DNA from: Rhodothermia bacterium
GTDB lineage: Bacteria > Bacteroidota > Rhodothermia > Rhodothermales > UBA2364
Direction of reading: 5' to 3'
DNA length: 54,390 nucleotides
NCBI GenBank assembly: GCA_017303715.1
Contig: JAFLBZ010000032.1
Coordinates: forward strand, 1 to 54,390
Position 1 is the stretch's first letter; every line of letters begins with the position of its first letter. The notes under the pieces are model-generated. The model saw nothing but the letters and a program-made list of their open reading frames with translations, did no database searches and had not been told where the DNA came from. Positions 1 through 54,390 of the stretch are shown piece after piece. A program made the position numbers and the translations under genes.

Positions 1-295
1 TGCACCCGCGATGCCCATCAGGTTTTGCAAATAGGGTGACACAAAACTGTTATTCACTTTCTTGCAATAGGAATGCTCTTTCGATAGGGCTACTTGCCCG
101 AATCGGGTTTGAAATTCGTTTTTTTTTGTTAGATTCGGGGACATCTCCCAAGTTTTTTTCTAAGACTTCTCGCCCTAATTCTACCCAAAGCTGGTCGAAT
201 TGTTTCTCGTATTCAAAGAACGAATCTAATTCGTTTAAGGCACTTATTTCTTGATAGCGTTGGCGGGCAAGAGCTACAAATTGATCTTCGGTCAT
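1..295 (-). pseudogene. IS transposase N-terminal part, frame broken at an A9 run, cut by window edge
   Basis: The reading frame starts at the ATG at 295 (MTEDQFVALARQ) and encodes a helical region ending in KKR. Nine consecutive A residues (minus strand, about 119-127) follow. The zero frame then gives non-family residues and stops at 50. Shifting by one base, equivalent to eight A, restores an open frame to position 1 reading EFQTRFGQVALSKEH and later SPYLQNLMGIAG. From memory this layout (short charged N-terminus, then a TRFG motif, then SPYLQ) resembles transposases of Bacteroidota insertion sequences, but I cannot name the IS family. The frame may be rescued by slippage on the A run, or the gene may be dead. 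The IS end probably lies between about 296 and 355, next to the last attC-like site. Confidence 0.6.
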
Positions 296-352
296 GGTTC
301 GATACGGTTTATAATGAAAGGAGTCTAACTTCCTCAAAATACAACTTTTTTA

Positions 353-416
353 GAGCAAACGGGAAGTTTTGAAATGCACCCCGTCCAGCCCACTTTTGGC
401 AATACCTTGTTAGCGG
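353..416 (-). other. attC-like site 3 (end of serine-hydrolase cassette)
   Basis: Read on the minus strand, the site begins CCGCTAAC at 416, the exact complement of the GTTAGCGG that opens this cassette at 1535. It continues AAGGTATTGCC and then GGGGTGCA. A possible distal crossover triplet is in GTTTGCTC at 360-353, which would give a site of about 64 bp. The right half pairs poorly with the left, so the distal border is uncertain, and the neighbouring IS may have disturbed it. The segment AAGGTATTGCC nearly repeats the AAGGATATTGCC beside the integrase remnant. Confidence 0.5.
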
Positions 417-432
417 TTCGTTGTTTTTCATT

Positions 433-1500
433 CTATTCAATATTTGGTAATTCAAATGGTTTGTCGAAAAGAATTTTTTCCATAGCTATGATTATTTGTT
501 GTTCTATTGCTAAGTTTTTTGTTTGATTACATAAAGAAACAATTGAATACCCCTCGTCCAAATAAATTGAATTGTATGTAGAATAGCCAGGCCAGCTTCC
601 ACCGTGATAAACTATTTTTCCTACTTCTGAATCATCATGGATAATCCAACCCATCCCGTATTCAACTTTTTCGTTGTGTTGAATTTGAGTATTTGAAAGC
701 ATTATGTCAACTAAACGGCCATCAAGTATGCTGCTATTTAAAATCTCATTATTCCACTTCAGCAAGTCTGATATTGTAGAATTTACTGCTCCGTCACCTT
801 GAATTCCGTCTAAATAGAATACAGCATTATAATCAGAAATATTGTCTGGCAATTCAAAAATACTTTTTGTTTCGTTGAACACGGTTCCAAATGCATAGTT
901 GTTAATTGCTTCCGGGTTTAATCGTCTATTATACACAAATGAATTATGCATATTAAGCGGTTTGAAAATAGTTTCATCAAGAAATTCAGTGAATGAAGTT
1001 CCGCTTATGACTTCAATCAATGATGCTAACAATACATAACCTGTATTTGAGTACTCCCACTTTTCATTAGGTAAAAAATTAATTTTTGGATTTACTTTTA
1101 TGATTAAATCTAAAACATCTTTGTTGCAAGCTATTTTATTTTTGTTCCAGTTTTCATCCAATAAAGAAAAATAATCAGGAAGTCCTGATGTATGATTTAG
1201 CAGATTTCTTGTTGAAATATTTTTGTAGGGAAAATCATGAATCAATGTTCTAATGTCATCGTCTATATTTACTTGGGCAGCTTTAAAAGCAACGAGTGTT
1301 GCATATGCAGTAAAATGTTTAGAAACTGAAGCTAACTCAAAAATTGTATCATAGTTGATTAACTCTTTCTGCCTACTTCCATAGGTGTACCCAAAAGAAC
1401 CTTGATAAATAACTTCATCTTTCCTAGCCACCAAAAGGTTTCCATTGAAAAGATTATTCTTTCTAATGTGATGATCAAGTATTTCAAAATTTTCTTTCAT
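433..1500 (-). CDS. Serine hydrolase, beta-lactamase / penicillin-binding-protein-like (class C family), cassette 3
   Basis: This is a 355-aa protein of the beta-lactamase/transpeptidase-like serine hydrolase family. The catalytic SxxK motif is S58-V-S-K61, the YxN motif is YSN in EKWEYSNTGY near residue 150, and the third motif is HGG in VYHGGSWPG near residue 300. I see no lipobox and no convincing signal peptide, so it may act in the cytoplasm. Family members include esterases, D-aminopeptidases and resistance-related proteins; the substrate cannot be predicted, and true beta-lactamase activity is not implied. The start lies 27 bases after the cassette crossover point and the stop lies about 16 bases before the trailing attC-like site, a typical single-gene cassette layout. 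The gene is AT-rich compared with the chromosomal genes further right. Confidence 0.85.
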   Translation of the reverse strand: MKENFEILDHHIRKNNLFNGNLLVARKDEVIYQGSFGYTYGSRQKELINYDTIFELASVSKHFTAYATLVAFKAAQVNIDDDIRTLIHDFPYKNISTRNLLNHTSGLPDYFSLLDENWNKNKIACNKDVLDLIIKVNPKINFLPNEKWEYSNTGYVLLASLIEVISGTSFTEFLDETIFKPLNMHNSFVYNRRLNPEAINNYAFGTVFNETKSIFELPDNISDYNAVFYLDGIQGDGAVNSTISDLLKWNNEILNSSILDGRLVDIMLSNTQIQHNEKVEYGMGWIIHDDSEVGKIVYHGGSWPGYSTYNSIYLDEGYSIVSLCNQTKNLAIEQQIIIAMEKILFDKPFELPNIE

Positions 1501-1527
1501 TTATTTGATGATTTTGTTCTACAAGGA

Positions 1528-1681
1528 CCGCTAACGTTTTGGCGCTTGGCGCAGTGGTGGAAATCGAAGCACAAAAGTTCAATTTTGTACAAAAGTTCAA
1601 TCGAAGAACTGCCGTTGAACTTACCACGAAACTGTCATACGAAGCAATGCACCCGCCATTACGCCAAACCGCTGTTGTGCG
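1528..1681 (-). other. attC-like site 2 (between 267-aa cassette and serine-hydrolase cassette)
   Basis: The site is about 154 bp. Minus-strand left half: CGCACAAC, then GGTTTGGCG and TAATGGCGGGTGC. Right half: CCACCACTGCGCC, then GCGCCAAAAC and GTTAGCGG. The outer AAC/GTT pair, GTTTGGCG against CGCCAAAAC, and GGTG against CACC form an imperfect inverted repeat, as in integron attC sites with R''/L'' and L'/R' arms. The centre carries a tandem repeat of TTGAACTTTTGT. The next cassette begins immediately after G of the distal GTT. Confidence 0.75.
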
Positions 1682-1688
1682 TTCGTTT

Positions 1689-2492
1689 TTATCTTCTCAG
1701 TCCTATAAATTTCCAAAAGTTAAATTTAGGTTTTTCATTTTGTTTGTTTTGTTCTTGGAAAATTTTTTCCAAGAACAAATATGATTTGATTTCTACTTTT
1801 TGTCTTTCGGCAACTACAATACCATAATGATTGCCAACATTTGAATTTATTCTTTTAAACTTACCATGTGAAAGCATTCTTTCGTTTATTCTTACTCCGT
1901 CTGCATATTCTTCAAAAATTTCAACTGGTAAAGGTTTGTATTTAGGTGTTGATTTAATGAATTTTGAGAAAAAGTAAGGGTCTAAGTCGCCAAATTCTTG
2001 TCCAAATACAAGAGGAACCTCTATTATTTGTCCCGTTTTATTGTTTTCAAAACCACAATGAAAGCCGTGAATAAAATATCTCCAATTTTCAAGCTTTCCA
2101 ATTTGTCTTTTGTCTCGTTTAAGTTCGTTAAACGTTTCCATTGGGAAGTCTTTATTTAATTTCAGGTCAAGTTTGTCAACCAACTTAAATAACAATTCTT
2201 CTCCTAATTGTCTGTAATCCTTTGCACATTGCTCAAAGAAGTCTTTATTATCTTCAATTTCTTTGTCCGTAATAAGTTTAGCAATGTTTATTTCTGGTTC
2301 AATTGTATGTATTCCAATTTGAAAGCCTACAAGTTCATTTTTGAGATTTTGTCCTATTACTTCTCTTTGATTTTGAACTTCTTTTTCAAACACAAGTTTT
2401 ATTGCCCGTTCACGTGGAATGGAACGAATTGTGTCCAGTGTCGGAATTTGTCCAACTGAATTAATTGTTATTATGTCTGTCGTTCTATTCAA
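1689..2492 (-). CDS. Unknown cassette-borne protein, 267 aa
   Basis: I do not recognise this family with certainty. The protein is soluble by inspection, with no signal peptide or membrane segment. The first 120 residues are charged and probably helical. The C-terminal half holds the distinctive stretch HGFHCGFENNKTGQ, followed by EVPLVFGQEFGDLDPYFF and later NVGNHYGIVVAERQ. The HGFHCGF and FGDLDPYFF block reads like a compact beta-rich domain of a type often seen in small hypothetical proteins of Bacteroidota, but I give no function. It is a single-gene cassette: the start is 22 bases inside the crossover point at 2521-2514 and the stop is 8 bases before the trailing site at 1681. No partner gene is present, so it probably acts alone or with a host factor. 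Confidence 0.75.
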   Translation of the reverse strand: MNRTTDIITINSVGQIPTLDTIRSIPRERAIKLVFEKEVQNQREVIGQNLKNELVGFQIGIHTIEPEINIAKLITDKEIEDNKDFFEQCAKDYRQLGEELLFKLVDKLDLKLNKDFPMETFNELKRDKRQIGKLENWRYFIHGFHCGFENNKTGQIIEVPLVFGQEFGDLDPYFFSKFIKSTPKYKPLPVEIFEEYADGVRINERMLSHGKFKRINSNVGNHYGIVVAERQKVEIKSYLFLEKIFQEQNKQNEKPKFNFWKFIGLRR

Positions 2493-2513
2493 TGATGTCG
2501 GTTCTTAAAATGA

Positions 2514-2684
2514 CGCACAACGTTTTGCCGCTTTGCGAAGGCGGGGATTTTCAGCACTAAACTTCATTAGATGCACAAAGATTGAATTTAGCACTTCACT
2601 GTCAACCAAGCACAAATATTGATAGAAGCACTGAACTTCAATTAACCACTTCACCCGCCATTACGCAAAACCCGTGTTGGGTGC
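2514..2684 (-). other. attC-like site 1 (between restriction-modification cassette and 267-aa cassette)
   Basis: The site is about 171 bp. Minus-strand left half: GCACCCAAC, then GGGTTTTGCG, TAATGGCGGGTG. Right half: CCCCGCCTTCGC, then GCGGCAAAAC, GTTGTGCG. GTTTTGC pairs with GCAAAAC and GGCGGG with CCCGCC, with the outer AAC/GTT conserved. The left arm shares the string TAATGGCGGGTG with attC-like site 2. The last codons of the methyltransferase gene, including its stop at 2638, lie inside the left half of this site. Confidence 0.78.
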
Positions 2685-4209
2685 AGTATTTATTTATTAT
2701 TTGGTTTGATGTTTCTAAATCTTGTCTGTCATACGCCTTAATCAAGTTTTCTCTGTCAGCATTACCCAGTCCGTTTATATTAGGGATTTTCAGTTGCCTT
2801 AAAACTTGTGATTGAAATCTTGGAAGTCCGCCATTCATTCTTATTCCAATTTGAGACATTTGGTGTTTAATAAAGTCTGACATTAAAATACTTGCCAAAA
2901 TCTTTAATGAAGAAATATTGTCTGCTGTGATGTAGTATAAATTATGATGAGGATAAAATTTACCATTGTCAATAAAAAGGAATTTATTTCCCGTAAGGTC
3001 AGGCAATAAAAGCTTCGGCTTACTTAATAATTCTGGCTTTATTTTATCAATTGTTTTATACCATTTATTAGGTGTTTTCTTTGCTGTATGCCTTTGCAAT
3101 AGAGTTTGCTTGTTGTCATTGAAATAAGTCTGTAAATGCGGATAATTTTCTAAATCACATAGTTCCCCGTTATCGTATGGATTGATTAAGTAATTTTCTG
3201 TCCATTTGAAAGTGTTATTTTTTAAATCCGTTGATTTAATTATTGGCAACACTCTGTTTTTTTCAATCCCATTAAGCTCGTTTTTGTTTTTAATAAAAAC
3301 TTTATCTGCTCCTGTTGCCACTCCAATACCAATTTCAAATCCTTGCTCTTCAATACCAATCAAGGCAATATGATTTATGTTATAATGCAAGAACAAGTTT
3401 TGCCAAGAGTTATTTTTAGGATTTTCTACTTCTTCAAATTTCAGGCTATTAAAATCAATCTCTTTAGAATTGTCTTCGCAAAACAAAACCTTTTCAGACC
3501 GTTTACTTTTTTGTATTGTCGTAATACAAGGGTATGCTGTTACTGCTTCATCAAAAGGTGAAGACTTTTCGATATTTAGAACTTTTCTCAAATTGTAAAG
3601 AGAAGAAATTTGCTCTCTTAAAATCTTTCCGTATTGGTTATTTAGCCACCTGTTTGAGCAAATAAAAGATAAAAGTCCATTAGGTTTTAATAGCTCTAAT
3701 GAATACTCAAAAAATGGAATATACAGGTCTGCACGATATTTAAAGGTTTTATATTTATTACGATAGAAAGCCTTGTCGTTTTCGGGTATAAGTTCGTGTC
3801 TTATGTAAGGTGGATTACCTACTATACAATCAAATTGATGCTCAAAATGCCAAGTCAGAAAGTTTGTATTTAAACAAATTTGAGAATTTAATTTGAGCCT
3901 TTGATTGGTTAAATTGAAAATTAAACCATCAATAGTCTTGGTCAACTTAACAAAAGCAATTGCGTCTAACTCAACAAAAGTCAAATTAGAAATTACACTA
4001 TCAATGAATGAGAATTGATAATCTAAAGATGACTTGTAAAGACGTTTTATTATTTCTGTTGCAAATGCTCCATTGCCTGATGCTGGCTCTAATATTTTAA
4101 TGGAACTTAGATTTAAATCAGAAGAATAGCCGACTTCATCCAATATAAATTGGACTGCATTCTTATCTGTAAAGACTTCACCGTGATTTCTTCCGTTTTT
4201 ACGTTCCAT
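2638..4209 (-). CDS. Type II N6-adenine DNA methyltransferase of a PaeR7I/XhoI-type system
   Basis: This 523-aa enzyme should methylate adenine in the restriction target so that the partner nuclease spares host DNA. The AdoMet motif I is EPASGNGAF at residues 41-49 and the catalytic motif IV is NPPY at 132-135, followed by IRHE, typical of gamma-class Eco57I/PaeR7I-like N6-adenine methylases. The region after about residue 290 (GVATGADKVF onward, ending in the HHNLYYI and FQSQVLRQL blocks) is the usual target-recognition part. It starts five bases after the endonuclease stop, so the two genes form one operon. The final 15 or so residues (CTQHGFCVMAGEVVN) are encoded by the attC-like site, showing that the gene end was fused to the recombination site. 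Predicted target CTCGAG is an inference from the partner. Confidence 0.88.
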   Translation of the reverse strand: MERKNGRNHGEVFTDKNAVQFILDEVGYSSDLNLSSIKILEPASGNGAFATEIIKRLYKSSLDYQFSFIDSVISNLTFVELDAIAFVKLTKTIDGLIFNLTNQRLKLNSQICLNTNFLTWHFEHQFDCIVGNPPYIRHELIPENDKAFYRNKYKTFKYRADLYIPFFEYSLELLKPNGLLSFICSNRWLNNQYGKILREQISSLYNLRKVLNIEKSSPFDEAVTAYPCITTIQKSKRSEKVLFCEDNSKEIDFNSLKFEEVENPKNNSWQNLFLHYNINHIALIGIEEQGFEIGIGVATGADKVFIKNKNELNGIEKNRVLPIIKSTDLKNNTFKWTENYLINPYDNGELCDLENYPHLQTYFNDNKQTLLQRHTAKKTPNKWYKTIDKIKPELLSKPKLLLPDLTGNKFLFIDNGKFYPHHNLYYITADNISSLKILASILMSDFIKHQMSQIGIRMNGGLPRFQSQVLRQLKIPNINGLGNADRENLIKAYDRQDLETSNQIINKYCTQHGFCVMAGEVVN

Positions 4210-4214
4210 AACTG

Positions 4215-4934
4215 CTATTGGTTAAATTCGTGAAGTTGTCCCGATAATTGTCCAATAAAAGAATGAAGAAAGGCTTCAATTGAAATGCTTTCTTCAACAT
4301 TTCCGTAATCAAAATTGTCAGTTGACCAAAGTAAACAGCATTGAGAATAATGTCTTTCAAGCATAAGTTTTTGGCAAAACAAACGATACCTGTCAATGTA
4401 AGAGGTGTTGTGAAACTCCTTGAATACTTTAAAATATGGCTCAGTTATTCTGACTGGGGATGTTGATTTCGCAGATTTTTCTACTATCATCATATATCCT
4501 AACCAAGGTGCTGATTGATTAGGATAGGCTTTTTCTCTAAAAGCAGTCCACAAGTCAATAGCACTTCCTAATGCTTCTTCTGTCCTATTGTTAAAATTGT
4601 TTCCGAAAGAGCCAACTTGAGACTTGAGTTCAACAACTGCTATGAGCTTTTGTGTTGGTGAAATTATCAGCATATCCCAATCTTTTGTCGGTCTAAAGTA
4701 ACCTGGCAATTGATTTCCTTTTATATAGATGCAGTTTGTTGGTATTCCAATATCAACTGCAACTTGATACAAAAGATTGATAAAGCCATCTAACTGTTTG
4801 CCACCTGTAACCGAACTTCGATTGCCTGTATCTTTGACTTCTCTGTCACCCTGTTCAGCTTTTTGTTTGTTCCTTGTGTCCAAAAAATGCTTGATGGTAG
4901 ATTTTATGAGTTCGTTATATTTTTCTATGTCCAT
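4215..4934 (-). CDS. Type II restriction endonuclease, PaeR7I/XhoI family
   Basis: This 239-aa protein matches the PaeR7I family. The characteristic block runs from GYFRPTKDWDMLII (residues 78-91) to AVVELKSQVGSFGNNFNNRT (99-118), with D87 and E102-x-K104 as the likely PD-(D/E)xK catalytic residues, and continues into EEALGSAIDLWTAFRE. Length is close to the usual size for the family. Family members PaeR7I and XhoI cut CTCGAG; identity of the site here is inferred. The gene is first in the cassette, with its ATG about 84 bases downstream of the crossover GTT. Nuclease-before-methylase order in one transcript is unusual to tolerate on first entry, but it occurs in known systems. Confidence 0.88.
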   Translation of the reverse strand: MDIEKYNELIKSTIKHFLDTRNKQKAEQGDREVKDTGNRSSVTGGKQLDGFINLLYQVAVDIGIPTNCIYIKGNQLPGYFRPTKDWDMLIISPTQKLIAVVELKSQVGSFGNNFNNRTEEALGSAIDLWTAFREKAYPNQSAPWLGYMMIVEKSAKSTSPVRITEPYFKVFKEFHNTSYIDRYRLFCQKLMLERHYSQCCLLWSTDNFDYGNVEESISIEAFLHSFIGQLSGQLHEFNQ

Positions 4935-5009
4935 TTATTGTCTATCTATATTGATGCAAAGTTAAAAATTTACGAGGTTCTTCTGTCGGTTACGGGGTTC
5001 TTTAATATT

Positions 5010-5046
5010 GCACCCAACATCTGTATTGCGGCAATATCCTTATTGT
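5010..5046 (-). other. Possible attI-like site next to integrase remnant
   Basis: On the minus strand the interval between the integrase stop (5047-5049) and the first cassette reads AAGGATATTGCCGCAATAC, then AGAT, then GTTGGGTGC. ATATTGCCGCAATAC contains an interrupted inverted repeat (TATTGC / GCAATA) about 10 bases before the crossover GTT, which suits paired integrase-binding sites. Placement between integrase and first cassette is what an attI should show, but here it follows the 3' end of the integrase, not its 5' end. Confidence 0.5.
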
Positions 5047-5400
5047 CTATAGGTCAGCTAACTGATCCAAGGGGCTTACAAGCTTGGCAATAGCCCGCTC
5101 GGTGATATGGGTATAGACCTCGGTGGTCTTGGTACGCTCATGACACAGAAGGGCTTGTATATACCGCAGTTCCATACCTTGTGCTAACAAATGTGTTGCA
5201 AATGAGTGTCTTAATGTATGTACCGTAGTATAATGATTTACACCAGATTTGCCAACGGCATTTCGCAAGATGTGGTTGCAAATGGCGCAGGTATCCAACA
5301 CAACGTCAAATTCAAAAGCGTAATTGCGGTACATGATCTTTCCGCGAGTACATAGTTTGAAAGATGGAATGCAGGGATATTGCCCCCCCACCAGTCTCAA
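5047..5400 (-). pseudogene. Tyrosine integrase, C-terminal remnant (IntI/XerD-like)
   Basis: Only the C-terminal catalytic part remains: [12 protein letters not shown] gives the H-x-x-R of box [18 protein letters not shown] gives the second His and the nucleophilic Tyr, and the end KLVSPLDQL matches the SPLD tail seen in integron integrases. The DNA-binding domain and the box I Arg are absent. Upstream sequence loses similarity near 5340 and runs into the tRNA terminator at 5484; [10 protein letters not shown] in another frame (about 5330-5360) may be further decayed integrase. Family members normally have LLGH where this has LLCH. The gene is therefore probably inactive. It reads in the same direction as the cassettes. 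Confidence 0.72.
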
Positions 5401-5471
5401 GTAAGGGAATTGGTATGGGTGTTAGGGAATCTCGTAACCAACAAGGGATTGTTCTTAATGGGACGTCCTCT

Positions 5472-5506
5472 AAAAATAAAAAAACCGGAATCACAAGGAA
5501 TCCGGT
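5472..5506 (-). terminator. Rho-independent terminator of tRNA / ribosomal-protein operon
   Basis: On the minus strand ACCGGATTC, a five-base loop and GATTCCGGT form a 9-bp stem with one mismatch (5506-5484), followed by TTTTTTTATTTTTA (5484-5472). It lies 18 bases after the tRNA-Cys gene and should end a transcript carrying rpmB, rpmG, the DUF4295 gene and the three tRNAs. Confidence 0.8.
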
Positions 5507-5524
5507 AATAAGCGTCAATTTTAG

Positions 5525-5595
5525 AGGCGACGAGCGGATTCGAACCGCTGTAGAGGGTTTTGCAGACCCGTGCCTAGCCACTCGGCCACGTCGCC
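5525..5595 (-). tRNA. tRNA-Cys (GCA)
   Basis: The minus strand folds as a cloverleaf. The acceptor stem is GGCGACG with CGTCGCC and discriminator U, as expected for tRNA-Cys. The anticodon loop CTGCAAA carries GCA. The T arm is GCGGTTCGAATCCGC. The length is 71 nt. No CCA is encoded. Confidence 0.95.
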
Positions 5596-5622
5596 GCAAT
5601 GTTACGAGTCCACATATTTATG

Positions 5623-5696
<74 letters not shown>

Positions 5697-5709
5697 AAAC
5701 GTGCTGTTG

Positions 5710-5784
5710 TCGGGGCGGCAGGATTCGAACCTGCGACCTTCTGCTCCCAAAGCAGACGCGCTAACCGGGCTGCGCTACGCCCCG
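5710..5784 (-). tRNA. tRNA-Pro (TGG)
   Basis: The minus strand has acceptor stem CGGGGCG with CGCCCCG, anticodon loop TTTGGGA reading TGG, T arm GCAGGTTCGAATCCTGC and discriminator A. The first acceptor base is C (C1-G72), typical of bacterial tRNA-Pro. The length is 75 nt. It lies only 7 bases from the DUF4295 stop. Confidence 0.95.
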
Positions 5785-5791
5785 AACTTAT

Positions 5792-5965
5792 TTAACCTTG
5801 AACCGCCTTCAGTTCATCCTGCACGTTATCCAAGTGTACCATTTTTACTTTATAAGCAAATTGGCCATTTGGCTTTCTTTCGGCAACCAAGATTTTCGCC
5901 ATTTTTTTGTTGTTGGCGTTTTTACCCCGGTCGGTACGCTGGTTCTTAGAAACTTTCTTTGCCAT
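5792..5965 (-). CDS. DUF4295 small ribosome-associated protein (bL38-like), 57 aa
   Basis: This 57-aa basic protein begins MAKKVSKNQRTDRGK and ends VHLDNVQDELKAVQG. The core KPNGQFAYKVKMVHLDNVQ matches the DUF4295 pattern in Bacteroidota, where the gene regularly follows rpmB and rpmG. From memory, the Flavobacterium ribosome structure assigned this family as a ribosomal protein of the large subunit (bL38); treat that name as recalled. The gene has the expected position, third after rpmB and rpmG and just before the tRNAs, and the same orientation. It is longer at the N-terminus than the usual version (extra KNQRTDRGKNANNKK segment), possibly a lineage-specific rRNA-binding extension. Confidence 0.82.
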   Translation of the reverse strand: MAKKVSKNQRTDRGKNANNKKMAKILVAERKPNGQFAYKVKMVHLDNVQDELKAVQG

Positions 5966-6044
5966 GATGGTTTCGTTTTAGGCGTGTATCATGTTTAAGC
6001 AATATAAGGCAAAAAAGGCTGCTTACCATTGCTTTTTTTCAATC

Positions 6045-6218
6045 TTATTTGATTTCTTTGTGGATCGTATGCTTTTTGAGAACCGAGTTATATTTTTTCA
6101 GTTCTAAACGGGCCGTAGTATTCCGACGGTTTTTTGTGGTAGCATACCGAGAGGTACCCGGAGCTTCGGTACACTCTAAAATAATGTTGATCCGTGCTTC
6201 TTTGGTTTTTTTTGCCAT
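6045..6218 (-). CDS. rpmG: Large-subunit ribosomal protein bL33
   Basis: This 57-aa protein, [17 protein letters not shown] to [10 protein letters not shown], is bL33 of the large ribosomal subunit. The family block [21 protein letters not shown] is intact apart from normal variation. Only one Cys is present (in ECT), so the zinc-binding CxxC pairs of the other bL33 form are missing and this is the zinc-independent type. I chose the ATG at 6218, which gives the standard N-terminus; an upstream in-frame ATG at 6239 would add seven non-family residues. It lies between rpmB and the DUF4295 gene in the usual Bacteroidota order. Confidence 0.95.
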
Positions 6219-6284
6219 TTTTATACGGCCTCCTCGCAATGGGTTTGTTCAGCGCAATGGATACAAATTCAAATTCAACGCCTA

Positions 6285-6521
6285 TTAGACCGCGATGCCC
6301 TGACGACGAGCTTCGGCAATAACCGCTGCAATTCCGTTTTTGTTGATGGTCTTCATGGTTTGAGTTGAAACCCGAAGAGTTACCCAACGGTTTTCATCCG
6401 GAATAAAAAATCGCTTACGTTGTAGGTTCACCCCGAAACGACGCTTTACTTTGTTGTTGGCGTGCGAAACGTGGTTGCCTGTTAACGATTTTCGGCCCGT
6501 CAGTTGGTCTTTGCGTGCCAT
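6285..6521 (-). CDS. rpmB: Large-subunit ribosomal protein bL28
   Basis: This 78-aa protein begins [24 protein letters not shown] and contains [14 protein letters not shown] and the WVTLRVST block, as expected for bL28, which sits near the exit-site side of the large subunit. The start at 6521 gives the family N-terminus; the frame remains open upstream to 6617 but that part is AT-rich leader. It is the first gene of the rpmB-rpmG-DUF4295-tRNA transcript, and the promoter should lie in the 109-bp gap shared with the divergent Nudix gene. Confidence 0.95.
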
Positions 6522-6630
6522 GATTTTTTGTTTTGTTTTAAGTTGCTTTGTTTTTATTATAGCCCACGAATATAATTTTATTTCCAAAAGAAAGCAACGA
6601 CGAATAAGCTTCATCATCTAAAATTTACAT

Positions 6631-7107
6631 ATGAACCCTGTTCTTCTTGTGTTTATTCGTTTTCTATTGCGTATCCGCAGTGTTTTCTACTGGCTGTTCA
6701 GGCCGCTTTCGGTTAGGGTACGGGGTATTGTCTTAAACTACAAAGAAGAAGTCTTGCTGATTCGACACCCTTACGACGACCGCTTTTGGTATTTACCGGG
6801 TGGAGGTATTAAGCGAAAGGAACGTTTCTCGGATGCCTTACACCGTGAATTGAACGAGGAATTGGGTTTTGAGCAACTCCAGATGCAGAAATTGGTAGGG
6901 GTTTATACGGATTTGGTTTCGTACCGCTCGGATGTTGTGGTGGTGATCTTGGCGAGAACGACCGAGTTGCCTAAGCCAAATAAGTGGGAAATAAAAGAAG
7001 CTCGTTTTTTTGCGCTGGATGCGTTGCCGCCCAATCTTGCCCGCTCCACACGCGAGCGTTTGTCTGATTGGCTAAGTCCAAAAGAGGTTTATGCCGAGAA
7101 GTGGTAA
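6631..7107 (+). CDS. Nudix hydrolase
   Basis: This 158-aa protein carries a complete Nudix box: GGIKRKERFSDALHRELNEE, then LGF (about residues 58-80), matching Gx5Ex7REUxEExGU, which binds the catalytic divalent metal. The N-terminal 25 residues are hydrophobic and basic (VFIRFLLRIRSVFYWLFRPL) and could be an amphipathic or membrane-touching helix before the core starts at VRGIVLNYKEEVLLI. Nudix enzymes hydrolyse nucleoside diphosphates linked to another group; the substrate is not predictable here. It is divergent from rpmB with no operon partner downstream. Confidence 0.88.
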   Translation: MNPVLLVFIRFLLRIRSVFYWLFRPLSVRVRGIVLNYKEEVLLIRHPYDDRFWYLPGGGIKRKERFSDALHRELNEELGFEQLQMQKLVGVYTDLVSYRSDVVVVILARTTELPKPNKWEIKEARFFALDALPPNLARSTRERLSDWLSPKEVYAEKW

Positions 7108-7519
7108 GAAGTCATTCGTTCGTTGTGTATTAATCAAGATGCGGGCATTTGAAGCATACCTAAAATTCTTTTTCAGGCGTCTCGAAAAATGATTTGTTAT
7201 ATGGGGCTTTGTCTTGCTGCGGCGGGATTTTCTAAGGGGCGCCCTGCCAATTAAACATGATGCAGGAACTCGCGTGATGGCGTGATAGGCAGAATCTAAT
7301 CCATTTAATAACAATAGTTTAAAGCCCATTATTTGTGATAACGCACAACTTTTTTTCTTAATGGGTATGACAAGTCTGTAAGACCTCCGGTTTTAAATAG
7401 CCCGCTATAAAATCTCGTTGTATGTTCAAAACCATGGCGGATGTAAAAAAGCCCGGTGCCATAATGGATCGGGCTTTTACCTAAATAGGGACGTTTGAAA
7501 AGTATTTTGATCCTTTGGG
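7108..7519. other. Intergenic stretch between convergent genes, with motif and hairpin
   Basis: No credible gene is visible in these 412 bases. It holds the motif ATTTAATAACAATAGTTTAAA at 7303-7323, which recurs at 13996 and 51617, and a bidirectional hairpin at 7447-7478. Short open frames here lack recognisable composition. Confidence 0.6.
7447..7478. terminator. Bidirectional rho-independent terminator
   Basis: AAAAGCCCG at 7447-7455 pairs with CGGGCTTTT at 7470-7478, a 9-bp stem with a 14-base loop and flanking A and T runs on both strands. It lies about 40 bases after the stop of the 416-aa protein gene (minus strand) and can also serve the Nudix transcript from the other side. Confidence 0.7.
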
Positions 7520-8770
7520 TTAGAAATCCCACAACGATTTTCCGGTTGAGGCTGTGGGGGTCTCTAAGGATTTGGATGCTTGCGCCAAGAGGTTTTGTTT
7601 GCGTTCTGCAATGATGGTTTTGCGTGCGCGGAGGCGTTGCTGCAACTCTTTTTCCTCTGCGGTAGCTGTTGTGCGCAATGTTGTTACCCGATTTCTAAGG
7701 AGGGATTGTTCCGCGTCAAAAATTTGCCCCAATTTTGCATCGAGGGCGGTTTCGATCTGTCGTCTTTGGTTTTGGCTATTTGCAATGGACAATTGGCGTG
7801 CCAGCGCATCGGCCTCACTTTCGAGCAACAAGACCTCGGCAGAGCGCATGGGATTGTCGGTGTTTAAAATATCAGCAGCGGTTTTATTGCCACCCGTGCT
7901 TGGGTTTGCACCACCTGTACTTGGATTAGGGCTTGCACCACCTCCCGCTGGTACAGGCGTATTGTTGGTGGTGGTCGTGCGGTTTTCCCCTGTTATTGGT
8001 GTGCTTTTGGGTGCTGATATATTAAAGTAGTCTTTAGGATTTCCATTGGTTACGTTGGTTCTAGCTGGAGCCTTTAATGGAGAATCTAAAGAGACATTCG
8101 GATTGTCGTAGTCTGGCACGATGGGGCCGCCGGCATGAGCTGGGACGTCTGTAGGGCGAGCATTGGCTTGGAGGTCGTTTTTAGGAGTATTTACGCCTGC
8201 GACGGATGATGGAGTCTTGGTTGAACCACGCCGTAGAGACGGGTCTGCGGAGATTGGTGCGCCAACCGTCACATTGGTATTTCGTTCGCTTGTGTTTCCC
8301 GCTGTGGTCGTGGGTTTTGTGATAGCGTTGGTATAAGAAGGCTGTGGGGAACTACTGAACGTAAGGGCGACGAGCATGGCTGCTCCTTGCCGTTCTGGAT
8401 AGGCGGTTGCCTCAACAGGTTGGTTGGGATCAAGTTCTATTGTAATGACCACATCATTTTGAACGGTACGGGCTTCGTGACGTAAAACGGGGCCTGTTGT
8501 TGCGCCTTGATTTGTGCCGGCTTGCAAGTCGGTATTAAAGAGTGTTAGGATTAATTGATCCCTTTGGCGTTTTAGGTCATACTGGATTACACGCTCCGAT
8601 GTCGCAATCCAGACAACATATCCACGACCATCTACGCGCGGGTAGTATGAGATTTTGGAAACCAGCGGTTTTGCGAATACAGGAACCGCCAACATGAAAA
8701 GCAGTAGCACATTCAGACACCAGCGATGACTGGGGCACATGCTTGCTTGGTTGATTGGAAGTTTTAACAT
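7520..8770 (-). CDS. Secreted protein with AMIN-like N-terminus, low-complexity linker and C-terminal coiled coil
   Basis: The protein has 416 aa. Residues 15-34 form a signal peptide (CLNVLLLFMLAVPVFA). Residues about 36-135 alternate beta-like strands (VSKISYYPRVDGRGYVVWIA, QLILTLFNTDL, VVITIELDP), resembling AMIN domains that bind peptidoglycan or guide envelope proteins. Residues about 140-300 are a Thr/Pro/Asn/Gly-rich linker that includes the near-tandem NPSTGGANPSTGGN. Residues about 305-400 are charged and helical (EVLLLESEADALARQL to LQQRLRARKTIIAERKQ), probably a coiled coil. No catalytic motif is visible. A periplasmic scaffold or cell-wall-associated role is possible. It is transcribed alone. 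Confidence 0.6.
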   Translation of the reverse strand: MLKLPINQASMCPSHRWCLNVLLLFMLAVPVFAKPLVSKISYYPRVDGRGYVVWIATSERVIQYDLKRQRDQLILTLFNTDLQAGTNQGATTGPVLRHEARTVQNDVVITIELDPNQPVEATAYPERQGAAMLVALTFSSSPQPSYTNAITKPTTTAGNTSERNTNVTVGAPISADPSLRRGSTKTPSSVAGVNTPKNDLQANARPTDVPAHAGGPIVPDYDNPNVSLDSPLKAPARTNVTNGNPKDYFNISAPKSTPITGENRTTTTNNTPVPAGGGASPNPSTGGANPSTGGNKTAADILNTDNPMRSAEVLLLESEADALARQLSIANSQNQRRQIETALDAKLGQIFDAEQSLLRNRVTTLRTTATAEEKELQQRLRARKTIIAERKQNLLAQASKSLETPTASTGKSLWDF

Positions 8771-9059
8771 AGAAACACCTGAGGTTTTTGTGGTGGTTTG
8801 GCCACAGTATAATAGAGGAACACGAAATTAGCAGTCTAATCCTTTTTGGGGCTAAGACAAAGTTGTAGCGTTATTTTTATTTTGGAGGACGGTAGCAAAA
8901 TATTATACCTCCAAAACCATACCGATCCCTTGAAAGCCAAAAAGGTTTGGTCGTAAAGCATAAATTTTTTATGTTGTTAGCCGCTCAAGCCAAGTTGAAA
9001 GACCCCTCAATTTTGAAAGATCATGGCCAAGATTTTGTAACCCACTTAAACACAACATC
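8771..9059. promoter_or_regulatory. Divergent promoter region
   Basis: These 289 bases lie between the minus-strand 416-aa gene and the plus-strand CocE-like gene and must hold both promoters. I see AT-rich stretches (for example TTATTTTTATTTTGG near 8871) but no convincing conserved -33/-7 pair and no regulator site. Confidence 0.35.
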
Positions 9060-10952
9060 ATGTTAACATCGTTTTTGCGCACTTTTTTGCTGCTTGTACT
9101 GTTTTTGCCCTTCAAGATAAATGCTCAGGCAGCAACGGATTACTCGCCAAAAGAGAATTATGAAAAATTTGAGTATAATATTCCGGTTCGAGACGGTATC
9201 AAGTTATACACGGCCGTTTTTGTCCCAAAAGATAAAAGTCAATCTTATCCTTTTTTGATAAAACGAACGCCCTATGGTTGTGGCCCCTATGGCGCTGATA
9301 GATTTCCGGGGATATTAGGTCCACAAGGTGATCATCGCTTTGCCAAAGAAGGATATATATTTGTATGCCAAGATGTACGTGGGCGATGGATGAGTGAAGG
9401 CAAATTCACCAATATGACGCCTGCTATACCGAACCAGACTGGACACCGTACAATTGATGAGAGTACAGACACCTATGACACGGTTGAATTTCTGCTTAGG
9501 AATATTCCTCAAAATAATGGTAAAGTGGGCTTGCATGGCATCTCGTATCCGGGTTTTTATGTTGCGGCCAGTATCATTAACAGCCATCCGGCCATCGTCG
9601 CAGCATCGCCACAAGCCCCAATTGGAGACTGGTTTGTGGGGGATGACTTCCATGCAAACGGAGCTTTTTACCTTCAAGATGCTTTTAATTTTTTCTCCGG
9701 CTTCGAGCATCCCGAACCAACACCGACCCAAAAGCGGGGCAAATCCCTCGACATTCAATCGGATGATGCTTATACGTTTTTCTTGCGTTTGGGGGCACTT
9801 CGGAATGCAAATGAACGGTATTTTAAAGGCAAGGTGGACTTTTGGAATACCTTTATGAAGCACGGGACATATGATCAATTTTGGCAAGAGCGGAATATTA
9901 TCCCCCACTTGAAGGGGGTAAAGTCGAATGTAATGACCGTGATTGGGGCTTTTGATGCGGAAGACCCCTATGGCGGATACGAGATTTTCCGTTCAATCGG
10001 GAAATTAAGTCCAGAAGTACCAACAAACCGCTTGGTGATTGGGCCTTGGTTCCACGGTGGTTGGGAACGGTCGGAGGGGAATTTCTTAGGGAATGTTCCA
10101 TTTGTCCAAAAAACGGCTGTCCAGTACCGCGAATCTATAGACCTGCCTTTCTTTAACCACTATTTAAAGGGGAAGGGGGCATTTAACCAAGCGAATGTCC
10201 GTGCTTTTGCAAGTGGCTCCAATGAGTGGCACAACTTCGAGGTCTGGCCGCCCAAGAATGCGAACCCAACAACGTGGTATTTTCATCCATCGGGAAAAAT
10301 CAAGAACCAAGCGCCAAGCTCGGCATCGGGCATGGATCGTTACGTCTCGGATCCGGCCAAGCCCGTACCTTATTCGCAACGCATTACGTTTGACCGCACC
10401 CGCGAATACATGACGGAAGACCAACGGTTTGCCGCCACACGTCCGGATGTTTTGGTGTATGAAACAGAGGCTTTAACCGAGGACGTAACGGTAGCTGGGC
10501 CGGTGGACATTCGCTTATTTGTTTCTACAACCGGAACGGATGCCGACTTTGTGGTCAAAGTAATTGATGTTTTTCCGGATTCCACAAAAGAAGTTCAGCC
10601 GCGCGACAAAAAATATCTGTCCAATCCTCTTGCGGGCTATCAGATGTTAGTTCGTTATGCGGTAATGAGGGGGAAATTTCGGAATAGCCTGTCCGAGCCG
10701 GAACCGATACAACCGGGGAAGGTGACTGAAATTCGTTGGAAAAGCCCACATATTTTCCACACCTTCAAAAAAGGCCATCGTCTGATGGTACAAGTGCAAA
10801 GCTCTTTCTTTCCTTTAATTGACAGAAACCCGCAAGTTTTTACCGATATTTATAGCGCGAAGGATTCAGATTTTAAAACGCAAACGCATACCCTTTATCG
10901 TTCGTCAAAATATCCATCTTCAATTACGATAGGGCGAATATCGGGGAACTAA
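9060..10952 (+). CDS. CocE/NonD-family hydrolase (X-Pro dipeptidyl-peptidase-like)
   Basis: This 630-aa protein has a signal peptide (SFLRTFLLLVLFLPFKINAQA) and is probably periplasmic. The alpha/beta-hydrolase core begins at NIPVRDGIKLYTAVFVPK. The oxyanion region is KRTPYGCGPYG, the nucleophile Ser is in GLHGISYPGFYVAAS (GxSYxG, near residue 165), the acid is likely in VIGAFDAEDPYGGYE, and the His is in GPWFHGGWERSEGN. The C-terminal third (DVTVAGPVDIRLFVSTTGTD onward) is the jelly-roll domain usual in this family. Members hydrolyse acyl, ester or X-Pro peptide bonds (glutaryl-7-ACA acylase, cocaine esterase, Xaa-Pro dipeptidase); a peptidase or amide-acylase role fits best. It is monocistronic. 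Confidence 0.88.
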   Translation: MLTSFLRTFLLLVLFLPFKINAQAATDYSPKENYEKFEYNIPVRDGIKLYTAVFVPKDKSQSYPFLIKRTPYGCGPYGADRFPGILGPQGDHRFAKEGYIFVCQDVRGRWMSEGKFTNMTPAIPNQTGHRTIDESTDTYDTVEFLLRNIPQNNGKVGLHGISYPGFYVAASIINSHPAIVAASPQAPIGDWFVGDDFHANGAFYLQDAFNFFSGFEHPEPTPTQKRGKSLDIQSDDAYTFFLRLGALRNANERYFKGKVDFWNTFMKHGTYDQFWQERNIIPHLKGVKSNVMTVIGAFDAEDPYGGYEIFRSIGKLSPEVPTNRLVIGPWFHGGWERSEGNFLGNVPFVQKTAVQYRESIDLPFFNHYLKGKGAFNQANVRAFASGSNEWHNFEVWPPKNANPTTWYFHPSGKIKNQAPSSASGMDRYVSDPAKPVPYSQRITFDRTREYMTEDQRFAATRPDVLVYETEALTEDVTVAGPVDIRLFVSTTGTDADFVVKVIDVFPDSTKEVQPRDKKYLSNPLAGYQMLVRYAVMRGKFRNSLSEPEPIQPGKVTEIRWKSPHIFHTFKKGHRLMVQVQSSFFPLIDRNPQVFTDIYSAKDSDFKTQTHTLYRSSKYPSSITIGRISGN

Positions 10953-11049
10953 AATTGTGAAATAAGAGTGAATGAGAAAGCCGAATTGTAGCGTAAGGTA
11001 ACCTCAAATCCCGTTTTCGTAAAACACTGCAAATAAACATTGGTACTAC

Positions 11050-11670
11050 ATGGATGTTTTTTTCCAACCAGAACGGCTTGTTTTCACCATCCCGCTGATG
11101 ATTGCAATGGGGCTTTGGGTGCTGAGTGCAATGGGTATCTTGAATCACCATGATGCAGACGCAGACCTTGACGCAGATTTGCACTTGGAAATGGGTCACG
11201 GCTGGTTCGATGCTGGGTTACATTTTCTGGGATTTGGCTTGGTTCCGTTGTCCTTGTCGGTTACTTGGATCCTATTTGGGTTTGGGATAAGCGGTCTGGT
11301 CTTGCATGTTGCCTTTGCCGATTTTTTGCCTCTCATTTGGACAAAGAATGCTTTTTTCATTCCCATTGCGCTTGTTTTTGGGCTGATGATCTCGGCGGTT
11401 TTGTCGCGCTTGCTCCAGTCCTTCTTTAAAGATTATGGCGCAGCCGCAACCGAGCGGGAGTTGGTGGGGAAATTAGCAACGGTAAAAAGCAACAAAGCCA
11501 CCTCCACGTTTGGGGCAGCAACACTCCGTTTGGACAATGGCAATGAGATTGAAATTGCTATCCGAACCGAGCGTGCTGGATTGGAGTTGCCGTATGGAAG
11601 CAGGGTTTTGCTTACTGGAAAACTACCCGGAAAAGACGTCTTTGAAGTAACAGCATTTGATATGTCTTAA
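11050..11670 (+). CDS. NfeD/YuaF-like membrane protein, flotillin partner
   Basis: The protein has 206 aa with three or four membrane segments (LVFTIPLMIAMGLWVLSAMG, LHFLGFGLVPLSLSVTW with the following segment, NAFFIPIALVFGLMISAVL) and a soluble C-terminal OB-fold-like part (ELVGKLATVKSNKAT, ATLRLDNGNEIEIAI, YGSRVLLTGKLPGKD). This layout matches YuaF/YqiJ proteins, encoded next to flotillins and thought to work with them in membrane organisation. A His/Asp-rich loop (NHHDADADLDADLHLEMGH) after the first segment is unusual and might bind metal. The gene lies 35 bases upstream of the flotillin gene, and co-transcription is likely. Confidence 0.78.
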   Translation: MDVFFQPERLVFTIPLMIAMGLWVLSAMGILNHHDADADLDADLHLEMGHGWFDAGLHFLGFGLVPLSLSVTWILFGFGISGLVLHVAFADFLPLIWTKNAFFIPIALVFGLMISAVLSRLLQSFFKDYGAAATERELVGKLATVKSNKATSTFGAATLRLDNGNEIEIAIRTERAGLELPYGSRVLLTGKLPGKDVFEVTAFDMS

Positions 11671-11705
11671 ACCTTTTTTATTCATCTTTAAATGGTATTT
11701 TGTAT

Positions 11706-13445
11706 ATGAATGAGTCTTTTATCTTGACGATAGCCGTTGTGGTAGGGGTGATCCTATTGGTACTTGTTTTTTTAAGTATGCTCAACCGGTTTTTGGTTAA
11801 AGCGGAAGCGGGGCAAGCATTGGTAAAAACAGGTTTTGGGCTATCGAAACCGGGGGTCTATCTAAGTTCGGTGATTTCCATCCCTTTGCTTCATAAAACG
11901 GAGCGCATAGACCTGACGGTCAAGACGGTACGGACGGTGCGTCGGGTGCATGAAAGTTTATCATGTGCAGATGGAATCCGTGCAGAAGTGGAGGTGGATT
12001 TTTACATCAAAATCAATCCGGTAGAGGAAGATATTCGGCATGTGGCTTCTACCATTGGCTGTGGTCGTGCCTCGGACATTGCCATACTCCGCGAGTTGTT
12101 TGAAGCCAAGTTTGCCGATGCGCTAAAAACCGCTGGCGCTGTCCTTACGTTTGACCAACTTTATCAGAACCGACGTGAGTTCCGCGACGAGATTATGAAA
12201 GCATTGGGACAAGATGCCGAAAATGGCGTCATTCTGAATGGGTATCGCTTAGATGATGTGGCCATTCAGTACCTTGAGCAGTTACCGCTGGAAATGCACA
12301 ACGAAAACAACGTTTTGGATGCGCGTGGTCGGAAGGAAATTGCACAGAGAACCTCAGCAGAGGTAGAAGCGGCCAATAAACGGCTACGGGAAAAAGAGGT
12401 GACGATTGCAACCCAAAACCGAGAGGCAAAACTGAAGCAATTGCAAATTGAGCAAGATATTGCGGCAAAACAGGCCCTACAATCGCGCGAAATTGCGGAG
12501 GCCCAGGCCAGAGAGCAAGCGACCATGCAACAAACGGTGGCCGAACAGGAAAAATTTGCGGAACAAGCACGTATTGCCAAAGACAGGGAAATCAAAGCGG
12601 CGGAAATTGAGCGCCAAAAAGCCATTGAAGTGGCGGATGAAGAACGTAAGCGAAATGTAGAGAGCGCCCGAATTATCCGCGAAAAGGCCATCCAAATTGC
12701 AGAACAAGAAAAACTACAGCAAATTGAAATTGCACGCATTGAGCGTGAAAAGGCTGAGTCGGAGGCATTGAAGGCGAAGTTGTCTGTTCTGGAGGAAGTA
12801 GCAAAGCAGGAAGCCTTAAAACTGAAAGCTGAAGAACAAGCGCAAACGGTAAAATCCCTCGAAATCGCCAACCGTCAGAAGGCTATCGAGATCATTGAAG
12901 CCGAGAAAGCCGCCGCCGTAGAGAAAGAAAAACAGAAGGTGGAGTCGGATGTGAAGGCGTATGAAATTACAACGGTTGCAAAAGCCAAGTTGGATGCCGC
13001 CGAGATGGAGTCCCAAGCTGCCGAAAAACAAGCGAAGGCCATCGAGACCGTAGGCTTGGCGCAAGCCTCTACCACACGTGCAAACTTGGATGCTCAAAAT
13101 GTAATCAACTCCCAAGCGATTCTGGCACAGGCGCTGAAAGAATTGATGCCGCAGTTGCCACTGTTGGTGGAAAAATTGATGATTCCTGCGGAGAAAATTG
13201 AAAGCATCCGTGTATTAAACGTGCATGGACTTCAGGGTCAACACGGTGGTGAGTCCAGTTCTTCGCCGTCGGTGGCTGGCACTATCATTGGGACAGTGCT
13301 TCAAACGGGCATGGTTTTACCGATTCTGAAAGAGTTGATGGCTTCTATTACATCGGATGGCGGAAAAAATGCCTTGAGCCAATTTATGGAGCAGGTTCCG
13401 GGCCTTCGATCGTTGGTCGAAGACAGCCCAAATGGCGATTCATAA
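11706..13445 (+). CDS. Flotillin-family protein (YuaG/YqiK-like)
   Basis: This protein of about 579 aa has an N-terminal membrane segment (FILTIAVVVGVILLVLVFLS), an SPFH/Band 7 domain (about residues 25-210: FLVKAEAGQALVKTGFGLSK, IRAEVEVDFYIKINPVEED) and a long Glu/Ala/Lys/Gln-rich coiled coil (about 215-430), followed by the flotillin C-terminal region with LKELMPQLPLLVEKLMIPAEK. Flotillins oligomerise at the membrane and organise microdomains. I placed the start at the ATG at 11706; an in-frame TTG two codons upstream also exists. The coiled coil makes long antisense open frames on the other strand, which are artefacts of composition. Confidence 0.9.
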   Translation: MNESFILTIAVVVGVILLVLVFLSMLNRFLVKAEAGQALVKTGFGLSKPGVYLSSVISIPLLHKTERIDLTVKTVRTVRRVHESLSCADGIRAEVEVDFYIKINPVEEDIRHVASTIGCGRASDIAILRELFEAKFADALKTAGAVLTFDQLYQNRREFRDEIMKALGQDAENGVILNGYRLDDVAIQYLEQLPLEMHNENNVLDARGRKEIAQRTSAEVEAANKRLREKEVTIATQNREAKLKQLQIEQDIAAKQALQSREIAEAQAREQATMQQTVAEQEKFAEQARIAKDREIKAAEIERQKAIEVADEERKRNVESARIIREKAIQIAEQEKLQQIEIARIEREKAESEALKAKLSVLEEVAKQEALKLKAEEQAQTVKSLEIANRQKAIEIIEAEKAAAVEKEKQKVESDVKAYEITTVAKAKLDAAEMESQAAEKQAKAIETVGLAQASTTRANLDAQNVINSQAILAQALKELMPQLPLLVEKLMIPAEKIESIRVLNVHGLQGQHGGESSSSPSVAGTIIGTVLQTGMVLPILKELMASITSDGGKNALSQFMEQVPGLRSLVEDSPNGDS

Positions 13446-13474
13446 GCTGTTTTAAAAAATTGGACGACATTAGG

Positions 13475-13531
13475 GGTTGTGTAAAAAGCCGTTCTAAAGA
13501 AAAAATAAGCGATAACACTTTTTGCACAACC
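13475..13531. repeat. Inverted repeat hairpin downstream of flotillin gene
   Basis: GGTTGTGTAAAAAG at 13475-13488 is the reverse complement of CTTTTTGCACAACC at 13518-13531 with one mismatch; the loop is 29 bases. It begins 29 bases after the flotillin stop and could act as a terminator or be a miniature element. No T run follows directly. Confidence 0.65.
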
Positions 13532-13590
13532 TCGGCATCATAATAGAAAACCGTTTCTAACGCACAACATATACGATTTGCTATTATCGT

Positions 13591-13872
13591 TCAGGGCTAA
13601 AGCCCCTTTTGCTATTGTTGCTCATATCTCCACCCTGAACGAGGGAGTTAATGTTTTGCTTGGCTTTCTGTCCCTGTGATGATGATCGGCGGGCTATTGT
13701 TTTTCAGATGTTCTTATCTCCGCCCTGAATGACGGAGTTAATCATTGTTTTTACATGCTTTACCTCTCTATTCAGATGAGCGGCGTTGCCAAATGCTTTC
13801 CGGCTTGTCATTAGCCCCATGCTTCAGCGTGAGGTTTTCTGCGGCGGTCACCGCAAACGGCTTTAGCCCTGA
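13591..13872 (+). repeat. Dispersed intergenic repeat, copy 1
   Basis: The element is bounded by perfect 14-bp inverted repeats, TCAGGGCTAAAGCC (13591-13604) and GGCTTTAGCCCTGA (13859-13872). Internally it has two similar units containing CCCTGAAYGASGGAGTTAAT (about 13634 and 13719) and a right part with ATGCTTCAGCGTGAGG. Copy 2 at 38412-38668 matches over almost the whole length, with an internal length difference. Confidence 0.8.
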
Positions 13873-13995
13873 CTTTGAAATTTACAATCAAGATTTAACC
13901 TCATCGTAGCGGTATCTACCTGTCTTCAATCGTACAGAATAAATCTTGGGATTGCCTAAGTGGGATAACTCAAACCAATCGCAGGAGGCTACTTC

Positions 13996-14016
13996 ATTTA
14001 ATAACAATAATTTAAA
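13996..14016. repeat. Recurring motif TTTAATAACAAnnnTTTAAA
   Basis: ATTTAATAACAATAATTTAAA lies 36 bases from the BFD gene stop. Near-identical strings occur at 7303-7323 and 51617-51637, all in convergent intergenic regions. Confidence 0.6.
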
Positions 14017-14051
14017 TTCCTTAATACATTGTGTTAACCAACGCGAGGAGA

Positions 14052-14273
14052 TTACAAGGGCTTTTCCGGTTCTGCTGTTATGATCTCTGTGAAGACGGTT
14101 TTTCCGGTGCGCAGCATCTCGGCGACATAGGGTTTACAGAGGCCGCAGTTTTCCCCAAACAAGGCCACCTCTTGTAATGCCTCGACGGTTTGGAGGCTGT
14201 TTTCCTCGGCAATAGTCTTGAGCCGCCCGAAGGATTGGCGGTAACAGACACAGCGGGTGATATAGGTTTCCAT
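14052..14273 (-). CDS. BFD-like [2Fe-2S] ferredoxin domain protein
   Basis: This 73-aa protein has C-V-C at residues 8-10 and C-G-L-C in ENCGLCKPYVAEMLRTG, spaced as in the (2Fe-2S)-binding domain of bacterioferritin-associated ferredoxin (CxC...CxxC). The family passes electrons to partner enzymes or senses iron. Its start is 19 bases after the stop of the BtuB-like receptor gene, in the same direction, so it should be transcribed from the same cobalamin-riboswitch-controlled promoter. A role in reduction of imported corrinoid or in cobalt/iron metabolism is possible but inferred from position only. Confidence 0.8.
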   Translation of the reverse strand: METYITRCVCYRQSFGRLKTIAEENSLQTVEALQEVALFGENCGLCKPYVAEMLRTGKTVFTEIITAEPEKPL

Positions 14274-14292
14274 ATCTTTAATACCAAAATAT

Positions 14293-16224
14293 CTAACGTT
14301 TATATGCTGTATGAAGGCTCAGGTGTGCAGAGAACCGCAAGAAGCGCGGTGGCATAGGATAGTTCTGGAGGATGGCATATTGGGCGTTAGTGGCATTTTC
14401 GAGGGAGATCAAAAGCCCTAAATGCCCCCAGTTTCGCGTAAACGTGTGCTGGAGTTGTGCATTTAAGACCCCAAAACTTGGCAGGACACTCGATTCGTCT
14501 GCGGAGATAAAACGTTTTCCAGTGTAGCGGTGTATGGCGGAAAGTTGCCAATGGCCATACTGCCCGCCAAGTTGCATTTGGCCTTGATGCAAGGGCACGT
14601 AGCGGATTTGTTTGCCAAAAGATGGCGCTGTGGGGTTGGCGTGGTCTTGGCTTTGGGTATGGGTGTAATGCCCACCGATGTGTAAAGAGAACTTGGTCGT
14701 GAGGGAAATAACCGTTTTTGCACTTGCTTCTAAACCTTGTGCATGAACACGGGCAATGTTTTGTGGTTGCCAAGCACCAATTTCATTCGGCGCCCACGCA
14801 ATTTGGTCTTGTATCCGGTGTAAAAATGCGGTTAGTTCTATTGCGGTTTGTTGTTTTTGCCAAGCCAAGCCTGTATCGGTTTGCCAACCTCTTTCGGGTT
14901 TGAGGTCTGGATTCCCGCCAAATTGCCAAAAACGGTCGTTAAAAGTGGGCATTCGGAAAACGGTTCCCCAAGATGCTTTCGTATGGAGCCACGTTCCACC
15001 AAGTTTGAACAATGGACGGTTGAGACCAAACGATTGGGTGAAAGCCGTTGAGGATTGTTCGTTCATCTTGGCTTGATCTAATCGAAGAGCGGGAAAAATG
15101 GTGGTTTGCTTTGCTTTTATTACCCCACTCATGAAGGCCGCCAAGGCTTTTTCTCGGCTATTGGGAACGATACTTGGATGATGGGCGGTTCCGCTTTTGG
15201 TTTCTAAACCAAGAAACAAGAGTATCTTATCGGATAGGGCGCTCTCGGCAACCAAGCGACCTTCGAGGGCACGGGTGAGGCCAAGATCATCTATAGCATA
15301 TGTGGGATTTTGGTAACGAATTTGGGTCTCATGTGCCATAATCCCCGCTTGTATTTTAGATTTGCCCATCTGGAAACGATCGGTTAACCAAATACGTTGC
15401 GATTGGTCTTGTTGCGATTCGCTCATCGGGGCTTGGTCTATTGGAGATGGCAACTGGCGGTCGTTGTTGAGGAGCCAAGTGTTTAATTGTATCCGGTGTT
15501 TTCCGAATTTCCCCCCAACGGAAGCCATCAAGCCATCGTCGTCTCGGACGGATCCCACCCGCCGTTGTGTGGTTGCCGTGTTATCCATGATGGAGGAATA
15601 AGGGAAATCTCCATCGGTGTGGAATTTTCGAATCGTCAAGCGGCTGTGGATGTTTTTATGACCAAAGGCCACTTGTATCTGTGCAGCCCGCTCGCCAAAA
15701 GCGGCCATCCCGCCAGATAAATTGGCACTCCAGCCCTTTGTCTCGGTGTTGGTTGGATGTAAAAAAACGGTTCCACCCATAGCAGATGAACCATAAAGGG
15801 CGCTTGCAGCGCCGTGTAAAACCTCTACGCCACCCAATGCCGCAACCGGAATAACGGATAAATCGGCCTGCCCCAATTGGCTGTGGTTCACCGAGAAACC
15901 GTCTAACAAAACCAATGTTTGCGAAGTGGATGCCCCGCGCATGGACAATCCGGCGCTACCTGTTGCGCCATATGCCCGAATATCAAAAACGCCATTTCGC
16001 CCCAAAACTTCCGAAAGCGCTGCAAAAGACTGTTTGGACAAGTGCGATGCATCTAAGTGGGTTATCCGTAATGGAGCTATGAGGGCTGGTATGGCACTGC
16101 GCGAGGCGATCACGGTAACGTGCAAGGTGTCTTGCGACCATAATGGGGTGAATCCTTTAAAGATAAAGAAAACCAATAAGAAGGTGCGCCGTGTTGACAA
16201 ACGACAGAAATGGATATAGGACAT
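14293..16224 (-). CDS. btuB: TonB-dependent outer-membrane receptor, BtuB-like (cobalamin uptake)
   Basis: The protein has about 643 aa from the ATG at 16224, with a signal peptide (RTFLLVFFIFKGFTPLWSQ). The plug domain follows from about residue 35 to 150 (DTLHVTVIAS, VLGRNGVFDIRAYGATGSAG, LSMRGASTSQTLVLLDGF, GVEVLHGAASALYGSSAMGG). The rest is a beta-barrel of alternating strands. The frame stays open to 16287, but the longer form lacks a sensible signal peptide start. Assignment to cobalamin rests on the riboswitch directly upstream; similarity alone gives only a TonB receptor of the BtuB/Cir type. The barrel moves substrate into the periplasm using TonB energy. A BFD-like gene follows. Confidence 0.85.
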   Translation of the reverse strand: MSYIHFCRLSTRRTFLLVFFIFKGFTPLWSQDTLHVTVIASRSAIPALIAPLRITHLDASHLSKQSFAALSEVLGRNGVFDIRAYGATGSAGLSMRGASTSQTLVLLDGFSVNHSQLGQADLSVIPVAALGGVEVLHGAASALYGSSAMGGTVFLHPTNTETKGWSANLSGGMAAFGERAAQIQVAFGHKNIHSRLTIRKFHTDGDFPYSSIMDNTATTQRRVGSVRDDDGLMASVGGKFGKHRIQLNTWLLNNDRQLPSPIDQAPMSESQQDQSQRIWLTDRFQMGKSKIQAGIMAHETQIRYQNPTYAIDDLGLTRALEGRLVAESALSDKILLFLGLETKSGTAHHPSIVPNSREKALAAFMSGVIKAKQTTIFPALRLDQAKMNEQSSTAFTQSFGLNRPLFKLGGTWLHTKASWGTVFRMPTFNDRFWQFGGNPDLKPERGWQTDTGLAWQKQQTAIELTAFLHRIQDQIAWAPNEIGAWQPQNIARVHAQGLEASAKTVISLTTKFSLHIGGHYTHTQSQDHANPTAPSFGKQIRYVPLHQGQMQLGGQYGHWQLSAIHRYTGKRFISADESSVLPSFGVLNAQLQHTFTRNWGHLGLLISLENATNAQYAILQNYPMPPRFLRFSAHLSLHTAYKR

Positions 16225-16364
16225 AAAGAAACCCGACCTTAATTTTGTAGGGTACGGGTACACCACTGAAAAACGTCGGACAGTCAATGCCAGAAGAAAT
16301 TGCAGAGAAGTGCCTCCATACCCTTATTCCCGAAGGTAATCCGCGATAAACGGACGAGGTGAAG

Positions 16365-16555
16365 CAAATAGGCAGGTCTCCTGGCTCGTTGAAAACCCTC
16401 TGAACACCCCAATAGCCTTCCCGTGTTCTACAGTGACCATTGAAGCGACGCCCAGAGGTTTGCCCGAAGGCATACAACCTACAGTTGCGGGTACAGCTCC
16501 AGTATTAGACTGGATTCCCTTTTCATCCGGCAATTACCGGAACCTATTGTGCGAA
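16365..16555 (-). promoter_or_regulatory. Cobalamin (adenosylcobalamin) riboswitch
   Basis: The minus strand shows the ordered AdoCbl riboswitch landmarks: AGGTTCCGGTAATTGCCGG, AAAAGGGAATCCAGT, GGAGCTGTACCCGCAACTGT, the B12-box-like GGTCACTGTAGAACACGGG, AAGGCTATTGG and finally GAGCCAGGAGACCTGCC at about 16390-16373. It lies about 140 bases upstream of the receptor ATG at 16224. Binding of coenzyme B12 should switch the receptor gene off. The B12 box reads GTCACTG where GCCACTG is commoner. Confidence 0.93.
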
Positions 16556-16740
16556 AAAAGAACGTATAAGAAATTATAGGATGTTGGGCTGGTGAAATGA
16601 GAATTTTATACTCGTTTCGGATTTTATGTTTGTTTTGGATTGGATTTCATCTCCTCAAAAAAGGAATCTGGCATTGCCCATTTAAAGTTTCTAAAAGCCG
16701 TCGTATCTTAAAATCTTCACCGATTAAATTTGACTCCAAA

Positions 16741-18351
16741 ATGAGATACGTACTTACCCTTTTTGCACTGCTTTGGGCAGGCAATGTTGTTGTCGCCCAG
16801 CCTTACACCAAAGCGGACTCTTTGCGGGGGCAATATGGCCGCTTTCGCGCCAATAACGACTTGCTCTACTACGATTTGAAGGTACGTATAGACCCTGTGG
16901 CGGAGTACCTCACTGGCACAAACACCATTCGCTTTCGGATGCTTTCGGCAGATAACCGGATACAATTAGACCTCTACGAAAACCTGAAAATCGAAAAAGT
17001 GGCGTATGCGAATCAGGAGGTCTCCTATGTGCGCGAAGGGAATGCCTTTTTTGTGGACTTCCCAGAAATGTTGCCCAAAGGCTCGGAACAGATCATTACG
17101 GTACATTATGGTGGCAAGCCCAAAGCCACCAGCCGATTTGGTGGGTTTGTTTTTGGCAAAGACCCCACTGGAAACCCGTGGATTTACACGGCTTGTCAGG
17201 ACGTTGGGGCGCAGGTTTGGTGGCCCAACAAGGAACAATGGAAAGACGAGCCGGAAGGAATGCGGCTCCGGGTTGCGGTTCCGAATGGTCTGACGAATGT
17301 CTCTAATGGCCGTTTGATGGGGACAAAAGACTTGGGCGATGGCTATACCGAGTTCGACTATGTGGTGCATTATCCCATCAACAACTATAATGTATCGGTG
17401 AATATCGCGAAATACGTTCATTTTGGGGAAAAACAAGGCGCTCTAACGTTGGATTATTATGTCTTAGCCCCAAATCTCGATAAGGCAAAAATACAATTCA
17501 GCCAAGTGAAGCCCATGATGGCTTGTTTTGAAAAACACTTTGGCCCGTATCCATTCCCCAAAGACGGTTTTAAATTGATCGAAGTGCCTTATTCTGGAAT
17601 GGAGCATCAATCTGCCGTAACGTATGGTAATCGGTTTGCAAATGGGTATTTGGAGCGGGATTGGACGGGTGTGGGGATTTCGCCTAAGTTCGACTTTATT
17701 ATCATTCACGAAAGCGGACACGAGTGGTTTGGGAATAGTGTTTCGGCACAAGATCGCGCCGATATGTGGATTCACGAGGCCTTAGACACGTATGCAGAGG
17801 CTGTTTATGTGGAATGTATGTGGAACTATGAAGATGCGATGCGCTATGTAAATGGTTATGCGCCCAAAGTGGTGAACAAAGAACCAATCATTGGGCCTTA
17901 TGGCGTTGCCAAAACGGGTGCAAGTGGCGATATGTACTTTAAAGGTACGTTGTTTTTTAATACTTTGCGCCACGTTCTCCGGAATGACACCCGCTGGTGG
18001 AACCTTTGGCGTGAATACAACCACCAATTTAAGCACCAAAACATTACCGCCCAGCAGTTTATCGCGTTTTTTAATGCGCAATTTGGGAAAGACTTGTCGC
18101 CTATTTTTGATCAATATCTCCGGACGGTGAACCTACCAACCTTGGAACTAAAGTACAAAGGAAAAAACCTCCAATACCGTTGGGTGACGGAGATAAAAAA
18201 CTTTCGGATGCCCGTAGAACTGAAGGTGGGTGGGAAAACAAAGCGGCTTGCTGCAACGAATCAGTGGCAAACCCTGATGAATGCCCCCAAAACGGCTGTT
18301 CAAGTTCGGACGGATTTGTTCTATATCAATGTGCGGGAAGTTACAGAATAG
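16741..18351 (+). CDS. M1-family zinc metallopeptidase
   Basis: The mature protein has about 536 aa from the ATG at 16741 with signal peptide RYVLTLFALLWAGNVVVAQ. The aminopeptidase domain has the substrate-facing FGKDPTGNPWIYTACQD, the exopeptidase motif GMEHQSAV (variant of GAMEN), and the zinc site HESGHEWFGNS with the third ligand Glu in IHEALDTYAEAVY (HExxH-x18-E). The enzyme should trim N-terminal residues from peptides in the periplasm. The frame remains open to 16597, but the upstream 48 residues look like leader sequence. Length is short for M1 peptidases, lacking the ERAP-like C-terminal domain. It is divergent from the riboswitch and convergent with the next gene. Confidence 0.9.
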   Translation: MRYVLTLFALLWAGNVVVAQPYTKADSLRGQYGRFRANNDLLYYDLKVRIDPVAEYLTGTNTIRFRMLSADNRIQLDLYENLKIEKVAYANQEVSYVREGNAFFVDFPEMLPKGSEQIITVHYGGKPKATSRFGGFVFGKDPTGNPWIYTACQDVGAQVWWPNKEQWKDEPEGMRLRVAVPNGLTNVSNGRLMGTKDLGDGYTEFDYVVHYPINNYNVSVNIAKYVHFGEKQGALTLDYYVLAPNLDKAKIQFSQVKPMMACFEKHFGPYPFPKDGFKLIEVPYSGMEHQSAVTYGNRFANGYLERDWTGVGISPKFDFIIIHESGHEWFGNSVSAQDRADMWIHEALDTYAEAVYVECMWNYEDAMRYVNGYAPKVVNKEPIIGPYGVAKTGASGDMYFKGTLFFNTLRHVLRNDTRWWNLWREYNHQFKHQNITAQQFIAFFNAQFGKDLSPIFDQYLRTVNLPTLELKYKGKNLQYRWVTEIKNFRMPVELKVGGKTKRLAATNQWQTLMNAPKTAVQVRTDLFYINVREVTE

Positions 18352-18458
18352 CACTTATGCTAATCGTGTTTTGTTTATAGGATGCAGATTTTACGGAGGA
18401 CAGATTTAAATAGCAAGGTAAAAGCACGTTATCGCTCTGGTTAAAACATAGAGAGACG

Positions 18459-19163
18459 TTAAATCTCTTCTTCCTCAAGTTCTTGCTGTTGGCGTCGTTG
18501 CACCTTGTTCCAGTCGTCTTGGATCCGTCTTTGCATCACATCTCGGGGATTGATATTGATGCGTAGGCCGACCGTAAAGATGTTTTGCGGCCCTTTAAAA
18601 TCCCATCCTGCCCGTTCATCCAAGTGGCCCAGAAGTTTCAAAGTATTCATATTTCGATGTTCGCCTCTAAGCACCAAAGAAATGTTTTGCCCTTCTTCTT
18701 TTAAGATTGGGATTTTCAGCTCTGCACCTAATCCAGCATAAGCATGTAGGTGGTTTAAATAGCCCGAAACACCGGGAGAAGCAAGTCCAGCAGTCCCCAG
18801 AACCGACCAATATTTGCGGTTATAGGCCAATTCAATGTTGCTACTTCTACCAAAACCATAGGCCAAGTATTTAATTAATCGCGTGTTTCCAGCCAATGCC
18901 GGATTTTTGGTATGAAAATAGTACCGAGAGCCAATGCCAAACGACATTCTTTTACCCGCAAAGGCAATGGTTATGGCGGGTGCTTCAATGGCTCGCAGGA
19001 TCTCAGTTCGCCCTTCTCTCCGTTTTTTTTGCAGGGCGCAACAATCCAAGGAATGGCGCTCATAATGCGAAGAGATACCACCCGACAAGGTGATGTTCAT
19101 TTTCTGGGCCAGCGATCCGAAGGGGAATAAGAAAAAGATTATAATAAAAAGAAGTTTTTGCAT
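18459..19163 (-). CDS. Predicted outer-membrane beta-barrel protein, unknown
   Basis: The protein has 234 aa with signal peptide MQKLLFIIIFFLFPFGSLAQ. The mature part alternates short amphipathic strands (FGIGSRYYFHTK, LAYGFGRSSNIELAYNRKYW, HAYAGLGAELKIPIL, ISLVLRGEHRNMN, NIFTVGLRININP), typical of 8- to 10-strand barrels in Bacteroidota. Two adjacent Cys (DCCALQKKRREG) form a charged loop. The tail (RRIQDDWNKVQRRQQQELEEEE) is helical and highly charged, unlike a usual barrel end. I do not recognise the family. Gap to the following minus-strand gene is 185 bases. Confidence 0.5.
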   Translation of the reverse strand: MQKLLFIIIFFLFPFGSLAQKMNITLSGGISSHYERHSLDCCALQKKRREGRTEILRAIEAPAITIAFAGKRMSFGIGSRYYFHTKNPALAGNTRLIKYLAYGFGRSSNIELAYNRKYWSVLGTAGLASPGVSGYLNHLHAYAGLGAELKIPILKEEGQNISLVLRGEHRNMNTLKLLGHLDERAGWDFKGPQNIFTVGLRININPRDVMQRRIQDDWNKVQRRQQQELEEEEI

Positions 19164-19348
19164 AAAGACCGTTGGTTAAAAGTCGAAACAAATAAATTAA
19201 GCACCTACTTCCCTAAAACAACACCGTTCCAGTAGAATTTTAAGCGATTCGGGCAATGAATTTCTTTTCGATGTCACCTGTCGTTTAAGAAAAAGCCCGA
19301 TAGACCAGTTGTCCACCGAGCCATTTATAATACCACGAGCAAGTCCGC

Positions 19349-19873
19349 TCAGAGTTTGAAGCCAACCGTAATGCCAAGCGTGGAAAACTCGAAATCGTCT
19401 TTATAGCGTTGCAACAGTCCTCTTGCACCAATGGCCCAATCATGCCCCAGACGTCTTTCGTAAGCAATCAAGAAGTTACGCCCCTTTTGGAAGGTATCTA
19501 AGTCCAATTTTATGTCTCGATCCGAAGGGTTTTGGTCGTAGCGCCTTGAAAAGCCATACCCGAGCTTAATGCTGCGCTTCCACGTTCGGATAGGAGACCA
19601 ATAGAAGTTAAGGTTTGCAGAAACATGGTCAGGATGTTTAAACGAAGCAAATTCATGGTCTTGAACAGCCAAGTGAATGGAGGGCGCAATGCCTAACTTG
19701 CGGGTTAAAGGTTTATCGTATTCTACCAAATACAATCTTCCGTCTAATTGGTCGCTGTCTTCGCGCCAACCAGCAGCACCGATTTTAAGCTGGCTTGCCC
19801 CTCTAAATTGAGCGAAAACGATGCCGGAAAAAAGCATCAAAATGACCAAAGTGGTCGAGAAAATACGTTTCAT
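19349..19873 (-). CDS. Predicted small outer-membrane beta-barrel protein, unknown
   Basis: The protein has 174 aa with signal peptide MKRIFSTTLVILMLFSGIVFAQ. The mature part has alternating strands (RLYLVEYDKPLTR, GIAPSIHLAVQDH, VSANLNFYWSPI, SIKLGYGFSRRYD, FLIAYERRLGHDWAIGARG) and ends TLGITVGFKL, with the C-terminal Leu after a Phe-Lys, a barrel-like end. It resembles the upstream 234-aa protein in style, though I see no direct homology. Function unknown; it may be a small porin-like or structural protein. It is followed by a 185-base gap. Confidence 0.5.
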   Translation of the reverse strand: MKRIFSTTLVILMLFSGIVFAQFRGASQLKIGAAGWREDSDQLDGRLYLVEYDKPLTRKLGIAPSIHLAVQDHEFASFKHPDHVSANLNFYWSPIRTWKRSIKLGYGFSRRYDQNPSDRDIKLDLDTFQKGRNFLIAYERRLGHDWAIGARGLLQRYKDDFEFSTLGITVGFKL

Positions 19874-20062
19874 GGTTCTCCTGATCTTTTAGGTTATCGT
19901 TATATTGCTTCTCGGAAAGGGTGCTATTGCGCAAAAACGGATGGGAATTGGAAAAGGTTACAAACAAAAATTGGACGGCACTCCCTTGCACTTACCCATT
20001 GCGTTGCGTAAACTCACGCCATCCTAAAACAAATATTTATCCAAAAAACAACCTCTTGGCCC

Positions 20063-21031
20063 ATGTCAGTTCAATTCTCAGACGTGTTAGAAGCTGCAAA
20101 ACGCTTACAAGGATATGCGCATAAAACGCCTGTACAAATGTCGCGGACGGTAAATAAGCGTACTGGCTGTGAAGTCTATTTTAAATGCGAAAACCTACAA
20201 CGAACTGGTTCTTTCAAGTTTAGAGGTGCTTTTAATGCGCTTTTGGCCTTACCGGATGAAGCACGAAGCCGAGGGGTGCTAACCTATTCATCTGGCAATC
20301 ATGCACAAGCCTTGGCCTGTGCGGGTCAGATCTTAAACGTACCCGTCACGGTTATCATGCCAGCCGATGCGCCCAAAGTGAAAATAGAAGCAACACGCGG
20401 ATATGGTGCCGAAGTGATTGCCTACGATCGGTCCGAGCAATCACGGGAAGAACTGGCAAAAAAAATCCAAACGGAAACGGGACGTGTGCTGATTCCGCCT
20501 TTCGATCATCCAATGGTAGTAGCCGGACAAGGAACGGCCACAAAAGAGCTGATCGAGGAAGTCGGTTTATTGGATGTTTTAATCGTGTGTACAGGTGGTG
20601 GCGGCTTGCTTTCGGGAAGTGCCTTGGCCGCAAAAAATCTGAGTCCGAATTGTCGGGTTGTGGGGATTGAGCCTGCCGCCGGAGACGATGTAACGCGGTC
20701 TTTCCAAACCGGAAGCATCCAATCCGTCCACAATCCAAATACCATTGCGGATGGGGCACGAACACACGCGCCTTCAGAACTCACGTTTGGCCTTATTCGG
20801 AGCTATGTGGACGAGATGCGTACCGTGTCCGACGAAGCACTTGCCCGAACCATGTTTTTTATGTGGGAGCGCCTAAAGTTGGTGGTAGAGCCAACCGGTG
20901 CTTTGGCCACTGCGGGCTTGTTTCATACCGATGTGGTGCGCCGAGGACAACGGGTGGGCGTCCTTATTTCCGGCGGAAATGTGGCATTACAGGCCATTCC
21001 GAACTTGTTGGAAGTGGCAGGTATAGCATAA
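20063..21031 (+). CDS. PLP-dependent threonine/serine dehydratase (or serine racemase)
   Basis: This 322-aa fold-type II PLP enzyme has the Schiff-base Lys in SFKFRGAFNALL (near residue 54), preceded by YFKCENLQRTGSFKFRG, and the PLP-phosphate loop GGGGLLSGSALA (near 175). It deaminates L-threonine to 2-oxobutanoate (or L-serine to pyruvate). It lacks the C-terminal ACT-like regulatory domain of IlvA, so it is of the short catabolic TdcB/serine-racemase type. The start ATG at 20063 has no frame-shifting alternative. UbiA follows after 31 bases; metabolic link to that gene is unclear. Confidence 0.85.
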   Translation: MSVQFSDVLEAAKRLQGYAHKTPVQMSRTVNKRTGCEVYFKCENLQRTGSFKFRGAFNALLALPDEARSRGVLTYSSGNHAQALACAGQILNVPVTVIMPADAPKVKIEATRGYGAEVIAYDRSEQSREELAKKIQTETGRVLIPPFDHPMVVAGQGTATKELIEEVGLLDVLIVCTGGGGLLSGSALAAKNLSPNCRVVGIEPAAGDDVTRSFQTGSIQSVHNPNTIADGARTHAPSELTFGLIRSYVDEMRTVSDEALARTMFFMWERLKLVVEPTGALATAGLFHTDVVRRGQRVGVLISGGNVALQAIPNLLEVAGIA

Positions 21032-21062
21032 TGGCAGTTCTCCAACCTTATTATGGCGTAAC

Positions 21063-21911
21063 ATGAAACAAAAACTAAAGGGCTTTCTAAAACTATGCCG
21101 CCCCTTAAACACGCTCATGTTTTGGGTAAGTGTTTGGATTGGTACTTGGTTACAAGGTAGTTGGCTGATTTTTGAAAACCGTCTTTGGATTCAAGTCCTT
21201 TGGGCAGCCTTTTCCGCAACGGCCATCGGTGCAGGTTCGAATGCAATTAATGACTATTATGACATTGAAATAGACCGGATAAATCGCCCAAATCGTCCTC
21301 TACCAAGCGGCATATTGTCCTTAAACGAAGCGTGGTGGGCATGGGCCGTACTTTCCGGTCTGGGGATTGGCTTAGGGGTGCTTTTGTCTTTCCTTCATGT
21401 ATTGGTGGCGGTTCTTTGTGTGGGTTTGTTGTATGCGTATAGTCGTTGGCTCAAAAAAACGCCTTTTTTAGGGAATGTGATGGTCTCCAGTATTGGTTCT
21501 TTAGGAGTTTTGTATGGGGCTTGGGTTGTGGGAAGTGGTGATCTGGTGGTCTGGGCCATGCTTTTTGCTTTTTGGGCGACACTTGCCAGAGAATTGGTCA
21601 AAGACATACAAGATATACACGGCGATCAAGCCGATGGCGCTAAAACATTGCCCATTATTTGGGGGGAAATGCCAACCCGTTTGCTTGCCGGAGGCTGTAT
21701 TGGAATCACCATCCTCATTACACCATTGCCTTACCTCTGGGCGATGTATAGTGGGACATACTTGGTGTTGGTTTGTATTGCCAATGCCGTTTTCCTTTTG
21801 GCCGCTTATACATTGGGTACGCAAGGGGAACAACAAATTACCCGCACCAGTTCGTTGCTTAAAGGTGGCATGATGTTGGGTATGCTGGCACTTGCAACGC
21901 AACCTTTATAA
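21063..21911 (+). CDS. UbiA-family prenyltransferase
   Basis: This 282-aa integral membrane protein has about eight or nine helices. The first Asp-rich motif is NAINDYYDIEIDRINRPNRP (residues about 60-80), and the second is DIQDIHGDQADGAKTLP (about 180-197). The pair binds the Mg-diphosphate of a polyprenyl donor. UbiA enzymes include those for menaquinone, heme O and geranylgeranylglyceryl phosphate; the residue pattern PNRPLPSG and the DIxGD motif resemble the (geranylgeranyl)glyceryl-phosphate type, but I leave the acceptor open. Next gene starts 33 bases later (or overlaps if a GTG start is used). Confidence 0.8.
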   Translation: MKQKLKGFLKLCRPLNTLMFWVSVWIGTWLQGSWLIFENRLWIQVLWAAFSATAIGAGSNAINDYYDIEIDRINRPNRPLPSGILSLNEAWWAWAVLSGLGIGLGVLLSFLHVLVAVLCVGLLYAYSRWLKKTPFLGNVMVSSIGSLGVLYGAWVVGSGDLVVWAMLFAFWATLARELVKDIQDIHGDQADGAKTLPIIWGEMPTRLLAGGCIGITILITPLPYLWAMYSGTYLVLVCIANAVFLLAAYTLGTQGEQQITRTSSLLKGGMMLGMLALATQPL

Positions 21912-21944
21912 AACGTGGTGATCCAACTAAATAAACTCAATTTT

Positions 21945-22529
21945 ATGAAAAATAAAAGTTTACCACCAGAGATTGCAAAAAGAGTGCCCCCCGGCCAGTT
22001 TCTAACGGAGAAGTTTCCGGTGCTCACCTATGGCAGTACGCCCAAAATTTCTCCCACAGATTGGAAACTCCGCGTCTTTGGTGCTGTGGCTTCCGATAAA
22101 ATATTTACTTGGGACGATCTGATGGCCTTACCACAAATCGAACTGAAGACCGATTTTCATTGCGTTACCACATGGAGTAAGTTGGACAATGTTTGGCGAG
22201 GCGTTCACATTCGCGAAATTTTAGACAGTATAGAACTCCTTCCAGAAGCGTGTTACGTTATGGCTCATGCCTACGGCGGTTATACCACCAATATGCCCTT
22301 AGACGTCCTAAACGATGCGGATGTTCTCTTGGCATATGGGCACAATGGCGAAAACCTAACTCCAGAACATGGCTTTCCGGTTCGTTTGGTGGTTCCCAAA
22401 AAATACGCATGGAAAAGCGCCAAATGGCTGAGTGGATTGGAATTTATGCCGCAAGATCGGCCCGGTTTTTGGGAACGAAATGGCTATAGCATGAGCGCCG
22501 ACCCCTTCCTCGAAGAGCGTTATTGGTAG
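21945..22529 (+). CDS. Sulfite-oxidase-like molybdopterin protein (YuiH-like)
   Basis: This 194-aa protein (from ATG 21945) carries the molybdopterin-binding domain of the sulfite oxidase family with the metal-ligand Cys in FHCVTTWSKLDNVWRG. Further conserved pieces are YTTNMPLDV, HGFPVRLVVPKKYAWKSAKW and the end GFWERNGYSM. It lacks the heme b5 and dimerisation domains of vertebrate enzymes and has no signal peptide, so it is a stand-alone cytoplasmic type. Natural substrate is unknown. An upstream GTG at 21915 would add ten residues (MVIQLNKLNF); I prefer the ATG start at 21945. Confidence 0.82.
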   Translation: MKNKSLPPEIAKRVPPGQFLTEKFPVLTYGSTPKISPTDWKLRVFGAVASDKIFTWDDLMALPQIELKTDFHCVTTWSKLDNVWRGVHIREILDSIELLPEACYVMAHAYGGYTTNMPLDVLNDADVLLAYGHNGENLTPEHGFPVRLVVPKKYAWKSAKWLSGLEFMPQDRPGFWERNGYSMSADPFLEERYW

Positions 22530-22576
22530 GTAGCACATGCGATTAGACTTTGTAAGACCTGTATGCCAGAGCACCC

Positions 22577-23134
22577 ATGAGCAATCCCTTCCCTCCCGAA
22601 TTGATAGAAAAGGCCAAAACCGGTCATCAAGCCGCCAATAACCTCCTCTTTTCCCGATTACGCCCAATCCTTCAAGGATATTTTGTGCGACAAATTGGCA
22701 TGAAAGACCACGTAGAGGATTTGGTTCAAAATACATTGGTGCGGGTACACCGAAGTTTGCCAGACCTGCAACAAAACGATCGTTTTAAGGCTTTTGCAAT
22801 GAAGGCCGCCCTTTTTGAACTACAAGACCTTTATCGGGGGCGCTATGGAATCCGTGAAACGGTTTATGATCCAGATGAAATGCCCGACCGTGCCACAATG
22901 CCCGAAGATGTAGGTCTGCAAATGGATTTGAAAAAAGTATTAGAAGAACTGTCCCCAAAAGCACGGCACATTATTGAACTCAAACAATTAGGATATCCCT
23001 ACGAGGAAATTGCACAAATGGTTGGAACCACCGAAGCCGCCATCAAGATGCAAGTGAAACGAGCGTTCGATCGCCTTCGTGCCCTTTTAACCCAAACGCT
23101 TGGATCGGTTTTGTTACTCTTTTTTTCCAATTAA
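22577..23134 (+). CDS. ECF-type sigma factor (FecI-like)
   Basis: The protein has 185 aa. Region 2 spans about residues 14-85 (FSRLRPILQGYFVRQ, DHVEDLVQNTLVRVHRSL), and region 4 about 120-170 (LSPKARHIIELKQLGYPYEE, IAQMVGTTEAAIKMQVKRAF), forming the -10 and -35 recognition parts. The linker is short and there is no region 3, as in group 4 (ECF) factors. The adjoining FecR-type anti-sigma and TonB receptor genes make a signal-transduction set: substrate at the receptor signals to the anti-sigma, which frees this sigma. The C-terminal hydrophobic stretch GSVLLLFFSN is unusual. Confidence 0.85.
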   Translation: MSNPFPPELIEKAKTGHQAANNLLFSRLRPILQGYFVRQIGMKDHVEDLVQNTLVRVHRSLPDLQQNDRFKAFAMKAALFELQDLYRGRYGIRETVYDPDEMPDRATMPEDVGLQMDLKKVLEELSPKARHIIELKQLGYPYEEIAQMVGTTEAAIKMQVKRAFDRLRALLTQTLGSVLLLFFSN

Positions 23135-23173
23135 CGGCTTTAATTATAATTGTCTCCTTTGATTATACCTGAA

Positions 23174-24379
23174 ATGGACGCACTGTTACAATGTATTCCG
23201 CTATGGGATGAACTTTCCCGCGAGGAGCGAGAATTGTGGTTGAAAGCTGCAAATGAATCGCATGAATTGGTTGCGGCTGCCAAAGATTGGAAGGCATTTT
23301 CCCAACGCTTACAAGCCCACTTGGATACATATCTTCCCGATAGTGAAGTTCTTGTTTTACATGCACTTGCCTTGGAAGCCCCTCAAAGCTTGACACCAGA
23401 GGAACAGAAAAAACTGACCCTAAACAAGGAAAAATTAGCGGCTGCCTTTAGAGAAGTAGGTGCTTTACCATTGATTGTCGAGCGTATCCGAACACAAATA
23501 GTAGATTTTGAGTCGGAGTGGACAACCCAAACACTTTCTGCCGGACGTACACCCATACAAGCACCAAACGAACCCATCCAAGCCCCGCAAAACTGGTTTG
23601 CACGCTATCCGATGGTAACGTGGATGGGTAGCGTAGCCCTTGCCGTCGGTGTGATTATGTTGGGGCTTTGGACCATCTTTAACATTCTTTCCGAGGACTC
23701 TCCGATCACCTCAAACCATTATACAACAGTTTTACCCAACCCCTTTAATGTAGAAACCATTCTGAATGATCGTGAAGAAGCACGAACAATAGAACTGCCA
23801 GACGGAAGTGAGGTCACGTTGTTTCCTCATGCTCGGCTACAGTACTCCCGAAACAACTTTAAGCGCCGCGTCCGAGCTTCCGGTAAATTCTTTTTTGACG
23901 TCAAAAAACAAGGTGAGATATTTTTTATTGAGTCTGGGAATGCCCTCACAAGTGTTGTCGGAACCAGTTTTGCACTGAATGCGACCACCAACCAAACCGA
24001 GGTGATCTTGTTACAAGGCGAGGTTATGTTGGCAAGCCGTTACGATGAATCCAAGGTTGTTCGGTTGTCTCCGGGTGAACAGAGCCGTGTATTAAACACC
24101 CAAGAGCCTACAACACCCCAAATGGCGGACATCGGAGCCTCTTTGACATGGACGAATAAGTTTTATTTTCGGGGAACGACCCTGAAAAATGCCATTATTC
24201 AATTAGAAAAGGCTTATGGAGTAAATATCAAAATTCCGGAAAACACCTCCCGGAGAACGATTGAAGGCACTTTTGACCGAAATGAAAAGATAGCCGATAT
24301 CCTCACAAAAATTGGGTTGGTGCTCCAGTTAAACGTACACCAAAAATCCGATCAGACGTTTGAATTAAATAGTCTGTGA
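23174..24379 (+). CDS. FecR-like anti-sigma factor
   Basis: This protein of about 401 aa from the ATG at 23174 has a cytoplasmic part with helical content (residues 1-150), a membrane segment (MVTWMGSVALAVGVIMLGLWTI), and a periplasmic FecR domain (PDGSEVTLFPHARLQYSRNN, EIFFIESGNALTSVVGTSF, VRLSPGEQSRVL) ending in the C-terminal NIKIPENTSRRTIEGTF block seen in Bacteroidota FecR proteins. It should bind the preceding sigma until the receptor signals. An in-frame TTG at 23150 would add eight residues. Spacing of 39 bases to the sigma gene supports co-transcription. Confidence 0.85.
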   Translation: MDALLQCIPLWDELSREERELWLKAANESHELVAAAKDWKAFSQRLQAHLDTYLPDSEVLVLHALALEAPQSLTPEEQKKLTLNKEKLAAAFREVGALPLIVERIRTQIVDFESEWTTQTLSAGRTPIQAPNEPIQAPQNWFARYPMVTWMGSVALAVGVIMLGLWTIFNILSEDSPITSNHYTTVLPNPFNVETILNDREEARTIELPDGSEVTLFPHARLQYSRNNFKRRVRASGKFFFDVKKQGEIFFIESGNALTSVVGTSFALNATTNQTEVILLQGEVMLASRYDESKVVRLSPGEQSRVLNTQEPTTPQMADIGASLTWTNKFYFRGTTLKNAIIQLEKAYGVNIKIPENTSRRTIEGTFDRNEKIADILTKIGLVLQLNVHQKSDQTFELNSL

Positions 24380-24524
24380 ACCATTCAACACAATTTTTTG
24401 TCCAATCAACCATAATCATTTGAAAGACACGCCATTTTTACCTATTATCAAGACACTATTTTAAACGAACTTCAACCGTGTGCGGCTTTTGACGAATAAG
24501 CGCGGTTGACCAAGGCGCTCACCT

Positions 24525-27260
24525 TTGCCAATCAAGCGTTTGAAGACACCACATCTATATCGTAGAATGGTTCTCAGTCTCGTTTTTGCGATGACACCGC
24601 TTATTCTGTTCGCACAACAATACCGCCCACCTACTACGCCTGCACTGGCAGACGCTCTCCGTATGTTGCGCTCTAAATCGGGCTTAGATTTAGTTTTCTC
24701 TCCAGACATCTTAAAGGGGAAATATACCAGTTGTGCCTTTGACAAATTGGCTCCAGAAGCCGCCCTTGTTTGTATTCTCGAAGGAAGTGGCTTTGTGGCG
24801 AAAAGTATAGACAATTCCAGACAATGGATTGTTATCCCAGCTCCCCAAACAACCATAACGACCACCAAAATAGGGACAATACCTGAAGTCCCACTTTTTG
24901 TAGCCTCTGGGGTGGTACGTGATGCCCAAACAGGCGAGACCCTTATCGGAGCAAGCATTACCCTTGAACCTTCAAAACGGGGAGCCACTACCGACCGTGA
25001 GGGCCAATTTAGAATTGATCGGATTCAAGAAAAAAAGGTTTGGGTGCGTGCGTCCTATGTTGGGTACGAATCAGTCCTAACATCGGTCATGCTTAATGGG
25101 AAGCCACTTGAGTTCCGCCTTACGCCGTCCACAACAACACTTGCCCCCTTGGTCGTAGATGGGAACCGCTCGGAAGGCATCCCCGAAAAAGCCATTCCCG
25201 GTGTACTTACCCTGTCTTCCCGTCAGTTAGAACAAGCCAGCGCCTTCCGAGGACAAGAAGATTTATTCCAAATTTTAGATGGTTTTACCAACGTAGGTCG
25301 CACATCCGAGGTCAATGGCGATCTTATTGTGCGTGGTGCAGAAGAAAATCAAACCCGTTATTGGGTAGATGATATGCCTCTTTTTACGCCGGGACGTACC
25401 TTTGGCGGTTTTTCTACACCACAGCCCGATCTCCTACAAGGTGTGACGTTGTATCGCGGATTGGTTCCCGTAGAGTTTGGTGGACGACTGGCTTCCGTAC
25501 TGACCACAAACTTGAAAGAAGGCTTCGGCAGTAAACCCTTGTATTCAATTGGCCTTAGCCAAAGTAGTATGCGCTTTAGTGCGGAAATGCCCATTACCTC
25601 AAAAATTTCAGGGATGTTAGCCCTCCGTCATTCTATTCAAGATGTCCTTCGGCACGAACAGTCGCTTTACATCCAGCAAAAAGCAAGCCTCCAAGACATT
25701 TCCGCAAGGTATGGGTATGGCGACCTTACGACAAAAATTACTTTCCGCCCAAACAGATTACACCAATTTGCCCTGAATTTTTATACTGGCTCGGATGCAC
25801 TTCAGGCCGATGGCAATGCCTCGCTTTTTCCAAGACTCCAAAAAAATCCACAGTATGCCAATGGTTTTAATGCACGGTTGATGTACGGATGGCAAAGCCA
25901 CCAAGCCGGATTGCGTTATCAATACCTTGCGACAAATCGCTCCATGCTCTCGGCTATGCTCTATCAATCGGGTTACAAAATGTCCGAAATGAACATGGCC
26001 GGCGTGCAAAACCTCCAGAATAGCACCGTGGATGCGTTCCAGTTTTTTCAACGTGCGTCTTACGAAAATAGCGTAACTGAAAATGGCCTTAAAGTTAAAG
26101 GTGACTTGCAATGGGGCAATCATACAACGCGGTTGGGCTTGGCCCTGACACGCTATGAATTTAATAGCACCTTAGATGCTATGCCCGACTATAAGCAGCC
26201 GCTACAAGCAGGGTCGCCTCCGGATCAAATGCAGGAAAAAAACCTTCTTGCCCCAAATCAGGCAAATTCATCTTATAAAACCTCCAAAATGGCCAACGAA
26301 GGGCTTGTCTTCGGAGAAGACGTATGGCAATTAGGTCGCTTACAATTGGTTCCCGCCTTTAGACTCGGCATGTTTGAGTCTTATTCCTTCTTTTCCCCAC
26401 AACTTTCCGCACGCCTTGTGCCCGTAGATCGGCTTGTCATCAAAGGAGGAATCGGGACACAAGCCCAGCATTTACATACTTTGCGCGATCGCTTCGGATG
26501 TGCCTATGCCGCCGAGTCTGGTAATTGCACCAATATTGGGCGGTTGTATATTCGTCCCAGCAACGGACAACAAGCCAATATCGGCGCAGAACTTTCCCTA
26601 AACCCTAATATCAGGCTTGACTTAGATGCCTATTGGCGGAAATCTGGCAATATATTGGTGGCGGATCGCCCGTATCGTGTACGAGATGGCCTCGAAGAAC
26701 CGTTGATTGAGGCCGGACAACAGGTAGAACGCTACATTGCCGGACGCAATAAGGCATTTGGCTTGGAATCCACCGCCGTGTGGAGCCTAAATCGGTTCTA
26801 TACCGCAACATTGGGCTATGTATATGGACGTTCGCTTTATGTCTTAAGCGAAGCAGAACGCTCGCTCCAGATTCCCGCAAGATACGATGCTCCTCATAGC
26901 GCCCATGCCACCTTGCAGTTTCGCAACAAGGGCTGGCTTGCTACACTTTCAGGGCAAGTCCGATCGGGATATCCGGTACATACCGAAGGATTTTCTTTGA
27001 TCTCCTTTACCGACCCCGAGAAAATACAGGCAGTACAAGGGCTAACGATTGAACGTCTGCACACCTATCATCGCTTGGATGTTTCTATAGGAAAACGCCT
27101 TTTTTACAAGGGAAAAATTCTGGAATTTACAGGACAATTACTTAATTTTACCAACACCTCCAATGATTTGGATCAACATATGGACGGAACCGGTGGTATG
27201 TATGCTTCTGTCCAAGGAAGTGGCCTGAAGCCCGCCTTTAATCTTAAACTTTCTTTCTAA
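24525..27260 (+). CDS. TonB-dependent receptor with STN and carboxypeptidase-regulatory domains
   Basis: This 911-aa outer-membrane receptor has, after the signal peptide (LVFAMTPLILFAQQ), an STN (secretin/TonB short N-terminal) domain at about 35-100 (LADALRMLRSKSGLDLVFSP, CAFDKLAPEAALVCIL), a carboxypeptidase-regulatory-like domain at about 122-205 (VRDAQTGETLIGASITLEP), then the plug (LFQILDGFTNVGRTSEV, LIVRGAEENQTRYWVDDMP) and barrel, ending in FNLKLSF with C-terminal Phe. The STN domain is the part that signals to FecR. A TTG start at 24525 gives a charged N-region before the signal peptide; ATG at 24567 is the alternative. Ligand unknown, perhaps a glycan or siderophore-like compound. 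Confidence 0.88.
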   Translation: MPIKRLKTPHLYRRMVLSLVFAMTPLILFAQQYRPPTTPALADALRMLRSKSGLDLVFSPDILKGKYTSCAFDKLAPEAALVCILEGSGFVAKSIDNSRQWIVIPAPQTTITTTKIGTIPEVPLFVASGVVRDAQTGETLIGASITLEPSKRGATTDREGQFRIDRIQEKKVWVRASYVGYESVLTSVMLNGKPLEFRLTPSTTTLAPLVVDGNRSEGIPEKAIPGVLTLSSRQLEQASAFRGQEDLFQILDGFTNVGRTSEVNGDLIVRGAEENQTRYWVDDMPLFTPGRTFGGFSTPQPDLLQGVTLYRGLVPVEFGGRLASVLTTNLKEGFGSKPLYSIGLSQSSMRFSAEMPITSKISGMLALRHSIQDVLRHEQSLYIQQKASLQDISARYGYGDLTTKITFRPNRLHQFALNFYTGSDALQADGNASLFPRLQKNPQYANGFNARLMYGWQSHQAGLRYQYLATNRSMLSAMLYQSGYKMSEMNMAGVQNLQNSTVDAFQFFQRASYENSVTENGLKVKGDLQWGNHTTRLGLALTRYEFNSTLDAMPDYKQPLQAGSPPDQMQEKNLLAPNQANSSYKTSKMANEGLVFGEDVWQLGRLQLVPAFRLGMFESYSFFSPQLSARLVPVDRLVIKGGIGTQAQHLHTLRDRFGCAYAAESGNCTNIGRLYIRPSNGQQANIGAELSLNPNIRLDLDAYWRKSGNILVADRPYRVRDGLEEPLIEAGQQVERYIAGRNKAFGLESTAVWSLNRFYTATLGYVYGRSLYVLSEAERSLQIPARYDAPHSAHATLQFRNKGWLATLSGQVRSGYPVHTEGFSLISFTDPEKIQAVQGLTIERLHTYHRLDVSIGKRLFYKGKILEFTGQLLNFTNTSNDLDQHMDGTGGMYASVQGSGLKPAFNLKLSF

Positions 27261-27434
27261 ACCGCACGCTCGCCAATCAAAAGTTTGCTACCATTCTTTG
27301 TAACATTTTTTTCTTAAAAGGGTCTTAAAATTACCTGAAACAGTTGTACATTAGCGGCGAGCGGTGATGGCCTTGCAAAACCCACTTGTTGCCATGTGTA
27401 TAGAACACGGTAAAATCCGCTCGGAGAGGTTAGG

Positions 27435-28484
27435 ATGACACAAGACTTAAGCTATGAGCAGGCCATAACAGCCTTTACGCATAAAAATTTTCGCCCGTTG
27501 TATTTTGTCTTTGGTGAAGAAAAATTCCTCTCGACAGAATTGCAAAATACTTTATTAGAACATGCCCTCCCAAGGCATGAACGGGATTTTAATTTAGATG
27601 TTTTGTATGGATCGGAGGTAGAAGGCAGCCAAGCACTGTCATACTGTCAGGGGTTTCCTATGATGTCGGAGCGTCGGGTAGTTGTGATTCGTGACTTTGA
27701 AAAGATGTCTAACAACAGTGTTTTTGCGGCATATGCCAAAGCACCCAACCCCAGTACGGTGGTCTTGTTGCTTTGTGGGGTTAAGCCTAATTTGACCAAT
27801 AACCCTTATCGGGCCATCAAGTCTTTGGCTACCGTCATCGAGCTAAAACCGATTAAAGAAAATCAAGTCGGTGGATGGGTGCAAAAACAAGTGACTAAAA
27901 TGGGCAAAAAGATCCGACCAGATGCTGTACAAATGCTGGTGGATTTTAATGGAAACAACCTCCAAACACTTGCCAACGAGGTGGAAAAATTACAGGCATA
28001 TGTGGGGCGACAAGAAGAAATTAACCGAAACGATGTGTTGGATGTGGGAGGCCATGCACGGGAATTTAATGTGTTTGAACTGCAAAAAGCAGTGGGACAA
28101 GCTGACTTCCTGGCAGCAATACGGATCGTGGAACACATGTTGCGACAAAAAACAAACCGAGCAGGCGAGGCGCTCATGATGGTTTCCATTTTGAGTACAT
28201 ATTTTCAAAAACTCTGGAAACTCATCGGATGCCAAAACCTGAAGATGAACGATAAACAGATGGCCGAACGGGTTGGGATTTCGCCGTACTTTATCAAGGA
28301 ATATGTGATGAGCCTAAAAAAGTACCCGTATGGACGGATTCAAGAGGCACTTGCGGCACTTTTGGCCGCTGATTATGAACTAAAAGGTGGCTCTTCCAGA
28401 AGTCCCGAATTGATTCTGCAATTGTTGCTTTTGAAAATCATCCCTCACTCCACCACACGCGCTCTTGGCTATACGGCTCCCTAA
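27435..28484 (+). CDS. holA: DNA polymerase III delta subunit
   Basis: This 349-aa protein begins with the domain I pattern FRPLYFVFGEEKFLSTELQNT, in which FVFGEEKFL replaces the usual P-loop-like region of the clamp-loader delta subunit, and contains VVVIRDFEKMS and the C-terminal region with LKKYPYGRIQEALAALLAADYELKGGS. It binds the beta clamp and opens it in the clamp loader. The Shine-Dalgarno-like GGAGAGG lies 8 bases before ATG 27435. It stands between the TonB receptor and a sigma-factor gene with its own upstream gap. Confidence 0.88.
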   Translation: MTQDLSYEQAITAFTHKNFRPLYFVFGEEKFLSTELQNTLLEHALPRHERDFNLDVLYGSEVEGSQALSYCQGFPMMSERRVVVIRDFEKMSNNSVFAAYAKAPNPSTVVLLLCGVKPNLTNNPYRAIKSLATVIELKPIKENQVGGWVQKQVTKMGKKIRPDAVQMLVDFNGNNLQTLANEVEKLQAYVGRQEEINRNDVLDVGGHAREFNVFELQKAVGQADFLAAIRIVEHMLRQKTNRAGEALMMVSILSTYFQKLWKLIGCQNLKMNDKQMAERVGISPYFIKEYVMSLKKYPYGRIQEALAALLAADYELKGGSSRSPELILQLLLLKIIPHSTTRALGYTAP

Positions 28485-28616
28485 TAGGGTATTGCCATTT
28501 GGCGAGCCTTAAATACCTTTAATCGAATTGTAATAAACTGCTTGTTAAAACGTTCGTAAATAGGGACATAAGCTGTTATCAAAGTGATGTTGACGAAAAA
28601 AACAGGATAAATATAT

Positions 28617-29231
28617 ATGCCAAACCTGAACAACAAACAGTATCAGCCGCTGCTACAAATGAGCGATGAAGATCTGATGGCCGAGTTCCAAAACGGACGT
28701 GTAGAGGCTTTCGAGATTCTGGTACACCGTTACAAAGATCCATTGTCCAATTATATCTACCGCTTTTTGGGAGATATGAAGGAGTGCGAAGATTTGTTGC
28801 AAGAAACGTTTCTAAGGGTGTATCGCAACCGTCATTCGTACCGTCGCATTGCCAAATACTCTACATGGCTCTATACCATTGCTGGAAACCTTGCACGCTC
28901 GGAATACCGTAAGCGTAAACGCCGCCGCGTGTACTCTTTGCAGTCGGTTAATCGTGATGACGAGGAGTACGAGGTGGAAATTCCAGATGAAACCTACCTT
29001 CCCGACCTTCAGACGGAAAGCCTTTTGCAGGATAAATTTGTCCAAGAAACCCTGAAGCAAATTCCGGATGAGTTCCGCGAAGTGGTAGTACTGCGTGATA
29101 TTCAGCAGTTGTCTTATGAAGAAATTGCCGAAATCACGGGTTTGCCGATGGGAACGGTAAAGAGCCGCATCAACCGTGGACGTACTAAATTGCAACAGAT
29201 GCTAAAAGATATTTACGTTCCGGGCGACTAA
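28617..29231 (+). CDS. ECF sigma factor (RpoE/SigW-like)
   Basis: The 204-aa protein has region 2 at about 15-85 (DLMAEFQNGRVEAFEILVHR, CEDLLQETFLRVYRNRHSY, STWLYTIAGNLARSEYRK) and region 4 at about 140-195 (LKQIPDEFREVVVLRDIQQL, SYEEIAEITGLPMGTVKSRI, NRGRTKLQ). This is the canonical group-4 layout. The acidic linker (RDDEEYEVEIPDETYLPDLQ) is typical of the class. AGGA lies 9 bases before the ATG. A perfect hairpin terminator follows 35 bases after the stop and before the membrane-bound putative anti-sigma gene. Confidence 0.88.
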   Translation: MPNLNNKQYQPLLQMSDEDLMAEFQNGRVEAFEILVHRYKDPLSNYIYRFLGDMKECEDLLQETFLRVYRNRHSYRRIAKYSTWLYTIAGNLARSEYRKRKRRRVYSLQSVNRDDEEYEVEIPDETYLPDLQTESLLQDKFVQETLKQIPDEFREVVVLRDIQQLSYEEIAEITGLPMGTVKSRINRGRTKLQQMLKDIYVPGD

Positions 29232-29266
29232 TAAGAGAACCTTTTTTAGGCCAACGAGTAGAAGAT

Positions 29267-29307
29267 CACCGATGTTGCTCCAAATTGCACAACATCGGTG
29301 TTTTTTT
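29267..29307 (+). terminator. Rho-independent terminator between sigma and putative anti-sigma gene
   Basis: CACCGATGTTG (29267-29277) pairs perfectly with CAACATCGGTG (29290-29300), an 11-bp stem with a 12-base loop, followed by seven T residues. It lies between the sigma gene stop and the ATG of the next gene (29338), so read-through or a separate promoter must express the latter. Confidence 0.88.
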
Positions 29308-29337
29308 GTCAGCCTCCCTCTTTCTTATTGCCGGCCT

Positions 29338-29979
29338 ATGTACCAAGGATACAACCCGGAAGATTTCCAAAATTTTGACTCCTTATTGGATGAGTTTATT
29401 GTGGACTACGTGGATGGAACGATGGATGTTGCTACACGGTCTGCCTTTGAAACCTATCTCCATGGCCACCCCGACCTATTTGAGCAGGTACATCGTATGA
29501 GGGAGATTCGCTCGATGATGTGTGGGTTGAACTGCGGTTGTATGGCTCCTCCGGGATTTCAGGCACGACTGCGCAATAAACTTGCGTGTGAAATGATGCG
29601 CGAGGAATTGCCGGCTCACCTATCTGCTTATCATGCGCCATCATTCCAATTAATTGCTTCAGTTTTGGTGGTACTCATGGTTTTTGGCGGATTATATTGG
29701 TCTTACGATCAATATTCAAAAATGCGGGAGGCATATCAAGGAGCGCAGGTAAGCCCCTCGTCCGCTACACTATTTAGCAATGCTTCGCCGCCTTCAATGA
29801 AAAAAGCTCTTCCGCTCCCTGTTCATGTTTATCAAACCTCTTCTGATTTTACCCTAAAGCCCACCTCGCGTTCACAACAAAAGGCAGTTGTTCGGAATAC
29901 GCTCCGCAAGACGCTCCCCCCTACCTCTTCTCGGATGGCATTTGCAATAAAAAAACCCATCATCTGTCCAGACCTTTAA
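29338..29979 (+). CDS. Putative membrane-bound anti-sigma factor
   Basis: The 213-aa protein has a cytoplasmic N-terminal region of the anti-sigma type (LDEFIVDYVDGTMDVATRSA, FETYLHGHPDLFEQVHRMRE) with a Cys-rich patch (MMCGLNCGC) that may bind zinc or sense redox, a membrane segment at about 105-125 (LIASVLVVLMVFGGLYWSY), and a Ser/Pro-rich outer part. This matches anti-sigma factors of ECF systems but the exact zinc motif (HxxxCxxC) is not clean, so the family is inferred mainly from its position. The ATG at 29338 removes a hydrophobic leader that would come from the terminator region. Confidence 0.6.
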   Translation: MYQGYNPEDFQNFDSLLDEFIVDYVDGTMDVATRSAFETYLHGHPDLFEQVHRMREIRSMMCGLNCGCMAPPGFQARLRNKLACEMMREELPAHLSAYHAPSFQLIASVLVVLMVFGGLYWSYDQYSKMREAYQGAQVSPSSATLFSNASPPSMKKALPLPVHVYQTSSDFTLKPTSRSQQKAVVRNTLRKTLPPTSSRMAFAIKKPIICPDL

Positions 29980-30079
29980 CCCCACCTTCGGCCAATATTT
30001 TTATTCCTCTCGTTGACCATCATGCAAATATTGAAGTATTTTGCATTTCTATCCCCTTTACCTTTAAACCCTAATTTAC

Positions 30080-30784
30080 GTGTCAAAGAAAAAGCAACCT
30101 TTGTCGGAAGTGGCAGATTTGGGACATATTGTGGCCTTGATCATCCCGACAAGTGATACACCACAGAAAAGCACGGTCTATCTGGAGGTGTTTACATATT
30201 TACAAAAGGCAGATTTTTCGACTGTCATAGTCCTCAGTCATACCCAAGAGCGCAATACAGGCAAGATTTCACTCTATAATGGGGAGGTTTTTCCGGTGGG
30301 CGAGTACCAACTTCGGGTGGATACCGAGTTGTTGAACGAGTTGTGCGATGAAGAGGACGATTTTTTCTCGGAGGACATCGGCCAAGTTCAGAATGAAGCG
30401 ATTCAGCAAATTTTACGTGCCGTTGTGAATGTTCGGAGCGACATCGAGGTTCTACCCGTCATGGTAGGCAGTAACAGCCTTTCGATCTCGGAAGAATTGG
30501 GACATGCTTTGGGCGAGGTGATGCACAACCGGAGTTTCCTGCTTCTTGCCGCCATCGAAATTGATAAAGTAGATCAGGCGACGCTTGGAGCATTTATAGG
30601 TTCTTTGGAAACCATGCAAATCAATCCACTTATCCGAATGATCCAATCCGGCGAGGTGAAGCTACACAGCGGAAATGGCAGTATTATCGGAACATTGTTG
30701 GCGGCACAACGCCGTGGTGTGAAGCAGGCCAAAGTCCTCACGAGTGGTCATAACCAGTTTTTAGGTGCGGTACTTTATCGTTAG
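30080..30784 (+). CDS. MEMO1-like protein
   Basis: The 234-aa protein resembles the MEMO/AmmeMemoRadiSam B family: VALIIPTSDTPQKSTVYLEV, STVIVLSHTQERNTGKIS, then SEDIGQVQNEAIQQILRAVV, VLPVMVGSNSLSISEELGHA and the end LTSGHNQFLGAVLYR. In the family, His residues near the start and a Cys bind a metal or form a non-heme iron-like site; here SHTQER and SGHNQF hold possible ligands, but conserved positions are partly altered. GTG start at 30080. No AmmeMemoRadiSam A/C gene is nearby, so its partners are unknown. It is convergent with rpoN, 15 bases away. Confidence 0.6.
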   Translation: MSKKKQPLSEVADLGHIVALIIPTSDTPQKSTVYLEVFTYLQKADFSTVIVLSHTQERNTGKISLYNGEVFPVGEYQLRVDTELLNELCDEEDDFFSEDIGQVQNEAIQQILRAVVNVRSDIEVLPVMVGSNSLSISEELGHALGEVMHNRSFLLLAAIEIDKVDQATLGAFIGSLETMQINPLIRMIQSGEVKLHSGNGSIIGTLLAAQRRGVKQAKVLTSGHNQFLGAVLYR

Positions 30785-30799
30785 CGTATAGCCTTATCG

Positions 30800-32284
30800 T
30801 TAGAGTACGATTTGTTTTCGGAGTCGGGCCACAGGAATATTCATGTGTTCGCGGTATTTGGTGACCGTCCGGCGTGCAATATGATAACCCTTCTCGGCCA
30901 AGAGTTCGACCAAGCGTTGATCCGAGAGGGGTTTGGCTTTATTTTCGCCCTCTATGATCTGTTGAATGAGCGATCGAATTTCTTTGTTAGACACTTCTTC
31001 CCCACTTTCGGTAGCAAGTCCTTCCGAAAAGAAATATTTTAATTCATAAACACCCCATTCCGTTTGCACATATTTATTGGAAACCACGCGGCTAACGGTT
31101 GAAATGTCCATATCTATTCTCTTTGCTATATCGTTTAAAATCATGGGTTTAAGATGGCCTTCCCCGAATTTGAAAAAGTCTTCTTGAAGCAGCACAATGG
31201 CGTGCATAACCTTCAGCATGGTTTGTCTTCGCTTATTGAGGTTTTCAATAAAATGACGTGCGGATTCTATCTTGGTTCGAAGAAAATCTCTTGCAGCATC
31301 ATCCTTTTTTTTCATGTCCTTTGCGCCGCCACTCTTTTTGCGGGCGGCAAGGCTCTCCCACATTTGCCGATACCCACGGGAAATGCGTAATTGGGGTAGG
31401 TTTTTCCCATTTAAGGAGATCACAATTTCGCCATTCGTATATTCCACTACAAAATCCGGCGTAATGTAATTCTCGGAAGGTCTAAACAATCCTTCTCCGG
31501 GTTTAGGATTCAGCCGTTTAATGAGGTCGTAGGCGTCCTTCAGTTCAGCCTCGTCTATATCCAATCGCCGCATAATCACATCGAAGTGCTTCATGGCGAA
31601 TTGCTGGTAGCACTTTTGTAGCATCTTAATGGCCGTTTCGAGTCCGGGTTCGTCATTGGGCATCACATAGAGTTGTACCAAAAGACATTCCCGCAAATCT
31701 CGCGCGGCAATTCCAACCGGATCGAACCTTTGAACCTTAAAGAGTACGGCCTCTACCTCTTCCTCAGAGGGCATAATACCGGAATTGAACATCACATCAT
31801 CCGATATTGCTTCGAGGGAGCGCCGAAGGTAGCCATCTTCATCTATCGAGCCAATAATTTGTTCTGCAATGAGATATTCTTTCCGGCCAAAGTCTTGGTG
31901 TCCAATTTGCTCCAGCAAGTGTTCAGAAAGGCTAGCAAAATATTGTGCGGGCATCTCACCATAGCCCTCGTCGTTACTACCCTCGACATTGGCTTTGTAG
32001 CCATACAATTCATCTGCTGGATTGAGGTACTCGTCCCAGTCAAAATCGTCGGAAGCGCTTTCGCCTTCCCCGTCTTGTTCAGCCCGTTCTTCATTTTCCT
32101 CGTTTCGTGGCTCATCCTCGCTCAGCCCATCTTCGAGGAGTGGGTTAAGTTCCATTTCTTGTATAATCCGCTGCTCTAATGCCAAAGTGGGTAATTGCAG
32201 TAATTTTATATACTGAATCACTTGTGGCGAAATCTTCAGTTGCTGGGTAAGCTTTTGTTGCTGTGTTAACCGAACTCTGGTCAT
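30800..32284 (-). CDS. rpoN: RNA polymerase sigma-54 factor
   Basis: The 494-aa protein shows the sigma-54 layout: Gln/Leu-rich region I (QQKLTQQLKISPQVIQYIKL), acidic region II (LSEDEPRNEENEERAEQDGE), the core-binding region, and the C-terminal DNA-binding region with the RpoN box ARRTVTKYREHMNIPVA just before the end. It directs transcription from -24/-12 promoters with AAA+ activators. It is the second gene of a transcript with the DUF3109 gene, 5 bases apart. Confidence 0.95.
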   Translation of the reverse strand: MTRVRLTQQQKLTQQLKISPQVIQYIKLLQLPTLALEQRIIQEMELNPLLEDGLSEDEPRNEENEERAEQDGEGESASDDFDWDEYLNPADELYGYKANVEGSNDEGYGEMPAQYFASLSEHLLEQIGHQDFGRKEYLIAEQIIGSIDEDGYLRRSLEAISDDVMFNSGIMPSEEEVEAVLFKVQRFDPVGIAARDLRECLLVQLYVMPNDEPGLETAIKMLQKCYQQFAMKHFDVIMRRLDIDEAELKDAYDLIKRLNPKPGEGLFRPSENYITPDFVVEYTNGEIVISLNGKNLPQLRISRGYRQMWESLAARKKSGGAKDMKKKDDAARDFLRTKIESARHFIENLNKRRQTMLKVMHAIVLLQEDFFKFGEGHLKPMILNDIAKRIDMDISTVSRVVSNKYVQTEWGVYELKYFFSEGLATESGEEVSNKEIRSLIQQIIEGENKAKPLSDQRLVELLAEKGYHIARRTVTKYREHMNIPVARLRKQIVL

Positions 32285-32289
32285 GGTTG

Positions 32290-32877
32290 TTATTGGTTTT
32301 TCCGGGCCAGTTCTTTTCTACGGACTTCTGCCGCTTTTTGGAAGTCACAATACCACGCTTCGCCGTATTTGCGGGTAAGGGGGCCTGCTAAATAATCCGA
32401 TAAATAGGTTCCGGATTGTGTACCTAAATGTACACCGGATACACAAATATCCCATTTCTCATAGTTTAATACCTCTTGTGTGCCGTATCTTCGGGCACGG
32501 ATGGGATAAAGGTGACATGAAATCGGCTTTGGCCAATCCACCTCTCCGTTATGGTATGCTTTTTGAATGGCGCATTTTGCAACTTTGCCTTCATAATAGA
32601 CAAAAACGCACTCCGAGCCATCAACGCATGTAGTCGCATAACGCTCCGGATAGACTTCCTCCCAAACACCTTCTTTTTGGATAACTTCGAGGGCTTCTTG
32701 GCGCAATGAAGGTGCAACAATGGGCAGAATGTTTTCAAGTATGGCGCGTTCTTCAGGCTGGAGGGGTGCGCCTTCTTCTCCTTGGACACAACATGCGCCA
32801 AGACACACACCAAGATGGCAGGAAAAGTGGCTTTCCGCAATTTCGTCCGAGATAAGAATGTCATTTACTACAAACAT
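32290..32877 (-). CDS. DUF3109 Cys-rich protein
   Basis: The 195-aa protein has Cys clusters: CHLGVCLGACC at about 20-30, CVDGSEC near 84-90, CAIQKAYHN and ISCHLYPIR near 120-128, typical of DUF3109/YkgJ-like zinc or iron-sulfur binders widespread in Bacteroidota. The function of the family is not established. Upstream of rpoN in one transcript; the pairing is probably conserved in the group, but this is from memory. Confidence 0.75.
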   Translation of the reverse strand: MFVVNDILISDEIAESHFSCHLGVCLGACCVQGEEGAPLQPEERAILENILPIVAPSLRQEALEVIQKEGVWEEVYPERYATTCVDGSECVFVYYEGKVAKCAIQKAYHNGEVDWPKPISCHLYPIRARRYGTQEVLNYEKWDICVSGVHLGTQSGTYLSDYLAGPLTRKYGEAWYCDFQKAAEVRRKELARKNQ

Positions 32878-33067
32878 AATGCCTTTTTTGTCATGATAGC
32901 GAAAAATCGAGACAAATCAAAGCGTTTCTTGAGCAGTACTGGCAAAAAAAAAATAATGGCGAATAAAATTTTAACTCTTTAAGCATATGATTTTTATCAA
33001 TTTAGCCTAATTTACATTATAGCTAATTGGACGAATTTTTCTTGTAAATAAAAAATGTTAATAATAA

Positions 33068-34099
33068 ATGAATAAAGACAAGATAATAACATCTTCACCA
33101 GAAAGTGCTGCTGAGCGGGACTTTGAGCGGCAAATTCGTCCACAATCTTTGAATGATTTTGTAGGTCAGGACAAGATTAAGGAGAACCTACGGGTTTTTA
33201 TAACTGCCGCTCTCCAACGGAGTGAAGCATTAGACCATGTCTTGCTATCTGGACCGCCCGGATTGGGGAAAACCACCTTGGCGGGCATTATTGCCGCCGA
33301 GTTGGGTGCGCAGGTCAAGGCAACCAGTGGGCCAGCATTGGATAAGCCCGCGAGCATTGCGGGGTTACTAACGAATTTAGAAGAAGGTGATGTTTTGTTC
33401 ATAGACGAGATTCACCGATTAAGTCCTGTAGTAGAAGAATACTTATACTCGGCCATGGAGGACTATCACATAGATATCCTACTGGACTCTGGGCCAAGCG
33501 CTCGTAGTGTTCGGATTTCTTTGCCGCCGTTCACGCTTATTGGCGCTACGACACGGAAAGGGCTGCTTACGGCTCCACTCCGAGCACGTTTTGGGATTGA
33601 TTTTCGGTACGATTATTATGATACCAATGTCTTAAAAATCATTGTTAAGCGTGCCGCTGGTATTTTGAAAGCACCCATTACCGATGAAGGGGCGTTTGAA
33701 ATTGCTCGGCGTAGCCGCGGAACGCCTCGGATAGCCAATCGCTTGCTACGTCGTACCCGCGATTTTGCACAAGTGGGTCACGACGGAACCATTACCACAG
33801 AAATTGCCCAAAAAGCGCTTGATGCCTTAGATGTGGACGATGCAGGATTGGACGAAATGGATGCCCGGATTTTGTTGTCCTTGATGGAGAAGTTTAATGG
33901 CGGGCCGGTGGGACTTTCAACCATCGCCGTGGCCGTTGGCGAAGACGCCGGAACATTGGAAGAGGTGTATGAGCCTTATCTGATTTTGGAGGGCTTTATG
34001 GCCAGAACACCTCGTGGACGGGTAGCGATGCCCCGCGCCTACGATCATTTTGGGATTCTGCCTTCGCCTAAGCAGTCCGATCTTTTTGGAACATCCTAA
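33068..34099 (+). CDS. ruvB: Holliday junction branch-migration ATPase RuvB
   Basis: The 343-aa protein has Walker [10 protein letters not shown], Walker B DEIHR, sensor 1 in LIGATTRKG, and the RuvB signature [18 protein letters not shown] near the N-terminus. The C-terminal winged-helix part has [20 protein letters not shown] and [17 protein letters not shown]. It forms a hexamer with RuvA to drive branch migration in recombination repair. ATG at 33068 follows an AT-rich leader; no ruvA is in the window. Confidence 0.97.
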
Positions 34100-34217
34100 T
34101 GATGATTGGTCTATAGAAACAGGTTGTAACTAAAGAAATTTCCCTAAAAAAATGTGTCAAGGATAAAACTTTTGACGGTTTTTATTCGTTGTAGGGAAAT
34201 GCTAAATCAGAAAAACC

Positions 34218-35411
34218 ATGAACCTTAAAACTTTGAGCCGAACAGCTATGCAACTCACGTTAAGAACTGCTCTGTTGTTTGGGAGCGTTTTCATGCTTTC
34301 CGCTTGTCGAGAACAGGCACAATCGCAACAGTTTAAGGATGCAAAACCGCAACAAGTAGAACAAACGAGCCGTGATCGCGCCTCAATCAACATTGATCAA
34401 TCACGCCAGACGGCGATTACCAATGCCGTAAAAGTGGTTTCTCCCGCAGTGGTAAGCATTAATGTTACAGAACTAAGGGAATACCGCGATCCTTTTTTTA
34501 ATGATCCTTTCTTTTCGCAATTCTTTAGAGGCCGGACGGAGCCGCAATATCAGGAAGTCAAGAGCTTAGGTTCCGGCTTTTTGATCTCGCCGGATGGTTA
34601 CATTGTCACCAATGACCATGTGGCGGGAAATGCCACTAAAATTACGGTTGCCTTTCCAGATGGCTCCAAACGTGAAGCCCAATTGGTGGGTACGGATCGC
34701 ATCACGGATTTGGCCTTGTTAAAGGTAGAGACAGACAAGCCACTTCCTTATTTATCCTTTGCCAACTCGGAAGACGTGATGGTGGGTGAATGGGTGATTG
34801 CCTTCGGAAATCCATTTGGCCTTTTTGAGGCGACACAGCCCACCGTAACCGTGGGTGTGGTGAGCGGACTTAACCGGAACTTAGGCCCAACCCAAGGGCA
34901 TTCGTACAAAGGGATGATCCAAACCGATGCTTCGATCAATTCAGGGAATTCGGGTGGCCCACTGATGAACGCCATCGGACAAGTGATTGGGGTGAATACG
35001 GTCATTTATACCCAATCTGGCGGTTCTGTTGGGGTTGGTTTTGCCGTCCCAGCCAATAAAGTACAAGAAGTGATCGGGCAACTCAAGAAACGTGGTTCAG
35101 TAACACGGGATGTTTATACGGGGCTTCAGGTACAAGACATGAATCCGTATGTGGCGCAACAATATGGCCTGCCCAGTTTAATTCTTGTGAAGGGTGTACA
35201 AAAAAATTCTCCTGCGGCCAAAGCTGGTTTTCAGGCAAACGATGTGATTCTTAAGATCAACAACGAGAACGTCACCAACCAAGAAGAGGCTGGCTTGCAG
35301 TTGGCTGGCTACCGTGTGGGAGACAAAATTACCGTTACCGTCTGGCGCGAAGGCCGAGAAGTGACCCTCAATATGGTACTTGGTAGGCTACAAGCACAGG
35401 GTGCAATGTAG
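34218..35411 (+). CDS. HtrA/DegQ-like serine protease with lipobox
   Basis: The 397-aa protein has a lipoprotein signal (LFGSVFMLSACREQ, Cys at about residue 30), so it is probably anchored in a membrane facing the periplasm. The trypsin-like domain has catalytic His in VTNDHVAGN, Asp in RITDLALLKV and Ser in NSGNSGGPLMN. One PDZ domain follows (LQVQDMNPYVAQQYGL, GVQKNSPAAKAGFQANDVIL). DegP/DegQ proteases act in envelope quality control, but most are soluble; lipid anchoring and the single PDZ domain are the notable differences. It is monocistronic and convergent with the pyrophosphatase gene. Confidence 0.88.
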   Translation: MNLKTLSRTAMQLTLRTALLFGSVFMLSACREQAQSQQFKDAKPQQVEQTSRDRASINIDQSRQTAITNAVKVVSPAVVSINVTELREYRDPFFNDPFFSQFFRGRTEPQYQEVKSLGSGFLISPDGYIVTNDHVAGNATKITVAFPDGSKREAQLVGTDRITDLALLKVETDKPLPYLSFANSEDVMVGEWVIAFGNPFGLFEATQPTVTVGVVSGLNRNLGPTQGHSYKGMIQTDASINSGNSGGPLMNAIGQVIGVNTVIYTQSGGSVGVGFAVPANKVQEVIGQLKKRGSVTRDVYTGLQVQDMNPYVAQQYGLPSLILVKGVQKNSPAAKAGFQANDVILKINNENVTNQEEAGLQLAGYRVGDKITVTVWREGREVTLNMVLGRLQAQGAM

Positions 35412-35466
35412 GATTGAGGTTTGTTGCAAGCGTGGGTTACAATGGCTCAAACCCCATAACGCGCGC

Positions 35467-36087
35467 TTAGTTCAACATCAGATGGCCAAACATGTCTTGG
35501 TAATCCACCATCGAGGCTTCGATGACTTTATAGGCTTCTTCTCTTCCGTATTGTTTTGCAATATGGACATGGACTTCTTGGCCCGGAACCAATTTGTAGG
35601 TGGTGAAATAATGAACCAAGCGGTTGACAAGCATGGTTGGGAGGTCGCCTAAGTCGCGGCAATGCGCCCAAACCTCGTCATTGTCTAAGACGGCAATAAT
35701 TTTATCATCGGCCTCGCCATTATCCACCATTTGCAAACCTCCAACAACCCGTGCATTGAGCAGGATTTCGGATTTGTTGATGGGACGCTCCGAAATTACG
35801 CAAATATCTAAGGGGTCTCCGTCGCCATGAGTTGCATCGGGAGCCAACTTGCTTACGCGCGGCCCGCAATAGGTACGTGGAATAAAGCCATACAAAGTGG
35901 GTGGCAGAGAAGAAGTACGCTGGGGTCGATCCACCTTAAGGTAGCCTGTATTCTTATCCACTTCATATTTTATGAGGTCGAAAGGCGTGATTTCTATGTA
36001 CGCTTGAACAACTTCTGGAGCGTTTTGGCCCGTATCCAATCCATGCCAAGGGTGTGGCCGCCAAAGATGATAATTTTTTTGAGACAT
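35467..36087 (-). CDS. ppa: Inorganic pyrophosphatase
   Basis: This protein of about 206 aa from the ATG at 36087 is a family I pyrophosphatase. The signature Asp cluster is [10 protein letters not shown], with further active-site residues in YGFIPRTY and the [16 protein letters not shown] block. It hydrolyses PPi to two phosphates and pulls biosynthetic reactions forward. The frame extends to 36156, but the upstream residues have no family match. The enzyme is cytoplasmic; the gene is alone on this strand. Confidence 0.93.
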
Positions 36088-36308
36088 CTGTTTTCTTGCA
36101 TTAAGCTCTAAAAAGGCAAGATAGCAAAAGGACTGTACAACTTCGTTACTAAACATTTTCTCCTTGTAAAATCAGTCATTTCTCGATTTTTATAAAAAAA
36201 CTTAACACTGTTCTTCATCTTAACCACATTTTATTCGCCCGTCTATGCACAATTCGCGATTTTATGCTAAACAACTTCGTTGTATCCCAATCCCTAACCC
36301 TTACCCAA

Positions 36309-37313
36309 ATGTACACGATTACCCCTTCTAAAGGTTCTCTCGAAGAAATAGAACTGATGGACAAAATGGATGCGCTCCGCACCTTGGAGCCGGAAGTAGA
36401 GGAGATGATGCAAACCCATTTACAGAAAAGACGGCTTTGGTTCTCCTCGGACTTTTTGCCCGCCGATGAAAAAGCGGTAGATCCTGAAAACGAGACGTTC
36501 TACAACCGACTGCGGGAACGCGCCCGCTCATTGGGAGATGCCGCTCGTGTTTCGTTGATTGTGAATCTACTCACAGAAGAAGGACTGCCACACTTCCACC
36601 GCATTATCTCGACGTATTTGGGAGATCAGAGCGTGTGGGGACGTTGGAATAACATGTGGACTGCAGAGGAAGACCGACATGGGGCAATTCTGCGGGATTA
36701 TATGCGCGATTCCCGAATTGTGAATTGGAGCCTGGTAGAACACATGCAGTATGCCTATCAAGAAGCGGGCTTTAATCCCTCGTGGGATAAAGACCCTTAT
36801 CGGGTATTTGTTTATACCTCGCTTCAAGAGCGGGCCACCCAATATGCACACCGCAACACGGCAAAATATGTGGGTGATGACGAACCCGTCTTCCAAAACA
36901 TTGCCAAGAACATTGCTGCCGACGAAGCTAAACATTTTCAGTTTTACCGAAATGTTTTTAGCAAAATTTTGACGATGGATCCCAATCGTGCCCTGCAATC
37001 GGCTTTGGCCATTATGCCCAGTATAGATATGCCGGGATACAGAATGCCCAATTTTAAAGAAATGGCCGATGTGATCCGCCGTGTTGGCATTTACACACCT
37101 TGGGACTATAAAGAAATTGTAGAAGAAGCCATTGCTTTTTGGCGCATGGAGCACCTGACCGGGCTTAGCGAGGCGGGTAGGGTAGCCCAAGAAAAGATCC
37201 TTGCCATCCCAAAACGCCTCCAGCAAATTGCCGAGTACATCGAACGCAGAACCGTCAGCAAAACGTTCTCTTTTGATTTTATCTATGGACGCTTAATCGC
37301 CTTTACCGGATAG
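36309..37313 (+). CDS. Acyl-ACP desaturase (di-iron)
   Basis: The protein has about 334 aa from the ATG at 36309. The di-iron motifs are EEDRHGAILRDYM and DEAKHFQFYRNV (ExxH pairs of the ferritin-like four-helix bundle), and the leading region WFSSDFLPADEKAVDPE matches plant-type stearoyl-ACP 9-desaturases. It inserts a double bond in ACP-bound acyl chains using O2 and reduced ferredoxin. An upstream in-frame ATG at 36264 would add 15 residues. A terminator follows at 37329-37362. This enzyme is uncommon in many Bacteroidota. Confidence 0.88.
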   Translation: MYTITPSKGSLEEIELMDKMDALRTLEPEVEEMMQTHLQKRRLWFSSDFLPADEKAVDPENETFYNRLRERARSLGDAARVSLIVNLLTEEGLPHFHRIISTYLGDQSVWGRWNNMWTAEEDRHGAILRDYMRDSRIVNWSLVEHMQYAYQEAGFNPSWDKDPYRVFVYTSLQERATQYAHRNTAKYVGDDEPVFQNIAKNIAADEAKHFQFYRNVFSKILTMDPNRALQSALAIMPSIDMPGYRMPNFKEMADVIRRVGIYTPWDYKEIVEEAIAFWRMEHLTGLSEAGRVAQEKILAIPKRLQQIAEYIERRTVSKTFSFDFIYGRLIAFTG

Positions 37314-37328
37314 AGAGTATTTGTTATC

Positions 37329-37362
37329 AAAGCCTCTAAAACTACCTTTGGGGGCTTTTTTT
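37329..37362 (+). terminator. Rho-independent terminator after desaturase gene
   Basis: AAAGCCTC (37329-37336) pairs with GGGGCTTT (37351-37358) with one G-U, then a T run. It lies 15 bases after the desaturase stop. Confidence 0.7.
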
Positions 37363-37514
37363 GCTCTTTGCTGCCTTGAACACTTGTTTGGAGAAGCGTT
37401 TTACGCAACAACTGCCACGCACTTTGACAAATTGGATTCCGCAAAGCCTTCATGCGAGAATAGCCATACCGGAATGCTTGTCGAGGAATATATCAAAAAC
37501 AAACGCGCCGGCGC

Positions 37515-38207
37515 TCACGAGGTCTCTTGGAGATAGACTTCCTCGTAGGGCTGAACGACCACAAAGCCCTCTCCAGAGAAAACCATCTGGATGCTTTCCC
37601 CGCTACCACGACCCAGAAAAGTGCCGAACGAAATATCGGTACGGATTTCCGGTTGTAGGCTGGCCGCCCATGCTACAGTGGCATTGGGATCGGTGACGAC
37701 GGGCATATTGGGCGTAACGTGCAATGTAAGCGGCTCGTAATGGGTGGTGATGGCGATATAGCCCGTTCCTTCGAGGCGAATATTAAACAAGCCTCCGGCC
37801 AACATCCCCGCCACCTTTTTTAGCATGGTGATATTGTAACGAATGGTAGGATCGAAGGCCAAAACATCATTTCCATTAACACAAATGGCCTCGTTTTCCA
37901 AGTGAATGACCGAGATTTTTTTACCCCGATCTGCCAAAAACAGTTCGCCCGTTCCTTCGGCCTTGGTCAACGAAGCGCCCTCGCCCGTCAGGGCTTTTTT
38001 GACGAACATCCCCAAGCCACGTTCCAACATGCCTTCGCGTTTGAAGCCGATATTGCCCCGATATGCCGTCATAGCACCCGTTTTCATCCATGCGGTTCCT
38101 TTCAAGTCCACTTTGAGCATATAGGGACTTTCCAACTGAAATGCTTCTGGTAAGTCTGCATCTTGGCTACTCTTGGATAAGAAGTTCTTTAAGGAATAAA
38201 CACTCAT
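37515..38207 (-). CDS. AIM24-family protein
   Basis: The protein has about 230 aa from the ATG at 38207 and fits the AIM24/TIGR00266 fold: FQLESPYMLKVDLKGTAWMK, AYRGNIGFKREGMLERGLGM, LTKAEGTGELFLADRGKKIS, AICVNGNDVLAFDPTIRYNI, GSGESIQMVFSGEGFVVVQP. Predicted as a beta-helix-like protein of unclear function. No partner genes on this strand. Confidence 0.85.
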   Translation of the reverse strand: MSVYSLKNFLSKSSQDADLPEAFQLESPYMLKVDLKGTAWMKTGAMTAYRGNIGFKREGMLERGLGMFVKKALTGEGASLTKAEGTGELFLADRGKKISVIHLENEAICVNGNDVLAFDPTIRYNITMLKKVAGMLAGGLFNIRLEGTGYIAITTHYEPLTLHVTPNMPVVTDPNATVAWAASLQPEIRTDISFGTFLGRGSGESIQMVFSGEGFVVVQPYEEVYLQETS

Positions 38208-38901
38208 TTTCTTTGGCTTTAGGATGGGAGAGGTGTTAAAAGATACGCTTTTCATAGGCAGTAGTTACGGGTATTATGACGCTTCACGTTCATTTCATTG
38301 CAAGATCCTGTATAGACTTGGCAGGTGGGTGGGTAGAACGGTAAAGCCTCGTTGGGGCGACCTCTAATAGAAACCCGTCTCCAACACACAACATACACGT
38401 TTTACCATCGTTCAGGGCTAAAGCCCCATTTGTTATTGGTACTCGTATCTCAGCCCTGAAGGACGGAGTTAATGTCTTGTTATGCGTATTTTGCTTGATG
38501 CCTCCGTTCTAACTGAAGACATTGCTATTTTGTTAACCATTGTTTTTACTTGCTTTACGTCTCTATTTAGACAAGCTACTTTGCCACACGTTTTCCGTCT
38601 TGAAATTAACCCCATACTTCAGCGTGGGGGTTTCGTGAAACGGATATAGCTTTCGGCTTTAGCCATGACTTTTAAGTTTCTAATCGGGATTCAGCCTTAT
38701 CAGGGCGACATATTAACATGATGAAGGTATAGCTGGCGGGGCCAATCCTATGCCAAGCGGTTCTTGCACATTCACCTCGGATGTTAAACCGGCCAACCAT
38801 TAACACTTTCCCGTAAAAGTCCATACTGAATTATAAAATGCCATAGGTTTTCTGTTGTAGTTTGGCGAGGTGGTAAGCTCACCATTAACCTGCTGAAGTA
38901 A
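38208..38901. other. Gene-free stretch with dispersed repeat copy 2 and divergent promoters
   Basis: About 690 bases between AIM24 and trpG hold no gene. The second repeat copy occupies 38412-38668. The remainder must hold the promoters of the two divergent units; I see no clear TRAP, attenuator or operator, and no trp-rich leader peptide. Confidence 0.6.
38412..38668 (+). repeat. Dispersed intergenic repeat, copy 2
   Basis: TCAGGGCTAAAGCC at 38412-38425 and GGCTTTAGCCATGA at 38655-38668 (one mismatch) bound a 257-bp element. It shares the internal CCCTGAAGGACGGAGTTAAT, the string ATTGTTTTTACTTGCTTTAC and the hairpin AACCCCATACTTCAGCGTGG with copy 1. Confidence 0.8.
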
Positions 38902-39486
38902 ATGATATTATTTATTGACAACTACGATAGCTTTACGTACAACTTGGTGCATTTGGTAGGGAGTATAACGCCAGACCTGAAGGTTGTCCGAAACGACGAG
39001 CTAACGGTGGCGGAAATTCAGGATATTGCGCCCGCCGGTATTTTATTGTCACCCGGCCCTGGACGCCCAGAAGAAGCGGGGGTAATGCCGGAGTTGATTC
39101 GTAGGATGGGTGAACATACACCGATGTTCGGGGTTTGTCTGGGACATCAGGCTATTGGGCAAGCCTATGGCGGGACGGTGACCTACGCAAAAACGTTGAT
39201 GCACGGCAAAATAAGTCCGGTTTTACACCAAAACAGGGGCGTATTTGAAGGTGTCCCCAATCCATTAGACGCCACACGTTATCATTCTTTGGTGGTGGAT
39301 CGTGAGACGCTACCCGACTGCTTTGAGGTGACGGCTTGGGTTGAAGATGGAACGATTATGGGGATTCGCCACCGAAGCCATCCCATAGAAGGGGTACAAT
39401 TCCACCCCGAAAGTGTAATCACCTTACAATCTGGCGGTGGCAAAATCATTGAAAACTGGGTAGCCTGTGTTCTTCAAACGGCATGA
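38902..39486 (+). CDS. trpG: Anthranilate synthase glutamine amidotransferase subunit
   Basis: The 194-aa class I amidotransferase begins MILFIDNYDSFTYNLVHLVG and has the nucleophile Cys in GVCLGHQAIGQ, and the catalytic His-x-Glu in VQFHPESVIT. It provides ammonia to TrpE for anthranilate synthesis. The stop overlaps the next start by four bases (ATGA). No trpE is in the window; the operon appears split, or TrpG serves PabB too. Confidence 0.93.
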   Translation: MILFIDNYDSFTYNLVHLVGSITPDLKVVRNDELTVAEIQDIAPAGILLSPGPGRPEEAGVMPELIRRMGEHTPMFGVCLGHQAIGQAYGGTVTYAKTLMHGKISPVLHQNRGVFEGVPNPLDATRYHSLVVDRETLPDCFEVTAWVEDGTIMGIRHRSHPIEGVQFHPESVITLQSGGGKIIENWVACVLQTA

Positions 39487-39926
39487 AGTCAATTTCTGTC
39501 ATATGGTTGTTTTTAATGGGTATTGTTGGGTGTAGCAATAACCCAGCAGGCAAATTTGGAACATATTTGGGCTATTATGGCGGTGGTTATCCCAATTATT
39601 TTATCCCAAAAGACTTCCCAACAGAGCGTTGGATGGTGGATGCTCCCCAGTCTGCGGCCTTAAAGGCGCAATACCGCCATTTCATAGAAACCAGTAGGTT
39701 ACCGCAGGTTGAGGCCATGCGACAGGAAAACCTCCAACGGGCATACGAAGACCTGATGATGCTTGGTTTTGCAGGTGGGTACATCGAAATGACGTATCGT
39801 GGAATGCCCGGACATAGGCACGGAGGTGGCTTTGGCCCACGAAGCACGTTCGATCGGGTATTTACGGGGAAGCCGCATGAGATGATCCGCCTTGTTTTTC
39901 CTAAACCGGACGAGAAATGGCCGTAA
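39483..39926 (+). CDS. Small lipoprotein, paralogous to the next gene
   Basis: The 147-aa protein has a lipoprotein signal (SVIWLFLMGIVGC, Cys near residue 17). The mature part has GTYLGYYGGGYPNYFIPKDF followed by PTERWMVDAP, and ends with RSTFDRVFTGKPHEMIRL. YFIPKDFPTERW aligns with YFIPSAFPEERW in the next gene, so the two are diverged paralogues. I recognise no family. The ATG lies in the trpG stop (ATGA overlap), so translational coupling is likely. A role in tryptophan synthesis is not suggested by the sequence. Confidence 0.7.
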   Translation: MKSISVIWLFLMGIVGCSNNPAGKFGTYLGYYGGGYPNYFIPKDFPTERWMVDAPQSAALKAQYRHFIETSRLPQVEAMRQENLQRAYEDLMMLGFAGGYIEMTYRGMPGHRHGGGFGPRSTFDRVFTGKPHEMIRLVFPKPDEKWP

Positions 39927-40339
39927 CCAAACGCCTTTTGATCCTGATAACAGGCCTTTTTTATACCTCTTGCCACTTTCATCCACGTCCGGGGCAGGTA
40001 ATAACAGTGCATGGATGGTACAACAGCAAGATGTATAGCTACTTCATCCCATCTGCATTTCCAGAGGAACGCTGGTCTTTGGCTGGGGATGGCGGCTTTG
40101 CGAGTGCCAGAATAGCGGTGTTTTCAGCCTCACGCGACTCTTTGAAAACCCTTTATGGTGTAGATCGCGAAGATGTTTTGGACGTACAAGGGATGTGGAT
40201 GGAAGCCATTGTACGTGGTAAACTTTCCACAAAAGGGCAGTTTTGCAAACACATTCTCTGTACCTATCAATTGGATTTATTGGAGGTAAATCTTGTGCGC
40301 CCCGCCCATAAGAATCCAGAAGAAAAACAACAACCATAG
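39917..40339 (+). CDS. Small lipoprotein, paralogous to the previous gene
   Basis: The 140-aa protein has a signal ending in FYTSC (Cys near residue 19), a YNSKMYSYFIPSAFPEERW block and C-terminal FCKHILCTYQLDLLEVNLVR. It overlaps the previous gene by 10 bases. Function unknown. trpD begins 12 bases after its stop, so it belongs to the same transcript. Confidence 0.7.
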   Translation: MAVTKRLLILITGLFYTSCHFHPRPGQVITVHGWYNSKMYSYFIPSAFPEERWSLAGDGGFASARIAVFSASRDSLKTLYGVDREDVLDVQGMWMEAIVRGKLSTKGQFCKHILCTYQLDLLEVNLVRPAHKNPEEKQQP

Positions 40340-40351
40340 GCCCGTTTGTTT

Positions 40352-41362
40352 ATGAAACAATTCCTTACTGCATTGGCCGAAGGCCAGCCGCTCAGCCGTC
40401 ACGAGGCCGAGGAATCCATGCACCTCTTAATGCGTGGCGAGGTCTCCGAAGTGGAAATGGCCGCTTTTTTGATGGGCTTGCGTAGCCGTGGCGAGACCAT
40501 CGAGGAACTTACGGGGTTTGCTCAGGTCATGCGCGAATATGCCGTACCTATCCGTTGCGAAGACCCCGATGCGATAGATGTTTGTGGTACGGGTGGCGAC
40601 CGTAGCGGCACGTTTAACGTCTCGACAACGGTGGCTTTTGTTTGTGCGGGAGCCGGTGTCACCGTTGCGAAACACGGAAACCGATCGGTTTCCTCTCTAT
40701 CTGGCTCTGCGGATGTCTTGCAGGCACTTGGCGTAAAAACGGCCTTAGAAAAAGAGGCGGTGGAGTATTGCCTTGCCGAGGTTGGAATTGCTTTCATTTT
40801 TGCCCCTTTGTTCCATCCTGCAATGCGGCATGTGATGCCTGTTCGCCGCGCATTGGGCGTAAAAACATTTTTCAACATCTTAGGCCCCTTGTGCAATCCG
40901 GCACAAGTCAAGCGGCAGCTGGTGGGTGCTTTTAGCAAAGACGTTGCCCATACCATGACCGAGATTCTGGCGCGCTTAGGCAGTCAATCGGTAGTGGCCG
41001 TTCATGCCCACGATGGCCTTGACGAGTGTTCCACCTCCACAACTACCGATATCTTTCGTTACCAAATCGGGCAAAACCTGGTTCAAGAATCCATCACTCC
41101 AGAGCAATTTGGGTTACAGCGTATAGACCCACTTCTGCTTAAAGGAGGTGATGCAAAAGAAAATGCGGGCATCCTGAAGGCGGTCTTATCGGGCGAGTCT
41201 GGCCCACCGCGCGAAATTGTACTGCTCAATGCCGCGTATGCACTTTGGACGTCAGGCAAATATGCGAATGTGGAAGCCGCGTTTACTGCCGCCAAAACCA
41301 GTATTGACGGTGGTGCGGCACTAGCCAAATTGAACGCTTTGATTCGTACCTCCAACCGTTAA
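40352..41362 (+). CDS. trpD: Anthranilate phosphoribosyltransferase
   Basis: This protein of about 336 aa from the ATG at 40352 has the signature DVCGTGGDRSGTFNVSTTVA, HGNRSVSSLSGSADVLQALG and the loop RRALGVKTFFNILGPLCNPA. It transfers the phosphoribosyl group from PRPP to anthranilate. It lies 28 bases before trpC. Confidence 0.95.
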   Translation: MKQFLTALAEGQPLSRHEAEESMHLLMRGEVSEVEMAAFLMGLRSRGETIEELTGFAQVMREYAVPIRCEDPDAIDVCGTGGDRSGTFNVSTTVAFVCAGAGVTVAKHGNRSVSSLSGSADVLQALGVKTALEKEAVEYCLAEVGIAFIFAPLFHPAMRHVMPVRRALGVKTFFNILGPLCNPAQVKRQLVGAFSKDVAHTMTEILARLGSQSVVAVHAHDGLDECSTSTTTDIFRYQIGQNLVQESITPEQFGLQRIDPLLLKGGDAKENAGILKAVLSGESGPPREIVLLNAAYALWTSGKYANVEAAFTAAKTSIDGGAALAKLNALIRTSNR

Positions 41363-41390
41363 TCCCTCCCCTGTCCGCCTCCATTGTCAT

Positions 41391-42200
41391 ATGAGTATAT
41401 TAAACCGCATTATTGAAGATACCCGTTTGTTGGTCGAAACACGGAAACAACGTATTCCAGCAAGCGATTTGGAACGAAGTTCGCATTTTTCCGCCCCCAC
41501 CTTATCGCTGGTCAAAGCACTCCGGAAGCCCCACCTTACGGTAATTGCCGAGATCAAAAAGGCATCACCCTCAAAAGGACTTATCCGCGCCGAGTTCCCT
41601 GTTCAGGAATTGGCCTTGTCGTATAAACATGGGAGGGCAGATGCGATTTCGGTTTTAACCGAGCCGAAATATTTTCTTGGCTCGCCTGAATTTCTCAAAC
41701 AGGTGCGAAGGACGGTGGACCTACCTCTGCTGCGCAAGGACTTTGTGATTGATCCTTACCAACTACTGGAGGCCCGTGCCTGGGGGGCAGATGCCGTTTT
41801 GCTGATTGCGACGGTGCTAGATCCCCAAGAGCTATACGACCTTCACCAAATGGCAAACGAACTTGGGCTTTCTTGTCTGGTAGAAGTTCATGACCCTAAA
41901 GAGTTGGATACCTTGGACTTAGATCAAGTAAAAGTGATGGGTGTAAACAACCGCAATCTACATAATTTTTCGGTGGATCTCAATCAAAGTCTTCGTGTTT
42001 TTGCACATGTTCCGTCCTCCATTGTTCGCGTAGCTGAGAGCGGGTTAAAAACGCCCAAAGACTTGGCTTATCTGCGGCAAAACGGGATAGATGCTGTGTT
42101 GATCGGGGAGACCTTTATGCGGGCCAATGACCCCGGTGAAGCCCTGCAAGAACTCCTCCAAGAAACGAATCACCTCCTCCAAGCCACGAACCACGTATGA
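41391..42200 (+). CDS. trpC: Indole-3-glycerol phosphate synthase
   Basis: The 269-aa TIM-barrel enzyme has VIAEIKKASPSKGLI, ISVLTEPKYFLGS, LLRKDFVIDPYQLLEARAWG and VAESGLKTPKDL, all conserved in TrpC. It forms the indole ring from CdRP. Its end overlaps trpF by four bases (ATGA). Confidence 0.95.
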   Translation: MSILNRIIEDTRLLVETRKQRIPASDLERSSHFSAPTLSLVKALRKPHLTVIAEIKKASPSKGLIRAEFPVQELALSYKHGRADAISVLTEPKYFLGSPEFLKQVRRTVDLPLLRKDFVIDPYQLLEARAWGADAVLLIATVLDPQELYDLHQMANELGLSCLVEVHDPKELDTLDLDQVKVMGVNNRNLHNFSVDLNQSLRVFAHVPSSIVRVAESGLKTPKDLAYLRQNGIDAVLIGETFMRANDPGEALQELLQETNHLLQATNHV

Positions 42201-42835
42201 AACTCAAAATCTGCGGTTTGACCAACCTACCCGATGCACGCTATTGTGCCGCTACGAATGCCGACTTTCTCGGATTTATTCGTTATCCAAAAAGCCCAAG
42301 GTATGTGTCGGAGGCCGATGCCAAAGAAATCATTGCATGGATAGGTGGCCCGGAAACGGTGGGCGTTTATGTGAATGAACCCCCAGAAACCATTAACGAA
42401 GAAGCCACCCATATCGGGTTTACCTATATCCAACTTAGCGGTGACGAATCCCCCGAAGACTGTGCCAAAATACACCTGCCCGTCATCAAAGGATTTCGTG
42501 TGGCCGAGGGTGAAACAGCATTGCGCTTGCGGCTGAGGATGGAACCTTTCCGGCCATATGTTGCCTATTTCCTATTGGATACCCACCGAAAGAATGAATA
42601 TGGCGGTACAGGCGAGGTGTTCGACTGGGCGATTGCACGAGAGCTGGCCAAAGACTTCCCACTCTTCTTAGCGGGTGGCCTTTCGCACAGAAACGCCCAC
42701 CAAGCAGCGGAATCCGTCCGTCCATTTGGATTGGATGTCTCTTCCCGCCTCGAAGAACAGCCCGGAAGGAAGGACTTGGATAAAGTGGATGCGTTTATGG
42801 AGGTCTGGGCATCTATCCAAAATGAAGCCCGTTAA
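42197..42835 (+). CDS. trpF: Phosphoribosylanthranilate isomerase
   Basis: The 212-aa protein starts MKLKICGLTNLPDARYCA, the TrpF signature, and ends its barrel at FLAGGLSHRNAHQAAESVRP then FGLDVSSRLEEQPGRKD, the phosphate-binding pattern. It catalyses the Amadori rearrangement of PRA to CdRP. The trp run ends here; trpB and trpA are not in the window. Confidence 0.94.
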   Translation: MKLKICGLTNLPDARYCAATNADFLGFIRYPKSPRYVSEADAKEIIAWIGGPETVGVYVNEPPETINEEATHIGFTYIQLSGDESPEDCAKIHLPVIKGFRVAEGETALRLRLRMEPFRPYVAYFLLDTHRKNEYGGTGEVFDWAIARELAKDFPLFLAGGLSHRNAHQAAESVRPFGLDVSSRLEEQPGRKDLDKVDAFMEVWASIQNEAR

Positions 42836-43125
42836 TGCGCTAATTCGGGTTTTCGATGAACGCCCATTGGCTGTACATAGCCGAAACCAAGCCTGTCGAA
42901 ACTCGTTTTTTACCCGCGTTGTGTTAGGGTTCACGGCTAAAGCCTCCCATTTTTGCGTACTTACATCCCCTCCCTACAGCGTAGCGTTAATGCGGCGTTA
43001 ACGGAAAAGATTTCCTAAAGTTGGAAAAATATTTTTGTAGGTGTACCTTGAAAGTGTACTTTAAGTCCCGTAAAATTATACTTTAAGGCCAATATACGCG
43101 CCTGCAATTTCTAAAATACGTTGCC
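42836..43125. other. Intergenic stretch with degenerate repeat copy 3
   Basis: This stretch of about 290 bases before the GNAT gene holds TCACGGCTAAAGCC (42931-42944), a one-base variant of the repeat's left arm, followed by similar sequence to GTTAATG at about 42985-42992; the right half is absent. GTGTACTTTAAGTCC and TATACTTTAAGGCC at about 43053-43090 are a near-direct repeat, perhaps part of the promoter. Confidence 0.5.
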
Positions 43126-44274
43126 ATGCCCAATTTTACCGTCCGTCCAATTTCCTCCAAACGGGATATGAACCGTTTCATAGACTTTGTGTATGATTTC
43201 TACAACGAAAAAGATTATCCCTATGCCGTTCCGCCTCTTCGGATGGATCAAGCGGAAACGTTGAGTCCTAAGAAAAACCCATTTTTCGAGCATGGGAAAG
43301 TGCAATGTTTCTTGGCGGAGGACGCTTCTGGAAATATCTTAGGCAGAATTGCTGCGATCGTCAATGGCTCTTACCTAGCGAAATACCAAGACGGGAGCGG
43401 TTTTTTCGGCTTTTTCGAGTCGGTGGAGATCTACGATGTCGCAGAGGCATTGTTCAAAGCCGCCGAGGAATGGCTTCGGGCACAAGGCTTAACCAAAATG
43501 GGTGGGCCATTGAACCCCACCATCAACGACACGGCGGGCTTATTGGTGGATGGCTTCGACCGCCGCCCGTCAGTCATGATGCCCTATAACCCGCCTTATT
43601 ACGAGGGTTTTTTGAAGCAATATGGTTTTGAGCGGGTCATGACCATGTGGGCTTATTATATCCATCATAAATACCGTGCAAATTTCGAGAAGTTAGAGCG
43701 TATGATTGGCCTGCTTTATAAAAGGTATCCGGGCTTAAAACTCCGCAAATTAGACATGAAAAACTTCGATCGCGATGCCCAAATTATAAAAGACATCTAC
43801 AACGAAGCATGGTCTAATAATTGGGGGAGCGTACCCATGACCGATCATGAGTTCAAGCATTTGGCGGGCTTCCTGAAGATGATTGTGGATCCACGTGTGG
43901 TTTTTATTTTAGAATTGGACGGCGAACCGGTCGCTTTTTCCATTACATTACCCGACTTAAATCAGGTTTTACGATATGTGAAACGCGGGAGTGTACTCCA
44001 AGCGCTACCGTTGATTTTGCGAAATCGTCGTCCCGGAAAGGGCAGCATGATCCACGACGGACGTACCTTGTTAATGGGCGTCCGGCTTAAGCACCAAGGC
44101 AAAGGCTTCGACGCCATTGTTAACCATGCCATCGTAAAATACGGCCCTGAAAATGGCTATGTTGGTTCAGAAATGTCTTGGTTATTAGACGCCAATAAGC
44201 CGATGGTGAATGCGGCCATCAATTTGGGTGGTGTTAAGGATAAAGAATATGCGATGTTCGAGAAAGCCCTTTAA
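43126..44274 (+). CDS. GNAT-like N-acetyltransferase superfamily protein
   Basis: The 382-aa protein shows two GNAT-like modules: residues about 1-200 (AVPPLRMDQAETLSPKKNPF, LGRIAAIVNGSYLAKY, GGPLNPTINDTAGLLVDG) and about 205-380 (NEAWSNNWGSVPMTDHEFKH, VVFILELDGEPVAFSITLPD, LMGVRLKHQGKGFDAIVNHA). RLKHQGKG is a variant of the acetyl-CoA loop (Q/RxxGxG). The family resembles uncharacterised YghO-type proteins and FemAB-like acyltransferases; substrate unknown. It is monocistronic with a 163-base upstream gap after the degenerate repeat. Confidence 0.72.
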   Translation: MPNFTVRPISSKRDMNRFIDFVYDFYNEKDYPYAVPPLRMDQAETLSPKKNPFFEHGKVQCFLAEDASGNILGRIAAIVNGSYLAKYQDGSGFFGFFESVEIYDVAEALFKAAEEWLRAQGLTKMGGPLNPTINDTAGLLVDGFDRRPSVMMPYNPPYYEGFLKQYGFERVMTMWAYYIHHKYRANFEKLERMIGLLYKRYPGLKLRKLDMKNFDRDAQIIKDIYNEAWSNNWGSVPMTDHEFKHLAGFLKMIVDPRVVFILELDGEPVAFSITLPDLNQVLRYVKRGSVLQALPLILRNRRPGKGSMIHDGRTLLMGVRLKHQGKGFDAIVNHAIVKYGPENGYVGSEMSWLLDANKPMVNAAINLGGVKDKEYAMFEKAL

Positions 44275-44480
44275 TCAACGTGCGTTCTAAGTTCATCCAG
44301 CTATCCTCATGACAGACAGGCAATACAAACCATAAACGGGTAACGTTCGATGTACTCGGTGGGGTACAAAATTAGCCCTCTCGGAGCAGTATCTTTCTAT
44401 AATGAAGAAATGTTTAGCAAGCATAGTCCCAAAACCAATATCTTTAACTATGGCCCGCTCATCCAAAGGAAGTCGTTAAG

Positions 44481-45182
44481 TTACAAGGTTTTTAGTTCAA
44501 CCCCTCTTAGGAAGACGAGGGCTTCTGGCCCATAATTAAACAGCAGATCCAAAAGGCTTAGGTCTGGATAAAATCCTGTGTAGGTCTGACGGTAAGCCAC
44601 GGTTTCTTGGTGGGGGTAATACACAGAGAAACCGGATTTTGCCACAAATGGTGCCGCCTCTTGTGTGGTTAAGAGCGGTTTCTCCCAAATTTGTGCAAGT
44701 TCTACAAGGCTTTTCGGCGGGGATTCCCATTCAGACATCTGCTCAATTTCTATCTCATGCTCAATCATCGCGCATAGCCACTTCACAGATGCCGCGTTAA
44801 GTTGTGCCAAGGACAAAAATGCTTGTTCAAAAAAAGCGGTCAAAGAGGCTTCGTAGTAATCAAACATCGCCGATGCTCGATAGTGATTCCGTAGGGTTTT
44901 GAGGTGCTGTTCGCGCCATTCGGCCTGAGTTGGTTCGAACGTTACAGCATGGATAGGGTCACCGAAGCGGTAGCGAACGGGGATAGAAAGCCATGCGGTT
45001 CCAGCATCGGTACGAATCGGGGTGCGGTTTTGGTGAGACTGTCGGCTATACTGAAAAGAATCTGCAAGAATGACCTTATTTGTGTGTAGCAACGTGGTAA
45101 AGTAAGAAATTCGTGGGAAGTACTCAGGGAGGCACATGGCAACATGTGGCATCATGTCAATTCGTTCAGTGGTTGTATTCAT
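44481..45182 (-). CDS. WbqC-family protein
   Basis: This protein of about 233 aa from the ATG at 45182 has the WbqC pattern: CLPEYFPRISYFTTLLHTNK, DSFQYSRQSHQNRTPI, WLSIPVRYRFGDPIHAV, LKTLRNHYRASAMFDYYEAS and the end LLDLLFNYGPEALVFL. WbqC-like proteins occur in sugar or surface-polysaccharide gene clusters but their reaction is not certain. It is divergent from the carotenoid cluster, with 63 bases between starts. Confidence 0.82.
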   Translation of the reverse strand: MNTTTERIDMMPHVAMCLPEYFPRISYFTTLLHTNKVILADSFQYSRQSHQNRTPIRTDAGTAWLSIPVRYRFGDPIHAVTFEPTQAEWREQHLKTLRNHYRASAMFDYYEASLTAFFEQAFLSLAQLNAASVKWLCAMIEHEIEIEQMSEWESPPKSLVELAQIWEKPLLTTQEAAPFVAKSGFSVYYPHQETVAYRQTYTGFYPDLSLLDLLFNYGPEALVFLRGVELKTL

Positions 45183-45245
45183 GCGGTCGGATGTCCAAGT
45201 TATAGGTGCAAATACATTTCGTAAATGAGTATTTTGGAGAAAAAA

Positions 45246-46067
45246 ATGACGACCAATCCCTACACTCAAGATCGCTTTTTTCGGTGGACGGTTATCGCCT
45301 TTTTGGGAACCATTGGCTTTAGTCTTGTGGGCATGTTGTTGCTATACATACCGCCCGTTACTGCTTTTTTCGCCCCGGTCTTGTCTTGGCTCATTAAAAT
45401 CCCTACTTGGATATACATGCTGCTCATGCCCATAACGGTTTGGTTGTTGTACCTACCGCATTTGGGGCTGCGTAAGTCACTCTTTTTTTTGGCTTGGGCG
45501 GTATTTGTCGGAACAATCATGGAACTTTTGGGGACGGCTACGGGCTTTCCATTCGGAAAATACTTCTATACCGATCTACTTGGGCCTAAAATAATGGATT
45601 TGGTTCCTTATTTCATTCCACCTGCATGGTATGCGATGGGTCTTTTGTCTTTCGACTTGGCCACACGGCTTGGCCACACGGGGATGCAGCGGGTTTTAAC
45701 ATCCTCTTTGTTTATGGTCTTGTGGGATTTTAGCCTTGATCCGGCCATGAGTTATGCGCAAACGTTTTGGGTATTCCCCGAAGGCGGCTTTTTCTTTGGG
45801 ATGCCGCCCGAAAACTGGCTTGGTTGGTTTGTATCTGCACTCATCATTATGCTTGGATTCGAGTATTTGGGGCGTGGCATCCATCCTACGCTTACACCTT
45901 GGGTTCCGCGGCTTTGGTTTTTAAATGCAGCTTTTCCGTTTTTGGTCTCGCTTGTTTCGCTTAAGATTGCGGCTTTTTGGTTTGGCTTATTCGCTTCCAT
46001 CCTCCCTCTTTTGGCCGTTTGGGCTTATGAACATTCCTCCACCCTGAAAGAGCCTGACATATCATGA
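45246..46067 (+). CDS. cruF: Carotenoid 1,2-hydratase-type membrane protein (CruF-like)
   Basis: This protein of about 273 aa from ATG 45246 (GGAG 8 bases upstream) has seven or eight membrane helices with VGTIMELLGTATGFPFGKYF, LVPYFIPPAWYAMGLLSFDL, MVLWDFSLDPAM and a PENWLGWF motif, characteristic of the CruF/DUF422 family. CruF adds water to the psi end of gamma-carotene, giving a 1'-hydroxy group; archaeal relatives are bisanhydrobacterioruberin hydratases. It is first of a three-gene, overlap-coupled cluster with crtB and an acyltransferase. Confidence 0.85.
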   Translation: MTTNPYTQDRFFRWTVIAFLGTIGFSLVGMLLLYIPPVTAFFAPVLSWLIKIPTWIYMLLMPITVWLLYLPHLGLRKSLFFLAWAVFVGTIMELLGTATGFPFGKYFYTDLLGPKIMDLVPYFIPPAWYAMGLLSFDLATRLGHTGMQRVLTSSLFMVLWDFSLDPAMSYAQTFWVFPEGGFFFGMPPENWLGWFVSALIIMLGFEYLGRGIHPTLTPWVPRLWFLNAAFPFLVSLVSLKIAAFWFGLFASILPLLAVWAYEHSSTLKEPDIS

Positions 46068-46996
46068 TGCCACAGATGAACAACGCCCATATTTGGCAGG
46101 AGTTTCAACGACATTCCCGCACTTTTTCGATGGCAAGCCGCTTTTTGCCGTCGGAAATTAGAATGCCGGTGGCCACTTTATACCTGTATTGTAGGCAAAT
46201 TGACAATATCGCAGACGAATTGGCATTGACAGCGGGTAAAGAAAAGGCCCTCTTGGCATTGACGGAAGTAGCAGAAAACGTCGCGGCGGTTTTTGAAGGC
46301 AAGCCACCAAGGCATCCTTTTTGGGAGCGTTTGGCTGAAATCCATCAGAGGTATGAGCTTTCTTCTCCACCGATGTTTGAGTTGATCGAAGGGGCAAGAT
46401 GGGACTTAACCGATCGCCGCATAGATAATGAAGACGATTTGTTGGCGTATGCAAACTTAGTTGCAGGCTGTGTGGGTGCAATGATGCTCCCTTTTTTGGC
46501 TGAAGAAAAGGAGGATCGGGCAACTTTATTGCCAACCGCCCGGGCTTTAGGAAATGCCATGCAACTCACCAATATCATCCGAGATGTTGGGGATGACTTT
46601 AAGTCGTTACGGCGCATCTACATTCCAGCCACATGGATGGATGACTTTGAAGTTACGCCCAGCGATTTAATGGGGGAAGACATTCCATCCGGCTATCCAT
46701 TGCTGATGGAACGTCTTATGCAAATGGCAGAAGAACTGTATATTGAAGGATTTAAAGGGATACATCGCCTGCCGAGACGTGTCCGAGGTGGTATTCGGAT
46801 GGCGGCACGGTTTTATCGGGAGATTATGAACGAAGTACGGAGAAATGGGTACAACAATTTATCCAAGCGAGCTTATGTACCTAAGCAGCGCAAAATGCGA
46901 CTGATCCTAGACAATGATTATTACCGTCGTAGAGATGCCATGCTGCCACAAAATATGCACAACAGAGTCTATCCTCCAACCCTCTCCATGACATGA
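46064..46996 (+). CDS. crtB: Phytoene synthase
   Basis: The 310-aa head-to-head prenyl synthase has the first Asp-rich motif in YCRQIDNIADE and the second in NAMQLTNIIRDVGDD. RIYIPATWM follows. It condenses two geranylgeranyl diphosphates to phytoene. It overlaps cruF by four bases (ATGA) and the next gene similarly, so the three proteins are coupled. Confidence 0.92.
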   Translation: MMPQMNNAHIWQEFQRHSRTFSMASRFLPSEIRMPVATLYLYCRQIDNIADELALTAGKEKALLALTEVAENVAAVFEGKPPRHPFWERLAEIHQRYELSSPPMFELIEGARWDLTDRRIDNEDDLLAYANLVAGCVGAMMLPFLAEEKEDRATLLPTARALGNAMQLTNIIRDVGDDFKSLRRIYIPATWMDDFEVTPSDLMGEDIPSGYPLLMERLMQMAEELYIEGFKGIHRLPRRVRGGIRMAARFYREIMNEVRRNGYNNLSKRAYVPKQRKMRLILDNDYYRRRDAMLPQNMHNRVYPPTLSMT

Positions 46997-47670
46997 CCAG
47001 GTCGCTATTGGGTCGTTTTTGGAGTTCGGCCATGCGTAAGGCATTAGACAAAGCGATCGAAAGGGTGGTTTTGATGGACGAGGAAAACTTGCCGAACCAA
47101 CCAACCATTTTTTATCTAAACCATCACACGCATTTTGACGGCCACCTCATTTGGCTGATGATCTTTCAAATCCGACGAAACCAAGGCTTGGTTTGGATGG
47201 AGCGTTGGGATGAATACCCGTTCTTGGGGCTGCTTGGCGCATTACCTTTCCCCAAAGACCAGCCTAAAGCGCGTGTGCAAACCCTACATCGTACCATCGC
47301 ACTGCTAAATAAACATCCCGATTGGGATTTTTATATTTTCCCAGAGGGCATCCAACATCCACCAGAAGAAGGGATTATGGCGTTTTCCCCAAAAATTCTA
47401 CATCGGCTTTCGCGAGAATTACCCCAATATGTATTCTGTCCGGTTGCTATTCGGGTAACGTGGTGGTCTGGCGAGCGGCCAACATTGCTCATGAAAATCG
47501 GAACACCACATTCCAAACCGGATGGCCAAGAGGCCCAACGGCTCCAAAACCTGCTCGACGATTTGGCGAAGCCACGAACGGGTACGGTTCGGAAACTTAT
47601 GGAAAAACCGATTCGCTGCAAAATGGGTTTTGGCTGGATGCGCCGCTTCTTCCGCGATTACCCCAAATAA
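46993..47670 (+). CDS. Lysophospholipid-acyltransferase-like protein, probable carotenoid acyltransferase
   Basis: The 225-aa protein has the acyltransferase motif HHTHFDGH (Hx4D), a PlsC-like WMERWDEYPFLGLLGALPF block, and FPEGIQHPPEEG as the third motif. It belongs to the LPLAT superfamily. Coupling to cruF and crtB suggests that it esterifies hydroxylated carotenoids, as CruD does in green sulfur bacteria; this is an inference from position. No glycosyltransferase (CruC) is next to it here. Confidence 0.75.
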   Translation: MTRSLLGRFWSSAMRKALDKAIERVVLMDEENLPNQPTIFYLNHHTHFDGHLIWLMIFQIRRNQGLVWMERWDEYPFLGLLGALPFPKDQPKARVQTLHRTIALLNKHPDWDFYIFPEGIQHPPEEGIMAFSPKILHRLSRELPQYVFCPVAIRVTWWSGERPTLLMKIGTPHSKPDGQEAQRLQNLLDDLAKPRTGTVRKLMEKPIRCKMGFGWMRRFFRDYPK

Positions 47671-47893
47671 TGAAAGAAACTTTTTGCGGTTAAATGTTAG
47701 GTCAAATGCAATAAGACGATGAGATAACGCTTATAGACAAACCAACCCCTTCTTATTTTTAGACGAATCACTTTTATCACGAAACGGTTACAAGTATATT
47801 TAAGCGGTGCTACAAGACAGGGCATCGCTCTATTTTTTAAAATGTGGACGTCCTTGAGCCTTTTAGCCCGACGAGTCCTCAAAAATTTTGACT

Positions 47894-48856
47894 ATGTATA
47901 AGTATTTGTTTTTATGCTTCTTATTTGCAGGAAGTATTCAAGCCCAAAACCAAATGATTGTTACGGGTTCCAATATTCGTGTACGACAGACAGCAGATGT
48001 TAGCGCACTGGAAGTGGGGAAACTAACCCTTGGCGCGATCGTCACCCAAAAAGGAAAATCGGCATCGAAGACCACCATAGGCGGTAAATCGGATTTTTGG
48101 TACCAAATCTCATCGCCCAATTTATCCGGTTGGGTTTTTGGAGGCTTTCTAAAACCCTATACTACCTCCCAAAAAAACCTTATCTACACGGAACTTATCC
48201 GGTCGAGGTTGTCTGTTGAAGCAACTAACTTTTTAGACGAGGCGGACTTGGTTGTTTTTACCGAAAGGGCCATACGCGAGGTTAAAGCACCACAACTTTT
48301 GGGCGAATTAGAAATGAGCCGCTTGCTGGCCATACAACGTGCTGCAAAGTTGATGATGATGGATACAGAGACAGGAGCCTACCCAGAACCTTATAAGACA
48401 TGGGTATTGCGTCATGAAGGTAAATCGTTATTTTATGACGAAATTTCGGCACAGTACCTGCTGAGTACCAAGGACTTTTGGGCTTTGGCCACCAAATACA
48501 AAAATGCGGCAATCGGCGAGCGCATCGCATGGGAAGCCTCATTGGTTCCATTGGGTGGTGAGTGTGAAGGCGACCTGTCGTGTAATTTAGGCTCGTTAGA
48601 CCTCACGGTTGGCGAGTATTTGCGCCGTTATCCCAAAGGGGCGCATGTCAGAGAAGCCCTTAACCAAATTTCCGAGTGGCTAACCAGTTTGATGCAGATA
48701 GACGAATCTATGGCGGATGAATTTTTCTATCCGGGGCAAAGGAAAGACTTTTTACCAAACTACAATGCACTACGGCGGGCGGTAAACGGAACCATCAATC
48801 CGATAAAAGCGGAGGTTTTAGACCTTCTTACCCAATTGGATAAGAAAGTAAAGTAA
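47894..48856 (+). CDS. Secreted SH3-domain protein
   Basis: This protein of about 320 aa from ATG 47894 has signal peptide LFLCFLFAGSIQAQ and one bacterial SH3 domain (about residues 20-85: MIVTGSNIRVRQTADVSALE, TLGAIVTQKGKSAS, DFWYQISSPNLSGWVFGGFL). The remainder is helical with no known motif; the CEGDLSC loop may hold a disulfide. Such domains often bind peptidoglycan. The upstream in-frame TTG at 47888 is less likely. A terminator follows. Confidence 0.75.
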   Translation: MYKYLFLCFLFAGSIQAQNQMIVTGSNIRVRQTADVSALEVGKLTLGAIVTQKGKSASKTTIGGKSDFWYQISSPNLSGWVFGGFLKPYTTSQKNLIYTELIRSRLSVEATNFLDEADLVVFTERAIREVKAPQLLGELEMSRLLAIQRAAKLMMMDTETGAYPEPYKTWVLRHEGKSLFYDEISAQYLLSTKDFWALATKYKNAAIGERIAWEASLVPLGGECEGDLSCNLGSLDLTVGEYLRRYPKGAHVREALNQISEWLTSLMQIDESMADEFFYPGQRKDFLPNYNALRRAVNGTINPIKAEVLDLLTQLDKKVK

Positions 48857-48883
48857 ATCACCTTGTTCAAAAGCCGAACGCCA

Positions 48884-48914
48884 GAGTCTGCCTACCTATG
48901 CAGGCTCTTTTTTT
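48884..48914 (+). terminator. Rho-independent terminator after SH3 gene
   Basis: GAGTCTGC (48884-48891) pairs with GCAGGCTC (48900-48907) with one G-U, followed by seven T residues. It lies between the SH3 gene and mutS2. Confidence 0.75.
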
Positions 48915-48937
48915 GATCCCACGACCGTTCACCCCAC

Positions 48938-51415
48938 ATGAAACTATATCCGAAGAACATCACAAATAAACTTGGGTTCGATCTTCTCCAACAAAAATTG
49001 GATGCTTATACCCAAAGCCGTATGGGGCAAGAACGGGTTGAGGAAATGCAACCGTCTTCCGCCCTTTCGGTGGTGAAGCACGGTTTACGACAAGTCTCTG
49101 AAGCACAAGCTGTCCTCACGTTTGATGATGCGCTACCGCTCACGTCCTTACCAGATGTTCGTGAAGTGGTGCGCTTCATCTTGCCCGAAGGGGCTTTCAT
49201 GCAGCCAGAAGCCCTGCTTGGGGTTGGTCATATTTTGGGCAATACCCGTCGGCTTAAGTCCTATCTTGATGCGCGGCGGAGCAAATATCCGGCATTGCAC
49301 GAAATTGCCAACGACCTCCAACCACAAAAAAATGTGGAACGACGAATTGGCGACACCGTGGACGATACCGGACAGATTAAGGACGATGCATCACCAGAGT
49401 TGCGACGGATTAGAAGGCGTATTTTGCGCATACAAGGGGAATTACGTTCGCGGGTGATGTCCGAACTCCGACGGGCAGAAAAAGAAGGTTTCGCCGCCGA
49501 TGACCAGCCTACCATTCGGAATGGACGTCTGGTTATCCCCGTCAAAGCAGAGGCAAAACGCAAAATTACGGGCTTCTTACATGATGTCTCGGCGACCGGA
49601 CATACCGCTTATATTGAACCTGCGGCGGTGATGGAACTCAACAACGACCTGCGCGAGTTGGAAACCGAGGAAAGGCGTGAAATTGAACGCATCCTCCAAG
49701 CCGTATGTGCCGAACTCCGCACCGTTGCACCTGACATCTTGAACAATGTGGAAGCCTTAGGTTTACTCGATTTTATCTTGGCGAAAGCAAAATTGGCCAA
49801 TGCCTTGGGTGGAATGGTTCCGCACGTAAATGATCGCGGGGTATTTAAGCTGAAGAAAGCCAAAAATCCCATGCTGATCCTGCGATATGACCAAGCAAAA
49901 AAGGAAATTGTGCCTTTAGACCTCACGTTGGGAGAACAGTTCAGGTCGTTGATCATTACGGGGCCAAATGCAGGCGGGAAATCTGTTGCCATGAAAACCG
50001 TGGGCCTGCTTGCCCTGATGGTGGCACATGGAATCCCGATCCCATGCAACGGGGATGCCTCCGATGTCTGTTTGTTTACAGGGATTTATGCAGATATTGG
50101 CGACGAACAAAGCATCGAAAACGATTTGTCCACGTTTAGCTCCCACCTCACACACCTACGCCATATGCTGGCAGATGCAGATGGGGGAACCTTGATTTTA
50201 ATTGATGAAGCCGGAACCGGAACCGATCCGGCGGAGGGCGCGGCACTTTCTCAGGCAATGCTGGAACATTTCCACAAGGTGAATGCCACCGTGATCGTTA
50301 CAACGCATCATGGTGCGCTCAAGGTTTTTGCGCATGAAACCCAAGGCATCGAAAACGGTGCGATGAGTTTCGACGAGGCGAATATTACGCCTACTTATCG
50401 GCTGCAAACAGGTATCCCCGGCTCGTCTTATGCCTTTGAAATGGCCGAACGCCTGCAACTGCCACCAGAAACGATTGTACGTGCCCGTAACCTGATGGGC
50501 ACACAACAAGCCTCTTTTGAAAACCTGTTGCACGACTTCGCCCGAAAAAACGAGCACCTAACAGAGCAACTCAAAGCGCTTGATGCGGAAAAAGCGGGAC
50601 TCGAAGCCAGCCGGAAGAAGTTTGAGGAACGGAGGCTACATCTGGAACAAGTGAAAGACCAAATCCGAAAAGATGCCCTAAACGAAGCACAAAAGGTCTT
50701 GAACCAAGCCAATGCAGAGGTGGAACGTACCATCCGCGAAATCCGAGAAGCCCAAGCTGAAGCTGAACGTACCAAGGTCGCGCGCCAGCAGTTGGAGGCA
50801 ACCAAAGACCTCGTCAAAAAGTATCAACTCAATTTGGAAAAACGTACCAAAGCCAGAGAAGAACAACATGAGGCACAAAGACAACAAGAAGTGCAAAGAC
50901 AACAAGGGGCAAAGACAACACCACAAAAAAAAGAGCAAAAACCAATTAAGGAAGCCTCAAGCACCATCTGCGTAGGGGATCAAGTGGTTGTTGGCGAAGG
51001 CACAACACCTGCTGAAGTCTTAGAGATCGTAGGCAAAAATGCGTTGGTTGCGCAAGGTTCTATGAAAGTCAAAGCTAAACTGAACCAACTCCGCAAAGTC
51101 GCTGGCCCAAGGAAACAAACGGTCACGGTTCGTCATCAATATTCCCCATCCGACGTTCTTTCCGTTGGACGTGCCCGCGTTCATTTAGACATTCGCGGCC
51201 AGCGGGTAGAGGATGCCAAAATTACCGTTACCCAGTTTTTGGATGATGCCATTGCTGCAAACCTGAACCGCGTGGAGATTTTGCATGGCACGGGAACGGG
51301 TGCGCTACGCATGGTTCTCAAAGAAATGCTCGCACATTACGAGGGCGTCACCCGATTCGAGGAAGCGCCTTGGGACTTGGGCGGACCGGGGGTGACGTAT
51401 GTATGGCTGGCATAA
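48938..51415 (+). CDS. mutS2: MutS2 endonuclease/recombination-suppressing ATPase
   Basis: The 825-aa protein has the MutS2 core with Walker A GPNAGGKSVAMKT, Walker B-like TLILIDEAGTGTDPAEGAA, and the C-terminal Smr endonuclease domain (VHLDIRGQRVEDAKI to ILHGTGTGALR). A long helical region (about 520-665, rich in Glu/Lys/Gln, ending in a Gln-rich AQRQQEVQRQQG stretch) links the parts. The mismatch-binding domain of MutS is missing, as normal for MutS2. It acts on branched DNA and, in some bacteria, on colliding ribosomes. It stands alone. Confidence 0.95.
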   Translation: MKLYPKNITNKLGFDLLQQKLDAYTQSRMGQERVEEMQPSSALSVVKHGLRQVSEAQAVLTFDDALPLTSLPDVREVVRFILPEGAFMQPEALLGVGHILGNTRRLKSYLDARRSKYPALHEIANDLQPQKNVERRIGDTVDDTGQIKDDASPELRRIRRRILRIQGELRSRVMSELRRAEKEGFAADDQPTIRNGRLVIPVKAEAKRKITGFLHDVSATGHTAYIEPAAVMELNNDLRELETEERREIERILQAVCAELRTVAPDILNNVEALGLLDFILAKAKLANALGGMVPHVNDRGVFKLKKAKNPMLILRYDQAKKEIVPLDLTLGEQFRSLIITGPNAGGKSVAMKTVGLLALMVAHGIPIPCNGDASDVCLFTGIYADIGDEQSIENDLSTFSSHLTHLRHMLADADGGTLILIDEAGTGTDPAEGAALSQAMLEHFHKVNATVIVTTHHGALKVFAHETQGIENGAMSFDEANITPTYRLQTGIPGSSYAFEMAERLQLPPETIVRARNLMGTQQASFENLLHDFARKNEHLTEQLKALDAEKAGLEASRKKFEERRLHLEQVKDQIRKDALNEAQKVLNQANAEVERTIREIREAQAEAERTKVARQQLEATKDLVKKYQLNLEKRTKAREEQHEAQRQQEVQRQQGAKTTPQKKEQKPIKEASSTICVGDQVVVGEGTTPAEVLEIVGKNALVAQGSMKVKAKLNQLRKVAGPRKQTVTVRHQYSPSDVLSVGRARVHLDIRGQRVEDAKITVTQFLDDAIAANLNRVEILHGTGTGALRMVLKEMLAHYEGVTRFEEAPWDLGGPGVTYVWLA

Positions 51416-51656
51416 TGACGGGCGTTATAGGTTAATCTGGCTATGGGCAATCAAATTTTCCGGAAGCGCTAAACCTTTTGGTAACATAAACTAAACTTGT
51501 GTAAATGGTTTTCCCTGTCTAATGCTTTCCGGCATGAAATTAACTTCATGCCTCAGCTTGGGGGTGTCTGCAACTACTCCATGAAGTCGGTTTAATCATG
51601 GCAAATAATCTAAGTGTTTTAATAACAAAGATTTAAAAACCACAATTTCCGACAAT
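51416..51656. other. Intergenic stretch with right-end repeat fragment and motif
   Basis: Between convergent mutS2 and xdhC genes, 51520-51571 resembles the right part of the dispersed repeat (AATGCTTTCCGGCATGAAAT and CATGCCTCAGCTTGGGGG), without the left arm. The motif TTTTAATAACAAAGATTTAAA lies at 51617-51637, near the xdhC stop. Confidence 0.55.
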
Positions 51657-52613
51657 TTAAACCCCTACATGATGAGGGCGGTTTTTCGTTTGGATAATCT
51701 CGGCGGCAATGCTTACCGCAATTTCCATCGGGGTTTTGGAATGAATGGGCAATCCGATGGGGGTGCGGATTTCAGACAACATCTTTGGGGAGAAGCCATC
51801 TTTTTTAAGTTTTTGGAGGAGCGTTTTCATTTTGGTAGCACTCCCCAAAACCCCGAAGTAGGCGAATTTCCGTCCTAAAAGTTGGCGCATCACCAATTCG
51901 TCCGTTGCAAAGCCAAACGTCATGACCACCACATACGCCTGATCACATTCCGGAAGGTACTGCGCTATTGCGTTATAATCCGCAATGGTGATTTGGTCGG
52001 CAAAGTGGTTTTCGGCAATGGTATTCAGGTCAGGACGGTTATCAAAAAGATGCACAAAGAACCCAAGCCGCGACATCAATTCCGACAATGCCAATCCGCA
52101 GTGCCCCCCGCCAATCAATAGGAGTAGCGGTCGCTGATCCAAATTTTCGGTGTATGTGAAATCCCTTCCTTCTTGTGAAAAATCATGGGTTGAGGTTGGG
52201 GACTCTTCCAGAAAATGTAATCCTGTTGGGCGAACAGATAAGCCACCACAACGGTTTTTTACGCCATTGGCTATTTTTATTATAGCCCCTAAGTCTTTAT
52301 ATAACAATGGCAAGGAAACAATGGTCTGTTCGCCAGAGCAAATCATCCCACTGGCTTCAGGCGCATTTTTCCGGTGAACTTGCCTGCGAAGTTTTACCAC
52401 GCCATCGCTTTCTTTTTGTGCCCTCACTGCCGTCACCATGTTCATTTCCATCAGTCCACCACCAATACTCCCCCAAAGGTCATCGTCCGTTACAGCCATT
52501 TTAAAGCCAACCCGTCCGGGGCTACTTCCTAAACTCTGAACCACCACCAATAAGGTTACAGGGCGGTGTATCATGAGGGCATCAACAATTTTCTGCCAAA
52601 AAGCAGTATCCAT
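51657..52613 (-). CDS. xdhC: XdhC/CoxI-family molybdenum-enzyme maturation protein
   Basis: The 318-aa protein has VVQSLGSSPGRVGFKMAVTD near the N-terminus, GSIGGGLMEMN, and the C-terminal Rossmann-like half (RPLLLLIGGGHCGLALSELM, HLFDNRPDLNTIAENHFADQ, YFGVLGSATKMKTLLQKL). XdhC binds molybdopterin and inserts the sulfurated cofactor into xanthine dehydrogenase-type enzymes. No target enzyme gene is in the window. Operon with the upstream methyltransferase (13-base gap). Confidence 0.88.
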   Translation of the reverse strand: MDTAFWQKIVDALMIHRPVTLLVVVQSLGSSPGRVGFKMAVTDDDLWGSIGGGLMEMNMVTAVRAQKESDGVVKLRRQVHRKNAPEASGMICSGEQTIVSLPLLYKDLGAIIKIANGVKNRCGGLSVRPTGLHFLEESPTSTHDFSQEGRDFTYTENLDQRPLLLLIGGGHCGLALSELMSRLGFFVHLFDNRPDLNTIAENHFADQITIADYNAIAQYLPECDQAYVVVMTFGFATDELVMRQLLGRKFAYFGVLGSATKMKTLLQKLKKDGFSPKMLSEIRTPIGLPIHSKTPMEIAVSIAAEIIQTKNRPHHVGV

Positions 52614-52626
52614 AAAGGTCTTTGTT

Positions 52627-53265
52627 TTAGGATTTGAAGTTGCTCAATGATATACCATTTTCAGGAGTATGGAGATAGGTATAAATCCAATGCCGTTGAT
52701 CCGAAGCAAGAATGGCTTTATCTAAGCGAAACACACCACTTTCCATAAGCACAGAGTGGCATGTTGGATTGTAATAAATGACCATCAAGGGTCGGTCTTC
52801 ACGCAACAAAGAAGCCGTGAGATGTTGGGCAACACATCGCATTACCTTTTCGGGAAATGGATTAAAAAAATAGACATGCGTAAAACGGTCAAAATCCATA
52901 AAAAGGGCGGCATCTGCATGATGTATAAAAATGTCCTTGTTCAAAATTTGCATGTTCCGGCGGGCAATATCTACCAATTTGTCAGAAAGCTCCACACCTT
53001 CCACAGTCCCGAATCCGGCTTTTTTGAACAATAATAAGGTTGCTCCTTTGCCACAACCAAGGTCTATAATGGCTTCCTGTTTGTGCGGTTTTATGGTTTT
53101 TAGGAGTTTTTTCAACTCCGGTAACTCGGCAGAAGACTCATACCAATACCCATTCTCAAACGGTATGCCTGTTTCGTCATTGTACATACTGGCCATAAGG
53201 TCTATACCACGTTGGGTGTGGATTGCCGTGTTGATTTTTCTAATCAGGCGTTGAAAAAAGCCCAT
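52627..53265 (-). CDS. Class I SAM-dependent methyltransferase
   Basis: The 212-aa protein has the motif I EAIIDLGCGKGATLLLF, acidic residue in VEGVELSDKLVDIA, and motif IV-like FTHVYFFNPFPEKV. Substrate unknown; the NPFP in place of DPPY/NPPY argues against DNA adenine methylation. First gene of a unit with xdhC. Confidence 0.82.
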   Translation of the reverse strand: MGFFQRLIRKINTAIHTQRGIDLMASMYNDETGIPFENGYWYESSAELPELKKLLKTIKPHKQEAIIDLGCGKGATLLLFKKAGFGTVEGVELSDKLVDIARRNMQILNKDIFIHHADAALFMDFDRFTHVYFFNPFPEKVMRCVAQHLTASLLREDRPLMVIYYNPTCHSVLMESGVFRLDKAILASDQRHWIYTYLHTPENGISLSNFKS

Positions 53266-53311
53266 CCTACTCCTTACTTTGTAGGTTCTTTTGTGTTGAT
53301 CCTCCCAAGAT

Positions 53312-53818
53312 ATGACAAATACGTTCTTTTATTATGTAGAATCTCCAATTGGCTTGCTTGAACTGCGGGCAGATTCCGAGAAGGTCACCGCTATCTATTT
53401 TGACGGTGGGAAGGGCGCTTCTACAGTTCGACAGCCCCAAAGTAACGTGCAACCGCCGCCAATCAGGTTGGCGACAGAGGAACTCCATGCCTATTTTTCG
53501 GGTCATCTAAAAACGTTCACCTTTCCAATGCAACAAATAGGAACGGCTTTTCAGCAGAAGGTTTGGGAAGAACTGACCCACATTCCATATGGCGAGACGC
53601 TTTCGTATTTGGAACTTTCGAGGAGAATTGGGGACGTAAAAGCAATTAGGGCCGTAGGAACCGCCAATGGTCGGAATAACCTGAGTATTGTTGTGCCTTG
53701 CCATCGGGTGATTGGTCAAAATGGTCAATTAACGGGTTATGGAGGCGGATTGTGGCGGAAAGATTGGCTCCTGAAGCATGAGGCCAAATGGGCAAAAGGC
53801 GTACTTACATTGTTTTAA
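53312..53818 (+). CDS. ogt: Methylated-DNA-protein-cysteine methyltransferase
   Basis: The 168-aa repair protein has the active-site motif VVPCHRVIGQNGQL with the acceptor Cys, preceded by PYGETLSYLELSRRIG and AVGTANGRNN, all typical of Ogt/MGMT. It transfers O6-methyl groups from guanine to its Cys and is inactivated. Start ATG at 53312; divergent from the methyltransferase gene. Confidence 0.92.
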   Translation: MTNTFFYYVESPIGLLELRADSEKVTAIYFDGGKGASTVRQPQSNVQPPPIRLATEELHAYFSGHLKTFTFPMQQIGTAFQQKVWEELTHIPYGETLSYLELSRRIGDVKAIRAVGTANGRNNLSIVVPCHRVIGQNGQLTGYGGGLWRKDWLLKHEAKWAKGVLTLF

Positions 53819-54208
53819 ACGTTCGAATAGTTCACCCTCGGCCTCCTCGTTCGCACGGCAAGCCAATATGAAGGTCATCTCAATGTGCGTTCTGGGCTAA
53901 TCAAAGTGTTCATTGATAAACGCATAAGGTCTATTTTATTGAGGTTGCCCTTAGCTTGCATGAGTTTTATACAATACCTATTTATGGAATTCTGCACTTT
54001 CAGCAAATAAATACAAATGTTTTAAAGAAAGCATCATGCTATAAGCTAATGGCGCTGTAAATAAGCCTCGGTAACGAGTTTACGAAGCATTTCGTATTCT
54101 TTGGAACTGTGTTTTCGAGGATTTTCAGGATTCCAAGCTATGACGATTCTTGAAGGGTGTACGACAAGGTAATACACAGACTTTAACAACACATTATACT
54201 GAAGTTGT
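53819..54208. other. Gene-free stretch next to an IS end
   Basis: About 390 bases downstream of ogt show no convincing gene. A 68-codon open frame (54046-54252) overlaps the transposase end in another frame and looks like chance. The IS border should lie somewhere within this stretch; I could not see its terminal repeat. Confidence 0.5.
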
Positions 54209-54390
54209 CTAGAGTTTAGTTTTAGCGTGTATTTTTCGAGCGAAAATAACAAAAGAGGCGATTAGTAACCATGTAAACCAATGTTGAGCTTTGGTTTCAA
54301 AGCGGACTAACACGTTTTTGAATCCATCTAACCACGCAAAACTATGTTCGATTACACTGCGGGCTTTGTACAACTGTGGATCAAAATAAT
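54209..54390 (-). CDS. IS5-family-type transposase, C-terminal part, cut by window edge
   Basis: Read from position 54388 on the minus strand, 60 residues precede the stop at 54211-54209: YFDPQLYKARSVIEHSFAWL, then DGFKNVLVRFETKAQHWFTW, then LLIASFVIFARKIHA. YKARSVIE is the Y-x2-R-x3-E signature around the third catalytic acidic residue of DDE transposases, and FAWLDGFK with RFE is typical of IS5/IS1031-like ends. The N-terminal part lies outside the window. The short tail is complete, so the gene may be intact. Confidence 0.78.
   Translation of the reverse strand, partial: YFDPQLYKARSVIEHSFAWLDGFKNVLVRFETKAQHWFTWLLIASFVIFARKIHAKTKL

Follow-up and report, generated by a model that had tools for sequence, protein, structure and literature searches.

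The window analysed here, a 54,390-nucleotide stretch of DNA that constitutes contig C32 of the 4.35 Mb draft genome of a Rhodothermia bacterium, very probably carries, in decayed form, an integron-like platform for cassettes with an integrase acting without the I2 domain. Read from its sequence, the array works like an integron, with attI, attC, cassette grammar and cassette exchange all recognizable, and fails one defining test, that of the integrase. With moderate confidence, the platform can further be assigned to a separate integron lineage extending across Bacteroidota and onto plasmids, in which a domain-less recombinase would handle attC cassettes and also assemble the rAID arrays of gut bacteria.

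The cassette array in the window

The whole array reads on the minus strand, from an integrase tail (5400-5047) via an insertion point GATGTT (5018), located about 30 nt beyond the tail, into three cassettes. In this order, the latter encode an XhoI-like restriction-modification system, a DUF6896 protein and a serine-beta-lactamase-fold protein. The following features were assigned:

5047..5400, minus strand: C-terminal integrase remnant, 117-aa frame (Phage_integrase and C-terminal TIGR02249 matches)
5016..5055, minus strand: attI CCTATAGACAATAAGGATATTGCCGCAATACAGATGTT, predicted crossover in GATG^TT at 5018/5017; eight genomic copies
2521..5018, minus strand: cassette 1 (restriction-modification), GTTGGGTGC through the end of its own attC; 9 nt complementarity between start and trailing site
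4215..4934, minus strand: XhoI-like restriction endonuclease, 239 aa (PF04555, E 2e-69)
2638..4209, minus strand: Eco57I/TaqI-type adenine methyltransferase, 523 aa (PF07669, E 1.3e-27); 3' end overlaps attC1
2513..2684, minus strand: attC1, 172 nt including R' (covariance model; bottom-strand fold)
1535..2520, minus strand: cassette 2 (GTTGTGCG/CGCACAAC complementarity)
1689..2492, minus strand: DUF6896 protein, 267 aa, TTG start (PF21837, E 1e-12)
1527..1682, minus strand: attC2, 156 nt including R' (covariance model)
409..1534, minus strand: cassette 3, attC cut short; 87% identical to a cassette in congener G002 (contig C65)
433..1500, minus strand: serine beta-lactamase-fold hydrolase, 355 aa (PF00144, E 5.7e-47)
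382..417, minus strand: attC3 remnant, limited to R'' and left arm (start/end complementarity; insertion-sequence end adjoining)
1..381, minus strand: insertion-sequence end (GGGTGCATTTCAAAACTTCCC...), ORF start at 337-50, contig end; copies of the insertion-sequence end elsewhere in the genome

The catalytic motifs of a tyrosine integrase named in the original prediction (HxxR, His, Tyr and SPLD) are present as HTLRH, LLCHE, YTH and SPLD, and the integrase is decayed as proposed, the window holding the C-terminal tail only. Homology of this remnant to the full-length copy on contig C24 of the same genome spans only about 5047-5264 (86% identity to residues 293-368), and its best NCBIfam match is the integron integrase model, again with the C-terminal part only.

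Each of the three cassettes opens with 8-9 nt complementary to the beginning of its own trailing site (3/3): on the minus strand, GTTGGGTGC (5018-5010) pairs with GCACCCAAC (2684-2676), GTTGTGCG (2521-2514) with CGCACAAC (near 1681-1674), and GTTAGCGG (1535-1528) with CCGCTAAC (near 416-409). All three pairs had been noted before, as had two long attC sites with a common arm; this arm, TAATGGCGGGTG, is present in both full sites (1527-1682 and 2513-2684), and the 4.35 Mb genome contains it five times in all. Deviation of the cores from GTTRRRY holds for two of the three sites only, since GTTGGGT fits this consensus. The third site was thought to end at a GTT near 353; instead, the insertion-sequence end GGGTGCATTTCAAAACTTCCC at 381-361 truncates it after its left arm, near the contig end, and the coordinates first given for this last site were therefore wrong, while those of the others were right. 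GGGTGCATTTCAAAACTTCCC also occurs elsewhere in the genome. As two of four exact copies of the insertion sequence fall inside attC, with the rest outside, no specific targeting of attC is claimed.

In computed folds of the sites, the bottom strand of attC1 is more stable than shuffled sequences (z -2.3; 3/200 shuffles equally good); in attC2, the L-box stem forms, but the stability of the whole fold is no better than that of shuffles (z -1.0). The cargo (restriction-modification, DUF6896, hydrolase) agrees with the proposed integron-like array with adaptive genes in a member of the Bacteroidota. In the profile search, the hydrolase of cassette 3 remained below every named beta-lactamase cut-off.

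Copies in the genome and loci across Bacteroidota

The sequence 3' of the integrase gene through GATGTT is common to eight copies of the platform (contigs C24, C19, C6, C2, C55, C32 and two on C4), each of which then continues with different DNA. The seven copies outside the window bear the same insertion site, followed in each by a different first cassette that begins exactly after GATGTT. Such a shared tail with subsequent divergence has the look of an attI with different first cassettes. The platform was copied to at least eight places in the genome, mostly with truncated integrases. The array had been noted as lying outside the classic integron hosts; given that the genome holds eight copies with an attI and that the kind is phylum-wide (see below), it is not an isolated oddity. 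Three of the integrase tails, on C19, C6 and C2 (L015, L016 and L017), have one internal-deletion junction in common and are fused to a repeat region; on C24 and C13, this region terminates in TGAAATGCACCC, an end of the insertion-sequence type found in the window.

The covariance model R1, built from seven sites, detected 26 attC sites in this genome and 19 apiece in two congeners; 37 further genomes of the order yielded no site. Successive sites are joined by complementarity, e.g., in four consecutive links on contig C34, and such runs were observed in G000 and in congener G002. Cassette 3 provides evidence for the suggested cassette mobility: it is 87% identical to a cassette at another place, in the main array of G002, with homology starting at GTTAGCGGTC (GTT) and differing DNA upstream.

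Apart from several truncated copies, the genome harbours one full-length integrase (C24, 368 aa). The C24 protein contains LLGDES, with Asp at the position where relatives have a catalytic-type His (LLG(H)ES), and the genome thus yielded no intact integrase. Of the proposed functional or recently functional integron, the integron-like array stands, while "functional" is unlikely in this genome because its sole full-length integrase has Asp for His; without help in trans, the array in the window probably cannot move. A full integrase beside such an array, which the original prediction had proposed to look for, was identified in G002, where an intact 590-aa enzyme, with N-terminal repeats of weak DUF5710 likeness, adjoins a long array that follows an attI of the type seen across the phylum.

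Members of the integrase family were detected in 88 of 394 Bacteroidota genomes (E <= 1e-60). Of 40 loci, 20 carry the phylum-wide attI motif TATAW...AGTTR 62-126 nt 3' of the integrase, compared to 0.5% of control windows. In the 29 loci that have an attI and are long enough for the test, the 8-mer opening the first cassette recurs downstream as its complement in 25, compared to 2.6-5.8 expected, with at least one match (C4a) looking spurious; the start/end complementarity seen in the window is thus in excess of chance. Loci with such an attI-anchored link are distributed over about ten families and sixteen genera. Sites chosen by complementarity at both ends alone, without any stem criterion, numbered 114 vs 37 in the reversed control, with a length peak at 125-130 nt. 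Their own arms pair over at least 7 bp in 46% of cases, compared to 5.6% when arms are swapped between loci; therefore, the stem is preserved while the letters change. A chain finder (k=8 plus a stem requirement) was dropped due to an excess of two-link chains in reversed controls, and the attI-anchored test and the stem-blind choice of sites were adopted because of this failure.

That palindromic intergenic repeats with coincidental complementarity merely mimic cassettes is conceivable insofar as two-copy 8-mers are common and reversed controls yield some pairs. The attI-anchored test, the stem comparison, GTT-bounded homology and the TATAW...AGTTR motif, however, all speak against it, as does a seven-link chain in Parabacteroides, compared to none in the reversed control. 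At the level of arrays, this explanation is already refuted, with complementarity well above controls in independent loci, and its remaining probability is negligible.

Cassette exchange extends across family borders: G092 and G316 have a 94% identical cassette in common, bordered by GTT...AAC, and G060 and G092 a 99% identical segment ending at GTT. The refutation test set with the original prediction (the same genes in other genomes without the boundary complementarity, or junctions not falling at GTT) thus comes out in favour of the prediction. Five linked cassettes (8-10 nt complementarity, sites of about 60 nt) were identified on Pontibacter kalidii plasmid pls1 (L154); this plasmid is mobilizable, and a platform of such kind can therefore travel. 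In L120 (G186), tandem near-identical cassettes (90-95% alike) have CGTTATA borders. Some family members, e.g., L126, L129, L131 and L144, have no attI or array. The genomes are drafts, and many contigs end at arrays; those of loci such as L116, L143, L130 and L134 stop 100-300 nt past the integrase, in two cases at GTTA, which would be expected of arrays or attI present in several copies per genome. On a plasmid of Chryseobacterium sp. SNU WT5 (L153), an IS110 transposase and a group II intron reverse transcriptase are located 3' of the integrase. IS110 transposases and group II introns are known to target attC in other integrons.

The integrase family and its relation to IntI

An integrase lacking the IntI-specific insertion demands proof because published work calls this insertion necessary for integron function (PMC8138268, PMC4792948). 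Between the GLR and HxxRH motifs, the family has 91-94 residues, compared to 133 in IntI1, two other IntI and a Salinibacter-like IntI. The insertion of about 41 residues (I2 region) is absent, with no intermediates among the 40-odd members measured, one row of which (G316_L150) was mis-measured by the motif search. The finding rests on the full-length sister on C24 and relatives, since the tail in the window begins after the region concerned. Likewise, the match of the IntI model to the family is split in two by a gap at about positions 184-243. The tree unites the four sampled IntI in a clade of their own (100/100), with the family outside; its backbone is without support, and several rows are long. 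Judged by these two criteria, lack of the insertion in every full relative measured and a position outside the clade of the sampled IntI, the integrase family is not canonical IntI. An attI by the integrase, a single cassette entry point, cassette starts complementary to their own R'' and GTT borders were all found. The proposed integron of Bacteroidota type thus holds as to array grammar and not as to the integrase; with this defining feature tested and lacking, the array is not filed as a canonical integron.

The family has a SAM_4 domain, the SPLD tail and a partial TIGR02249 match in common with IntI. Together with the unsupported tree backbone, these features would suit a true IntI descendant that has lost the I2 insertion, i.e., ordinary integrons with a trimmed enzyme. 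Given the tight clade formed by the sampled IntI to the exclusion of the family and the uniform absence of the insertion, such a descent is unlikely, while retaining some weight.

A canonical IntI acting in trans might also have produced the arrays, with the neighbouring domain-less integrase as bystander. A search of 23 genomes with the IntI model revealed 21 to carry the family, and three of these (G044, G280 and G311) have an over-threshold IntI as well. The other 18 of the 21 have none, and in the three genomes with both enzymes the links lie beside the domain-less integrase, while the canonical IntI genes (G044 C5, G280 C141, G311 C1; L177-L179) showed no convincing array next to them. 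As attI moreover lies at a fixed distance 3' of the domain-less integrase, action of IntI in trans is very improbable.

The nearest plasmid relatives outside Bacteroidota, likewise without the insertion, adjoin IS91 transposases, and one from Acinetobacter is 48.9% identical to the G002 enzyme. The family could accordingly serve mainly as helper recombinase of IS91-like elements, with the repeats as transposon debris. Unlike such debris, the arrays obey cassette grammar (attI-anchored links, stem covariation and GTT-bounded homology), and their borders lie at [G/A]^TT without IS91 ends. As sole explanation, the helper role is very improbable; it can coexist with an integron role in one family. 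IS91-associated tyrosine recombinases of the TnpF type resemble the present family in the missing insertion and differ in adjoining an HUH transposase.

For the preferred reading, an integron-like platform with a domain-less integrase, we infer recombination itself from what is known of integrons. The tyrosine integrase is transcribed toward its own attI, into which circular cassettes would insert at [G/A]^TT. Each cassette would carry a hairpin attC, the R'' of which complements the opening bases of that same cassette, since a single circle supplies both halves of one R box. By analogy with IntI, the integrase would excise cassettes as circles and insert them via folded single-stranded (bottom-strand) attC, though without I2, which other contacts, e.g., the repeated N-terminal extension, may possibly replace.

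Relation to rAID clusters and known integrons

In plasmid loci of Parabacteroides distasonis and Bacteroides ovatus, a family integrase precedes a series of co-oriented genes whose annotations name SMI1/KNR4, Tdi1 and other immunity proteins. With immunity being taken from annotation, both loci fit rAID clusters of gut Bacteroidales as published (PMC12247911). The boundaries on both plasmids obey the integron rule with A^TT: seven consecutive links were found in Parabacteroides (none in the reversed control) and four in Bacteroides (a two-link chain in the reversed control), where own start/end pairs of at least 8 nt occur in 10 of 12 genes compared to 3% upon swapping. The same kind of platform appears to build the rAID immunity-gene arrays of human gut bacteria as well. 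The rAID clusters share with the present arrays the tyrosine recombinase family, co-oriented short genes and conserved intergenic motifs, and differ by their immunity cargo and sites of about 46-49 nt. The window itself does not display the rAID pattern (tyrosine recombinase, then co-oriented short immunity genes with intergenic motifs), as its cargo is of the restriction-modification, DUF6896 and hydrolase kinds; the recombinase family and the site rule are common to both. The founding paper on rAID is reportedly that of Ross et al. 2019, in which a resemblance to integrons may already have been pointed out.

Canonical integrons (class 1-3, Vibrio superintegron, Salinibacter) have in common with the platform the [G]^TT crossover, complementarity of R'' and cassette start, co-oriented cargo, attC sites that are imperfect palindromes of about 60-190 nt, an attI next to the integrase, and an integrase with SAM-like and catalytic domains and SPLD tail. 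Besides the absent insertion and the position outside the sampled IntI clade, the platform differs by an integrase transcribed toward attI and by several dispersed copies per genome. Transcription of the integrase toward attI, in cassette direction, is shared by the chromosomal integrons of Treponema, which, however, were described with intI genes (PMC3607928). In its passages on the "integron-like" subgroup, Smyshlyaev et al. 2021 (PMC8138268) note the insertion as not fully conserved and give no arrays for insertion-less members. No prior description of such arrays was found in the open-access literature searched.

Integron surveys identify integrases by the extra domain, and one such survey lists a single complete integron for Bacteroidetes proper, that of Salinibacter ruber M1 (PMC9024848). 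The domain-less kind would escape this criterion, despite the occurrence of the family in 88 of 394 Bacteroidota genomes. If the present reading is true, the I2 domain would not be essential for single-strand cassette recombination, contrary to the current view. Either the need for I2 in this reaction or the form of the preceding step (a paradox discussed in PMC4792948) thereby becomes testable, as does the assembly of the immunity arrays of gut rAID clusters, described as not yet clear (PMC12247911). Overall, the findings point to a large unsurveyed cassette pool in Bacteroidota of soil, water and gut.
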